Origin: Maylandia zebra
Taxonomy: Eukaryota > Chordata > Actinopteri > Cichliformes > Cichlidae
Direction of reading: 5' to 3'
Assembly: GCF_041146795.1 (NCBI RefSeq)
Contig: NC_135170.1
Span: 24,360,033-24,424,032, forward strand
DNA length: 64,000 bases
Shown here piece by piece: positions 1 to 64,000 of this stretch (position 1 is the stretch's first letter; each line of letters starts with the position of its first letter). Both the position numbers and the translations under genes were made by a program. Below the pieces are notes generated by a model, which was not told the origin of the DNA, ran no database searches, and was given only the letters and a program-made list of their open reading frames with translations.

Positions 1-3000
1 AAACGAATTTAAAAAATGAATCTCAAAGTCAGACATGAATTAGAATCATTGAACATTCTGAAGTATCCAAAATAGGAAAACTTTCAAGACTATTTCAAAT
101 AATGCTCTGGTTTTGTGAGCTGACATTTCAGGGAGGATGTCTGAAAGCTTAGACTGTTGGGCAGCAGAGGCTCTGACAGTCCTCACTCACCGCCATGTAG
201 GGCTTGCAGCCTGCATCCATCGTTTTAGCCACTGAATCCACCAGGTGGCCACTAATGCCAAAGTCGCACATCTTCACTTGGCCCAAGGTGTTGATCAAAA
301 CATTGGAGGGCTTTACATCTGGTGAGAAACATAGTTAAGAGTGTAAGAGAGCACATACAAGACTAAAAATGATGAGAAAAATCTGTACATTTGTGATTTG
401 ATCTTTTGATTACCTCTGTGTATCACTGACAGGTTACGGTGCAGATGTTCTAATGCCTTTACAATCTGTAGAATAAATAACAAAATTTCAGAAAAAGAAT
501 ATATATATATATATTATGTGTTATGCTAGGGCAAAAGGATATGGTGATTTGCAAATGATTCATACCTAACATTTATTTGAACATAAAACATATCTGATAT
601 GGAAAATTTACAAACAGGAGGTTGCGTTATGCTCATTTACAATTTGATGCAAACAAGTTTGAAAAAAAGTTGTGCATTCTCCCACTGTGCTGCATAACTT
701 TTAATGGTAGTGTTTGGTCTGTGTGTGTGTGTGTTGTGGAAACAAAGAGACCAAATTGTGTAGTTCTAAAAACAATAATGTAACAGTTCAGTGCCACGTT
801 TATTGTGTTTGTTTTCATAATTCAACAAAGTTTCTCATGAGTCTTTTTAAAAGCTTCCTGAAGTCTTGCATAGCCCGTGCAGTGATTTCCACCACATAAT
901 CATATCTATTTTCAATGCAACACTGTGCTTTGCATAAACTTTATCACTCTTAAACTTCTCAGTTTTTTTTTTTTTTTTTTAAAGGCTTCACAGCAATCAA
1001 ACGAGGCTTATGCTCTGCAAAAAACAAATTCAAATTTGCTGTTTAAACCATTTTCTTACTGTTGTATTTTTGGGGTTTTGCACACATCAAAGTTACGAAT
1101 TTTTTCCAAATTGTACACATGCAGAAATGTAAAATGTTTGCAGAACTGGAGGGACTTGTGAGAATGTTCTGACAAACGCTTATCAGAGCATCCATACTGA
1201 GCATCTCAAACTGTAGCTCTGCCTGACTGGCGACCTCAAAGTGTGGCAAGATTCTGGAAAGTCTCTACGCCCAGCTGCTGTTCACCAGCAAAACCACAAA
1301 CTGTCATTCTACTTATCTTCCTCTTAAAAAGAAAGTAAGCATTTGTTCTAGAGAAAAGGAAAGTGAGCTACTCCTTTAGAGTATTTGCATGCACATGTGC
1401 ATCCACCTAATCTTAGTGATACTGGCTTTAAAATGTCGAGGACGTGACTTACTGCTACCGTGATCTTGCCCAAGATGTCCTCGGGAATAGTTCTGCCCTT
1501 CTCAATAACTTTCTTATAGAACTTATCCAAAGATGTGTCCATCAGTTCCATGCAGATCCAAACATCACCCTAAAAAAACCCAAGAAGATGATCGACCATT
1601 AATAAGGTGAGAAACACACAGTGCACAGCACAGTCATACACGAATGACGTTTAAACACTAGCTTCACCTCTCTGAATAGGGCGCCATAGAAAGTCACAGT
1701 GAAGAAGCAGTCCACGGTCCTCATGGAAATGTCCAGGTCCATCAGCAGCCTCTTCTGCTCCAGAGTGTTGACTGTGGCACGGATCCTCTGGTGACACAAA
1801 TATCATAGATTTGCAGTTTCAGCACCATTCAATTTAGCTTTATTTACATAGTGCCAAGGCTCCACAACAGTCACCTAAAGGTGCTTTACATTAAGGTAGA
1901 GATGGCACGATACCACTTTTTTATGTCCGATACCGATATACCGATATCATAAATTTGGATATCTGCCGATACCGATATGAATCCGATATAATGTTTTTTA
2001 ATCAACAAAACTGTTTTTTTTAAATATCTTGCTGCATTTTGTATAAGTTCATACTCAAGTTTAAAACAACAACTACCCTAAAGCTATTCTGTTATACCTA
2101 TATGCAAAAAAAAAATATTTCATAGTTCAGCAATACTGATCAATCTAATAAACTTAAACCTACACCATCCTCCCTATTCTGGTATTTTAAAGAGTACTTA
2201 GCGTAAATATTAAGCAACCTAACTAATAGGGTTCCAACTCCCAGCAACAACAAAAATAAATAAATAAAAAATAGGGAACCACCCCTCACACTCCACCTCA
2301 TGATGCTTAATCGACGTAATCAACCTTAATTTGATGCAGTGTGAAAAAAAATGCACAGAAATCAATTATTTTTCAAGAAATATTAAATAGATTCAACATC
2401 TTTCTTCAACAAAATTGCAGACTGCACAGATGGTACCTTCCCAAAGGAAAAAGTACTATAGCTTACTAGGGTATATATATTAGACTTAATAGTCACTATA
2501 TACAGTAATGGACTTCTATTCATTTTACATCAAATTAAAACTTTGGGTGTAAGATTCGGATAATTATTTATTAAAAGCTCGACATTTTAAATGAGAATAA
2601 GAAAGAAAAGTATGTCTTTGTGCCCCCTTTTCCCTGTTCATGCCCTATCGGCCCCCCTGGCTAAACTTTGCTAGATCCGCCCCTGCACAGTTACCAGCCG
2701 TCAGCTACGTAGAAAAAGATCCTCGAGTAGAAAGTAATAATAAATAAATTCTAACAACAGCTTATCAAGCTTAAACGTGCTGCTGTTGTTCAGCCGATGG
2801 TTTCCTCTTTCTGGTGCAAAGTGGGCCAAAAACAAACCAGAGAGACGGACTCGCGACAGAAAAGCCGATCAGCTGATCATTAAGCAGTTTCATGATTGAA
2901 GTAGCAGCCAGAAGAAGCAGTCGCTCCATATATCGTTTGGTAAGCTTAACGCAGGAATGCTTTACAAACATTCAGAGATGGACTTACACACTTGCTTTAC

Positions 3001-6000
3001 TTCTCTCGGGGATAACTTTGTCGGAGATGAAATGCCGGGTAGCTAGCGAAGCTCCACATGCTATCCAGACCACCGACAGGTCCCGCATGCCACAGCCGCT
3101 CTATCACGTGATGCATACTGCTCCGACGTGCTAACGTTCTGAGGTGAGTTACGGCGTGTTGCAAGTTTTGTGAGGTGCTTTCGTGATATTTAATGGATCG
3201 GATTAAATTTTTTATTTTTCTCCGATATCCGATCCAGTAATTTAGGTCAGTATCGGACCGATACCGATACGTAATATCGGATCGGTCCATCTCTACATTA
3301 AGGTACAGACCCAACAGTGTCTGACAGAAAATCCCAACAAGACTCGCTACAAGCAAGCACTCTGAAATGGTGATAAGGAAAATGTCCCTTTTAACAGGAT
3401 GAAACCTTCAGAAGAACCAGGCACAGGGAGGGGTAGCCATTGACTGTGACTGGTTGGAGGATGAGGGAAAAAGAGATGGGACAAAACCCAAACTCAGGGA
3501 GCCAGAAGACAAAACTGCAATGGCATGCTGCAATGGTGCATAAACACAGGTAAGTGGAGAAGTGCTCAGTACATCACATGAAGTCCTGCAGCAGGCTGAC
3601 TCTATACCAGCATACATAAGGGGTGGTTAAGGGTCACTTGATCAAGACCTAATTATAAGCTTTATCAAAAAGGAAAGTTTTAACTCCAACCTTAAAAATA
3701 GAGAGCGTGTCCATCTCCCGAATCCAAACTGGGAGCTGGATCCATAGGAGAGGGGCCAGATAGCTGAAAGCTCTGCCTCCCATTCTACTTTTAGAAAAGT
3801 AAGCCTGCAGTCTCAAAGCAAAGTGCTCTGTTGGGGTAACATGATACTATGAGGTCTTTAAGATATGACACGGCCTGATTATTCAAGACCTAAGGAGAAG
3901 GATATCAAATTCAATTCTTGATTTAACAAGGAGCCAATGAAGGGAAGCCAATATGGGAGAAATCTGTAATAAATGCATGAACTCGGGCAGGTATAGCTTA
4001 AATCAAATTGTCCATGGCGCTCCTTATATCTACATTGCCCCTCAAACATTGAGTCACTGAGTTGGAAGGCTCCAAGTGTTTACAAGCTGAGGTCATATAC
4101 CGGATACATCTATCACTTATATTAGCATTTTAAAAACACAGTGCATTTACAGAGATGATAAATCAGGTAGCCAGAGTAGTAGCTTTGCAGCCTACCTTGA
4201 CAGCCATGATAACACCACTGGGCACATGTTTCATCTTGTCCACCACACCATATGCTCCCCTCCCCAGCTCTTCAATCTGCTCCAAGTCATCTGCCTTCAC
4301 GACAAAGTTCTAGACCAAGAAGTGAAAAGTTGTGACATTGCATGTATTTAGCTCAGGAAAAATCAATAGAATTGCATGTTTCTGAGGAACACAGAGCCAG
4401 CTTTACCTTATCTCCAATTTTGACACAAGTTATAGAGTCAAGAGCTCGAGGGGGCCTGCAGGAAAACAGGAAATAAATAAGCAACAGCAATTCTATGCTC
4501 AGTTGTAATGTAACTGAGATTTATCAATCTATTTGAGCCAACTTTGAGAAGCATGGCTCACTATCTCAATATTAAAAAATAGCCTTACGCTGTTACTTCT
4601 GGTGGTGGCGTTGCAAAAACTTCTTTGGCCAGCTTCAGCCCATGGCTTTTCTTCCTCCCTTAAAGCAAAACCATTAAAACAAATGAATAAAACATTGCCA
4701 TCTCAGTACGTGGTGATCAAGAAAACTGTATGCAGTAGAAACCACAAGTTGTATAATTAGCAGTCCTTCCAGTGGAGCAATTATTCATCTCTTCTTGCAA
4801 AACTTAAAAGGCTATTTGGCACTGAGTGTAAAGCTGCCATCGTCTGCACAACAAAATATGAAAATTGAGGTTCAGAATACTTCGTTTCAACTACTGCCTT
4901 TTTATTAATAATCCACATTTGCTTATTGATATGTTTTTTTTTTAATTCCTTTTCTGTTCTCATAGTAAAGAGCACTTTAAAAGTCAATCACTTTGCTGTA
5001 GCCTTCCGCTTACGCAAACTAAAGCAAATGACCTGTTATCTAACTGGAGATTAGGTGTGCCCAAAGCTAAGGCCCTTCCATAGAGAGAAGGTGGACTAAA
5101 TGACTAATCAGCACTGGTATGATGACTCAAATGAAGCGGGGGAGTGAGGGGTACAGTGGAATCAAGCCTTCCTTCCTGGCGTGTTTTGCGTGTTTAACCA
5201 ATACAATCATTCCTTTTTTTCTTTACAAAAACAAATTCAAGTTCTTTGTACATTTTTTTGTTGTGTGGAGAGCAAACTATGGTCCAAACTCTGCAGCTGT
5301 GGGAGGTTCCTCTTCTAGTTCCCTGACAGCCACCCATTCATAAACACAGTTTACCAGCAGCCTCTGAGACTTCCCACAAGAGGCTGCGAGTCTCTGCCAG
5401 AATGACACAGCTACCGAGCTTACGAGGAACAACAAGGGCAGGAAAATAGCTTTCGACTCCTCTTGACACTTGTGTCGAGCATGCTCGCTCTTGTTCCAGG
5501 CTTGAGAGGAGAAACAGAAGACCTTGTTTACTTTTATCTGCGTGCGCTGGGACTGCGAGGCCATAGTTTCGCCCACTAGGATGTGACGTAATTGTTCTAA
5601 CCATAGTTCAGAGAAACTAGTTCAATGTGCAAGTAAGTCACCTTCAGTTTTAGAAAGGAAAAACAGCAACAATTGGCGAAAACTTTGATTTTTTAGCTGT
5701 CGTTGTTACTTGCTTTCGCTGACTGAGTCACACCACTACAGTGTGGAGGAAGTATGTTTGGGTAAACCCCTCCTTTGGTAGCTCAAGCTGGAAGGGAAGT
5801 GAACTTTCTACAACGATTCTATAGCCAACCAATGAAACCTAGACACATCCATTTTGTGCTGCAACCCTAAAATAAGCCTGCAGTGTCTGGACAGACTACA
5901 GTAGTCTCATGTGGTAGGGAGAGATTGAGTGTGATTTACTCACACATGCTCGGTCAAAAATAGATTTTGCATTTCCTCTGCGTGGGATAAAGCGCGAGCA

Positions 6001-8171
6001 CTCACAGTCTTCTGATGACCTGACAAATAAGACAAGCCTGTCCCCATGCAACAAAATTAGGGCAACATTACTGACAGATCTCAAATACCAAAGCTGATTT
6101 TAAGCTTTCGAATGCATTTAACAATGACCTCCTGCAGCAGGCGAAAAACTACCTAAGCAATAAGATATATGTGCATGTTGTAGTTTGAGTTATGTGGGAG
6201 TTATGTGCAGTGACGTTTCAGTGGCTTTGGAGTATGATCTCCTGTCAGGTAGTCGTCCTGTTTGGGGACACAGCATGTGGTGTGCGGTGTGACCCTGTAG
6301 CAACCATAGGGCAGTGGGATATGAGTCACAGCCAGTCAGACGGGACACATCCGCTTAAACACTCAAAAACTGTCAGGACCCTTTGGGAAATATGAGGTCA
6401 TTTCAGTTGGCTCGCTTGTTGTCCCTGTTGCAAACTGAGCCTCAGAGGACACAATAGTGCCATGACAATAAACACAGTCAAAGTATATCAAGCTGCACGT
6501 GGAATTAAAAAAAAAAAAAAAAATTATGGAAACAGACATTTTCTCAGAAATGCTCTGAATAGAGAGTGTTTCTAGGGAGGAAAAAATCCTAGTGCTTACC
6601 CAGAAACTTGTGCCTTTTTCAGAAGTAAACCATAAAAGGAACCATGCCAGTGTCTGCACTAAAGACTTGCTTTATAAGCAATTATTAGACGTATTCTGCA
6701 TTTTTTTTTTTTTTTTTTCATACACAGGAAGATGTTCATTCAGGTCAACCACTACAAACAGTATATTGAATTCTTAGAAATCCAGTGATGTTCAGTGGAA
6801 AATACCCAGAGAACAGCAATGCTATACATAATGTGAACAAGAATTTCTGGATTGTGCATGGGATCAAAGTGCCAATAGCTGTGCAGCGAGTCACCATCAG
6901 GAAGTTCCAGCCTTAGAGTGGGTCCATATAAAGACAATGATGACTCATGCCCAGATAATCTTCCACACAACCCTATCAGTGTGTTAGAGAGAACCCAATC
7001 TCCAAACATGCCTCCACAATGCCATGCAGTGCTCTTAGACCCACACCGCCACTGACCGGGGAAAGTACAACTCCTTGTAGTGGCCAAAAGAAAGGAAAAA
7101 AATCCTTCCACAACCCGCTTTGCACGCAGTAATAAGAGCACAGAACCTGTGTAGCAGCTATCTGCTTGCAGCAAATGAACTGTCAACAGACTGCTGCAAG
7201 TCAAAACATGCTATAGTAGGCCAAAGGCTGAGACTGTCTGAATAGCACCCAGCCAATCTAACCCGGCCGTCTCAAAAACACCGAGCACTCCCAGTCTTGG
7301 TAACGCTAACGCGATAGTGTAATAACACAAGCGGTCAACTTGAGATGTAAATTGACATCATCGGTATGATCATCATCACGCACTGTGTGACGCAGAGGAA
7401 GAACCTTGACTTTTTTTTTCCCAAGGTGTGTGTTTTTTTTGTTTGTGATACTGGCCCTGGCTGCTTAGCCTCGCCGCCTGCTTTAAAAAGAAAAGAATTT
7501 CCACAGCGAGGGGGGAAAACTCCACAAACACACGCACAAAAAAATACAAAAGGTATTTTCACGGACGCGAGGCTAAAAATACCTTTTGCGCTAACAGACT
7601 GACCAAAACAAAAGGAGACGAAAAATAGATGATTCATAAGTCAGGAGAGAGGAGGGGGGTACTAAAAATATAAACACCTGTAATCCCAGTGTGCTCTACT
7701 TTACAGAAACACGGGAGGTAAGCGCAGCGTTGTGATTTCCAGCTGAGAGGCAAGTTTGGCGAAAGTCCTTTTTTGTTTTAAAAAAATGCTGTTAGCTAAC
7801 CACAACACGGGAAGTTAAACGAAGCGACGCGGTGGTATTCTTTTAGCCATAATACTAATCACATAAAGTATAGAGTGGAAGCGCCTTCAATATGTTAGTG
7901 ATGAATACGCTACCACGAGATACCAGGATGTCAGGAGTGGGTATAACGATAGGAAGCTGAAGAAGAGACCTGCTGGCTAGCTTCTTTTCCCTCTTCTCAT
8001 ACATGCAGCTCTCCACCTGGTAAGGTTACATTTCCTATACAAAGCTAGCTAAAATACTTCCCCACAAACTGCCCGTCGGCGTTTCCAATAAATGCACGGC
8101 TATTTATTTACTTAAGTATTTTTTTTAAAGAGAGCAAAACAAAGACACTTACCTCCTTTGGACAGAGACAT
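1..8171 (-). CDS. map2k6: MAP2K6 (MKK6), dual-specificity MAP kinase kinase, N-terminal two thirds
   Basis: Dual-specificity kinase that activates p38 MAP kinases in the cytoplasm. Eight coding exons are visible, high to low: 8153-8171, 4589-4658, 4407-4455, 4196-4309, 1668-1787, 1453-1569, 414-465 and 191-318. All have GT-AG borders and phases that join cleanly into 223 codons. The remaining exons lie beyond the left edge. The start MSLSKGG resembles MSQSKG of mammalian MKK6. Visible motifs are the glycine loop ELGRGAYGVV, the ATP-binding lysine in IMAVK, catalytic loop HRDVKPSN, CDFG, and activation loop DSVAKTMDAGCKPYMA with both phospho-acceptors (S and T). The segment NVLINTLGQVKMCDFGISG matches MKK6 better than MKK3. 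The first intron is about 3.5 kb. The assignment is from recalled family sequence. Confidence 0.95.
1823..3960 (-). repeat. Old fish LINE-tail-type interspersed repeat, split by a hAT insertion
   Basis: Read on the minus strand, the sequence on both sides of 1897-3295 forms one repeat. It includes the family's usual wording around 'tgttaaaagggacattttccttatc' and 'aatgtaaagcacctttaggtgactgttgtggagc', and ends near 'ttgaatt' at about 1823. Degenerate copies of the same family recur at 52,420-52,570 and about 60,650-60,865. The outer limit near 3960 is approximate. Confidence 0.6.
1897..3295. mobile_element. Non-autonomous hAT-superfamily DNA transposon, about 1.4 kb
   Basis: Inverted ends start TAGAGATGG and finish CCATCTCTA. 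They are flanked by an exact 8-bp direct repeat CATTAAGG at 1889-1896 and 3296-3303, the target-duplication length of hAT elements. Subterminal parts carry many CCGATA/TATCGG repeats, typical transposase-binding clusters. No transposase reading frame is visible; short frames inside match nothing I know. It sits in a map2k6 intron, inside an older repeat. The exact flanks suggest a fairly recent insertion. Confidence 0.85.
4659..8152. other. map2k6 intron 1, no gene seen
   Basis: This is the gap between coding exons 1 and 2 of map2k6. It holds several T or A runs (near 6510, 6700 and 7410) and short open frames without family likeness. I see no RNA gene or complete transposon. Confidence 0.6.
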
Positions 8172-8600
8172 TTCCCCTTCGCTTTGATGAGGGGGAAGGG
8201 AAGCACAAAGACTTTTGCCTTTTTTTTTTTTTTTCTTTTTTTTTTACTCCCTCCCTCCCTGCATTTACTCTTACACCCGCTCAGTATATCGCTGGCTTGT
8301 GTTGCAAGAGCTAGCAGCGATTAAAAACGAGTCGCCTCGTCTTCGTGCAAGCTTTGCGCTTCAATCGCCAGCTTTTAAGATCCAAAATCGGTTAGCAGAC
8401 GAATGCACAACTTTAAATAAAGTCGCAGAGTTCGCGTTAGTTTGCTAACAAAACCTGCAGGGTGGCCAAAGTCTGACAGCTGAAGGTTCCGATGACGTAC
8501 GTCCGGCCGCGCGCAAAGCATCACGAGGACTGTAGTTTCCAGGCAATTTCCCGGTAATCTAAGACCCCCCCACCCCCCCCCTCCCCCCAAGGAAAAAAAA
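8172..8600 (-). promoter_or_regulatory. Likely map2k6 promoter and 5' UTR region
   Basis: This lies directly upstream of the MSLSKGG start. It is richer in CpG than its surroundings (for example the stretch around 8495-8515). A C-rich tract at about 8565-8588 gives runs of G on the coding strand. No TATA box is obvious. The transcription start cannot be fixed from sequence alone. Confidence 0.4.
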
Positions 8601-9061
8601 ACCACACGAAAAGATTACCTTAATTTTAGTTTATCAAAGTTTATTTTGGAAATCCTTACTAGTCACCACATGCATTTCTTTTCTAATTGTGTTTTCTCAT
8701 ACAGATTTTTTTATTTGTTCCAGGAGAATCACACAGGGACTTTCTTTAAAAGATAGGCAACATTCAAGTGTAACAATAAAAAGAAGAAGAAGAAAAATAA
8801 ATTAAAATTGCTGCAATTATCCTAAAGTCTCTACAGTCTTGCAAGTCAACTATATTATTCTAAGGAACACTCATAATGGGATTTCACTTCAGTTTCCACT
8901 GTTTGGCATGCAAGATCCAAACAGGAGCATATCACAGGAATTGGGTGCCATGTAGTAAATGTTTCATTACAGAGTACTGGATGAGAAAATGCATAAAAGT
9001 AAGCTCAATAACATTTTTATTTTAAAGGAAAACGTCTACTGGCCTATTAAAAAACATATTC

Positions 9062-9305
9062 TTCGTATTCTTTTTCTTTTACCTTTTCCCGTTAGGGCTC
9101 ACTACAGCAGATCATCCACCTCCATCTCATCTTCTCCCTAGCATCCTCCTCTACCACACCAACCCTCTGCATGTCCTTCACTACATCTAGAAATCTTCTC
9201 TGTGGTTTAATATTTTCCTTCTCTCTGGTAGCTCCATATTAAACACCCTGATGAAGCCACTATCACTCTGTTCTAACCATGTCAGCCTTGCTTCTCTTAC
9301 TAGAT
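9062..9305. repeat. LINE-derived fish repeat fragment
   Basis: The stretch with 'ggctcactacagcagatcatccacctcc' followed by 'catgtccttcactacatc' matches the wording of a common fish non-LTR repeat family that decays into C/T-rich text. It is degenerate. The rest of the 8,600-9,650 gap shows no gene. Confidence 0.5.
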
Positions 9306-9650
9306 CACATAGATTGAATACATTTAAGGGGAAAACTGCCACACAAAAACAGATAAATACAGTACAGTAACACTGTTTCTCAATATGGATGAAAACATGA
9401 AAAACCCATCATCATTACTGTAATAATCACTGCTGAGCAGTTTATGAGCTGTTATTTTGAGTCCTTTATTTTATGAGACAAATCTTTTTCTTACTAGTTG
9501 GAAGACAAGAAAATGCACAAACTAATCAACACTGGAATTGTCACAGATCTGACACATACACATGTATTGTGATATGAGTGTACTTTGGAATATGTGCATG
9601 TGATTGTGTGGGTGGATCACTGATGATGAGGCCTCAGTGAATTCCTGTTT

Positions 9651-12600
9651 TTACTTCCTGGCAACAAGAAGGGTATGGTAGAGAGGTTTTATTACAATGT
9701 GCAGATAGAGGGAGCTGTCAATCAGGTATTCGGATGCACGCCGCTGCAGATCAGCATCCAGCAGAAAATCCCCAGCTTCCTCTGTGCTTTGGTGGAAGTT
9801 GTAGACATGCTTGACCACCACTTTTCCCTGCTGCTTTGTCATTACAATCACCGTCTTCTGGAAACTCACGCCGGCAAAGTCAGGGCTTGAAGTGGCTGGT
9901 GTTACAATGATGCGAGGTCGACCTCCCTCCGTGCGGGTGGGCTGCATAGCACCCAGTTCGGTATAAGTTGACCTGGCACTGAGCGGGAGCCACCGAGGTG
10001 AGAACAGGGCGTTCCATGTCACTCTCTTACTGGAGTCATGGCCACTGGGTCCAAGCTGGGTCTGGAAGCTGAAGCTCCGGTCATCACGGGTGGGGTTGTT
10101 TATGATCCAAGGTGATCCCCAGGCAGAGGACAGGTAGTTACGGGGAGTAAAAATACTGCAGTTGACATCAAAGTACTTGGCAAGCTGGATAGGCGAGGCA
10201 GCGTGAAATTGGAAAGCTAGATAGAGGAGATCACGGATTGACTCATAATACTTCACCATGAGGGGGGAATGTTTCTGAAGACGGAAGAGATGCTGAGGGT
10301 GGATCATGCCATATCGAATGGCCCTCAGGGCACTCTCCACTGTCATACGAACAGGCTGGTTCTGGTTAATCCATCCCTCCAGTGCCTCGTAGAGTTCCAG
10401 CTCACTCTGCAGAATGAGGTCAGAACGCTGGAGCAAGGAGAGGAGAAGATCTTCACTGATGAAGCCCCATTCTCTGCTCTGCAGCACAGAAGACAGGTTC
10501 CAGGACAGGTACTGCAGACAGCTGTCCCGCAGGGTTATGTCCCCAATTTGTAGAGCATAGTTGTACCAACCAACCACGTGGCCTGTGGGTGAATCACTGG
10601 AGAGATGTTGAGTCATATATTGGGTCAAACCCTCCTGCAAGCCCCACACATGGTACTTGCTTGCCAACTTATGTAGAGAAATAGCCTGATCTAGCCGCAG
10701 AGAAATATCACCACAGTACAGATACCTGCAAAGAGATTTTTTGAAAGCATTGTTAAAAGAAAGGAACATTTCTGTGGGGCATACTATATTTTGAATCTTT
10801 TTTTCTGCACGCATCTGAGTCACTGAAAAAAGCCCACACTCTCTGATTTTAGACTGCAAGCCTCAAGGAGCAAGTGTAATTTTAGAATAGAGATGGAGAT
10901 GGAGCATTTTACTTATCTGAAAAGAAAGGAAAAATAGGAAACGTGTCTATCTTTTTAGTCATCAACGATATGACCCAGTAACAAATCAGTCTCAATAAAT
11001 CGTGGCATCTGACAGTCCCGCTCACCTGACAAACTTCTCAAAGATGGCTGCACAGTCAGGCGTCTCCCTCAGAACCACAGAGCTGGTGTTGCGGCTGAGC
11101 AGCAGCTCCTCAAACACATCACTCTGCAGGGTAAGAACCAGGCTGTGTGCCTGGATCACCTTCACTTCGTCCGTGTTGATGGTCTCCACACGGAGAGTGA
11201 CATCACTGCCGTTTCCCAGGGCCAGCAGGGTCTCCATACGATGCACTAAATTCATAGTATGATTTAGCACTGTGGCTCCACTATCCAATGCCACATCATG
11301 CTTCAGGGCAGCTGTGGGGAAAAAATAGTGCAAGATGATTTCCACTTCTCAGAAACTCAACAATCACTTGAGCTTTTTTTTTTTTTTTTTTAAAGAAAAT
11401 GTATTATTCATCTCTGATTACAGATTGATTCTTTCTCTATCTTTTTCTTACAAGTTAAATCATATCTGACACATCTAGAACTGGAATAGCACACCTCTTT
11501 CGACTAAACCACAACTGGCAAAATGCGCCGGGGGGAAAAGCAGACTTGCACATCCTTCTCTACCTCTCTTCTCAATTAATAGGGAGCGAGAGCAACAAGC
11601 CAGGTGGCTGACTCAGACAACATCAGATACCGGGTGCACCAAAATGAATCCTGAGTTTGCAGCCCCATTGCAGATGGATTCTTCTATGGGTCCTCTTGAG
11701 CATAAATACAAGTGGCACATACTGGAGAATCATACATGAAAGACTCAGCATGAGAAGTCGCTGATTCCATTCTGCTCTGCCACAGCCATCAGCAGCCTTC
11801 TTGGCCTGTTAACTGGGGGTTTAATGAGACACAAGGGGGAGCACACTTGGCTTCCCGGGATGCATCACAGTCTTTATTTCTCCACTGCAATCAAGAGCTC
11901 CCACTTCAAAGTAACATTTTTCCAATTAGCCAGCCAGCACTGTGATCCAGCTGAGTATATGGGAGTGTGTATTGACAAATGATTCTGGCATGGTGTGATC
12001 AATTAAAAAATATAAATCCCAAGACCCACAATGGCTGTTACATCTTTTTGCAGAATTTCTTTAGAAAAAGAATAACAAATGTGAAATTCAGTTAAAAGTA
12101 GACAACTTAAAAAGTAGTGCCTCTTCTACTAAAGCTTGAAAAAAGCTATCAGAATCAGAATCAGAATCAGAATACTTTATTGATCCCTGGGGGAAATTAT
12201 TTATCAACATGAATTGGTTTATACACATTAATAAATAAGAATTAAATGAGTCTGTGTACACACATCAAACAGCAGCATAATGTGGCCTTCGATAACTTTT
12301 GTCACAATCAGCCCTTCTTTTAAGGAGTAGAGGAGATTTCCCTCTCAGCACTTGTACTCTGCTGTACTACTGTGCTGGCACAAAGCCTAGTGGCAAATGG
12401 ACTTGCCCGTCTTTCACTGCACCCGGCACACAAACAGATGAGGACAGGATGAGAGAAACAGATAAATACCCCTCCTTTGCCCTGAGGCTGGGCACGAGCC
12501 ACACATTCATGATGTGCCCTACTACCCATGACTGTATGGGGGGAGCTGGACTGAAATAGAACAATACAGCTTCCCTTAGAGTGTAGGATGTGGGGAAAAA

Positions 12601-12757
12601 AAAGATGTAAAGGCAAGAAGACTCTTTAGTAGCAAAATTCAAACTACTGATTTTAATTTGCTATCTTACCTCCGCTAACTGTGACAGAGTGGATCAAGAG
12701 TAGCAGGGTGCCCACACAGACCCAGGCAGGAATCTCTTGTTCACATGAGCGTACCAT
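9651..12757 (-). CDS. btbd17: BTBD17, secreted BTB/BACK-domain protein (galectin-3-binding-protein-like)
   Basis: Three coding exons, high to low: 12670-12757, 11026-11311 and 9651-10725. They have good splice sites and join to 482 residues; human BTBD17 is about the same length. The start MVRSCEQEIP is followed by a hydrophobic signal peptide (WVCVGTLLLLIHSV). A BTB domain follows (SDVTLRV...VIQAHSLVLTLQSDVFEELL...FEKFVRYLYCGDISL), then a BACK-type helical region (YALQIGDITLRDSCLQYLSWNL...DLLLSLLQRSDL) and a C-terminal domain with 'IVTPATSSPDFAGVSFQKTVIV'. BTB proteins are usually cytosolic; the signal peptide is a hallmark of the BTBD17/LGALS3BP branch. The molecular role is poorly known. 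The short extension upstream of the last exon's acceptor is intron. Confidence 0.95.
11312..12669. other. btbd17 intron 1 with a GATTCT-type LINE tail
   Basis: No gene is seen. At about 12,150-12,205 there is a run of 'tcagaa' repeats followed by 'tactttattgatccctggg', the tail of a common fish LINE family in reverse. The same tail recurs at 16,350-16,375, 47,845-47,905 and 57,585-57,615. Confidence 0.6.
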
Positions 12758-15019
12758 ATCTTCTTAGTTATTCCCTCCTTCTCTTCCTTTGTCCTTTTCT
12801 CCACTCTTCCGTTCTTCCTAACCCTTCTTCTTCTCACTGCTTTGCCTTTGTCGTATGTGTGTGCAGAAAGGTGTGTTGCCCTGTGTGATGCCCGGCTCCC
12901 TGTCCTGGACTCTTTATGTAGGACGCTGGCCTTTCCCTGGCGCATCTCACAACCCCACGGACTCCATTGATTGGTGGAATCTGGCAGGGGCGTTGCTATA
13001 GCGACAGCTTTGATTTTGAATTTCTCCCTTTTGGATGTTACATGGCATTGATCTGCAACACCGGGCCAGCCAAGGACTCAGCTTAATGTTTTTTAGTTTA
13101 AAGTCAGTGGGGGTTAGCCACTATTAAGAATCAATAACAACACAGTTTCACATTTTAATGGCACTTAAACTGCAGCAGATCTCTGGGCTGAAAATGTTCT
13201 TTTATGGTACCTAAGTTCAGTATAATCAGAGCTGTGTAATTTATCAGTTAATTACTGCAGGTTGCATTGAGACTATCTGTCAAAAGTAATTGAGTTTCTA
13301 ATGTGTGTGACCAACTGCAGTTAATCAAATTTCGTAATCCATTTATTAGACCATTTTTCAGCTGAGTGCAATTATTTCTTTGATGGCATGTTAATCATAC
13401 TAATGTGAGGATAATTTCATTGGTGCTGGGTCTGCGCATCAATTTGAGGCAAGCTTTGTCTATCAAACTCAAGTGCCAATCAGGACTTTTTTTGCATGTG
13501 CTTTGGAATTTCTGCTCTTCGTCAAAGGGCATGTAAAATAAGCTTTTATGAGACTTCCCAGTGCATCATTAAGTACTTGTAAAACTTTTTCCCTTTTCTT
13601 CCTTTTCAGGTGCACTCAGTGCACCACAAAGTGTGGCGTACTTATTGAGAGTATCTAGTATAAATACCAGCTAGATATGGAGGTAATGGTTTGCTGCTTG
13701 CAGGGAACATACTAACCTCCCATCTATAAAAATCAATATTAAATGCTATAATGATTCAAAAGTGAGCTAACCACGTGACAGTAGAGAATTACAAAAAACA
13801 CAGAGTAGGTGGGGTACACCTATATTCAGTAGGTTCTGATGTAAGATAGCAACCATGACAACAATACATAATTCCTTCAATCATGTCCCCTGGGTTCAAA
13901 GAGATGTTTGCATTCTCATCTAAATTAACCTTTATTTAACACTCAGCTAGTACTGAACTGCTTGTCAGTGATGGGTCTTTCAATACTGAGATCTCTGCTA
14001 AACTATTCTTGAAATATATAGATTGGGTGTTTTTTGATCATTGCAAGATCATTAGTTGCGATATTCAGTGAAATAGAACAATGTGATGAGTGTTTTTAAA
14101 AATTATGCCCATCTACCTACTTTGGGAAAGACGAGGAGAGCGACCATTTCAGATGGAACTGGGTTGTGGTGAAGTGCTGAGGGCTGCCAGGCTGCAATAA
14201 AAATGCAGGAGAAGAGATGTCCTGTGAGACCCAAACCTGAGCCACTTCTATGAATAACCTGACATGTTCTCAAAGGAGAGCAGTGCAGCTGAGGTGTCCT
14301 AATGAGGTCTGCTGCAACAAACTGGACAAGACAATACAGACAGGGTACAGGATTATATATGGTAGCATCTCATCATCTCAGTCTGTTTTAGCTTTAGACA
14401 GAAAATATAGACATCACACTGAGACTTATGTCAACTACTCAGCCTGTTTTGTTGCATGTAAATATTATGAATATTTTTATGTATTAACTGGGTTTCGCTT
14501 GGTTTACCAGTTCAGGAACTTGGTATATGCAAGCAGAATTCACAGTAAAGTAGGCCTAAAGCTCTGAAAAGTGCATGTCCTTCATTTAGGTCACATTGCT
14601 TTCTCCTTCGATCTAACCTCCTATTAAGAATCTGAGCGGACCAAAATGCAAAAGGATGGATTGACAAACTGCTGGATTTGTGAGAGCACCCCTGGGGACA
14701 AGATCCATTGAGAGATCAATGCACCATGGGGGGCTCCATCACGCAGTATAAACAATAAGTTAAGTACAGGCTGGATGCCAGAGCCGGCTTTAGCAAGGTG
14801 CCCTGGATGACCTTACCCTTGTTCTAAACAGGGAGGGAAAGCATCAGTTAGCCAGGGTTTCAAACAAGACAGTCATGAATTTTCAAAAAAAAAAAAAAAG
14901 TTAAATGAATGTAAATGCATAAAACTTTCAGATGCTTTAATGCACAAAAGTTGACTATTTCTGAGCAAGAATATGAATTACGTCTAAGCAGATAGAGACA
15001 AATTCAGAGACAAATGAGA
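12758..15019. other. Intergenic stretch, nothing supported
   Basis: This gap lies upstream of btbd17. It contains AT-rich unique-looking sequence. The longest open frame (14,250-14,567, plus) has no recognisable domain or splice context. I see no gene, RNA or intact transposon. Confidence 0.5.
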
Positions 15020-16380
15020 TGACTCCACTCAGGCACGTCTGCTGGACCAGATGGGGTGAGTCCCCATGTCCTCAAGGCCTGTGCAGTCTTTTATAAACTG
15101 TTCATGATGAGTCTGAGTCTGCAGAGGGTCCCATTACTGTAGAAGACGTCATGCTCTGTTCCTGTACCAAAGATGCCACGTCTCAGTGGCCCCCATTACA
15201 GACCCGTGGCACTGACTTCCCATGTCGTGAAAACCCTGGAAAGACTTATCCTTGAGCAGCTCCCACCTATTGTCAGACCATATCAGGATCTGCTTCTGTT
15301 CGCTTACCAGCCCCACCTCGGAACTGAGGACACCATCATCTACCAATTGTGTCTATGCCCATCTGGACGAGCCGGTGAGTACTGTGAGGATCATCTCTTT
15401 CGATTTTTCCAGTGCATTCAATAGTATCAGGCCAACCCTCCTGGGTGATCAGCTGACAGCGATGCAATAAATGCCTCTCTTGTGTCCTGGATTGTTGAGA
15501 CTTCAGCCACCATAGAGACCTGCCATCTTTAGAAGTTTTCTGATGACTCTGCGGTGGTTGGATGCATTAGTCAGGGTGATGTGATGGAGTACCGGGCTGT
15601 GGTGGACTCCTTTTTGTCATGTGGTTCGAGCAGAATCATCTGCAGTTCAACGTGACAATACCAAAAAAATTGATTGTGGACTTTAGGAGGACCAGGAAAC
15701 CTGTGACCCCCTGTTTCAATCCAGGGGGTCGATGTGGACAGTGTGGAGGGCTGTAAATACCTCAGAGTACACATAGATAATAAACTAGACAGGGTTAAAG
15801 TGCCAGTGCACTCTACAGGAATGGAGTCACCTCTATTTTCTGAAGCGGCTGAGGTATTTTAACATTTGTCATGATTTTCTCTGAGGTGGCAGGTTGACTC
15901 AATAAATCTGATCTGCAAGGCCAGGAATTTTGTGGAGATACAGCTGGACTCCCTTAAGGTGATTTCGGAAAGGCGGATGTTGTCCAAGATAAGGACAATG
16001 CTTGACAATACCTCCCATCCACTCCATGACATGCTTGCAAAGGAGCAGGTTCAGTGAGAGGCTGAGATTACCCAAATGCAAGACTGAAGAACACAAGAAA
16101 TCACTCATCCCTGTACAACTCCTCCATCTAATGCACAGTACACAGTACAATAGTTGCAAAGTTTTATAGTTTTCAGTTTAGGGTAAAATGTCAATCATAT
16201 ATATTTAATCTTGATAATATTCTGGATATTTCTAATTGAGCTATTTGTATATATTAGAGCTATTTCTTATATTTAACTTTGAAATGTATTTTATTATTTA
16301 ATTTAGTTCAGTCTGTTCTGTACTTACTGTAACTATATAATTTCCTTTGGGATTAATAAAGTATTCTGATTCTAATTTCT
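15020..16380 (+). mobile_element. Decayed LINE, reverse-transcriptase region and 3' tail
   Basis: Pieces of a reverse transcriptase appear in order but in different frames: TSAGPDGVSPHVLKAC, PHYRPVALTSHVVKTLERLI, FAYQPHLGTEDTIIY, FDFSSAFNSIRPTLLGDQL, FSDDSAV, VDFRRTRKP and ILDNTSHPLHDML. The element ends in 'gggattaataaagtattctgattct', the usual tail of this fish LINE family (Jockey/Rex1-like; exact clade not certain). Several frameshifts, stops and internal losses make it clearly dead. It lacks its 5' part. Confidence 0.85.
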
Positions 16381-16627
16381 TATGTCACAGCTCATCCAGT
16401 TGTGTTTCTTTTATCTGAAAAACTTCACACCTCTACTGTCAACCAATAATTGTGAACATTTATTGCAGACTTCAGTTTTCTCCTGCTTTGATTATTGTAG
16501 CCGATTACGTCCTCCATAGTTTGTCTTCAATAGGTCCACCTTGGTACTTGCCAGTGAAGCCAGTGAGGAGACGCTTACTCTTATATTACACTGAATTAAA
16601 AAACAAAAACTTTATTACTTTTTAACC

Positions 16628-18362
16628 CTAGAACACTATCGCTAAAAATAGTACCACCATCACTAATGCCGGGTGATTTTTACCCAATATAATATACCCA
16701 ACAAAAAGTACTTGTCATCAAAATATATAAAATATATGACAACACATGACAAATTAGAGGGGTTTTCTTTTATTTTCAGCTGTGCCATATCTAACAAAAT
16801 GGAAAAAAAGTTTCATGGGGGGACCCTAAAAAATGCTCCAAAATTTCTGGAAAATTAGCAGTTGGAGAACAAAACAAATCCTAAACAAAAATATAATGAT
16901 GCTGGAAACTTGGTCTTTGGTCCACCCATTCCTGGGATATTTGAGTCTTCCCTGGTGAAGGCACAGTCTCCTTGACACGCGAACAGCTGCAGGAGAGAGA
17001 AACAAAAAATGGCATTTTTTGAGTGGGTAAAAATGACCAGTTGACTAAAATATTTCTTTTTACCATATGAATTCCCTTGGAAATCACCACTTGTTGATAT
17101 TTATTCATAACCACTGCACTAAATAAGGATAACATGCAAATTCCAGGACCACTTTTACTTACCTATTCCTTACATGCAGTCAGTACACACAGGGTAGTAA
17201 TGGCGTGGACACACCGGTCGACGGCAGACATGGCACCTGTATCGCGTCTTCCTGTCCAAGCCTGTGGGGCACACCTCACTAAGGGACCACTGCTTTCTGC
17301 TGCCACTGGTCGTGCCTCACCTTCAAGAGTGCCAGGGGTAGGGATGTTGAGCACGCTACAGATCAGGACTCTGAGTTGATGTGACAGATTTGAAGAGGGG
17401 AGCCTCTGCTCTGCCCATGGTTTGCTGAGTGCCAATGCCAAAGCCTGCATATAAGGCCTCCTCTGCATTTGGTTTTCACCTCTCTTCATTGCATTCTCAT
17501 TGTGAATGATCCATGAGTTTATCACATCAGCATTGATCATGCCATAGAACACGCAAAGGGGCCATCTCTTGGTTTTTCTTCCACAACCATAGTGAGCGCA
17601 CATCTGGTCAAAAGTATCGACACCTCCCTTTGTTTTGTTGTAAAATTCAATCACTTCGGCCCTACAAGTGGGTCCTATGCTTGGTTGTGTATGCATGGAT
17701 GACAGGAGCAGTACAACCTTCTTTTTTGAAGCTTTGTCAGGGAGGAAGGACACCAAGGTTAGTTCTTTGGTAAAAAGAAATGCACTGGAGCCTGGCGCGT
17801 GATTTTCTTTAACTTTCATCACTTGTGGGATCTCCCTTTTGTTTGCTTTTATTGTTCCCACTAAGGTCATGCCACAGCTAGCTACATAACATAGCTTTTA
17901 GATTTAAAAAAAGAAAAGAAAAAGAAATCTAATCAGCTAACAATTGCCAAGTTAAACAAACCTTACCTCTGTGTTACTCACTAGCTGAGATGCCAAAGAC
18001 ACTAAACCTGCAACAGGGTGACAGCTGTAGTTGAAGAGGGACAGTAAATATGGTGAGCCTGAATGTTGTCACCCTTGAAATGCGGCAAGATCACCTGATT
18101 TTATACACTAACACTATCACCGGGTGAAATCCACCCAAAACCTACTTTACCCTCTATCACTATTGCTGGGTGAAATTCACCCGAACACATGCCTGTAGGA
18201 AAAAGCGGGATTTGGGGTAGGGAAACACCCACGCCTTCAAAGACGTCAAAGACAATGCTGAAGCTACCCAGAGACCCACCACACTCAGACAAACGCAACA
18301 TATTGAAAATTATGTAAATACATTTGCTCGGGTGAAAATCACCCGGCGATAGTGTTCTAGGG
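16628..18362 (-). mobile_element. piggyBac DNA transposon with TTAA target sites
   Basis: The ends are inverted copies of CCCTAGAACACTATCGC, flanked on both sides by TTAA (16624-16627 and 18363-18366), the piggyBac signature. Inside each end lie short GGGTGA/TCACCC repeats. The element holds the 3' part of a transposase on the minus strand. At 1.7 kb it is shorter than a full piggyBac and lacks the front part of the transposase, so it is non-autonomous. Confidence 0.92.
17163..17870 (-). pseudogene. piggyBac transposase, C-terminal half, truncated
   Basis: A 235-residue open frame carries the piggyBac signature YNKTKGGVDTFDQM and RKTKRWPLCVFYGMINADV, the end of the DDE domain. The N-terminal half, with the first catalytic aspartates, is absent. 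Near its C-terminus the open frame leaves the expected cysteine-rich zinc domain. That domain (VCPTGLDRKTRYRCHVC, then CPRHYYPVC) is readable in a neighbouring frame at about 17,165-17,275, so a frameshift has occurred. Confidence 0.85.
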
Positions 18363-18366
18363 TTAA

Positions 18367-20543
18367 AAAAAAATTTGTAGTTTATTAAAATTAGAGGAGA
18401 AAGAGACTGCTTTTAAAAAAAGAGTGCAAAGAGAAACACAACATTGAAAACATGTTTAACCCCCTGACCCAAAATCATGTTTATGTTTTATAAATTGTCA
18501 GATCTGCAACCACTTGAAAACACAGACTATGGCATAAAACACCACTGAATAACTTTCAGGAATGGGGGGAAAAGTTACTGATGGAAGATAAAATAAAGCA
18601 GAGCTTTTTGAAAAACTGACAGTCTAAAAGCTTAAAATCAATTCCTTCACTAATGTGCTTATTTATCTTATGGTTTTTTAACTGACATGTCCTACTGTAC
18701 AACGGATCAATAGAAAGATCTATTTTGTTGTGTAATCCAATTTGTTTGAAAAACACAGGACTCAGCCCAGCCTTGATGCCACCAGGTGGCTCTGCTTACC
18801 ATACAGTCCCTCCTGTAACTGTAACTGCTCTAAAGTAGCCTAGACATTTGGGCAATAATAATGCTATATTTCAGAAATTTGATATGCAGTATTGGATTTA
18901 ATCATCTGAACCAAAATACGAATGTGAGTCATTATATTCCACAATAGGAGCGCAAAATAGGCAACTGTAAACGCTGCTGTATGCGCAGGAGCTGAGTATT
19001 TCAAGGCTAATCTCAAAATTGACCTAATTACAAAACCTGTTAAAGTCATCGATGATCGGCGTGTTTGCATGGGTCATACCACTTCGCATAGCCTGTATAC
19101 ATGAGTGCTCCCTTTGTTTGGATGTAAGCTGCCTGAAATAAATAAGTAGGCCGGGTGCTAATCTCAAAGAATATGCAAAGCTGTAGGTACCAGAGGCTGG
19201 GGAAGGAGCAGGGTGGTTTGAGGTTAGTCGTTAGAGAACTTACAGAATATTAATAACAACTAAAAGAAGCAACTACTTCGTTGGGACTACCTGTGAGGTC
19301 ACTACTATAAGATGCCTGAATAAAAGAGGAGTGACCGATGGAGGTCCGTTTCTGATCCCGCCCGAAAAAAAACAAAACAAAAGTCAACACCTGACGCACA
19401 GAAATTATTGGTCGAATCATCAAGAAGTGTTGTAAAAATGGAGATGAACTACTACCACCAATAAAAAATCAACTCGTTCGTGCAAGGGAAGTTCCTTTTC
19501 GGAGGTCAGTAATCTTTATCGGACTGAATCTACCTGTTACCTGTTGGAGAGGCTAGCGGAACAGCTCTCATTGCAATCCTGGTAAGAGACTCGTGTTATT
19601 ACGCAAAGACTCCTGATTGAACCTGTTTGTCTTTTATTTTTATAACATCATAACTGTCTCCCCCTCTAAGTCTCTCCGATTCTGTTATATAAATAATCAT
19701 AAACAACTTGTTGTCCTTTAAACAGCATGTCCTGTTTTTGTGGTTAGTTAACTAAGCTAACTCACTGGGTGTAATATAATTATTAAATAAGCAGCAGGAC
19801 GATGTTCTCATCCCACACAGGCACCTTTATCTGAAATCTTCACAGTCAGAAAGTTCGCATAAAAAACATATTCATTTTTGAATGTCGTGTCCTTTAATTA
19901 TTATATTACAGTTACAGTCAGAAGAAGAGAATAAACAATAATTAAGTTGCCGTTCAATTATAACTGGTTTAAAATGTACACCTACAACTATACATTCTGC
20001 TATTAAAATACATATGATTCCTGAATGACACCTGTGTGCGTACTGGAACAGGGATACTGTGTGGAAATACTCATTAGGTGTCATGGTAAAATGCTGAAAT
20101 GCTGCTTTTCCTAATTAGCTGGTCTTAGGAGGCTATAGAGTGAGCGGTGACTAAAGCTCTGTGTAGAATGACTCAGTTTTGTAATTACAGCCAGGGAATG
20201 CAGTACATAATTCCAGGATTCTTTAGAGACCTGAATGAATATTTGAATTTACAGTAATTAGTATGGCACATTAAAACTCCATAAAATAGAAATGAGGTCA
20301 TTTTCATATTGAAACTCCAGTGGAATGGCACAGCTGTATATGCATGGCACCATTTAACTTGCTCACACAGTAATATTACTGTGTGAGCAATATTAAACTA
20401 TTACAGTAATATTACTTGCAATTTAAACCAATAGTTTGTTTTGTAATAATCAGGGATGTTATTAATGAAATCTGTAACTACAACATTAACATGTATGTTG
20501 AAGTAATCAAATTATTTTTGTTTCTTTTTTTTGCAGTGAAGCG
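18367..20543 (+). other. gprc5c 5' region with probable non-coding exon 1
   Basis: A likely first exon ends at 19581 with the donor CCTG|GTAAGAG. The acceptor of the coding exon is at 20536 (TTGCAG). The stretch before 19,400 shows no gene. The exon's start cannot be fixed by eye; no clear TATA box is seen. Confidence 0.4.
20359..20390. repeat. Perfect 32-bp palindrome in gprc5c intron 1
   Basis: Each 16-base half (TTGCTCACACAGTAAT) is the exact reverse complement of the other, with no spacer. A partial echo (TTACAGTAATATTACTTGC) follows about 10 bp later. It lies about 150 bp upstream of the first coding exon of gprc5c. Confidence 0.9.
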
Positions 20544-22548
20544 ATGGACCCAACTAGTGCTCCAAAAGGATGTGGTGGTGATGTGAGCTCCATATATTAT
20601 AATCTGTGTGACCTGACAGCAGTATGGGGCATCGTAGTGGAAGCTGTTGCTGCTGTTGGTGTGCTGACTGCCTTTATCTTGTTCGTCATTCTCATGGCTA
20701 GCTTACCGTTTGTGACAGACAAGAAGAGAAAGGGTATGGTGGGCCTGCAGGCCAGCATTTTAGTTTTCACACTGGGTCTGTTTGGACTTAGTTTTGCCTT
20801 TATTGTGGAGCAGTATTCTACTACCTGTGCTGCACGGAGGTACCTGTTTGGAGTACTGTTCTCAGGCTGTCTGGCCTGCCTGGTGATGCATGGGCTGTGG
20901 CTTGCCCTGCTGCAAAGGGGAGGCCAGGGGCCCAGGAGCTGGATGTTATGGCTGGGAGCCCTGGCTCTCTGGCTTGTCGAGGTGATCATCAACACCGAGT
21001 GGCTTGTCATTACTGTGGCCAGGAGCCCACTCAGAGGTCTCGGTGTTCCTGACCTGGCCTGCAGCTTTGTCAGCCGGGACTTTGTGATGGCTCTTATATA
21101 TGTAATGGTTCTGATAGCAGCTGTGGTGCTAACGTCTGTGCCCTCACTAACACACAAGCAAAAGCACTGGCGCCGAGATGGAGCCTTTATCCTGGTCACA
21201 GGAGTCCTCACTTTGGCACTTTGGATAGCTTGGATTGTCATGTACATCTATGGGAACCGAGCAGTTGATAATTCCAGCTGGGACGATCCGACTATGGCTA
21301 TAGCCGTGGTGTCAAATGCCTGGGTGTTCCTCTTGTTCTATGCAATTCCAGAAATCTGTTTATTGACCCAGGAGGACCCAAACAAGGAACAACCCGATGG
21401 GGAAGAAGTCTATCCTGCTAGAAGCCTGGTTTACGACAACATTCTGAAGGAGCCACAGCCCACCCCGCAGCATGTCTACGTAGAAAATAAAGCCTTTTCT
21501 ATGGATGAACCAGGTACAGCATAACACATTATGGTCAGCCATTAACTTCACAGTTCAGCAGTTTAATACTGTTTAGGTGGGTACAGAATCATTAGAATTA
21601 ATACATTTTATTAAGTAGTAATTAAGTAATCAATAGGAATTAATTTCTAAATTTTATTGAGACACGTTTGGATTATTCCAAACTGATAACAAGCACTGCG
21701 TGGTATATTACATAATGCATCAGTGTAGCAAATGAAGACCCACACTGGCTACAGTACACCTTCTCCAGTTTACTGTTTTGTAATTTTGAAAATTGCTGTT
21801 TTTGTATACCACTTTCCTATTTATCCACAACCCACATTATCAGCACAAAGCATATTGCCATTGCGAAGAATCACTGTTTTTCTGGCCCAAACCCAAACTG
21901 CTTCAGTAATGTTGAGGCTCAGACCACAATATTACTGAAATATATAATGTCCCATTCTGTATTTTTCTATCCACGTCAATGCCAGTTTGAATGTAGCAAA
22001 TTTCGTTACATACAAGCACATACACATATATGCTTATACCATGCTGAGATATGCAAAACCTCTGGCTAAAGGCACTTTGGGCATCAATTTGTTTATTTTT
22101 TTAAAAAAAACAAAACTTCAGAAAGAATGGACAACTGATGCTCAACATCACTTGGACAATTTTAAGAAAGTGTAGCTCCTTGGAAGCGCAATAATTTTAA
22201 AAAATTGGGAGTGGCTCTAGGTTTTTGCAACAGATTGCACACAGACAACAAAATGAATCCAGTAATGACTGTAAAATAACATTTTTTTATGACAGAATCC
22301 ACAAATCCAACGTCTCCATATGGGGTTTACAATGGTCAGGCACGAAGTTGTTTATACCAGCCCACTGAAATAGCCTTGATTGCCAAAGGTCTGACAAGGG
22401 TGAGTGCTATTTTTAATCACGAAACATCCCGTCTTTATGACATCACATGTGAAAATAATCCATATGTGTATTTTCACAGAAGGACCAAGACTCAATGATA
22501 CTTCGAACCACACCTGGCCCTTTGAATATGGGGAGCTGCAGCTCCTAG
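20544..22548 (+). CDS. gprc5c: GPRC5C, retinoic-acid-induced orphan class C GPCR
   Basis: Three coding exons, 20544-21513, 22296-22399 and 22480-22548, join in phase to 380 residues. The first carries a short extracellular N-terminus (GCGGDVSSIYYNLCD) and seven membrane segments. Family marks include 'WGIVVEAVAAVGVLTAFIL', 'VEVIINTEWLVIT', 'DFVMALIYVM', 'WIAWIVMYIYGN' and 'DDPTMAIAVVSNAWVFLLFY'. The cytoplasmic tail has VENKAFSMDEP, 'YNGQARSCLYQPTEIALI' and a short end GSCSS, close to the human GPRC5C tail. Class C receptors of this group lack the large ligand-binding domain. The neighbour btbd17 is also its neighbour in human 17q25. Confidence 0.96.
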
Positions 22549-22849
22549 TCGTGCTCAGTGGATTCCTAAACATCTTCCGGACTATCATAAGTTAGCAGCC
22601 CAAGCCGAGCACATTGCACTGAGCTTTTCCATCTCAGAGCTCCAAGAATCAGATATTTTATATCTCTGTTTTCTCTTAAGCAAAAACAGAGTGAAAGTCC
22701 AGTAATATTCAGTATATGACTGCTTAGTTTCCATTAATGCTTATGCAATGCTTGCTCTATGTACATCAAAACCACACATTATTATAATGATGCAAACCAC
22801 ACTGGGCTTACAGAGGAAAGATTATATAGTGAAATACAACAAATACAAG

Positions 22850-22901
<52 letters not shown>

Positions 22902-25642
22902 CAGATGATATATATACACACATATATATAAACAAATTCTAACACGTTCACACATATATGTGTGTGTGTGTATGCGTTAGAATTTGTTCATGATCACCAC
23001 AGTATAACATACTTAGTTGTAAATTTGTGTAACTATAATAATGTAATCATATGCAAAAATGTGGCTTTTAGCCATGAATGAAATAAATGTGAAGGTGTAA
23101 ATTCTAAGGTGTCGCCCTACAAATTTCAGTTAAATTCTCTGGCGTTTTGGATTGCAGAAAGAATCAACTAATAACGAAAGGTACTGGATGGTAAAAGAGG
23201 AAGTGTCATCATGTCAGCAGGATTGCTAAGTTTACTGCTTCAAATATTTACATATGTTTGCTTGATAAGCCTGGCCTGGCACCTAGCAGGACATCCAGGG
23301 GTTGGCTCTGTGATGCCTGAGTTTGTAGTTCAGCAAGGGAGACCGCTGTGATAGTCAAGCTGATGTTGTTGTAATGCTGCTGAATCCAATCATCAATCGC
23401 TGTGGTAACAGATTAATATTGCGTACGTATTGCTGCGAAAATTTTCATCTACAACTGCTCTGACTCACAAGAGGTAGTCTGTCTTCTCTACATGACAAGC
23501 ACAATTATTTTAATATAATTTATCTCGCTCACACACACTCACACGTCTTTAAAAGCTTCAGTCAGCAGTGGCTGCCTAGCAGCAGGCTTAAATGTCTCTC
23601 TCCCAATTACTCTTTCCCATCCTGTACTGTCAGCAGCCATGGGTACTTGATCGGAAGATAAATTGCTCACTAACAGGAAATCAGACAGCACTGAACAACA
23701 GAACACATAAGCAAATGATGTTTTCCTCTGTAATAACCTTCAGTATCACCTTCTTGATCTGGCTGAAAAAAACAAGCGTTGCATGATATCCAAAATGAAA
23801 CACTGCATGTGGACATAAACAGAGCAGAATATTTCCAATGAAACTGCTCAAGTCTGGTTAGATTTCGTGCTTCCCAGCGGACCTTTGGATGGTTGGTAAA
23901 ACATTTAATACAGAGAACTCACAATGTGCCACATTGCACTTGAAATATTTGACTATATAAATACGCTAACACGATTGAAGCTTTGTATATTACGTAACTC
24001 CGGGGTCAGTAAATTCAACTAAAAGAAGAAGAAGAAGGTAAAAAAAAAACCCAGTATCTTAACATCCTAAGTGAAAAACAGCTGTAAAGCTCTGATAATG
24101 TGAACAGCTGTCCTGCACACAGGTGGAATATAACCAATGGCAAATGTGCTCAGCTCAAGGGAGTCGGTGCACCCAATCACCAGCAGCTGTCCCCACTTAA
24201 TACATTTCCGTGTCACTGTGACAACCATCAGAGGACAAACATGGACTGAGGGTTTCACCAGTCAAGCTGATTAAATAGCAGTGATTGGACCCACGAACCA
24301 GATAAGAAGAATTCAGTATTGACACCATCTGGTCATATTATTCAGTTGATCACTATTGCATTATATTATCAATGTGGTTTTTTTTCCTTAGATAGCATGC
24401 TTTGAAAGTTTTTGAACAAAGATTTGAATATGCGCAGTCTGTCTCATATGCAAATATTTAAACAATGGCTTCGTTCATGAGTGTAAAGCCTTCGAAGGAT
24501 TACAAATATAAATAGCTGTGCCAGGCTCTAATAAATGCTGCACATTTAAAAAGGCTAATGGCTCATTTATCCCAAGACAGAGGCTATCACAGACGTACAA
24601 ACAAAAAACAGCAGCTGCAAAGGACTTTAAAACCCAAGAACAGCTAAAAAGGTCTCATGAGGATATTTGTTTTTTCAGCTGGTGTTTCTGAACATCAGTG
24701 TGGATGACAATTCCAGATTTATCCAAATGCTCTGGAAAAAAACAGGGAATATGACAACAAACAGCAAACATCTGCTGAGGAGCATGGAAAAAATCAAAAA
24801 CATCTAATAATAAATGACCTCATGGTTTCTCTCAACATGTTATTTACATTTTCTATATAAAATGCAGTCATTACCACTCAACCATTTAACAACAATATAA
24901 AATACTTCAATATATAATGTGGCACCAACAATGAGCAAGTTATGTCGGCTGTGTACAAGAGGAGTGCCATCTAGTGGGACCACTAAAAACAATCAGAGGA
25001 TCATCTTTACTTTGAAATAACCTGATGGATGGATTTTACTGTCCATCACATGACGGACGACCTCAGAATTTGGTTATCTGAACATGCAAATGTGAAAAAA
25101 CTGTAAATACAAATGATGAAATACGCAAGCGTTCCAAGGGTGATAAATGAGCATAGGCAAAATATCTCCATGTATTTTCCATCGGACTTGGGAAATGACT
25201 CTGCAGTGTTACAAAGCACTTTGAAAGCCGTTCACTCTTTTAAATTAACAACGTTGTGAAAGCGGCAGTGTTGTTTAGTGTAACTAAAGATAAAATGGAA
25301 TTATACAGTGCCCTTAAAGTTTTCCCAACCAACCGCTTTACACAAGGAGCCACATCCACCCTTGCACACACAGACATTTGAATACTACACATTTTCCCCC
25401 TCTTTTAGACAGCGTGGGTGGGGGAGTGGTATGTTGCCAGTTTCATGAAAAGCAAACAGCCTGCTGTACCTGTTGAGCTACAGGAGCCTCCAACAGTGGC
25501 CTATGGATGCATAAAGTTCCTCCAGATATTAATCTCAAATGTGGCTAGCTCTCCATCTTATTTAGACAGTTTCTACAGATCACTGCTCAGCCCTGCTGCT
25601 GCCAGGAACACTGACTGCAGATGAGCTGAGTGAAAAGCGACA
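22549..25642. other. Intergenic stretch with a TA microsatellite and fold-back
   Basis: Past the gprc5c stop there is a (TA)n run at about 22,855-22,900. A hairpin of about 60 bp follows near 22,931-22,992, where AACAAATTCTAAC returns inverted around a TG-rich loop. No gene is seen between here and ccdc137. Confidence 0.6.
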
Positions 25643-28600
25643 TTAATGAAGGCTTTTGAGTTTTCTCATGCTTGCAGTCCTAGCTTCATACTGCTGCTGT
25701 TTCTGTTTCTTCAGCTGACGGTATGCCTCTACTGCTCGTTCCCGCTCCTCCTCCATGATTCTCTGTTTGGCCATGGAGGGCTTTGTAGTGGAGACTGCAG
25801 TATGGCCAAGAAGAGAGTTTAGGAGCAGCTCCTTTGATGCTTTCTGCACAATGAAATGGGGAAAAAAAGGAAATAGGATTTTATGAACCATCTGCATGGT
25901 TCGATGAGAGATCATGTGATCAATGCACGGTGTGATTACCTGAGATTTGACTTCAGCTTTCCTTGGTTTGGCACTCAAAGAGGGAGGGGCCATTGTAACC
26001 TCACCAAAAGGAACATCATCTACGAAACAAAAGCCATCATTTAACTACAGGGATTTTTTTAATGACCACTCACCGTTGCCATGTTAAGCTGCCTTAATTA
26101 AATACTTCTTGCCATTTTCCATGTTTGTATAGCCCAACAACTTTTAACCATAACACCTGATTTATACACTGGTCACTTTATTAGCTACACTGTCCTAATA
26201 ACGGCTTAAACTCGTTTTGCTTTCAGCACTTCCTTAATTTATGGCACAGAGAATTTGGTGCGTACTAACATCACAGCATCGCGCAATTGGTGAAGATTTG
26301 TGGACTGCACATCCATAACATTTCCCGTTCCATTATGAGTCTATTATGAGTTATGAGGACTGTGGAGGCCATGCGAATACAGTGAACTCATTGTCATATT
26401 CAAGAAACCGGTTTGAGAGCTTTGTGAGCGATCATAGGATGCGTAGAATGTGATTATACATAGGTAGGCTATCCATCTATCTACACACACTAATATTTGT
26501 TTTTGGACCAGTCTCTGTAAACCCCAGAGATGCAAATGCTCTTCCCACTTTCTGTGTAGGAAACAGTGTAGATTTATAAGGGCACAAACAGAAAAGATGA
26601 GCATAAACAGTAACTTTGTGGTTGATTTTTATGTCAACTGAAGGCATTAAACACTGCATCCATTGTGGCTTACACCAGGAACACATCATCTAATATACTT
26701 GAATTGGGTCCTTACTTTAATTTCACGGGGAACTACAACTGAGGTGATTTGGTTCTGCGTCATTTGGTTTTACTCTGGCTCAGACTGACAAATTTTTAAT
26801 GTTTGTTTTGTTCTAACAGCTGAATCTGGGATTACTTCAGATAGAGGTTTGAAATTTCCTCAGAGGGAAGTGATCAGGACAGTACTGCAAAAAAAAAAAA
26901 TGCTTTACTGAAAGAATATCTCACAGCATGTCCTCCATCTGCACCCTTGTTTACCTAGTAGATGGTGTACTACGAAAAAAGAAATGCTACTGAAGCAAGT
27001 GCTGTGTCGAAGACCTTTAGTGTTTTAAATATGTCAAAAAGACCCAGACTTTCAAAGAAATGTTGAAAATAATATCTGGTAAATGCTACCTCTTGCTATT
27101 AGTACCAAACCGAGTGACAGTCAAAGACAGATCCCATCTAAAGAACAATGCACCACATGTCCTTGTAAAACCTTCATTCTTACCTATAAACATCTGTTCT
27201 TCCATCTTGTCCTCTTGTTTGTTCACCTTTTTCTGCTGTAGCTTCTGTAGCTTCATTTTACCATACCTGCCAATAGAAAATCAGTAGGCATTAAAAATGT
27301 AACACTTGACAGTCGGGCTGCAGTTATCGATTATTTTAGTAATCGAGTAATCTATTGATTGTTCAATCGATTAATTGGATAAGAAATACTTTTGTCTTAT
27401 TAATGAGCAATAATAAATATTCAAAAGAGAAAAAACACAGGTCTTTCAAAATGAACTGTTCATTGGTTTCCATTTTAGAACTTGCAGTGTTTTAAAGTTT
27501 AGCTGCACACAACACCTGTCAGAAAAACAACAAACATAAACCCACTGACTGTATTTACATGTCAGATCAAATTTAATTTTTTGGAAAAAACAACAACATT
27601 TTCTTAAATGCAAAAATATGTAAAGACTCTAAAGCACTCTCTGGCAAAGCTTTATTTCTGGGATGAGGTAGTTCATGTTTATGAGTTTTTGTGCACGTGT
27701 GTCTGCCTGTTTAAGTATGAAGAAGTCAAGCGAAGAGCGAGTTTGTGTCTGTAAGGCTTTAAAGGAGAATGTGGTTGCTGCAATGAAGAGCATCAGGTAA
27801 ATCAGCATTCTGAAGTTTGCCCTCTGCATTCACGCAAAGTTTCTGTGCTGCTGAAAACAGATGTTATAACGGTGTTATAGGTGGGCAACTCCAGGCCTCG
27901 AGGGCCAGTGTCCTGCAGGTTTTAGATGTGTCCTTGATCCAACACAGCTGATTCAAAGTGATATCTAAAACCTGCAGGAGACCAGCCCTCAAGGCCTGGA
28001 GTTGCCCACCCCTGCCTTAAACTCACCCCTGTTTGGTGCAGTTATTTCTTCTTTGTAAAATAGGACAGCTGCCCATTTCATATAACCTTTTATATAGCAT
28101 TCTGTAAGCTGTATAATTTAAACACGGTATCAGGCAAAGTTAACAGTTCATCTGCATGTTTTAATAAAACTTCTGGAGGATTACTGCAGATTTTTTGCTG
28201 TACAACACAAATGGTGATGGATGGAGCAGCTACAAAGTTTGCTTTTCGTCATGTCATTAGTTTGTGGATCAAGAACTTTGATAAAAGATTTACACATTAT
28301 TTCAATACTTTACTGTTATTCAATCCATGTCACGTATATAAAAATATCAGTGCCACAACACTAAAAAAGAAACCCAGCCACAAATCAGAATAAGTGAAGA
28401 CAAGCTATGCCATGAAACCTACTAGATAAGGATGGGGTTTAGTGTAAAGTGTAGTGTAAAGTGTACTCACTCCTTCTTTTTATCAGATTTGCAGTGTGCA
28501 GGTCTCTCTTGTTCGCTTGCATCCATTTCGGGCTTCCTGTCTACTTGGTTTTTGGAGAGGAACATGACATGTTTTGTCTCACGCTCCATCCGCTGCACGT

Positions 28601-29192
28601 AAGCTTTCACGCTTTCCCGTTTGCCCCTCTTGAAATGTGGAACAGGTATGTCTCCATCTAGAAAATACTCTGATTTATCTTCAGGTGAGATGGGTAAAGA
28701 CACAACACAGTCTTTATTAGTTATACACGACAGTCATGACACTAAAATGAATATTTATAAACTTTTTTTATACCCTTTTTCGGCTTTTTGACTTTTAGGG
28801 ACCCAGTTTTCATTCTGTCCTTAGCCTTCATTATTTCTCGTAGTTTGAAGGGGATGTGTTGAATGTGGTCCACCTCTTTGGCTTTCTTGGGTTTACCATC
28901 TCTCTGGAGCTTGGCATTACTGAAATTTGGACACAATACAGACAGGAAAAAACAAAAAGCAAACATGTTTAGTTGCAGACACAAGTCCCCACTTAAAACT
29001 TTAACAAGTCCGGTTTAATCTGATCGCTCACAACTTGGGTTGGAGCCCGTATCAGCTAGCTTCTGTTGCTAACTAGCTTAACTAGCACATTTTCCATTAC
29101 GTATTAGCTTCCTTATGGTACCTTTGACGTTGTCCAGGTTTTCCCGCTTGTTTCCCCGAATCGGGCACTTTATTTTTCTTATTCTTCACCAT
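25643..29192 (-). CDS. ccdc137: CCDC137, small basic coiled-coil nuclear protein
   Basis: Six coding exons, high to low: 29122-29192, 28774-28919, 28471-28678, 27184-27266, 25940-26019 and 25643-25843. All have GT-AG borders and matching phases, giving 262 residues (human about 290). The start is MVKNKKNKVPDSG. The conserved core is HIPFKLREIMKAKDRMK, followed by lysine-rich runs, then 'DIPVPHFKRGKRESVKAYVQRME' and the C-terminal helix MAKQRIMEEERERAVEAYRQ. The high lysine/arginine content fits a nuclear or nucleolar protein. Its exact role is not apparent from sequence. In human it is close to PDE6G, as here. Confidence 0.9.
26165..26530. repeat. High-copy fish interspersed repeat fragment
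   Basis: Starts 'cactggtcactttattagctacac' and runs through 'ggactgcacatccataa', 'gactgtggaggccatgcgaatacagtgaactcattg' and 'ctctgtaaaccccagagatg'. The same family is seen at 51,310-51,630, and its other end (acctaatgaagtggccagtgag) near 33,955-33,980. I recognise the family as very common in fish but cannot assign it to a superfamily safely. Confidence 0.65.
27313..27440. repeat. hAT-like repeat end (GGGCTGCA...ATCGATTA type)
   Basis: The stretch 'gggctgcagttatcgattattttagtaatcgag' with repeated TCGATTA is the terminal part of a common fish MITE family in the second-to-last ccdc137 introns. The far end is not clear. Confidence 0.5.
27878..28015. mobile_element. MITE with long inverted repeats (GGGCAACTCCAGGCC family)
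   Basis: Left arm GTGGGCAACTCCAGGCCTCG and right arm AGGCCTGGAGTTGCCCAC are reverse complements. A second inner pair (TGCAGGTTTTAGAT / ATCTAAAACCTGCA) continues the stem. This is a common fish fold-back repeat in a ccdc137 intron. It has no coding capacity. Confidence 0.8.
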
Positions 29193-30952
29193 GCTACAAT
29201 AATTAACATGAATGCATAACAAAGCAAAACAACACACGTGGAGCACTATGCTCAGACTTCAACCGAAACTCTACCGGTGGCACGTAGTAGAGGACAGACA
29301 TCTCACTCCATTTCTTTTTCAGGTACCAAAACATGATTTGCAAGTTTGGCGTATTGAAACAGATTGAGAGATTCGTGATGAAACTCTTGCTTTGTAAAAA
29401 AAACCAAACTGATTTAATCAAATTAAATATGTATTGTCAATTTTTTTAAATCGCTGTAATCAATGAGACGTACAGTAATTTTATTGCAGAGTGACACACA
29501 TGAGACATAAGACGATCTTTGGTCAAACCTGATTGGCTCAAGAGACGCTTCCTGTCAGAGCCAGTCGTTGGTCACTCCATTCAACGACTCTGCTTCCTGC
29601 CACCGCTAGAGGGCATCATCCAGTAACTGTAGAAAACATAGGTCAAAATAATTTAAAGTCGTTCAGACAATTCACTTTGTCTTTAAATAGGCGGGAATGG
29701 TGAATATCCCTCTCTCTCAGTGTAAAGAAGTTTAAATGGAAATTTAATCCCTGCAATATCTCAGTATAAGACAAATAAGTGAGATTTCTACAATTAGTCT
29801 TAGTTTTTCTACATCATGAAGATGTAACTACTTTTGATAAAAGAAAAATCTGCCAGCATGACGTTTTTGGGCTTAAATTAATATAAATAAACAGATAAAT
29901 GTGTAAAATTACAAAAAAAATAAATTTAAAAAATTGTTCTGGTAGCTCATTACCCAGACTGTCCTGTAATTAAACTGCCTCTGGTAAGAGTAGATGTTAC
30001 AATTAGGTGATGAATGTGGGCCCTTGGGGAAATTAACTGCCCACCCCTGATCTAGACCAAGCTCTTTATCATTTATGGTTTGAATCTACAAAGTCGTGCA
30101 TATCATTTGTACAGCAGTCACATAACATGTAACAGTCACGCGGATCAATAAGTGGCTCTGTCCAGTAAACAATGTGAAGAGTAAACTCTACATTTCTTCA
30201 TCAGAAATAAATACCATTTGATTGATCAGCTAGACAAAATACAAAAATACAAAGGAAAAAAGTCATGTGTTTCTTATAATGAACATAATAAACAAGCTTC
30301 AATGAAACAACCTTCAATTAAAATACCACAGCTGGCTCCTTAGTGTACTGTAGCTAGACAGATTTGCTCTATTGAATATATCCACTAATCTCAGACATTT
30401 GAATCTTTTTTGTACAGGTGACATGAGGAGTTAGTGTCCATACATGTGCCTGAACAGCATGCATCAGCAGTACAGACTGCAGAACGACGCTGTAGTAAAT
30501 CTTCACATGAATGGAGCAGGTGTGTTCACCTGTGTGATGGAAGGAGGCTGGGCTGGATTAGCAGCTATAATGCAGCTCAATCTGCGAGACTGCTGATGAA
30601 AGGAGAATGTCACGGTTCATGCCAGTAAGTTCTCGGCTTCAGGTGTTACATAATATTTGGTCATAACAGAAAAACAGTGATAATAATTAGCTATATCCTG
30701 AGAAAACTCCAGAACTCAGTGCTTACATTTGACCATATCTGAAGAGGTTATGGATAAAATACTCAAATAATTCCCGTTCAGAATCATCAGCATGTGTGTC
30801 TTCAGGACAGTCTCAGGAACAGGAAACTGCTGCCCCCTCCTGCTGAATGCCAGTCGGCCAATCCCTCATCAATGATCTGCTTGGGTACAAGTGATGATAG
30901 AATCATCAGTTTGTTGGCAGGTGGCGTCATAATCGTCTCTAAGTCTGTGGTG
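29193..30952. other. ccdc137-pde6g intergenic region
   Basis: The two genes diverge here. No open frame of note is present. A GGATTA motif (30555-30560), the OTX/CRX core, followed by TGCTGATGAA (30591-30600), which resembles an NRL half-site, lie about 390 bp upstream of the pde6g TATA box. Both are short motifs and could be chance. Confidence 0.35.
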
Positions 30953-31059
30953 TATAAAAGGACTGCACTAATGCAACTTAATGCAACAGCATTTAACAGC
31001 CACTCAGACCTCTTGGACACTACCATCATAATCAACTACCAAGAGAAGCACCACAAGCG
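30953..31059 (+). promoter_or_regulatory. pde6g TATA box and non-coding exon 1
   Basis: TATAAAAG at 30953-30960 is followed by about 100 bp ending in a strong donor AAGCG|GTGAGT (exon end 31059). The coding exon starts about 0.9 kb later. Rod and cone PDE gamma genes have a non-coding first exon, so the layout fits. Confidence 0.6.
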
Positions 31060-31999
31060 GTGAGTTGAAACAACAGGTTAAATCTTTTTTGAACACTCTT
31101 TCTCTTTTTGGACTTATTTTAACACATGCAGTTTATTATTGTTATATAAAAGTTTCCATCTTTATTTGGACTTTACCTGGTAGTATGTTTCTGTATCCAT
31201 CCAGGCATGTAGTATTAGATTATTAATTAAAACGTAGATATTTAATAAATAATATGCAATGTAAAATTAATCAGAATAGAAATTCAGTCTTTCCAGCCTA
31301 ATATATGTTTTTAATACAGTTAATGAGGTGTTAATTCAGTCATATGGAAGACTAGATTATATCAGGGACATTATAAGAAGCATTGAGGTGCTTTTTAATT
31401 GTTTTTAATTTTCTGTCACACCTTTTTTTTTGCATAATGGAAGGACAACAAATGAGAGTCGCCGAACAATATATGACCGCCTTTAACTATGACCTGAATT
31501 TCTAAGAATGATTAAAAAGCTGAACTTATGAAATTGTTGATTAGAGTTGTCATTGTGTGTATTTGTGTAACCTTTCAGGGCAAAAGCAGAACTTATTGTT
31601 TATGTAGTCATGTTTTGTACATTATTTGCACATTATATTTATTGGACTCTTTCGGCTTTGCATCTGTTTTTTGTTTTTTTAAAAATATGTGGTTACATCT
31701 ATGCACATTTACATACAAATTGCATTGCTATTTTTCCATTTTTTAACTGTGAAAATAAATAAATAAACATTTCAAGCTATTGTCAGTGTAAACCTAGAGG
31801 CCACTTCAGCACATCCTCACAGTAATCTGATTATGAAGGCGCTTTCAAGCTTGAAGGTATCGCAGCATTTGATTAGTAACATGAGCACATGGCTTGTCTT
31901 TATATGAGGATAATTACGTCACAAGATTTTTATAACTGTTTCATTCATTGTTGGGCATTTTAATGAGACAGTGACTTTTACAGTTGAAACAACAGAAGC

Positions 32000-32507
32000 A
32001 TGAATTTGGAGGTGGCCAAACCCGAAGGAAAGACTGGCAACAAAGCTCCCCTCAGAGCCACGGCCCCCGGCTCCCCACGCAAGTCTGCACCCAAGTTCAA
32101 ACAGAGGAACACGCGGCAGTTCAAGAGCAAGCCTCCCAAAAGAGGAGTGATTGGGTATGTCTCTTTCTGATAACCTCGCACGAGTCATCTAAGTTTGTCA
32201 GATATCCTCCAGTAAAGCTTGTTATTTTCTTTCTTTACCAGCTTTGGAGAGGAGATCCCAGGAATGGAAGGTCTTGGAACTGGTAAGTAAAAAAATAAAA
32301 GTCAGATGGCTACATAACCAAAACATGCACATGACATGACCTTTTCTTCCTTTAAAAAACAAAAACAAAAAAACAAAAAAAAAACAACAACTCATGATTT
32401 GTTTTCTTCTCTTTGTTTTTTTCATTTTAGACATCACTGTAATCTGCCCGTGGGAGGCATACAGCCATCTAGAGCTACATGAGCTTGCCCAGTATGGCAT
32501 CATCTGA
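32000..32507 (+). CDS. pde6g: PDE6G-like, inhibitory gamma subunit of photoreceptor phosphodiesterase
   Basis: Inhibits the PDE6 catalytic dimer until displaced by transducin in photoreceptor outer segments. Three coding exons, 32000-32154, 32242-32282 and 32431-32507, give 90 residues (mammals 87). The order is as expected: start [11 protein letters not shown], the polycationic middle [39 protein letters not shown], and the inhibitory C-terminus [11 protein letters not shown]. The start MNLE favours PDE6G over the cone form PDE6H. A polyadenylation signal AATAAA is at 32533-32538. It lies between ccdc137 and tspan10, as in human. Confidence 0.97.
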
Positions 32508-32564
32508 TTATCTCCGCTGTGAAGTTGTTTTAAATAAATGTGGCAAATTTTGAATTTCAGTATT

Positions 32565-32950
32565 CCATCCATCCATCCATCCATTCGCTTCCGCTTATCC
32601 TTTTCAGGGTCGCGGGGGGCGCTGGAGCCTATCCCAGCTGTCATAGGGCGAGCGGCAGGGTACACCCTGGACAGGTCGCCAGTCTGTCGCAGGGCCAACA
32701 GACAGGGACAGACAACCATTCGCACTCACATTCACACCTAGTGACAATTTGGATTATCCAATTAGCCTATCCCCACAAGCTGCATGTCTTTGGACGGTGG
32801 GAGGAAGCCGGAGTACCCGGAGGGAACCCACGCAAACACGGGGAGAACATGCAAACTCCACACAGAAAGACCCCGGCCTGATGGTGGAATTGAACTCAGG
32901 ACCTTCTTGCTGTGCGGCAACAGTGCTAACCACCATGCCACCGTGCTGCC
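32565..32950 (-). mobile_element. 5'-truncated LINE tail with 12-bp target duplication
   Basis: On the minus strand this fish repeat ends in GGAT repeats (CCATCC at the left edge here). It contains the familiar 'ctgcatgtctttggacggtg' and 'agcctatcccagctgtcat' text. The direct repeat AATTTCAGTATT at 32553-32564 and 32951-32962 marks the target duplication. It landed about 25 bp past the pde6g polyadenylation signal. The well-kept flanks suggest a young insertion. The family is usually filed with L2-like fish LINEs; I am unsure of the exact clade. Confidence 0.8.
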
Positions 32951-32962
32951 AATTTCAGTATT

Positions 32963-34308
32963 TAGTTTCAATAATCTGGATCATTAATACTGGCTGAAAA
33001 GGTGTCTTTATACGTCTGCATGCTGTGAATCCTGTTCTTTGTCTTATATATTTTATATTGTAAACCTAATTTCATAACGATCTCAAGCTGCCATGTTCAC
33101 AAAACGTGTATCTCGAATGTGTTCTCGTGTCATTGCTTGAGTCTGTGGTTTTAGCTAGAACTCTGTTAGCTTGGTTTCTGCACAATCGTCAGCACTGTCT
33201 TTATCATATTTAATCAAACTCTCGAATAAATGTTGACATTTTTAACACAATTTCAGTCATTTGATTTTGTCCTTTTATTTGACGGTTATTTACTGACCCA
33301 CACTGCGCATGAGAGATTACATCATTCCCATCATAAATACCATCTGTAATCATCATTATTTATTCAATATTTGTTAACACTCAGAACACAAAACTTGCTT
33401 TTAGCAAACTCAGTTCAGTTCATTCAAAACAGCGCAGGAAACCTTGCATGTGTGGGACGTGCACATGTGTTTCACATATTTGCAGCAGGTTGTCCACCGT
33501 CAGTCGCTGAAAGGTGCTTTTACAATCTTACTCTAATCATTCTTCTGAGCTGTTCCATTTATTCTGATCTCAGCTCAGAATAAATGAATTCCATTTTTGT
33601 TCATTGATTATTTTGTTACATTGTAGGTGCTTGTGATGAAGATGCAGATCTGATCTGCAGGACCTCTACTCTCCAGGTGACCCATTTACAACCACTCCTA
33701 TGCTGTTGAACTGTTTCACCATTTTGAGATCCTCCAAGAATCCTTCAAATATCAGGAGGTGTGTGTCTTTGAAGGATTTGGGCACATGTGGTGAAAACGT
33801 TTTGGTGATAGTGTCACTACCGTCCCATAAACACACACACAGATACAGTTTCAAGACTTTCCTTGGTCTGACCCACATTGGTGAAGTTAAAATCTTTCAA
33901 ATCCATTTCCATATTCAGACTGATTCGATATTTCAGTTAATGAGCAGTTCAACAAGTGTACCTAATGAAGTGGCCAGTGAGTACATGTTCTTGAAAAGTG
34001 GAGTTTTTTTTTTTAAACACAAAAGAGGTGATAGCTATCGCGAAGCTGCAGTTAACTTTTAACTGAAATTCTTTTTTTCTTAAACTCTCAAGCATTTTTA
34101 AAATGTAAAACATTTTCAGTGGATAATTTGTGTTGGAATTTGCTTTCCTCGTTTAAATTATGTCTCATTTCCATTTGCAAAAGTTCAGTCTGTGTGTTTA
34201 AGGTTAGGTTGTTTTAAATGATTGACAAATGAAGCCAGAATTTAAGCACAGCCAGAACTCATTAAACCCCAACCAGCATATTGCTGTATTCGTCACTTCG
34301 TGTTATAG
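32963..34308. other. pde6g-tspan10 gap with a repeat end
   Basis: The two genes converge here. Around 33,905-33,985 the text 'gttaatgagcagttcaacaagtgtacctaatgaagtggccagtgag' is the terminal part of the repeat family also seen at 26,165. No gene is seen. Confidence 0.5.
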
Positions 34309-35532
34309 CTATACTTTATGACGATTAATGCGTTCCAGCAGTCGTATGGTAATAAATAATATCAGAATCTGGACCCCAAACACGACAGTCACAATTATTC
34401 CTATCAGGCCCTCGTGCTGCTTGATCCATCGAGAGATTTCCCCCAGACAACCTCCCAGGAAGATCACACTCTGAGCAGTAAACTCATCCAGTAATTGGGC
34501 TCCGACACCACACTGAGAGTTCCACACGGTGCCGTTCTCCAGAGGATCCACGCAGCATGTTGCAGGGACACCGCAGGCCAGCACTCCTGGAGCTGAGCAG
34601 TTGTAATATCTGAAGAAAGGGAAAAATAACCCAATAAAAAAACTTCACAGCTCATTAAGTTCTTCAACACATTCCTACATCGTGACCAACTGGCTTTGAT
34701 TTACTTTCAAAAAAGTAAAAAAAAAAAGATTTCCAAGTTGCTCACATGTTAATCTCCCAGTCTCTGTAGTTGTCCGCCCCACAGCACTGCAGATTTGACT
34801 GAATCTCGTCTGTGATGAACCTCAGATCCAGATCATCTTGGTACCGTGCGATGGCAACTAACATCCCGGATCGCAAGTTACTTTCAATCTGATCTTGTAG
34901 AGTATGGGCCACAATGGCGATGATGACTTGAGCTGTGATGAGCACCAGCACTGTGGCTGAGAACAGCTTCAGCAAGCAGCGATTCTCTCTTAGGGCACCC
35001 ACGCAGCCTGACAGGCACAGCACAGTGAGCAGAAAGCCCACGCTCAGAACTACCAGCATTGGGTCAGTGCCAATACTGCTGATCTTCTCCTGAGCAAAGG
35101 ATTCCTTGCTAATGAGACCCCAAACCCCCAGAGCAAGAAGCAACAGGCCCAGAACTGTGAACAACAGATTGCATATGATAAGAAAGTATTTTAGGAAATA
35201 GTCCATGAAAGAATAACCGTAACAGGGATCTATCCTGGCATCTGTGGGACTGCTGTGTTGCTGTCCGCTGTTTGTCCCTGCTTGAAAATCAGTAGTGACC
35301 AAGGCAAGCTCCTCAGCATTGTTTGTAGATCCTGCCTTTAGACACACAAGAATGCCACAAAAAATTAAAGCCACCCCAGAAATGTAACTACAGGTGAACA
35401 GAGGAACACAGTATTCTCAAACTAACCCAGTAACACACCTACCTTTGGTAAGAGTGGACTGGTCTCATTCGGAGTAGCATCTCGTCTCAGCCATGGCCAA
35501 GGGAATCTTTTTCTAGGCAAAAATCTCCTCAT
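34309..35532 (-). CDS. tspan10: TSPAN10 (oculospanin), tetraspanin of pigment cells and RPE
   Basis: Three coding exons, high to low: 35443-35532, 34746-35335 and 34309-34609, join in phase to 326 residues. The N-terminal tail starts MRRFLPRKRFPW and holds NETSPLLPK, resembling the SPLL motif of human TSPAN10. Four membrane segments follow. The large extracellular loop has the tetraspanin CCG (SNLQCCGADNYRDW), then YYNCSAPG, ATCCVDP and the last cysteine in GGCLGE. The match to human (AIAHYQDDPDLRF versus AIARYQDDLDLRF) is strong. TSPAN10 belongs to the TspanC8 group that handles ADAM10. An open frame continuing upstream of the middle exon (MALIFCGIL...) is intron read-through; the phase supports the acceptor at 35336. 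Confidence 0.95.
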
Positions 35533-35630
35533 CTTGTCAACCACTGGGAAACATCAGCTGGTCAGAATGACACAGGATAAAATGTAACACAGGGCAATCA
35601 TTTGCTACAATACAGAAAAGCATGTGAGCT

Positions 35631-35708
35631 GAGCTGGAGTAACCATTGCTGTGCTTAGCCTCGGGGGTGGGATTTCTTCATCATGTGAGAGTCACAGTGA
35701 GGGGATTA
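35631..35708 (-). promoter_or_regulatory. tspan10 promoter with MITF-type M-box and OTX core
   Basis: Upstream of the tspan10 start lie CATGTG (35631-35636), the full M-box TCATGTGA (35681-35688), and GGATTA (35703-35708, an OTX2/CRX core), all within 180 bp of the ATG. MITF and OTX2 are the known drivers of RPE genes, so the trio fits the gene's expression. Function is inferred. Confidence 0.5.
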
Positions 35709-38700
35709 AAAGGGTATCGCAGCATGTCGGAGACACACACTCACACAAAAGTGGGCATCCGAATAGAAGTAGCTACTTTTTATTCAACTCTACTCATGTG
35801 CAATAAAGCAGGACCTGCAAAGGATAATATATTGCCCTACAGTGGGACCCATGGGTCAAAGACTCACAAAAATGTCTCCTGATGGTGATTACCACAAAAG
35901 GAAGAAAGTAGAAGACATATTTTAAAATCCTTGCTTTAATTTTCCAGAAACCTGGAAAATATGTTTTAGGCCTCAAAAAAGAAACAACATTGTAGCAGCT
36001 GGGCAACCACTAAAACCAGTTTTAAGTTTCAGAATCTACATAGATTCCCAGCTTTTGTGCTTATATAATGAGGATTTTCCAGGTGCATTTGGTTTCCTGC
36101 TGTGTATGCAACTTAACATTTATCACGGGATTAACAGAGACTAATCATATCATATCTGTCAATATATCTGTCACTAGTTAGAGCTGGTTGGCCATGCAGT
36201 CAGGTATCATGCACAAGACAGTTTCTTCTAACGTTTACAAAAAGTTCAGAAAACCGAGACTCTTCTAACGTATGGCATGAATAATCCCAGACAAAGAACA
36301 GAAAAGCAAATGAATTGTCATATTTATTAAAAATAAAACACACTTTACTAACCAAGAGGAATTCAGAACTTCTTAGAAGACTGAGTAAAATGTTTCGTCA
36401 GTTTTTAATCAGAAACAGCATCTTGCATTCCTTTGTGAATGACCTTAGTTGTGTTCAGGTTAATTTCTATATGATATCATGTTGCACACACTGCACAAAA
36501 AAAACAAGTCAGTCTCTAGTAATGATGCACGTACCTCTTTAAGTCCACAAAACACATCAAATGAGTAAAGTCTTTGAAATGTGTAATTATTTTGGCAGGT
36601 TATTGTAGCTATTGTATGGTTGAAATATGAATCCACTGTGGAAGATTGTGCTTACTTACTTAAAAAAGCAAATATGTATGTTTGAACTTTATACTTAAAA
36701 GGTTTATAAAGACAGCTTCTAACATCCCAACATTAGCAAATTACTTAGTGCTCCACATTTTCTTCCTAATATAGTAACCCGTGGCTCCAAAATACCAACA
36801 TGACCACAGCTAGAATGCTAAAATCAGCCTTCAAAATATGATGAAATCAATGGAGGAAATTACAGGAGCATGTTTTACATAAAGTGAAAGAAATGTAGAA
36901 GTGTCAATTCAGTTTTAGTTAAATTTAAAATGTGTTAACCTAAAAAGCTTACAAAATAATCCCCTCGAATTAACTCCCTGCCTCTCAGACTTATCAGGGT
37001 TTTTGCTATCAGTCAAATGAGATGAAACACCACCCAAACACAGATGAAATGGTCATAGATTACCTTCTATAACAAATACGAAGAAATGCAACAGTTCTCA
37101 TTGTGGAGCTTCTGTTTGTATTTAACACCTGATATATTTCACAGTAAAAATCCTCTGTTGTTCTGATAAAGTCGTTATGAAGTGATGTGCTACTGAAAGT
37201 CAATAACAAGCAGCACATGAGAGAACAGATGTGACACTGAGTGAAAAAGCAGAGGGAGAAAGCGAGGCCTGGTTATCTCACTCTCTGGCTCTGCTGGTCC
37301 ACTGTGCTCATTCTTTCCTCTGGCTGTGCCGAACTGAGCTGCAGGGAAATGGAAGGAAGATCTGCGCACTGCTGCAGGCACTGACTGATGATGGACTCCA
37401 GGCTTGTAAGGCTTGGCTTTAGTCCTTCCATAAATTTGATTCCATATCCATATGATTAATAAAAAACAAAACAAAACATAGACATGCTCACTTATACTTG
37501 CTAGAAAATTATTTGTGGGTAAGTTGTGGGAATTTATCAGATAAGGTTTTAGCTTTTTACTGGGATGGATGACTGGTGGCAAATAATTAAGTAATTTTAA
37601 AACTAATTACTTTCATTTTATGATACCTTTTAATCCGATTTTTTTTTCACAGGTAACTATTTTAATGCTGCTATGTATATTTAGCAGGTGTACCACTGCT
37701 GAATAGTTGATGACGCTGCACAAAAAGATGAAAAAAAGCAGAATATTGTCTTATATACTTTTATTTCTATAATTTAAATCCCATAAAACCTACTTTAAAA
37801 ATGAAGAAAGAAATAAAAGATCTGAATAGTTTTTCCCTCGTTGCACATTAGGCAACTTTCACTGTTGGCCCTGTGGTTTCTCAGGTCATGGAAAATCTCA
37901 CTGGGGAAAATGAACTCCAGCTTGTTAGGGTCAGCAGACAAATAACCACTATCAAAAAATGGTTTTTCATTTAGTTATAAATTATGAGCCTACGTTCAAA
38001 TAAGAAAATATATTTATCGTGACTGATTGTTGGCAGAAAAAAAAAGTTGGATGTCATCTAGTCATTATTAAACAAATCTTCCTGTTTCCTTTTAAATCTT
38101 TTGGGAGGATGGAGATTTAAAAAGTATTTAGTTCCTGCCTGTCAGCGCTGAAGATGTATGGTCCGTGTGACGTGATGTTCATCCCACCTACTGCATATAC
38201 AGTTTTGTATACTGTCTGTAAAGGTGTTGCAGATGGCAGGGAGCGCTGCCCTGTTACATTCCTTTTCAGCAGTGATGGGTGCACCTCCGCTCATATATCA
38301 GCACAACTATCTGCAGACATCTGCAGACATCAGCATACCCAGCGGCACATCTTTCAAACAGAATGAGGAACTCTGATCTGAAATAAATCAAAGCTGGAAT
38401 TTTATTTAAAAAATCTGGGACAGGAAAAAAGCACTAATGTTGTCCAATATTTTCATATGACCTGAAGCTGCTGGTTTTTGAGTAGAAGAAGAAGAAGTAG
38501 AAAGATAAATAGCTGTTTGAAGACTATATAGGTTATAGACTGGGTGCACTTGCCTGTGGAAAACTATCCAGAGTATGAAATCCGTCTTAGCCATGAAACT
38601 ACATGTCATGTGTTGCATCACTGCACATCAAATCTAAACCCACTTCCACAGTTATGTAGATTTATTAAGGTTGGCTCACATCAGACTGAGTGAACTAATG

Positions 38701-39743
38701 CAGTAAATCACACAGTAGCTTAGTAAAGTTAGAAATTAAGGCAGCTGAGGTGTTAAGAAATATCTTCAGGGCTGCATAATTTTCTCTTTAATTGCTATTT
38801 TAAAGTTAATCTGGGACTCTAACCCATTTTCTAATTCTGAGATGGTTTTGGATATTCTCCTTTTTTCTATTAATATGGTTGAATGTGTGTTTTTTATTGT
38901 CCCATTTGCATTAAGTGAGTGCAGCTCACCAGGTTTTGATCACCCTTGACGGTTAAAGTGTTGCTGGCTGGATTTGTCGTAGCCCAGATGTTGAGCAGAT
39001 TGTATTACAGTAGGCAATAAGAATGTTATCCTGGAGCCATACTTCTACATCAAACACCTTCTCTGGATTGGAGCCTACGGGGAGCACAGTTGTCACATGC
39101 CACCCACACAACCTAAAAGACATGTGGAGCAGAGATGGGGCATCAGAAATGATCAGGACCTCCTATTATGGTTATTTTAGAAGATGCACAGTCTATAAGA
39201 TATGAGAGATGATGCAAGAGTGGGACGCATATGTGTGCGAGTGGGTTTAGGGAGATTTTGTTTTTTGTGCACGTGAATGCAGCAGTGTGCACACATGCTA
39301 AAAGAACTGAGGATGTCACCGCCCTGAATCAGTGACGTGGATGGGATCAGGTGGGGAAATTGCTCCGGGAGTTTGGGGAAAGAGTTATAAGAGAGTTCTG
39401 CACAACTCATGTTTTCTCAGTGTGTCACTGCTGTAGGATCATACAGTACAGAGAGTTTGTTCTGGTACTCTGATCTGAGAAGACCCCTGGCACTTCTTTG
39501 CAAAAAAGGTAGCGTAAAAACCCAAATTTAAATTTACTTTCTTGCTCATTTTGGAACAAAACTAAACAATTTTTTATAGCTTAAAAAAGGTGAAGAAAAG
39601 ATGAACTTATGACTGAACTAATTTCTCATCAGCTTTTCTTCAACCGAAAGACTGTTTAGTATTTTTGTAACGTGGCTTGGCAGCACTTTTCGGTGAGCTT
39701 GCTCCTCAGCAGCACCCACAGCCTATATTATTGTGTTTGTTAG
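35709..39743. other. Intergenic stretch, nothing supported
   Basis: About 4 kb of AT-rich sequence without a recognisable gene or intact repeat. A possible donor (AAAAAAG|GTAGCG) near 39,508 may end a non-coding first exon of the next gene. Confidence 0.45.
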
Positions 39744-41091
<1,348 letters not shown>

Positions 41092-42029
41092 ACATGTGGG
41101 CTTTTTTGTTTGGTATAAATGCAGATTTGTTGAAAATAAATGTTTATATATTTTTCAGAAGAAGAGGATTGTTTTATACTATTTCTTTGATGAGTATGGT
41201 CAAAAAAGCTAAATAAAGTGGCTTTAATTAAACTTTATTAAAGCAAACTGTAGCCACCTGCTGTTACAAAATCACAATAAACCACAAGGTGGCAGCATTT
41301 ATCAAATTATCTTCACTATATGCTGTTTTTTGGATGCATCAACGGGCTGGACTTAAAGTCAAATAAATGGCTAAACATGTAGTTAAGGAGTGTTATATAT
41401 TACCTCATTATGATTTTTTTTTATTACTTTAATTAGCATTGCAAGCCATTGGTTTGTATTTGATTTGTTTATCCAAATACTTATTAAATTATAGATTCAG
41501 TGCAACTCCTTGAGTGTACTTGGAGCATTTATTTTTACAGATAGTATTTTACAATGTGTTATCGCTTCATAATCACAGCAACAGTAGCAGTGCTGCTATG
41601 CAAAATACGGCACCTCTTGAAACACGGAAACTTTCAGGTGGAGTAACTACCTTCGGAGAAGAACTTATGAACCACTGATCACTTCAACCAGGAAAGAATA
41701 GAACTGCAGAGCTACAGGATTACTTCAAAGAACTACTTGTTAAACAATAAAATAAAGATGAAGATCACAATGTTCAAACTCTGGAGGCAAAATATACAAA
41801 AAAGTTACAGGCCTACAACAAACACTGCTCGGCTTAGTTTCCTGTCAAAAGTTCTTGCTTATTCACAGGTCATTCCCCCAAATTTCTAACAGCCAGACGC
41901 ATCGGTGGTCATACGTCCTTTTACACAAGTCTGTGGTGGTATTTGACTGACCAATAAACTACTGGGCAGATATTCAAAGGAGCATGTTTATCAAAGGGGT
42001 TCAAAAAGAAAAGAAAAACAGTGACTATC

Positions 42030-42655
42030 CATCCATTTCTCCTTTCTTGTCGCTGGAGCCTATCCCAGCTGTCATAGGGCAAGAGGCAGGGTACACCCTA
42101 GACAGGCCAGTCTGTCACAGGGCTAACACATAGAGACACAGACAACCACTTGCATATTCACACTAACTGCATGTCTTTGGACGGTGGGAGGAAGTGGGAG
42201 CGGATGATCTGATATCCTCGTGTTGGTGTTGTTCCCAGACCATCATGAAAATGTTGTTCCAGGTTCAACATTGCAAGTGACCAATCACATTGTTGTGACG
42301 TTATTCTTTTGCGTGGCAAGCCATTCGTGCATTTATGAAATTCCAATGTTGCAAGGACAATATCAATTCTGCTTACTGTTTATTAAAGGGTTACGGTTAG
42401 GGTTAGGGTCAGGGTCTGTTGATCGGCGGACAGAGGCGGTTTCACGCAGCTTAAGTACAGTTTTTTGTTTTATGCCGGTTTTTCCCGAAGTCGCAAAAGT
42501 ATGACGTCACAACATTCTGATTGGTCACTTGTAATGTTGATCCTGGAACAACATTTTCATGATGGTCTGGGAACAACACCAACACGAGGATATCAGAGCA
42601 CCCACGCAAACTTGCTGTATGGCAACAGTGCTAACCACTGTGCCACCATGCTGCC
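42030..42655 (-). repeat. LINE tail of the GGAT family, split by a MITE
   Basis: The flanks of 42,208-42,597 together form a degenerate copy of the repeat at 32,565-32,950 ('agcctatcccagctgtcatagggc', 'ctgcatgtctttggacggtgg', 'cccacgcaaac', 'gctaaccactgtgccaccatgctgcc'). It is older than that copy and lacks several stretches. Confidence 0.75.
42208..42597. mobile_element. MITE with about 105-bp inverted arms
   Basis: Left arm 42,208-42,312 and right arm 42,493-42,597 are near-exact reverse complements (starting TCTGATATCCTCGTGTTGG), with only a few differences. The short middle contains telomere-like GGTTAGGGTTAGGG text near 42,390-42,412. No coding frame is present and no clear target duplication could be read. 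It is inserted in an older LINE tail. Confidence 0.85.
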
Positions 42656-43015
42656 CAGTGAATATACCCTGCAATATGAGCAGGATGCTAGCTTTCAAAA
42701 CCCTGCCCATGTGATTAATGATATTATATAACGATGTACATATGTCTGCTTATTGCCTGCTGAAACACCTTGACTGTTTTTCATTCACCCAACCTTTGGT
42801 ATTCACCTTGATTAGCAGAACAAATAATAGCAATGACAGAATTGTGCTGTTAACAGAATCTTAATTCCAACAAATTGGATCAACAGTATATCCTGAATTC
42901 AAATATATACATATATAAAATAAAACAGGTCTAAAATGAAAACACATTTAGATTTATTGTAAAAAAAAACTCAAACATTTACAATATTTGAAATAAGTTA
43001 GATTTTGATCTAAAT

Positions 43016-43095
43016 ATGCAAATTCTTAGAGTTGAGTTGTGATCAAAAAGTTTTTAGTATTGAAGCCCCTCCTCCTCTGCTTACTCTATATAGGC
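43016..43095 (+). promoter_or_regulatory. V1 promoter: octamer, CCTCCTCC box and TATA-like site
   Basis: A perfect octamer ATGCAAAT (43016-43023) is followed by CCCCTCCTCCTC near 43,067 and CTATATAGG near 43,085. The leader ATG is at 43170. Octamer plus TATA is the standard immunoglobulin V promoter. The other Vs keep the CTCCTCC box and a TATTAAA-like site, but I do not see the perfect octamer there. Confidence 0.7.
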
Positions 43096-43169
43096 CTCAG
43101 TCTCTTTTCATTATTCAGTTCAGCTCACCTCTCACCTGGACAGTAAAGAGAATACGCTATACTTTCAAC

Positions 43170-43634
43170 ATGCTGAGAACCTTCTGTACTCTTATTGCTC
43201 TAGCATGTAAGAGCGGCTACTGGTTCATTTTATAGTCTGTATTTAGAAACATAAAACTTTATTTAAATATTAATTAATTTAAACATTCTTTTTTTCTCTG
43301 ACAGGTGTGGATGCTGCAAAAGTGTTGACCCAGACACCACCTGTCCACACAGTTTCTCCAGGAGACGAGGTTCTGCTCAAATGCAATGTTCAGAGAGATG
43401 AAGGCTATTATGTCAGCTGGTACAAACAGGTCCCTGGTTCTACTCCTCAGTATATTCTGAGATTTTATCATAGCCACAGTTCACCCAGCTTTGGAACAGG
43501 ATTCTCCTCAGACCGATTTAATTCTAAAGCCTCATCAAACATTGATTATCAGTTAATCATCAAGCAAGCAGAAGCAGGAGACTCTGCTGTGTATTACTGT
43601 AGCACATGGGACAGCTCTGCTCAGGAGAGCGTAT
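43170..43634 (+). CDS. Ig light chain V segment V1 (sigma-like)
   Basis: Leader exon 43170-43206 (MLRTFCTLIALA, phase 1) and V exon 43305-43634. The V domain runs VDAAKVLTQTPPVHTVSPG, first cysteine in LLKCNV, core tryptophan in VSWYKQVPGSTPQYIL, and second cysteine in DSAVYYCSTWD. CDR1 is short. The loop after the FR2 tyrosine (FYHSHSSPSFGTGFSSDRF) is long, a trait of sigma-type V domains. The germline end is ESVS, then the RSS. The frame is open and all structural residues are present, so it looks functional. It groups with V2. Confidence 0.9.
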
Positions 43635-43662
43635 CACAGTGATTTACACTGTGACAAAAACC
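43635..43662 (+). other. 12-bp-spacer RSS of V1
   Basis: Heptamer CACAGTG, 12-bp spacer (ATTTACACTGTG) and nonamer ACAAAAACC. All three are close to or at consensus. A 12-spacer on V pairs with the 23-spacer on the Js. Confidence 0.95.
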
Positions 43663-43730
43663 TCTGTACAGAATACTTCTGCTTTCAGAGGCTTTAACAT
43701 TTTGTTAACAATGACTATGTGTCTGCTAGA

Positions 43731-43865
43731 CATCCAACTGGATCATAGATAAGGTTAACATATATCAAGTGTCTTTGGGCTAGGAGACTTCAGAGAAAAA
43801 TATCAAGAATATCAGAATATCCTACTCAATAACAGAGGACCAAAATGAGTATTTAAAATCTTCTT
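43731..43865 (+). pseudogene. Relic of an Ig light chain C exon (3' half)
   Basis: The text matches the end of the C exons and their 3' UTR: 'aaggttaacatatatcaagtgtctttgggc', then 'gagacttcagagaaaaatatcaagaa' and 'gagtatttaaaatct'. The 5' part of the exon and any J are gone. Point changes and small gaps are many, so it is old. It follows V1 by only about 70 bp. Confidence 0.75.
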
Positions 43866-44089
43866 GCACATTGATTTTGCTGTTTACTGATTACCAAACA
43901 TGTTAAAATAAAACAAAAGGGTTCAATGACTTTAACTGGACATTTAACTTTACTGTAGTTAGAATAAATAAAATGTTGTGCTGTGTCACATTTGTAGACC
44001 TGGGACAGTTAAAGGCATGAGTGTCACTGGTTTAAAATGCTTATTTTAAACCTGCAACCTTCACACTCTGTTAGTAAAGCATCACCTCT

Positions 44090-44222
44090 CTACTCCTCCT
44101 TCTCTTTTTCCCCAGAATGCACCTGCAGGTCTGAGCATCTAATTTATAACGTCAGGAAAGTTGTAAAAGAGAGTTATGGTCTTTCTAAAAGGAGATGTAA
44201 CTGCCCCTGACTGGAAATGTTG
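44090..44222 (+). promoter_or_regulatory. Decayed copy of the post-C octamer/E-box element
   Basis: It aligns with the blocks downstream of C1 and C2 ('tctttttccccagaatgcacctgcagg' at the start, 'taactgcccctgactggaaa' at the end). It keeps the E-box CACCTG but has lost the octamer. With the C relic at 43,731 it marks an older, deleted cluster. Confidence 0.6.
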
Positions 44223-45078
44223 TATTTCACTATACTTTGGTAATTCAGGGAATTAACTGAATACTGCTTTGGTTTTGTCCAAGAATAACTTTATTTATTA
44301 TATAAGAAGCAGTAAACAATGTTCAGCTGTACAACTTTCGCAGCTCTGTTGTTGTCATACAAACATTTGATATGAAAAATGTTGATTTTTTAACATTTAG
44401 TTGCCATTAATACTTAATCCTAATTTTTAAATGGCTAGTACACATAAAAGTCTGAGCTGCGATGAAATGACTGTTTAAGGTGCATTTTAATGTTAAAGAA
44501 TCCAGTTTGCAGCAGAATTTTTTTGTGTGGCTGATCTGAATTTAGATACTATAAAACATCTCCTAATATAGATCCTTGGATTAAGCTGTTGTAGCTATTT
44601 TTACGTAACGTTTATGTTCAACAATAAATCAGTTTTGTATTCCTGCTTTTTAAACAGATCCAAAGATTATGTGAAAATAGAAGTGGCAAAAAATTACAAA
44701 AACTTTCTTATTTGCAAATAAAACAACCACATAGAATGTATAGATTCACCTGACTACACACACTTTGTTATTTAACTTAACAGGAGATTAATCCCAACAA
44801 AATATGTCCTGAATTTAAATATATTCATAAATAAAAATAACATTGCTGTAAACTGAAAACATATTTAGTAGACTTATCCTAAAAGTAAACATTTATGACA
44901 TTTAAAATAATTTTGAGTTTGGTGTAAAACCCTAATTTCTAGTTGAGTTGTAATAGTACAGTTTTCAGTATTGAAACTCCTCCTCCTCCACTCCTTAGTT
45001 ATTAAAAGTCTCAGCCTCTCTTCATTGCTCAGTTTACCTCTCAGCTGGACAGCAAAGAGAATACACCGTACTTTCAAC

Positions 45079-45529
45079 ATGCTGGGGACCATCTCTACTA
45101 TTATTGTTGCTTTAGCATGTAAGATAATCTTCTGGTTTATTTTATAGACTGCACTTTGAGAGTTAAAAACAGACTTACTGCAATTTTTTTCTCTGACAGG
45201 TGTGGATGCTGCAAAAGTGTTGACCCAGACACCACCTGTCCACACAGTTTCTCCAGGACAGGAGGTTCTGCTCAAATGCAACATTCAGAGACCTGAAAAC
45301 TATTATGTCAGCTGGTACAAACAGGTCCCTGGTTCTACTCCTCAGTATATTCTGAAATTTTACCATGAGCACAGTTCACCCTACTTTGGAACAGGATTCT
45401 CCTCAGACCGATTTAACTCTAAAGCCTCATCAAACATTGATTATCAGTTTATCATTAAGCGAGCAGAAGCAGGAGACTCTGCTGTGTATTACTGTGGAAC
45501 ATGGGATAACTCTGCTAAGGAGAGCGTAT
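45079..45529 (+). CDS. Ig light chain V segment V2 (sigma-like)
   Basis: Leader exon 45079-45118 (MLGTISTIIVALA) and V exon 45200-45529. It is closely related to V1: VDAAKVLTQTPPVHTVSPGQ, LLKCNIQRPENYYVSWYKQV, YFGTGFSSDRFNSKASS and YYCGTWDNSAKESVS. All core residues are intact. The promoter has CTCCTCCTCC near 44,980 and TTATTAAAAG near 44,999. No octamer was found. Confidence 0.9.
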
Positions 45530-45557
45530 CACAGTGATTTACACTGTGACAAAAACC
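45530..45557 (+). other. 12-bp-spacer RSS of V2
   Basis: CACAGTG, 12-bp spacer and ACAAAAACC, identical to the V1 signal. Confidence 0.95.
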
Positions 45558-45840
45558 TCTGTACAAAGTAATTCTGCTTTTAGAGTCTTTGACGTGTCAT
45601 TTAGACTGTTTGTCAGCAGCTGCCAATAAAAACACAAATCATCAGACACGTCCATCCTCTACAAGTTGTTCAGATTATATGACATTATTGTATCTGTACA
45701 CATTTTAATTATATTCAGGGATAGCCTTTGTTGTTGTTTTTTTCAGAAATAAATTTCTGTACTGACTCAGTCTTATGCTGTATATTTAAGTTTTTTACTG
45801 AATTGATTCTGTATGTTTTTGGATCATGTCCTTCGTGAAT

Positions 45841-46001
45841 TTTCAGACTTCAGCCTCCCTCTTCTTGTCCTGACAGTCTTCCCTCCATGCAGTGCTGAGC
45901 TCCAGTCCAACAAAGCCTCTCTGGTCTGTCTGACCATCCAAACATCAGACTGGGTGAAGTGTCTTTGTGAAAACCATCAAGAATTCATAATGGCCCAATG
46001 A
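45841..46001 (+). pseudogene. Ig light chain C exon relic with internal deletions
   Basis: It begins with an acceptor-like TTTCAG and the C start (cttcagcctccctcttcttg), keeps 'gagctccagtccaa' and CTCTCTGGTCTGTCTG, then jumps to 'accatccaaacatcagactgg' and on to 'gtgaagtgtctttg'. About 150 bp of the middle of the domain is missing, including the core tryptophan strand, and a further small piece is lost. It is followed by a decayed V. Confidence 0.8.
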
Positions 46002-46209
46002 ATAGTAGATGCCTGTGCAAGTAGGTTATATAGCTGATACAATTACTTATAAAGCTAGACAAGATGAAAAGAGAGCAAAATAATCTTTACCCACAGCTCC
46101 TCCACCTTTTGGTAATCTTAAATGACACCTCATGCTCATTCTCTCTTTAGCCTATAAAAACTGTCCAATATTGTTTGAAGTTACAAATCTGCTCTCATCT
46201 CACACTGAC

Positions 46210-46528
46210 AACTGGCTGGTGATTCTCTGCACTCTCATCAAAGTTCTAGCATGTAAAGAATCTGATGTCCACTGCAGACTTATGCACAGATGAAGCTTAA
46301 TCACATTGATTGAGGCTGTGAAAAAAAACCCTAAATTAGAGACATTACAGTTTTAAAAAAATCCAACATTACTCATCTCAAATCATTAAATCTCGAACAA
46401 AACATGTAATGGGATTACATTAGTGGTTGGAGGCAGATGGCATTTCTACTTTCTGCTAAGTATTTCTGTCAGAAATGGGATGACTCTGTAAGTTAACATG
46501 AACAGTGACTCAGACTGTGACAAAAACC
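46210..46528 (+). pseudogene. Decayed V segment (leader remnant, V 3' end and RSS)
   Basis: A promoter-like CTCCTCC and CTATAAAA precede a leader remnant near 46,210-46,252 that has lost its ATG. The body of V is missing. The 3' end (tatttctgtcagaaatgggatgactctg) is near 46,461-46,490. An RSS-like AACAGTG, 12-bp spacer and ACAAAAACC lies at 46,501-46,528. The first heptamer base is changed. Confidence 0.75.
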
Positions 46529-46952
46529 TGAGATACACAACAACTTTCATGAGATCTGAAAAACATCAAACTATTTTCAGCTTTTATAAGTATTACACTA
46601 AGTAATCCTCACTTTTTGTTTAAGGTACTGTTTAATTTTTGTTTAAATTATCTACTTGATATCACTTGTTGAGAAACTTAAATCTATCTTTAAATTCTGA
46701 AAAGGGATCAAGTTAAAACACTGCAAAATCATCATGAAGGACATGAAAAGATTGTAAAAATTAAAAAAAAGAAGAGACTTCACATTACCAAGTCAAGTCA
46801 AGATGAGAAATATACATATGTATGTTTAAGCTCCTCCTCCTGTTAGTCGTATTAAAAGGTTCCTTCAGCACCTCCTCTCTTCATCCTACAGAAGCTTTAC
46901 AGCCACTTTAAAGTTACAAATTAGAAGTGCATTCTCAGCTCACACCGATAAC

Positions 46953-47397
46953 ATGCTGGCGACTCTCTGTGCTCTCATCACTGCTCTAACATGTAAACAC
47001 TTTGACTTGCACACATATATACTAATGTCAGTGTGTTTCTCTTGACTCCGTGTCTTCTTGTTGTTTGCAGGTGTGAGTGGTGTGACAGTGGTTACACAGA
47101 AAACTGTGCTATCAGTGAGCAAAGGAGAGACAGCCACCATGGACTGTAACCTGGGGACTGTTACTGACCGGTCTGCTCGGTGGTATAAACAGATTCCAGG
47201 AGGAGTTCCTCAGTATGTGCTGTATTTTTATCATGGAAATACATCTCCAAGCTATGGCTCTGGGTTCTCCTCTCCAAAATTCACATCCACTCATCAGTCA
47301 ACATCAGATTATCGTTTGATCATCAGCAATGTGGAGGAGGGAGACTCTGCAGTCTATTACTGTCAGACATGGGATGACTCTGCCAAAGAGCAGGTAT
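46953..47397 (+). CDS. Ig light chain V segment V3 (sigma-like)
   Basis: Leader exon 46953-46992 (MLATLCALITALT) and V exon 47071-47397. The V domain starts VSGVTVVTQKTVLSVSKG, with cysteine in TMDCNLG, ARWYKQIPGGVPQYVL, the long loop FYHGNTSPSYGSGFSSPKF, and GDSAVYYCQTWDDSAKEQVS. All core residues are intact. It belongs to a second V subgroup with V4 and V5, different from V1 and V2. CTCCTCCTCC and TATTAAAAGG lie upstream near 46,830-46,858. Confidence 0.9.
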
Positions 47398-47425
47398 CAC
47401 AGTGATTTACATCATGACAAAAACC
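47398..47425 (+). other. 12-bp-spacer RSS of V3
   Basis: CACAGTG, spacer ATTTACATCATG and ACAAAAACC. The spacer variant is shared with V4. Confidence 0.95.
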
Positions 47426-47609
47426 TCACTGTTACTTCTGCTTTTTGAGATTTACACATCCTGATAACAAAGACACTTTTGAAACTTTTTGAAACCAACT
47501 CACTAACGACAGATAATGTGTTAATAAACAATAAATTACTTTATTTTAATCAAGGGACTCTCAATTCGATTAACTATCTAACCTTCTATTACCACATGAC
47601 TTTGACAGC

Positions 47610-47712
47610 ATACATTCTGTTGACGTTCTCCCCAGAGAGAACCCAGAGCCAAGCATCAGCCATAAATGCTGATGCTTGGTATTTCTGTCAGACATGGGAT
47701 GGCTCTGATTAA
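47610..47712 (+). pseudogene. V segment 3' fragment
   Basis: The text 'ggtatttctgtcagacatgggatggctctg' matches the FR3-CDR3 end of the V segments. It has no leader, no FR1-FR2 and no RSS; a stop follows at once. A fish LINE tail of the GATTCT type follows at 47,845-47,905. Confidence 0.7.
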
Positions 47713-48692
47713 GACATACAGACATAAATAAAATAGAAGCAAATATTTCCGTTGTGTGTGTTTTTTGGAACACCTCTTTATATCATGTGTTGTTTTAAAG
47801 GAAGAATATCAACACTGTGACAAAAAACTAAATGAGAGTTAAATAATTTCCCCCAGGGATCAATAAAGTATTCTGATTCTGATTCTGATTCTGATTCTGA
47901 TTCTGAGAGACTCTACAGATTTTAAAAATAAATTCTAACCATTTGAAATCATTACATTTTTTTGACTTTGACTTTTTTTTTGTTAATTTGTTGTTGTACT
48001 GTGCATTTAAAATATTGAGGTTAAAGCTGTGTAAATGCTGACCCCAGCCCAGCAGCCAGACTCTAAACTTCAACAGATAATAAAAGCAGTGATGAGCAGT
48101 CAGACTGCAGCCTCCTTTTCTACCTGTTCATGTTTCTAAACTAGAATCACAGTGACGACTGCTGATGGCTTTGAGTTCACACCTAAACACTAAGAGAAAA
48201 ATCATGTGTGTGTTCTCCGTAGGATATGGATTTCTGTTGGTGTATGGGACTACAGTCTAGCCTCAGGTTTATATTGTTCAGTAGCAATTATGAGACAATG
48301 AATTTCAGGCCATTTCATGGAGAAACGCAAAAGTAATGTAACTAGTGTAGAGAATTACTTTATACTGGGAATAATTCAGTCATGTGCATTATTTGTGCAT
48401 TATCTTTAAGAATAGTAATGAGTAATGTATAAAACATTACTTTTTTTGAGTAATAACCCAACAATGATCACAGCAAAGAGGGGAAATACCTCTAACAAGT
48501 TCAAATGTTTGACCACACAGCGTGCAAATAATTTTCATGAATGTAATGTGTTTAATATGCTTTTCAGTGATGTTGGCGACTCTAGAAGCAAAGCCAGTGA
48601 GAATTCAGTGAGACTCAATAAAGAATCGAATTGATAAATAATATTGATAATCACTAAATCACTAAATTCTTATCAAGTCCCATCCCTACTTT

Positions 48693-48815
48693 GTGCTGTA
48701 TTTTTATTATAGCTATATTTTTCTTTATGGGTTTGGCTTCTCCTCTCCAATATTCACATGTACTCATCCGTCAACATCAGATTAGCATTTTGATCAACAA
48801 TATATGGGGAAGTGA
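48693..48815 (+). pseudogene. V segment FR2-FR3 fragment upstream of J1
   Basis: The text 'tgtgctgtatttttattatagc', then 'gggtttggcttctcctctccaatattcacatgtactcatc' and 'gtcaacatcagattagcattttgatcaacaat' matches the V3 exon from FR2 to FR3. It is degenerate and out of frame. It ends just before the conserved pre-J block. Confidence 0.75.
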
Positions 48816-48819
48816 CACT

Positions 48820-48883
48820 GACAGTGAAAGTTGGTCTCAATTGGATGTTTCAGTTCCTCTCCCCTCATCACTTACAGTCAGGA
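48820..48883 (+). promoter_or_regulatory. Conserved pre-J block with a PU.1/IRF composite motif (J1)
   Basis: About 65 bp immediately before the J1 RSS is nearly identical to the block before J2. It contains TTTCAGTTCC (48848-48857), on the minus strand GGAACTGAAA, a perfect match to the Ets-IRF composite consensus GGAANNGAAA, next to CTCTCCCCTC. PU.1/IRF4 elements of this form drive mammalian light-chain enhancers. Here it could drive germline J transcription. Confidence 0.6.
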
Positions 48884-48922
48884 GGTTTTTGTACAGCCAT
48901 GTATACAAACTGAATCACTGTG
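48884..48922 (+). other. 23-bp-spacer RSS of J1
   Basis: Nonamer GGTTTTTGT, 23-bp spacer and heptamer CACTGTG. It is the exact partner of the V 12-spacer signals. Confidence 0.95.
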
Positions 48923-48956
48923 GTATTCGGACAAGGCACCAAGCTGATTGTGACAA
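48923..48956 (+). CDS. Ig light chain J segment J1
   Basis: Reads VFGQGTKLIVT and one extra base, then the donor GTAAG. FGQG is the J hallmark. The coding text is identical to J2. The extra A joins GC of the C exon to give serine. Confidence 0.95.
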
Positions 48957-49666
48957 GTAAGTGCTTTTAAACTGATCATGAAACAGGAGGTATTTTGTGT
49001 TTATGCTTAGATTCTCTAATTTTCTCATTTCTCATATACTTAGATTTTTCTTTAGACTTTTTTTTTGCTGTTTCATGCAGTCTGCAAGCTACAGAGTTGA
49101 TCACACGTTGTAATGTGACTTAAGTTCTTCATTAGTGCACAGACACAGATATTGAACTTGATTATTCTTAAAAAAAGGTTTGTATTATCTGCCTCTCAGA
49201 AAACATTTTTTAAATAATATTTTCTGGAAATTATTCCATGTTCTCTCAGTAGTAACAAACATTTGACCAAAGGTGGAAAACTGACTATAATTGAACAATC
49301 TGGCCTTAACCTTAGTGTTGCTTGGTTTTAGAATTAAACCCATTTTGTCTGCAGTTTGTCATAGTTGGTATTATTTTTTCATCTGTGTGAAAAAAAACAA
49401 CAATTTTCTGATTTAAAAAAAAATCTATTTTTTTGTTCTGCTTTAGATGACTATTCCTTCTTCTTTGCAGATGTCATTGTCTTTTATGCGAGTTGTTTAT
49501 TTTAGGATAAATATCATCTTCATCCAATATCTCAGGCCTGATGATGATGTTGTAAGACATAGCTTTTATGTATTTTGGAGAAGTTATTTTAGCTATTTTG
49601 GGAGTTAAAGTATAGTATTTTTTCATACATTACTTTATATTGATCCAGTTTTTATTTATTCATTTT

Positions 49667-49668
<2 letters not shown>

Positions 49669-49762
<94 letters not shown>
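49669..49762 (+). repeat. (TTG)n microsatellite, about 31 units, in the J1-C1 intron
   Basis: An uninterrupted TTG/GTT run ends about 27 bp before the C1 acceptor at 49,789. The J2-C2 intron lacks it. Confidence 0.97.
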
Positions 49763-49763
<1 letters not shown>

Positions 49764-49789
49764 TTAAAATGGTTTTCATCTATTTTCAG

Positions 49790-50112
49790 GCTCCAGCCTC
49801 CCTCCTCCTGTCCTGACAGTCTTCCCTCCGTCCAGTGCTGAGCTCCAGTCCGACACAGCTTCTCTGGTCTGTCTGTCCAGTCAGTCTGTGCCTTTTGCAG
49901 ATGTGAGCTGGTTGGCTGGTGGGAGTCCAGTGAGCAGTGGGATCTCTACCAGCACTGCTGTTCAGAGACCAGACCAGACTTACCAAATCAGCAGCTCTCT
50001 GACCATCCAGACATCAGACTGGAACATGGATAAGGTTTATACATGTAAAGTGTCTTTGGGCTCACAGACTTCAGAGAAAACCATCAGCAAATCAACCTGT
50101 AGCACTGACTAG
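49790..50112 (+). CDS. Ig light chain constant exon C1
   Basis: A single C1-set Ig domain of 107 residues, counting the serine made across the J-C splice. It starts SSSLPPPVLTVFPPSSAELQ. The domain cysteines are at 28 (SLVCLS) and 86 (VYTCKV), with core tryptophan at 41 (DVSWLAGG). Cysteine 104, in the tail KSTCSTD, is the likely bond to the heavy chain. An acceptor TTTTCAG precedes it; a polyadenylation signal AATAAA is at 50237-50242. The domain differs from C2 at only a few residues, mostly in the tail. Confidence 0.95.
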
Positions 50113-50579
50113 CAGACGGGTCAGAATCAGCATTTAAAGTCTGCTCTTCAATCCTTTTGGTATTTTTTTGTGCCTGTGTACATGTAAGAAAATACTAGCA
50201 GTTAATGTTTGCTATGCATTTATTCTGCAAAATGTTAATAAAAAATATTGCAAGTGAACATTGGAGGCAATGTAGCATTTTCTTCTTCTGCCAGTTTGAA
50301 TTTCCTCAACTCTTCTGTATGTCCATGTGCTAGTGTGTGCATGTCCATAAGTTCTTTACTTGTGGGGAGGTTATCATAGCTTCATGTTAGTCTCCAAACT
50401 TCCACCTCAAAAAACAAAAGTAAAAAAATTCTCTGATCATATATAGAGAATTGGAGTGCCTGAAAAGATAATTAATATTTTACATTCTGGTTTAAGTTTC
50501 CTGCAATAAAAGTGGTTTGAAAAGACCCCCCCCCCCCTCCAAAATGAGTAGTAACTGAAACTATCTACACCTCCCCCTC

Positions 50580-50670
50580 TGTCTTCCAGGATGCACCTGG
50601 AGGCTTCTTCTCTGAATTTAGAGTATTATGCAAATCAAGTCCTAAGTGAGAGGGGACTGTCCCTGACTGG
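50580..50670 (+). promoter_or_regulatory. Post-C1 element: E-box, octamer and GGGGACTGTCCC (candidate 3' enhancer)
   Basis: E-box CACCTG (50594-50599), octamer ATGCAAAT (50628-50635) and the near-palindrome GGGGACTGTCCC (50652-50663) are kept in order in the matching block after C2. The surroundings have diverged more. Octamer plus E-box is the make-up of immunoglobulin enhancers. The enhancer role is inferred. Confidence 0.55.
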
Positions 50671-51093
50671 AAAAAAAAAAAGTGAACCTTTTCATTATTT
50701 TACAAATAACCACTGTTGCTTTTAAACCTGGCTCATCTACCAAAAAAGGAGAAATCCTTTGTGATGATAAAATAATAGACCATGAAAAAAAAAAAATATA
50801 TGTATATATATATATATATATATTGTCAGTGTGAAGGCTCAAAGATGTTAAATGGTAAATAACTTTTCAGATAATATAAGAGTCAAAAGTTAAAGTCACT
50901 GATGCTGAAAGTCAAATAAATAAGTTGGTAAGTAAATAAGAAAGAAAATAAATGTGTAAAAAATAAATAGCATTGTAAAATGAATATATTTTCCCCACAA
51001 GGGGGAGGCATTGTCCAATCAGTCTCAGCCACTGAAGAGTGTGATTTTATTTAAAAGCATTGAGGTAATAAGTAGTTGATATAAAGGAATCAC

Positions 51094-51190
51094 TATGAGG
51101 GGCCGTACAAGCCAAAATTCATACTTTCACTCTCACATACATATATTCTTCTTCCATGCACATGAATTTTGGCTTGTACGGCCCCTCATA
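51094..51190. mobile_element. 97-bp fold-back element with 29-bp perfect arms
   Basis: Both ends carry TATGAGGGGCCGTACAAGCC as inverted copies, with the match running 29 bp into the element. The loop is about 39 bp. AATCAC is repeated directly on each side (51088-51093 and 51191-51196), consistent with a short target duplication. It has no coding capacity. Confidence 0.85.
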
Positions 51191-51309
51191 AATCACTGTG
51201 AACTACTGCATTGTGGTTTTGCTTCAAATTAACTTAAAGCTTCATTATATTTTGATCTGTGGAGGCTTATTAGAGGAAATATGAATCAGATGAATCATCT
51301 GTGTGAGAT

Positions 51310-51630
51310 GTAGACACAGTTTCCTGTTGTTAACTGACAGGAGTGACACCAGATCAGTGCCTGCTGCTGTATCTCATTTGCTTCAAGGTTTGATGTGTGT
51401 CTGTTCAGTGATGCTCTTCTGAATATCTTGTCTGTAAAACGTTGTCGACAGAGTTACTGTTACCTTCCTATCAGCTTGAAGCAGTCTCTTTTGACTTCTG
51501 GCATCAACAAGGCATTTTTATTCCAGAGAACTGACACTTACTGGATATTTACTTTTTTTGGGCCCATATGACTATGTAAACCCTAGAGATGACTGTGCGG
51601 GAAAATACTAGTAGATCAGCAGAAATAATT
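51310..51630. repeat. High-copy fish interspersed repeat fragment
   Basis: Contains 'ggcatcaacaaggcattttta', 'cactggatatttactttttttgg', 'gtaaaccctagagatgactgtg' and 'agtagatcagcag'. This is the same family as the copy at 26,165-26,530. It separates cluster 1 from cluster 2. Confidence 0.65.
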
Positions 51631-52235
51631 TGTAAATAATTTAAATTAAAGGTTTTTGCTGCACATTGGTTTGTGTCTTCTGTATATTCTGGGAAATTCC
51701 TCATCTTTAGAACAGCAATCTCCACAGAAAGACTTTGGGATAGGGTGACTCGGTAAATAAAGCACAGTAATTCAATATTGCAAGGAAAACTTGAATTAGA
51801 CACTACAGCTTTCATGAATTCTGAAAAACATTAAATATTTCCAGTCATTCCATAAGGAGTGAAAAAATACTGATAATGAATGAACTTCTTTTTTTTTAAA
51901 TTACCTTCACGTTTAACAACATTACACCTCAGTTTGTTAGATGAGCCCAGTGTTGCTACCACTAATATTACCACCAGGTATAATTAATCAGTAGTAGTGT
52001 CAGTATATTATTTGATGATAAATGTGAAGACTCAAACCAGTGGCAGTGGTAAAAAGATACATATTAAAAGCACTTGACATTATTTATCAGAAAATATAGA
52101 AAATTTAAGAGAATTTAACAAAGGAAACAATTCAGAGAGAGCGCCATAGCTCCTCCTCCTCCTCGTTGTATTAAATGGCTACTCCAGTACCTCCTCTTCT
52201 TATCTTACCGTAAAATCTCAGTTGACATTGACAAC

Positions 52236-52358
52236 ATGCTGGTGACTCTCTGTACTCTGATCACTGCTCTAACATGTAAAGAGTCTTATACACCAAATTA
52301 TACAGCAAGAATTATCAGTCAGTGTGTTTCTCTTGACTCCGTGTCTTCTTGTTGTTTG
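52236..52358 (+). pseudogene. Orphan V leader exon without V exon
   Basis: An intact promoter (CTCCTCCTCCTCC and TGTATTAAATGG near 52,150-52,175), leader exon 52236-52275 (MLVTLCTLITALT) and donor are followed by the usual intron text up to GTTGTTTG. The sequence then departs one or two bases before where CAG and the V exon should begin. The V body was removed with a clean break. Confidence 0.8.
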
Positions 52359-52419
52359 GAAACATATTGGCACCATGTATATATGTATAGACACATAGTG
52401 AGGGAGAAAGGTGACTGAA

Positions 52420-52570
52420 GAAGAAACACTCAGTGAATCATAGGAATCCCCCAGCTGCCTTGATATATTGCACTATAAAAAAGGGAGGATTCAGGGTCAC
52501 CTGATCCACTCCTAACTATATGCTTTAGCAAAAAGGAAAGTTTTATGTCTAATCTAAAGCAGAGAGATGC
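52420..52570. repeat. Degenerate fish LINE-tail-type repeat
   Basis: 'gggtcacctgatccactcctaactatatgctttagcaaaaaggaaagtttt' matches the repeat text near 3,630-3,690. It replaced the V body of the orphan leader just upstream. Confidence 0.55.
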
Positions 52571-52861
52571 ATGCAGATAGATATAGTCAGAGTGAGTATG
52601 AACAAAAGGAAACAAAAAGGTCATTAAAAAAAGAAAGAAAGAAAAAAGAATAATGTTGTAATGGGTTGATAGGCGGGAGACCAACACAAATAGACATAAA
52701 TATAGTAAAGACAAAAAAATGTTGCATATACATTTTTGAAGCTCCTCCTCTTGTTAGTTGTTTTATAAAATTGCTCCTGCAGCACCTCCCCTCTTCATCC
52801 AACAAAAGCAGTACAGTCCGTTTCACAGCTGCAATTCTATCTTTCATCAAACAGTGAGAAC

Positions 52862-53314
52862 ATGCTGGTGACTCTCTGTGCTCTCATCGCTGCTCTAACA
52901 TGTAAACACTTTGACTTATATTGCACACATATATACTAATTTCAGTGTGTTTCTCTTGACTCCATGTCTTCTTGTCGTTTGCAGGTGTGAGTGGTGTGAC
53001 GGTGCTGACACAGAAACCTCCTGTTCTATCAGTGAGGAAAGGAGAGACAGCCACCATGGACTGTAACCTGGGGACTGTTACTGGCAGTGATGCTCGTTGG
53101 TATAAACAGATTCCAGGAGGAGTTCCTCAGTTTGTGCTGAGGATGTATCATAGCTGGAGTTCTCCAGAATATGGATCTGGGTTCTCTGCTCCAAAATTCA
53201 CATCCACTCATCAGTCAACAAAAGATTATCGTTTGATCATCAGCAATGTGGAGGAGGGAGACTCTGCAGTCTATTACTGCCATACATGGGACAGCTCTGT
53301 TAAGGAGCATGTAT
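52862..53314 (+). CDS. Ig light chain V segment V4 (sigma-like)
   Basis: Leader exon 52862-52901 (MLVTLCALIAALT) and V exon 52985-53314. The V domain runs VSGVTVLTQKPPVLSVRKG, TMDCNLG, ARWYKQIPGGVPQFVLRM, YHSWSSPEYGSGFSAPKF and YYCHTWDSSVKEHVS. Core cysteines and tryptophan are intact and the frame is open. It is close to V3 and V5. CTCCTCCTC and TTTATAAAA lie near 52,742-52,768, with an octamer-like TTGCATAT further up near 52,722. Confidence 0.9.
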
Positions 53315-53342
53315 CACAGTGATTTACATCATGACAAAAACC
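53315..53342 (+). other. 12-bp-spacer RSS of V4
   Basis: CACAGTG, spacer ATTTACATCATG and ACAAAAACC. Confidence 0.95.
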
Positions 53343-53793
53343 TCCTCACTGTTACTTCTGCTTTTTGAGATTTACACATACTGATAACAAAGACATAAGT
53401 GAAAGCTCAGTGTACACTCACCACCCACAGAAATCAGTTTTTATTAACAAACATCAGAAAACAATAATGTTGTTTCACGATATGATTCACTAATACACAC
53501 AAAAAAGTCAGTCATATATTGCTCTTAAATTAGTTTTGATGAATCAGAAAATTTAAGAATTGAATTAAGTACTGTCAGCATACTGTCTCACATATGAATA
53601 CTTCATCAACATTTTCACTTGTTTTTCTGAAGGTTTTACTCCTGTTGCTTAAAATAACAAATAGTAACAAACAAGAAGAAATCAAATTTCACTGTTTGTT
53701 TATTTCAGTATCATTCTGTGACATCAAGCTCTAGGCAGTACATATTGGTTGATATTTTATATATCTATAATTATATTAATTTGACAATAAAAT

Positions 53794-54063
53794 ATGATAA
53801 ATTACCTTTTAATTAAAAATGTGCTGTTATTAAGAGAAACTCCCAAAGATTTCAGCGCTGTACTGAGCCCCCAATGTTTAAAGTCTTCCAATGCACCTGA
53901 AACTCCTGTTTCAATGTTACCATTAGTCATAGTCACAGTAATGGCAGTATTACTTTTTTATATGAGTTTTACCAGCTTCCTTTTATTTCAGATATATAAA
54001 CTTTACAAAAGAATGGTCCACACTAAACAAAAGCTGAAATCTCTACTTGATTTCATTGAATGA
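53794..54063 (+). other. Orphan open frame with one membrane segment
   Basis: This 89-residue frame between V4 and V5 reads NAPETPVSMLPLVIVTVMAV, continues through a hydrophobic stretch (LLFYMSFTSFLLF), and ends in a basic tail (IYKLYKRMVHTKQKLKSLL). An acceptor-like GATTTCAG precedes the middle at about 53,854. That is the layout of a transmembrane-cytoplasmic exon, but I recognise no family and AT-rich DNA can give such frames by chance. Its end overlaps a repeat unit also found near 52,016. Confidence 0.25.
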
Positions 54064-54170
54064 TAAATGTGAAGGCTCAATCTAGTGGCAGTGGTAAAAA
54101 GATATGTAGTTAAATCAGAAATGATAGATAATTTAATAGAATTTAATAAAGGAAACAATCCAGAAAGAAA

Positions 54171-54298
<128 letters not shown>

Positions 54299-54389
54299 CC
54301 CTGCTCCTCCTTCTCCTGGTTATATTAAATGGCTCAACCAGCACATTTTCTTCACATTTTATTGTCAATTCTCAGCTCACATCGACAAC

Positions 54390-54850
54390 ATGCTGCTGAC
54401 TCTCTGTACTCTGATCACTGCATTAACATGTAAAGAGGACTTATGCGTCCAATCGGACCTCAAGAAAGATTTATTAGTCTGTTTGTTTCTCTTGACTTCA
54501 TGTCTTCTTGTTGTTTGTAGGTGTGAGTGGTGTGACGGTGCTCACACAGAAACCTCCTGTTCTATCAGTGAGGAAAGGAGAGACAGCCACCGTGGACTGT
54601 AACCTGGGGACTGTTACTGGCAGTAATGCTCGGTGGTATAAACAGATTCCAGGAGAAGTTCCTCAGTTTGTGCTGAGGTTTTATCATAGCTGGGGTTCTC
54701 CAACCTATGGCTCTGGGTTCTCTGCTCCGAAATTCACATCCACTCATCAGTCAACAACAGATTATCGTTTGATCATCAGCAAAGTGGAGGAGGGAGACTC
54801 TGCAGTCTATTACTGTAAGACACATGACAACTCTGTTGATGAGTTCGTAT
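54390..54850 (+). CDS. Ig light chain V segment V5 (sigma-like)
   Basis: Leader exon 54390-54429 (MLLTLCTLITALT) and V exon 54521-54850. The V domain runs VSGVTVLTQKPPVLSVRKG, TVDCNLG, ARWYKQIPGEVPQFVLRF, YHSWGSPTYGSGFSAPKF and YYCKTHDNSVDEFVS. Note KTHD where other Vs have TWD. The frame is intact. CTCCTCCTTCTCC and TATATTAAATGG lie directly after the GA tract. Confidence 0.9.
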
Positions 54851-54878
54851 CACAGTGATTTATACTGTGACAAAAACC
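54851..54878 (+). other. 12-bp-spacer RSS of V5
   Basis: CACAGTG, spacer ATTTATACTGTG and ACAAAAACC. Confidence 0.95.
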
Positions 54879-55486
54879 TCCTCACTGTTACTTCTCCTTT
54901 TTTGGATTTTTACACATACTGATAACTAAGACAGTGTATACTCACCACCTAAAGAAAGTATGATTAAATAAATGTTATTTTTATTGACAAACATCAGACT
55001 GCACTAACGTTGTTCCACCATATGATTAACTAATATATTTTATATGAACATTTTTTATGTCAGACATGTAAAAATGATTATGAACCAGAAACACTGATGA
55101 TATGAGTTATAGTTATTGTTTTGAAGACTCATCTGAATAAACTAGTAATATAATGTGACGACATTATAATGCTCAAATTTGAAGGTGGAAACACTTATAT
55201 ATTTCTCTTGCTTTTTATACTCACTGTCAACAGTTTCTAAGTTATCATATTTGCAAACAACCATTCATTCCTGTTTTTGTGATATTTACTCAGTTATGAG
55301 ATGTCACTACACGGTTTTGACAAATCTTCTTTTTACCTTAGAATTCCAAAATAATAAAGGGTGGCTGAAATTACTTGACTGGCACATACTGAGAACCTTT
55401 CTGTCATGTGTGGCTGTGTGGCAGGCAGAATGAAGGATCCAAATTAATGAATCACAAGAAACCAATGAATGTACAGGGAGCACATA

Positions 55487-57195
55487 CAGTGGGGCAAAAA
55501 AGTATTTAGTCAGCCACCGATTGTGCAAGTTCCCCCACTTAAAATGATGACAGAGGTCAGTAATTTGCACCAGAGGTACACTTCAACTGTGAGAGACAGA
55601 ATGTGAAAGAAAAATCCATGAATTCACATGGTAGGATTTGTAAAGAATTTATTCGTAAATGAGGGTGGAAGATAAGTATTTGGTCACCTCAAACAAGGAA
55701 AATCTCTGGCTCTCACAGACCTGTAACATCTCCTGTAAGAAGCTTTTCTGTCCCCCACTCGTTACCTGTATGAATGGCACCTGTTTGGTCAATAACAAAA
55801 ATACAACTCAATACTTTGTAACATAACCTTTGTTGGCAATAACAGAGGTCAAACATTTACTATAGGTCTTTACCAGGTTTGCACACACAGTAGCTGGTAT
55901 TTTGGCCCATTCCTCCATGCAGATCTTCTCGAGAGCAGTGATGTTTTGGGGCTGTCGCCGAGCAACACGGACTTTCAACTCCCGCCACAGATTTTCTATG
56001 GGGTTGAGGTCTGGAGACTGGCTAGGCCACTCCAGGACTTTCAAATGCTTCTTACGGAGCCACTCCTTTGTTGCCCGGGCGGTGTGTTTTGGATCATTGT
56101 CATGTTGGAAGACCCAGCCTCGTTTCATCTTCAAAGTTCTCACTGATGGAAGGAGGTTTTGGCTCAAAATCTCACGATACATGGCCCCATTCATTCTGTC
56201 CTTAACACGGATCAGTCGTCCTGTCCCCTTGGCAGAAAAACAGCCCCATAGCATGATGTTTCCACCCCCATGCTTCACAGTAGGTATGGTGTTCTTGGGA
56301 TGCAACTCAGTATTCTTCTTCCTCCAAACACGACGAGTTGAGTTTATACCAAAAAGTTCTACTTTGGTTTCATCTGACCACATGACATTCTCCCAATCCT
56401 CTGCTGTATCATCCATGTGCTCTCTGGCAAACTTCAGACGGGCCTGGACATGCACTGGCTTCAGCAGCGGAACACGTCTGGCACTGCGGGATTTGATTCC
56501 CTGCCGTTGTAGTGTGTTACTGATGGTGACCTTTGTTACTTTGGTCCCAGCTCTCTGCAGGTCATTCACCAGGTCCCCCCGTGTGGTTCTGGGATCTTTG
56601 CTCACCGTTCTCATGATCATTTTGACCCCACGGGATGAGATCTTGCGTGGAGCCCCAGATCGGGGGAGATTATCAGTGGTCTTGTATGTCTTCCATTTTC
56701 TGATGATTGCTCCCACAGTTGATTTTTTCACACCAAGCTGCTTGCCTATTGTAGATTCACTCTTCCCAGTCTGGTGCAGGTCTACAATACTTTTCCTGGT
56801 GTCCTTCGAAAGCTCTTTGGTCTTGGCCATGGCGGAGTTTGGAGTCTGACTGTTTGAGGCTGTGGACAGGTGTCTTTTATACAGATGATGAGTTCAAACA
56901 GGTGCCATTCATACAGGTAACGAGTGGGGGACAGAAAAGCTTCTTACAGAAGACGTTACAGGTCTGTGAGAGCCAGAGATTTTCCTTGTTTGAGGTGACC
57001 AAATACTTATTTTCCACCCTAATTTACGAATAAATTCTTTACAAATCCTACCATGTGAATTCATGGATTTTTCTTTCACATTCTGTCTCTCACAGTTGAA
57101 GTGTACCTCTGGTGCAAATTACTGACCTCTGTCATCATTTTAAGTGGGGGAACTTGCACAATTGGTGGCTGACTAAGTACTTTTTTGCCCCACTG
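55487..57195 (-). mobile_element. Complete Tc1-family transposon with TA target sites
   Basis: The ends CAGTGGGGCAAAAAAGTA and TACTTTTTTGCCCCACTG are inverted and flanked by TA (55485-55486 and 57196-57197). The inverted arms are long, nearly 300 bp, running in to about 55,780 and 56,905, and are almost identical. The transposase is an open frame on the minus strand. Length 1.7 kb is full size. Near-identical arms and an open frame point to a recent arrival. Confidence 0.95.
55808..56830 (-). CDS. Tc1-family transposase, DD34E, unbroken
   Basis: 340 residues, the usual Tc1 length. An N-terminal paired-like double helix-turn-helix ([20 protein letters not shown], then [15 protein letters not shown]) is followed by a GRPR-like basic motif (SGAPRKI). 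The catalytic DDE residues are D153 ([12 protein letters not shown]), D244 ([12 protein letters not shown]) and E279 ([11 protein letters not shown]), with exactly 34 residues between the last two. No stops or frameshifts are seen. Whether it is active cannot be told from sequence. Confidence 0.95.
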
Positions 57196-57982
57196 TAGGG
57201 TAATGATATAACAACTGCAATAAAAAACAACAACAACACAGGGTTTAAATATAACAGGGGGTAGCAAGGGAATGGGAAACAGGAGGGAAACACAGGTGGA
57301 CTAATCTGACATAACAAGACGGGGAGGAAGCAAGACTGAAAACACTGAACGCAGGACATAAGACCGCCAAAGTAAAACAGGAAATACAAATAAGGCTTAC
57401 TTACAGACAAATAAGGAGACATGGCTGACAGGGAAAAGTGAACATGGAGCACTGAGAGAAGAGTAACTAAACGTGGAACACGGGGAAGGGAAGGTAACAG
57501 AAACCCAAGGACTATAACTAAGAATGTAACATAAGCAGAAAACAATAACGGGAATAAAACCGACAAATCAAAACATAACTAATCAGAATCAGCATACTTT
57601 ACTAATCCCTAGGGAAATTATGTAATTGTATAACTAATCAAAAACACAACACGCTGGGTTCCAGACCCAGTAGCATGATACTTTCAGCTTTAAAATCTAA
57701 CCATGATTGATTTTATATCTGTATGAAATCAGAGAGTTAAAGTGTGAGATAATAAATCTTATCCACTGCTTCAGCGTAGTCTTATGAATAACAAGTTACA
57801 AATGTACTGTGTGATGCAGATGTGGATAAAGACATGAGAAAAACTGTGTTGCTCACATCTCAATCGGATTTGAACTTAAAAAAAGAAAAAGAAAAACAAA
57901 CTTGAATGTGACAGTAAAGTAAAAGCTCAGTCATTCAATGTGTTATGAAATATAAGCAGACTGATGAGGGGAAAATAAAGAT

Positions 57983-58046
57983 GACAGTGAAAGTTGGCCT
58001 CAGCAGGATGTTTCAGTTCCTCTCCCCTCATCAGTGACAGTCAGGA
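57983..58046 (+). promoter_or_regulatory. Conserved pre-J block with a PU.1/IRF composite motif (J2)
   Basis: Nearly identical to the block before J1, starting GACAGTGAAAGTTGG. It includes TTTCAGTTCC at 58011-58020 (GGAACTGAAA on the minus strand) and the adjacent CTCTCCCCTC. The few differences fall outside the motif. Confidence 0.6.
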
Positions 58047-58085
58047 GGTTTTTGTACAGCCATGTATACAAACTGAATCACTGTG
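58047..58085 (+). other. 23-bp-spacer RSS of J2
   Basis: Nonamer GGTTTTTGT, 23-bp spacer and heptamer CACTGTG. It is identical to the J1 signal, spacer included. Confidence 0.95.
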
Positions 58086-58119
58086 GTATTCGGACAAGGC
58101 ACCAAGCTGATTGTGACAA
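58086..58119 (+). CDS. Ig light chain J segment J2
   Basis: VFGQGTKLIVT, then donor GTAAG. Identical to J1. The J2-C2 intron is 873 bp, against 833 bp in cluster 1. Confidence 0.95.
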
Positions 58120-58992
58120 GTAAGTACTTTTAAACTGATTATAAAGTGGGAGAGATTTTCTTAATATTATTCAGTGTTTATGTTTTGATATCTTATGTTT
58201 CAGATTTTTAATCATTAATTATTAATATTCTAATGAGCCTTCAAATACAAGATTCTTCTTCAATTCGTTTCTTCAGAACTGAAAAAGCCTCTTAGATGAG
58301 GCTTGAAATGTTTGAATGCTGTTGAATGTAATTCTTTAACTTCGTGATTAGAGGCAGATATTTATCTCTGTCATTCCTATGAAGCAATAGTATTATTGAA
58401 CTTTGATGAGACATTGTTTAAAGACAAAATGTGAGAATAATTCAGTCTTGATTAGTAGTAACTAATCTAAAAGTCAAATCTCAAAAAGGCAAAACACTAA
58501 ATTAAAGTTAACATTCTGACCTTAATCTGGTTCAGTTTTAGAGCTAACTGTATTCTGTTTAACGTTTATCATAGATGGTATTGTTTCATTTCACACTAAA
58601 GAGTTTCAGACTAAAAAATACTGACTGATGTAAATGTTTATTATGTGTTTGAAATGTAACATTTCTACTACTTTAGATACTATTTATTTATAGTTTTACT
58701 GGAAGATATTAGTTATATTTTATAGTAAATTGCTTCATGATGATGTTGTAGGACATAACCTGAAATGGTTCTCTTGTTTGTGTGTTTGTACATGAAATCT
58801 CAGCTGCTATAAAGGACTGGTTCTAATTTAGCAGATGCGATATTTTTCATGGCTACAATAAGTTATCATTTATAATAACAGATAGATTATATTCATCCAC
58901 TGCTGTCTCTTACACAGTTCTTTTCTTAAAAACTTTTCTAGTATTTAATTGATTTATTTCAATGTTTCTGAATGTCTTTCATGTATTTTCAG

Positions 58993-59315
58993 GCTCCAGC
59001 CTCCCTCCTCCTGTCCTGACAGTCTTCCGTCCGTCCAGTGCTGAGCTCCAGTCCGACACAGCTTCTCTGGTCTGTCTGTCCAGTCAGTCTGTGCCTTTTG
59101 TAGATGTGAGCTGGTTGGCTGCTGGGAGTCCAGTGAGCAGTGGGATCTCTACCAGCACTGCTGTTCAGAGACCAGACCAGACTTACCAAATCAGCAGCTC
59201 TCTGACCATCCAGACATCAGACTGGAACATGGATAAGGTTTATACATGTAAAGTGTCTTTGGGCTCACAGACTTCAGAGAAAACCATCAAGAAGTCAGAA
59301 TGTCCCACTGAGTAG
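58993..59315 (+). CDS. Ig light chain constant exon C2
   Basis: Single C1-set domain of 107 residues with cysteines 28 and 86, tryptophan 41, and the tail cysteine 104 in KKSECPTE. Compared with C1 it has FRP for FPP, FVD for FAD, AAG for AGG, and a different tail. It ends in two stop codons in a row. Polyadenylation signal AATAAA near 59,479. High identity to C1 shows a recent cluster duplication or conversion. Confidence 0.95.
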
Positions 59316-59654
59316 TAGAAGGGTCAGAATCAGCATTTAACATCTATCTGGCTCTTTAATGCTCCTGGCATTTGTTTAGTGCTCATTTTCATGTTATAAA
59401 ATACGAGCAGTTACTGTTGTGACTGTTTGATTTATGTGCTCTACTGGCCTTTGCTATATGTTTATTCAGCAAAATAATAATAAAAAAATATTGTAACAAA
59501 ATGATTGATGTGTATCCTGCATTTCCCCTTTTTGTCATATTTCTTGTTCTAGTTTAACTTACCTGCAATAGTAAAGAGGTTTGAAAAAAGATGAGTATTA
59601 AATTAAACTGAATTTTCTTTGACTGTCAGTGAGGCATCATCTATTTTACACCTC

Positions 59655-59765
59655 CTTCTCTCTATTTCCAGGATGCACCTGCAGGCTTCTTGTCTGTATT
59701 TAGAGTTTTATGCAAATCAAGTGGTGAGATTCTAAGTGTCAAGTAAGAGGGGACTGTCTCCGACT
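59655..59765 (+). promoter_or_regulatory. Post-C2 element: E-box, octamer and GGGGACTGTCTC (candidate 3' enhancer)
   Basis: E-box CACCTG (59676-59681), octamer ATGCAAAT (59710-59717) and GGGGACTGTCTC (59749-59760) lie in the same order as after C1. An insertion of about 20 bp sits between octamer and palindrome. Confidence 0.55.
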
Positions 59766-59869
59766 GAAAACATTCTCAAATGTAAATTTATTTTCATATA
59801 AAAACGCTGCTTGACAGGCCTCATACTGTGAAAATATTTTTTGTTGACTTTAAGCCAGGCTAATACACA

Positions 59870-60865
59870 AAAATAAAGCAGGCAGTAGTATCTTGCCCAA
59901 GGACATTTGGCATTAAGACTGGAGCAGACAGGGATCAAACCACCAATCTTCTGATTAGTAGCTGGCCTGATCTACTTCCTATAGGAGACATTGTTGTGTA
60001 TGTCTAACAAATATTTAGGACTGCCTTCTTGCATTAACACAATTTCTCCACAATTAGAAGCCGTCTGAATGATGCTGAAAAACCACTTCATGCATTTATT
60101 ACTTCTATGAAGGACTACTGTAATTCATTATTATCAGGCAGCTCTAAAAGCTCCCTGAAAAGCCCTCAGCTGATCCAAAATGGATTTATTAGTACTGATA
60201 AGGGCTAGCGAGAGAGAGCATATTTCTCATATATTGTCTTACCTGTTAAATCCAAAATCAAATTTAAAATACTTCTACTTGCATACAAGGTCCGAACAAT
60301 CGGGTCCTGTTTTTTTTTTTAAAGACCTCCCAGCTTGCAGGCTTACTTGTGGTTCCTAGGGTATTTAAAAGTAGAATATGAGGCAGAGCCTTCAGCTTTC
60401 ACGCCCCTGTTGAACCAGCTTCCAAATTGGATTCACAGACACCCACGCTAACTGTTTTTGATAAAGCAATAAAGCATAAGGTCAAGGCTGGACCAGGTGA
60501 CCCTGAATTCTCCTATAGTTATGCTTCAATAGACCTAAGTTGCTGAGGGCTTCCCATGATGTCTTTCTTCATTCCCCCTTTTTTTACTCTCTGTGTTTAT
60601 ACACCACATTGAATTTGATGTTTTTTGCTGTCTGCCTCCTCTCACCCCAACTGGTCGTAGCAGATGGCCACCCCTCACTGACCCTGGTTCTGTTGGAGGT
60701 TTCTTGGCGCTGTGTCATGGCACTGGGTCTTTAACACAGTGCTCATGTATTTTTTGAGTTTTGTTAATATTCCTTAATTTAGTGTCAGTCATGGTTTTAG
60801 TTCTCTCAATTGTTTTCTGCTTGTGCTATATTTAAAGTTCTAGTCTTTATGAAAACTGAATTGAA
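59870..60865 (+). repeat. Decayed L2-like LINE debris and tail
   Basis: Broken reverse-transcriptase C-terminal text is readable: a KPLHAFIT-like piece, DYCNSLLSG, SLKSPQLIQN, then KFKILLLAYK. It is followed by the tail ('ctggttctgttggaggtttc', 'gaattgaatt') of the family at 1,823-3,960. Several stops and gaps; dead. Confidence 0.65.
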
Positions 60866-61096
60866 TTAAAAGGTGATGATGTGAGGTTTAATGTGTGAAT
60901 AATGTGTGTTTGTTCTGGTGCTTTTGTTTGAAGTATAGGTAAACATGATTAAAAACTATGAAAACAAAACGAGACAAAATGCCTACAGTTTGATTAAAGA
61001 AAACTGATTAATGGAAAAATTATCTGTAAATTATCCGATTGTTCAGTGATGACTTGACGAATCCTACTTCCGGGCCTAAAGTAGTCTGCCTTTAAT

Positions 61097-61186
61097 ATGG
61101 CTTTTGTGTTGTTAACATGTTTAATGTTTTGTATTTTCTTCTATTTGATCTCAAAAGCTCCTAAAACAGTCAGTGATCCCTGTTGA
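61097..61186 (+). other. Possible micro-ORF after an ETS-like promoter motif
   Basis: A 29-residue frame starts MAFVLLTCLMFCIFFYLISK and is highly hydrophobic. About 25 bp before it is ACTTCCGGG, an ETS-type motif found in many TATA-less promoters. I recognise no family, and the rest of 61,200-62,100 shows no continuing gene. It may be chance. Confidence 0.15.
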
Positions 61187-62108
61187 CCTCCCTCGGCTTT
61201 TATTACCACTAATCATTTATTTAAGCTCAGTTTTTTTTAAAACCTGAGGATGTAACTACAGCCCAGCCCATGCAGCAGTATATGAATGACTAACCTCGTA
61301 TTGTGGATGGATTATCTTAGTTGTTCTCCTGGCTGAGGTTTGGACCTTTTACAGCATCCTGCCATGCGATTACATTTGTTCCTGACCACCGAGAACACTC
61401 ACGTTAACTTTTATCGAGTGGAAAAAAGTTAGCTTGTTTATATTATGCTAACATAGCTGTGTCGCTAGCGGTCACATAGCACATCATTATATACCAGCTA
61501 GCCAAACTTCAGTAACCCTACAAACGTCACTGCTGTCTAGTTTTCTGTCTTCATTTATGCTGGAAGTGATAACAGAGCTGTACGTTTTCATTTGTTTCCA
61601 AAACCCCGCAGTCAGGACATGCTATATTGTATTTAGATAGAAGCTAGCGAGCTAACTTCCTGCTAACTTCTAACTCCGTTAAATGTCATAAATTCCGTTT
61701 TCATGGATGCCTGGATGTTAAACTCAATTGTTACACCTGGTAGAGCAGAACGCTGATCATTTTATTAAAGATGAAAAACTTTAGACAGTTTTTCAACTCT
61801 CAGTAATGCCATAGTGATCGTTTGATATATGGACCTGCAGCGGAGTTTAGGCCCAGACACGGCCAGTGACGTCAGACTGAACAATCGGATACCAAGGCCT
61901 TCAGAAACAAAAAGGTTATAACACAAAGTAGATTAAAACAGCTGAGGATGATTGGCATTCTAAGTGGGCGACACATACATAAATAGGCTTGTGTATTTAT
62001 TTCCTGTTTGTCTTACTTCTTTGCCGTGTCCTCCCTCGTGATGTTTAAAGAAAATGAAAAGTTAAAAAAAAGAAAACAAAGGAGAAAATTTCAGATAAAA
62101 AAAAGCAT

Positions 62109-62707
62109 TGTCACGGACAGTGTGGCAGACCGTGGGGGATGTGGGAAGGAGGACCCAGGCGCGGAGCTCTGTGTGTAAACAGTGCGTTTATTTACAGTGT
62201 ATGGAAAAAACAACAATAAATCCCCGTGCTCTCCCCTGACTCCTGTGTCACGTCCTCCGTGAAAAGTCCGTGTCCACTCCCGTGTCTCAGCGCTCCCCGT
62301 GCTGGCTGCTGTCTGGTGCTCCACACCTCTTCTGGGGAAAACAATAGAGGCAGCCGTCAGGACACAATACTATAGCAGGCATGCACTCAAGGACTAAACC
62401 AAAACTGTATGACTAACGTGGAGTCTCATGCAATGATCCCGCGTCGGTGGGAGCTCCATCGGTCTCTTAAATAGCTCCCTCGACGAGCCTGATCAGCAGC
62501 AGGTGTGTGTGGGGCTTCAGGTGTGGCCAATCCTCTAGCAGGACCACACCCATCAGGCCTGCAGGTGCTTGACATCCACACACATATACACACACATACA
62601 CACACCCTGCCTACACATAAAATAAGTGGAACACCGAAAAGAAGCATAGAATAACAAATACATATACATAACACAATATAATTCATAACTGCTCGGGGAC
62701 CCTGACA
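62109..62707 (-). mobile_element. Solo LTR of an LTR retrotransposon (fossil)
   Basis: About 600 bp that on the minus strand begins TGTCAGGG and ends GTGACA, flanked by an exact 5-bp duplication AGCAT (62104-62108 and 62708-62712). On that strand a TATTTAAG promoter-like motif and, later, AATAAA appear in the order expected of an LTR. No internal region or second LTR is present, so it is a solo LTR left by recombination. The clade is probably Ty3/Gypsy-like but not proven. The clean duplication suggests it is not very old. Confidence 0.8.
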
Positions 62708-62712
62708 AGCAT

Positions 62713-64000
62713 TCTGAAGTTCATTAACAAGAGATGTCATAAGTGCAGAAATTCAGCTTCAGCTTTCTGTAGATTATTCTTGGATATTAAAGTTAATGAG
62801 AACTTTTGGGGAACTTTTCTTACTTTTCTTTTTTAATTGCCAAACCATTTGGTGACATGCAGCAAATCAAATGTCAGAAAATAAAGAATGCATTTGTTGT
62901 TTTTAAATCAGCAGTGCTTTTGGCTGCTACTGAAATCACAAGGTGTGGCCTAGCAATGAGCTCTGCTCGTTAGACTTGGCAGACTTTGATGCTGGATGTC
63001 CTTACTCACAAAACCCCCAAAGGGATTAATGTGACGTCTAAAAGACAGTTGATGGTGACTTTTAAAAGAAAAGGAAATAATAAACAGCTTTGTGTTTGAA
63101 TTGCCCACATAGAGAAAAGCAATAAGATGCAACAGTAAAAAGAAACCATAAAAGTCCTGAAAAAATACATATAATAATGACAAAAATGTCAAAAGTCAAA
63201 AAACTTCCAAAGCAAACCTGCAAATGGCAGTGGGTCAGGTTATATAAGTTAAGTCAGACAGATATAAATAGACATGGGCTTTATTATTACTACACTGAGA
63301 TTGACTTGTTACAGCAGCACAAAGGTCAGGAAGAAAAAGTGATAAGAAAAAGCACAGCAATGGACTTTCTTTAGTCTTTTTAATCAATACATAAATGTAA
63401 GTTTGTACCAATGAAAGAGTATTCAGCTGACTGTTTCTGAATAACCAAATTTTAGTAATAAAACATTTCCAGTAAGCAGCTTCCATTTTATTTGACAGAG
63501 AGCTGGTACATCTTAATTTGCATGTGTAGTTATAAATAAAATTCTGAGACCTGCAGGTGCATACAAGGCAGGAAGAGAGGGAGGAGTTGAGAGTTGACGC
63601 ATCACTAACTGAGTGTGAAGATTTATCTGTAATTCTCGAACCAACATTTCAAACCAGTGACACTTTTTCTCTCTGTACTCAGGTAAAATTATGAAGTGAT
63701 GCTCTCTAGTGTACAAATGCCTCACAGCATGCATTTCAGAATGTCTTTATGTTTTATTTATAACGAAAAACATTAAAAAAATGATGTGCTTATAAATGGA
63801 TCGTTTTCCTGTGTGTACCCCTCAGTGAAACGGTGAAAGAATTTTTTTTATTTTAGAACAAGGAAACAGTGATTTTTAAACCGATGCTTTTATTGATTTA
63901 ATGCATAACAACTGCAAATATCTGTTTATGAAAATGCAAATGAACAAATGATGTGAACCTTTTGCTTTATTCTGATTTCTAAAATATCAGCTTTGCAATA
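62713..64000. other. Right end, nothing supported
   Basis: AT-rich sequence with short open frames of no recognisable content. I see no gene, RNA or intact transposon. Confidence 0.5.

Follow-up and report, generated by a model that had tools for sequence, protein, structure and literature searches.

The site in the mouse kappa 3' enhancer carries the sequence GAGGAACTGAAA, and the germline promoter of D-beta-1 in the T-cell receptor beta locus lies immediately next to an RSS and has been tested experimentally as a regulatory element. The composite motif recognized by PU.1 and IRF proteins (EICE) is defined as GGAANNGAAA (PMC9454692). The E-lambda-3-1 enhancer is the element through which PU.1 and IRF4 drive transcription of mouse J-lambda-1; the V and J promoters, by the account of the same study, are not direct targets of IRF4 binding (PMC10602925, in the portion of the article available). 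Mouse J RSSs immediately adjoin the promoter of non-coding transcription, according to an excerpt of PMC3655464, and at mouse V-kappa genes the presence of PU.1 at the RSS distinguishes those that recombine from those that are silent, according to an excerpt of PMC5698286. For cartilaginous fish, part of a review (PMC5192425) notes that V segments appear to be the only ones with associated promoters. In zebrafish there is a pre-B state that is positive for heavy chain and negative for light chain (PMC9365674, in part), and the term 'irf4' does not occur in the available part of that text. In the literature excerpts at hand, we did not find an account of how the several small light-chain clusters of teleosts time the opening of their J segments. 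Among the open-licence PMC matches listed, none placed an EICE at a J segment in its title or the start of its abstract, and none of those listed for GAGGAACTGAAA as text concerned light-chain regulation, judged by title or opening abstract.

Layout and identity of the locus

We analyzed a 64-kb stretch of Maylandia zebra DNA (hereafter the window, at its full length), the right-hand third of which is a fish light-chain locus with five V, two J and two C segments, all V, J and C exons lying on the plus strand. The five V exons are stop-free, start near 43306, 45201, 47072, 52986 and 54522, and are each terminated by a perfect 12-spacer RSS; both J segments have a perfect 23-spacer RSS on the minus strand and a C exon downstream. 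In the first cluster the J1 RSS (48884-48922, minus strand) is followed by the J1 exon (48923-48956, plus strand), which encodes VFGQGTKLIVT, and by the C1 exon (49790-50113, plus strand). In the second, the J2 RSS (58047-58085, minus strand) is followed by the J2 exon (58086-58119, plus strand), again encoding VFGQGTKLIVT, and by the C2 exon (58993-59316, plus strand). The two C exons are identical at 311 of 324 positions. When 49790-50107 is compared with 58993-59310, a cluster of differences lies in the last eight codons, as at the edge of a conversion tract.

All seven RSSs are perfect and show the V12/J23 arrangement which, together with a shared orientation of V and J, is described for teleost sigma (L2) in excerpts of PMC5241823 and PMC11223323. 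The five intact V segments and the J segments have a common orientation here, and each V lies 5' of at least one J. The spacing itself is common to sigma and kappa (PMC11223323, in part), and L2 V segments in the opposite orientation are described as well in the torafugu paper among these sources. Pfam assigned V-set to both of the V exons scanned (two of the five) and C1-set to C1, and the C domain matched generic Ig C1-set and mammalian Ig only, in a comparison set without a teleost reference. On the strength of the RSS spacing and the shared orientation, the locus is probably teleost sigma/L2.

A V exon relic covering part of FR2-FR3 was located by tblastn at 48684-48782, on the strand of J1 and directly 5' of the block upstream of J1 that is described below. 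Two C exon relics, at 43730-43804 and 45852-45944, lie 3' of the first two V genes without a J between; the pattern of the J block, with up to three mismatches allowed, is absent at both. Relic V promoters were picked up at 46094-46190 and 52137-52226 by a V-promoter profile. Elsewhere the window contains a BTBD17-like gene (9651-10859, minus strand), a class C 7TM receptor gene (20544-21524, plus strand) that is presumably GPRC5-like, a tetraspanin gene (34742-35374, minus strand) and a DDE_Tnp_1_7 transposase fragment (17163-17870, minus strand), which we take to be of piggyBac type. The window gave no match in Rfam.

The EICE upstream of each J

The initial annotation had described a nearly identical block of about 65 bp before each J, with a perfect PU.1/IRF composite motif about 27 bp from the J nonamer. 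The block indeed spans 65 bp without a gap (48819-48883 at J1, 57982-58046 at J2, plus strand), and 'nearly identical' translates into 59 of 65 positions, or 91%. The motif was recovered in both J blocks, which match GGAANNGAAA perfectly, and the distance to the nonamer was measured as 26 bp in both. Across both strands of the 64 kb there are exactly two perfect matches to GGAANNGAAA, each reading GGAACTGAAA on the minus strand (48848-48857 at J1 and 58011-58020 at J2). The two matches to GAGGAACTGAAA in the window are both at these positions.

The proposed likeness to the PU.1/IRF4 site of mammalian light-chain 3' enhancers also held. The human kappa 3' enhancer PU oligonucleotide given in an excerpt of PMC3291551 includes ggggaactgaaaacaga and therefore has the same 10-mer GGAACTGAAA as the fish sites. 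In the available part of a 2026 preprint (PMC13307996), PU.1:IRF4 bound those EICE variants in which N1 or N3 was G or C (12 of 16 probes), (C/A)(C/T)-GAAA-(C/A) was favored at IRF4-bound sites, G at N1 or N3 was needed for BLIMP1 (7 of 16 probes), GTGAAAG was the core assigned to BLIMP1, and flank preferences discriminated the factors weakly at EICEs in vivo. The flanks of the fish site, C-T-GAAA-C with C at both N1 and N3, fall within the PU.1:IRF4-binding variants of that partial source.

GTGAAAG itself, a BLIMP1-type or IRF half-site, is conserved in both J blocks, toward the opposite end of the block and 17 bp from the EICE (48824-48830 and 57987-57993, plus strand); the window holds 15 copies of this 7-mer. 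Just 5' of the blocks there are near-EICEs with one mismatch, GGAAGTGACA at 48808-48817 and GGAAAATAAA at 57970-57979 (both plus strand). We consider these weak because the window has 88 one-mismatch sites, and the idea that each block is preceded by a decayed second EICE was discounted.

Shuffling of the whole window gave a mean of 3.00 matches to GGAANNGAAA, with at least two in 81 of 100 shuffles. There is thus no enrichment of the motif across the whole window; it is the position of the site beside J that is unusual. An EICE arose in 109 of 20,000 shuffles of block 1 and in 38 of 20,000 of block 2, and shuffles of 1 kb around each J put the chance per 65 bp at 0.0032 and 0.0034. The chance of an EICE per 65-bp block is thus approximately 0.2-0.5%, a value that applies to a single event and to a motif chosen post hoc among others that could have been noticed. 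It was counted for a single event because the second J copy is a duplicate: the two EICE copies represent one ancestral event, and the second adds no weight.

Cluster divergence, gene conversion and rival readings

Conservation was compared in one pair of clusters, both within the same 64-kb window; tblastn against collections of viral and prokaryotic contigs, with 16 and 143 pattern stretches respectively, gave no fish relative. The RSS (39/39) and the J exon (34/34) are identical between the clusters, whereas the J-C intron is identical at 537 of 726 positions, a difference of 26%, with a further 254 gap columns. The J blocks differ at 48835, 48840-48842, 48871 and 48873, and six or fewer mismatches in 65 at the divergence of the intron have a probability of 0.0007. 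In the intron alignment, 916 windows of 65 columns, with gaps scored against them, had a median of 36 matches and a maximum of 46, so that none attained the 59 of the block. Immediately 3' of the J exon, 65 columns contain 42 matches and differ from the block when gap columns are treated as mismatches (Fisher P = 0.0006), but with the 14 gap columns dropped the difference between 42/51 and the block is not significant (P = 0.26), and neither is that for the first 38 gap-free columns 3' of J (30/38, P = 0.13). The left/right asymmetry about J was therefore abandoned as evidence of constraint, which lowered the chance that we assign to an accessibility element from even to somewhat below even. 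The left edge of the block may be a breakpoint, because the V relic at 48684-48782 lies upstream in J1 and ends alignability.

The resemblance of the two blocks could have arisen by copying and coincidence, with the J segment, its RSS and neighboring bases homogenized by short gene-conversion tracts and the EICE a functionless chance match in the converted shoulder. On the evidence of the codons, the C exons are homogenized and gene conversion has acted on this pair, since the first 98 C codons hold three differences, all amino-acid-changing, and no synonymous change; the first 94 codons offer approximately 69 synonymous sites, and zero change at the 26% of the intron has a probability of about 1e-9 without conversion. 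J and its flanks may have been homogenized too, as the 73/73 identity of RSS and J together would suggest, and the two shoulders of J are not significantly different once gaps are set aside. The preservation of the motif fits the same account: random draws leave it intact in 44% (eight fixed motif bases escaping six random mismatches, P = 0.44), the identical 28-bp run that includes the EICE has a P value of 0.20, and we rejected the intact motif as evidence of selection on both counts. Given gene conversion and a motif that stays intact by chance this often, the identity of the block is no proof of selection on the motif in this pair. Copying would still require the 0.2-0.5% coincidence of an EICE beside J, however, and the sequence matched is that of the Ets-IRF site best known from light-chain loci. 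We regard this explanation as quite possible, although on balance doubtful.

The block had also been suggested to be a germline J promoter or a local opener for recombination. Its place, with 26 bp between EICE and nonamer in both copies, is immediately next to the J RSS, as in a germline J promoter, and the partial texts of PMC3655464 and PMC5698286 supply mammalian precedents, but the anatomy of a promoter was not found. No TATA box was seen by eye in the J blocks (TATACAAA at 48902-48909 falls in the RSS spacer), and a profile of the five V promoters recovered those five and two relics, with no J block among 29 matches with E values up to 50. The block might nevertheless be a TATA-less germline J promoter that makes no use of PU.1 or IRF, in which case the sense-strand TTTCAGTTCC would be read as an initiator with a pyrimidine-rich stretch after it, an arrangement like that of V start sites. 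Outside the J blocks, block 1 scores best against the region where the V at 43170 starts, and summed sense-strand scores against the V promoters were matched by dinucleotide shuffles in only 4 of 2000 (J1) and 30 of 2000 (J2), whereas antisense scores showed no excess over such shuffles. However, among 6134 window segments outside the J blocks, 15 reached the score of block 1 and 112 that of block 2 (16 and 115 of 6162 with J-overlapping segments included), so that the likeness is mostly one of composition. With the profile and the segment control both negative for a V-like core promoter, we rejected kinship of the J blocks with V promoters and consider a promoter of this kind decidedly improbable. 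A different element, namely an extended recombination signal, the site of another factor or a splice acceptor for unspliced germline transcripts, might draw on the fact that the 28-bp run of identity extends beyond the EICE and that the pyrimidine-rich stretch is followed by CAG. That run is unremarkable by its P value, though, the acceptor-like end varies between the copies at 48871 and 48873, and a stop in the frame of J (TGA, 48911-48913) lies between this end and J, all of which makes such an element very improbable.

Proposed role and comparison with known systems

We tentatively favor, at somewhat less than an even chance, the reading of the block as a J-proximal PU.1/IRF accessibility element that is removed by VJ joining. 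From the observed site, its place, the geometry shared by the clusters and the gap-free block at 91% identity, we infer factor binding, opening, transcription and a self-ending step. In B-lineage precursors, PU.1 (or Spi-B) and a putative IRF4/IRF8-type partner would bind GGAACTGAAA at its distance of 26 bp from the J nonamer, and the bound pair would keep the J RSS nucleosome-free and start or support germline J-C transcription. RAG would then load on J at the opened RSS, and VJ joining by deletion would cut out the block, ending its action on that allele. The block is expected to be lost on joining, given its position on the signal side of the RSS and the common orientation of V and J.

In a broader form of this proposal, which we think unlikely, the PU.1/IRF input that lies in distant light-chain enhancers in mammals would, in this teleost lineage, be built into each J and belong to the recombination unit. 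The resulting switch, portable and self-erasing, would combine an IRF4-type EICE with a BLIMP1-type GTGAAAG 17 bp off, would open J before joining and would be excised by joining, each duplicated V-J-C cluster thus having its own accessibility control. If true, each copied cluster would come with a precursor-stage switch of its own in the form of a J-borne EICE, and the removal of that switch would be tied to recombination. The idea also yields a cheap and concrete prediction, applicable to every fish genome in which sigma J segments are annotated.

The D-beta-1 promoter resembles the fish block in lying beside an RSS, but belongs to a T-cell locus and uses other factors. The EICE of the mammalian Ig kappa 3' enhancer is like the fish site in having the same 10-mer (human oligonucleotide, PMC3291551, in part) and in belonging to a light-chain locus. 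The kappa EICE, however, lies in an enhancer 3' of C, whereas the fish EICE abuts the J RSS on its signal side; within the window no perfect EICE was found 3' of either C and both sites are 5' of J, so that the arrangement of a light-chain 3' enhancer is not reproduced. PU.1 occupancy at mouse V-kappa RSSs offers a further likeness, in that PU.1 beside an RSS predicts recombination (PMC5698286, in part). That case concerns the V side and was established by ChIP, the words 'motif' and 'composite' being absent from the available portion of the article, whereas the fish case concerns the J side and a composite motif identified in the sequence. Mouse E-lambda-3-1 and HSE-1, which act on V-lambda-1 and J-lambda-1, are similar in that their PU.1/IRF4 sites raise germline J transcription (PMC10602925, in part). 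There, as far as that partial text goes, IRF4 acts on J-lambda-1 from enhancers and not directly, whereas the candidate fish site would be borne by J itself and would therefore represent a relocated input.
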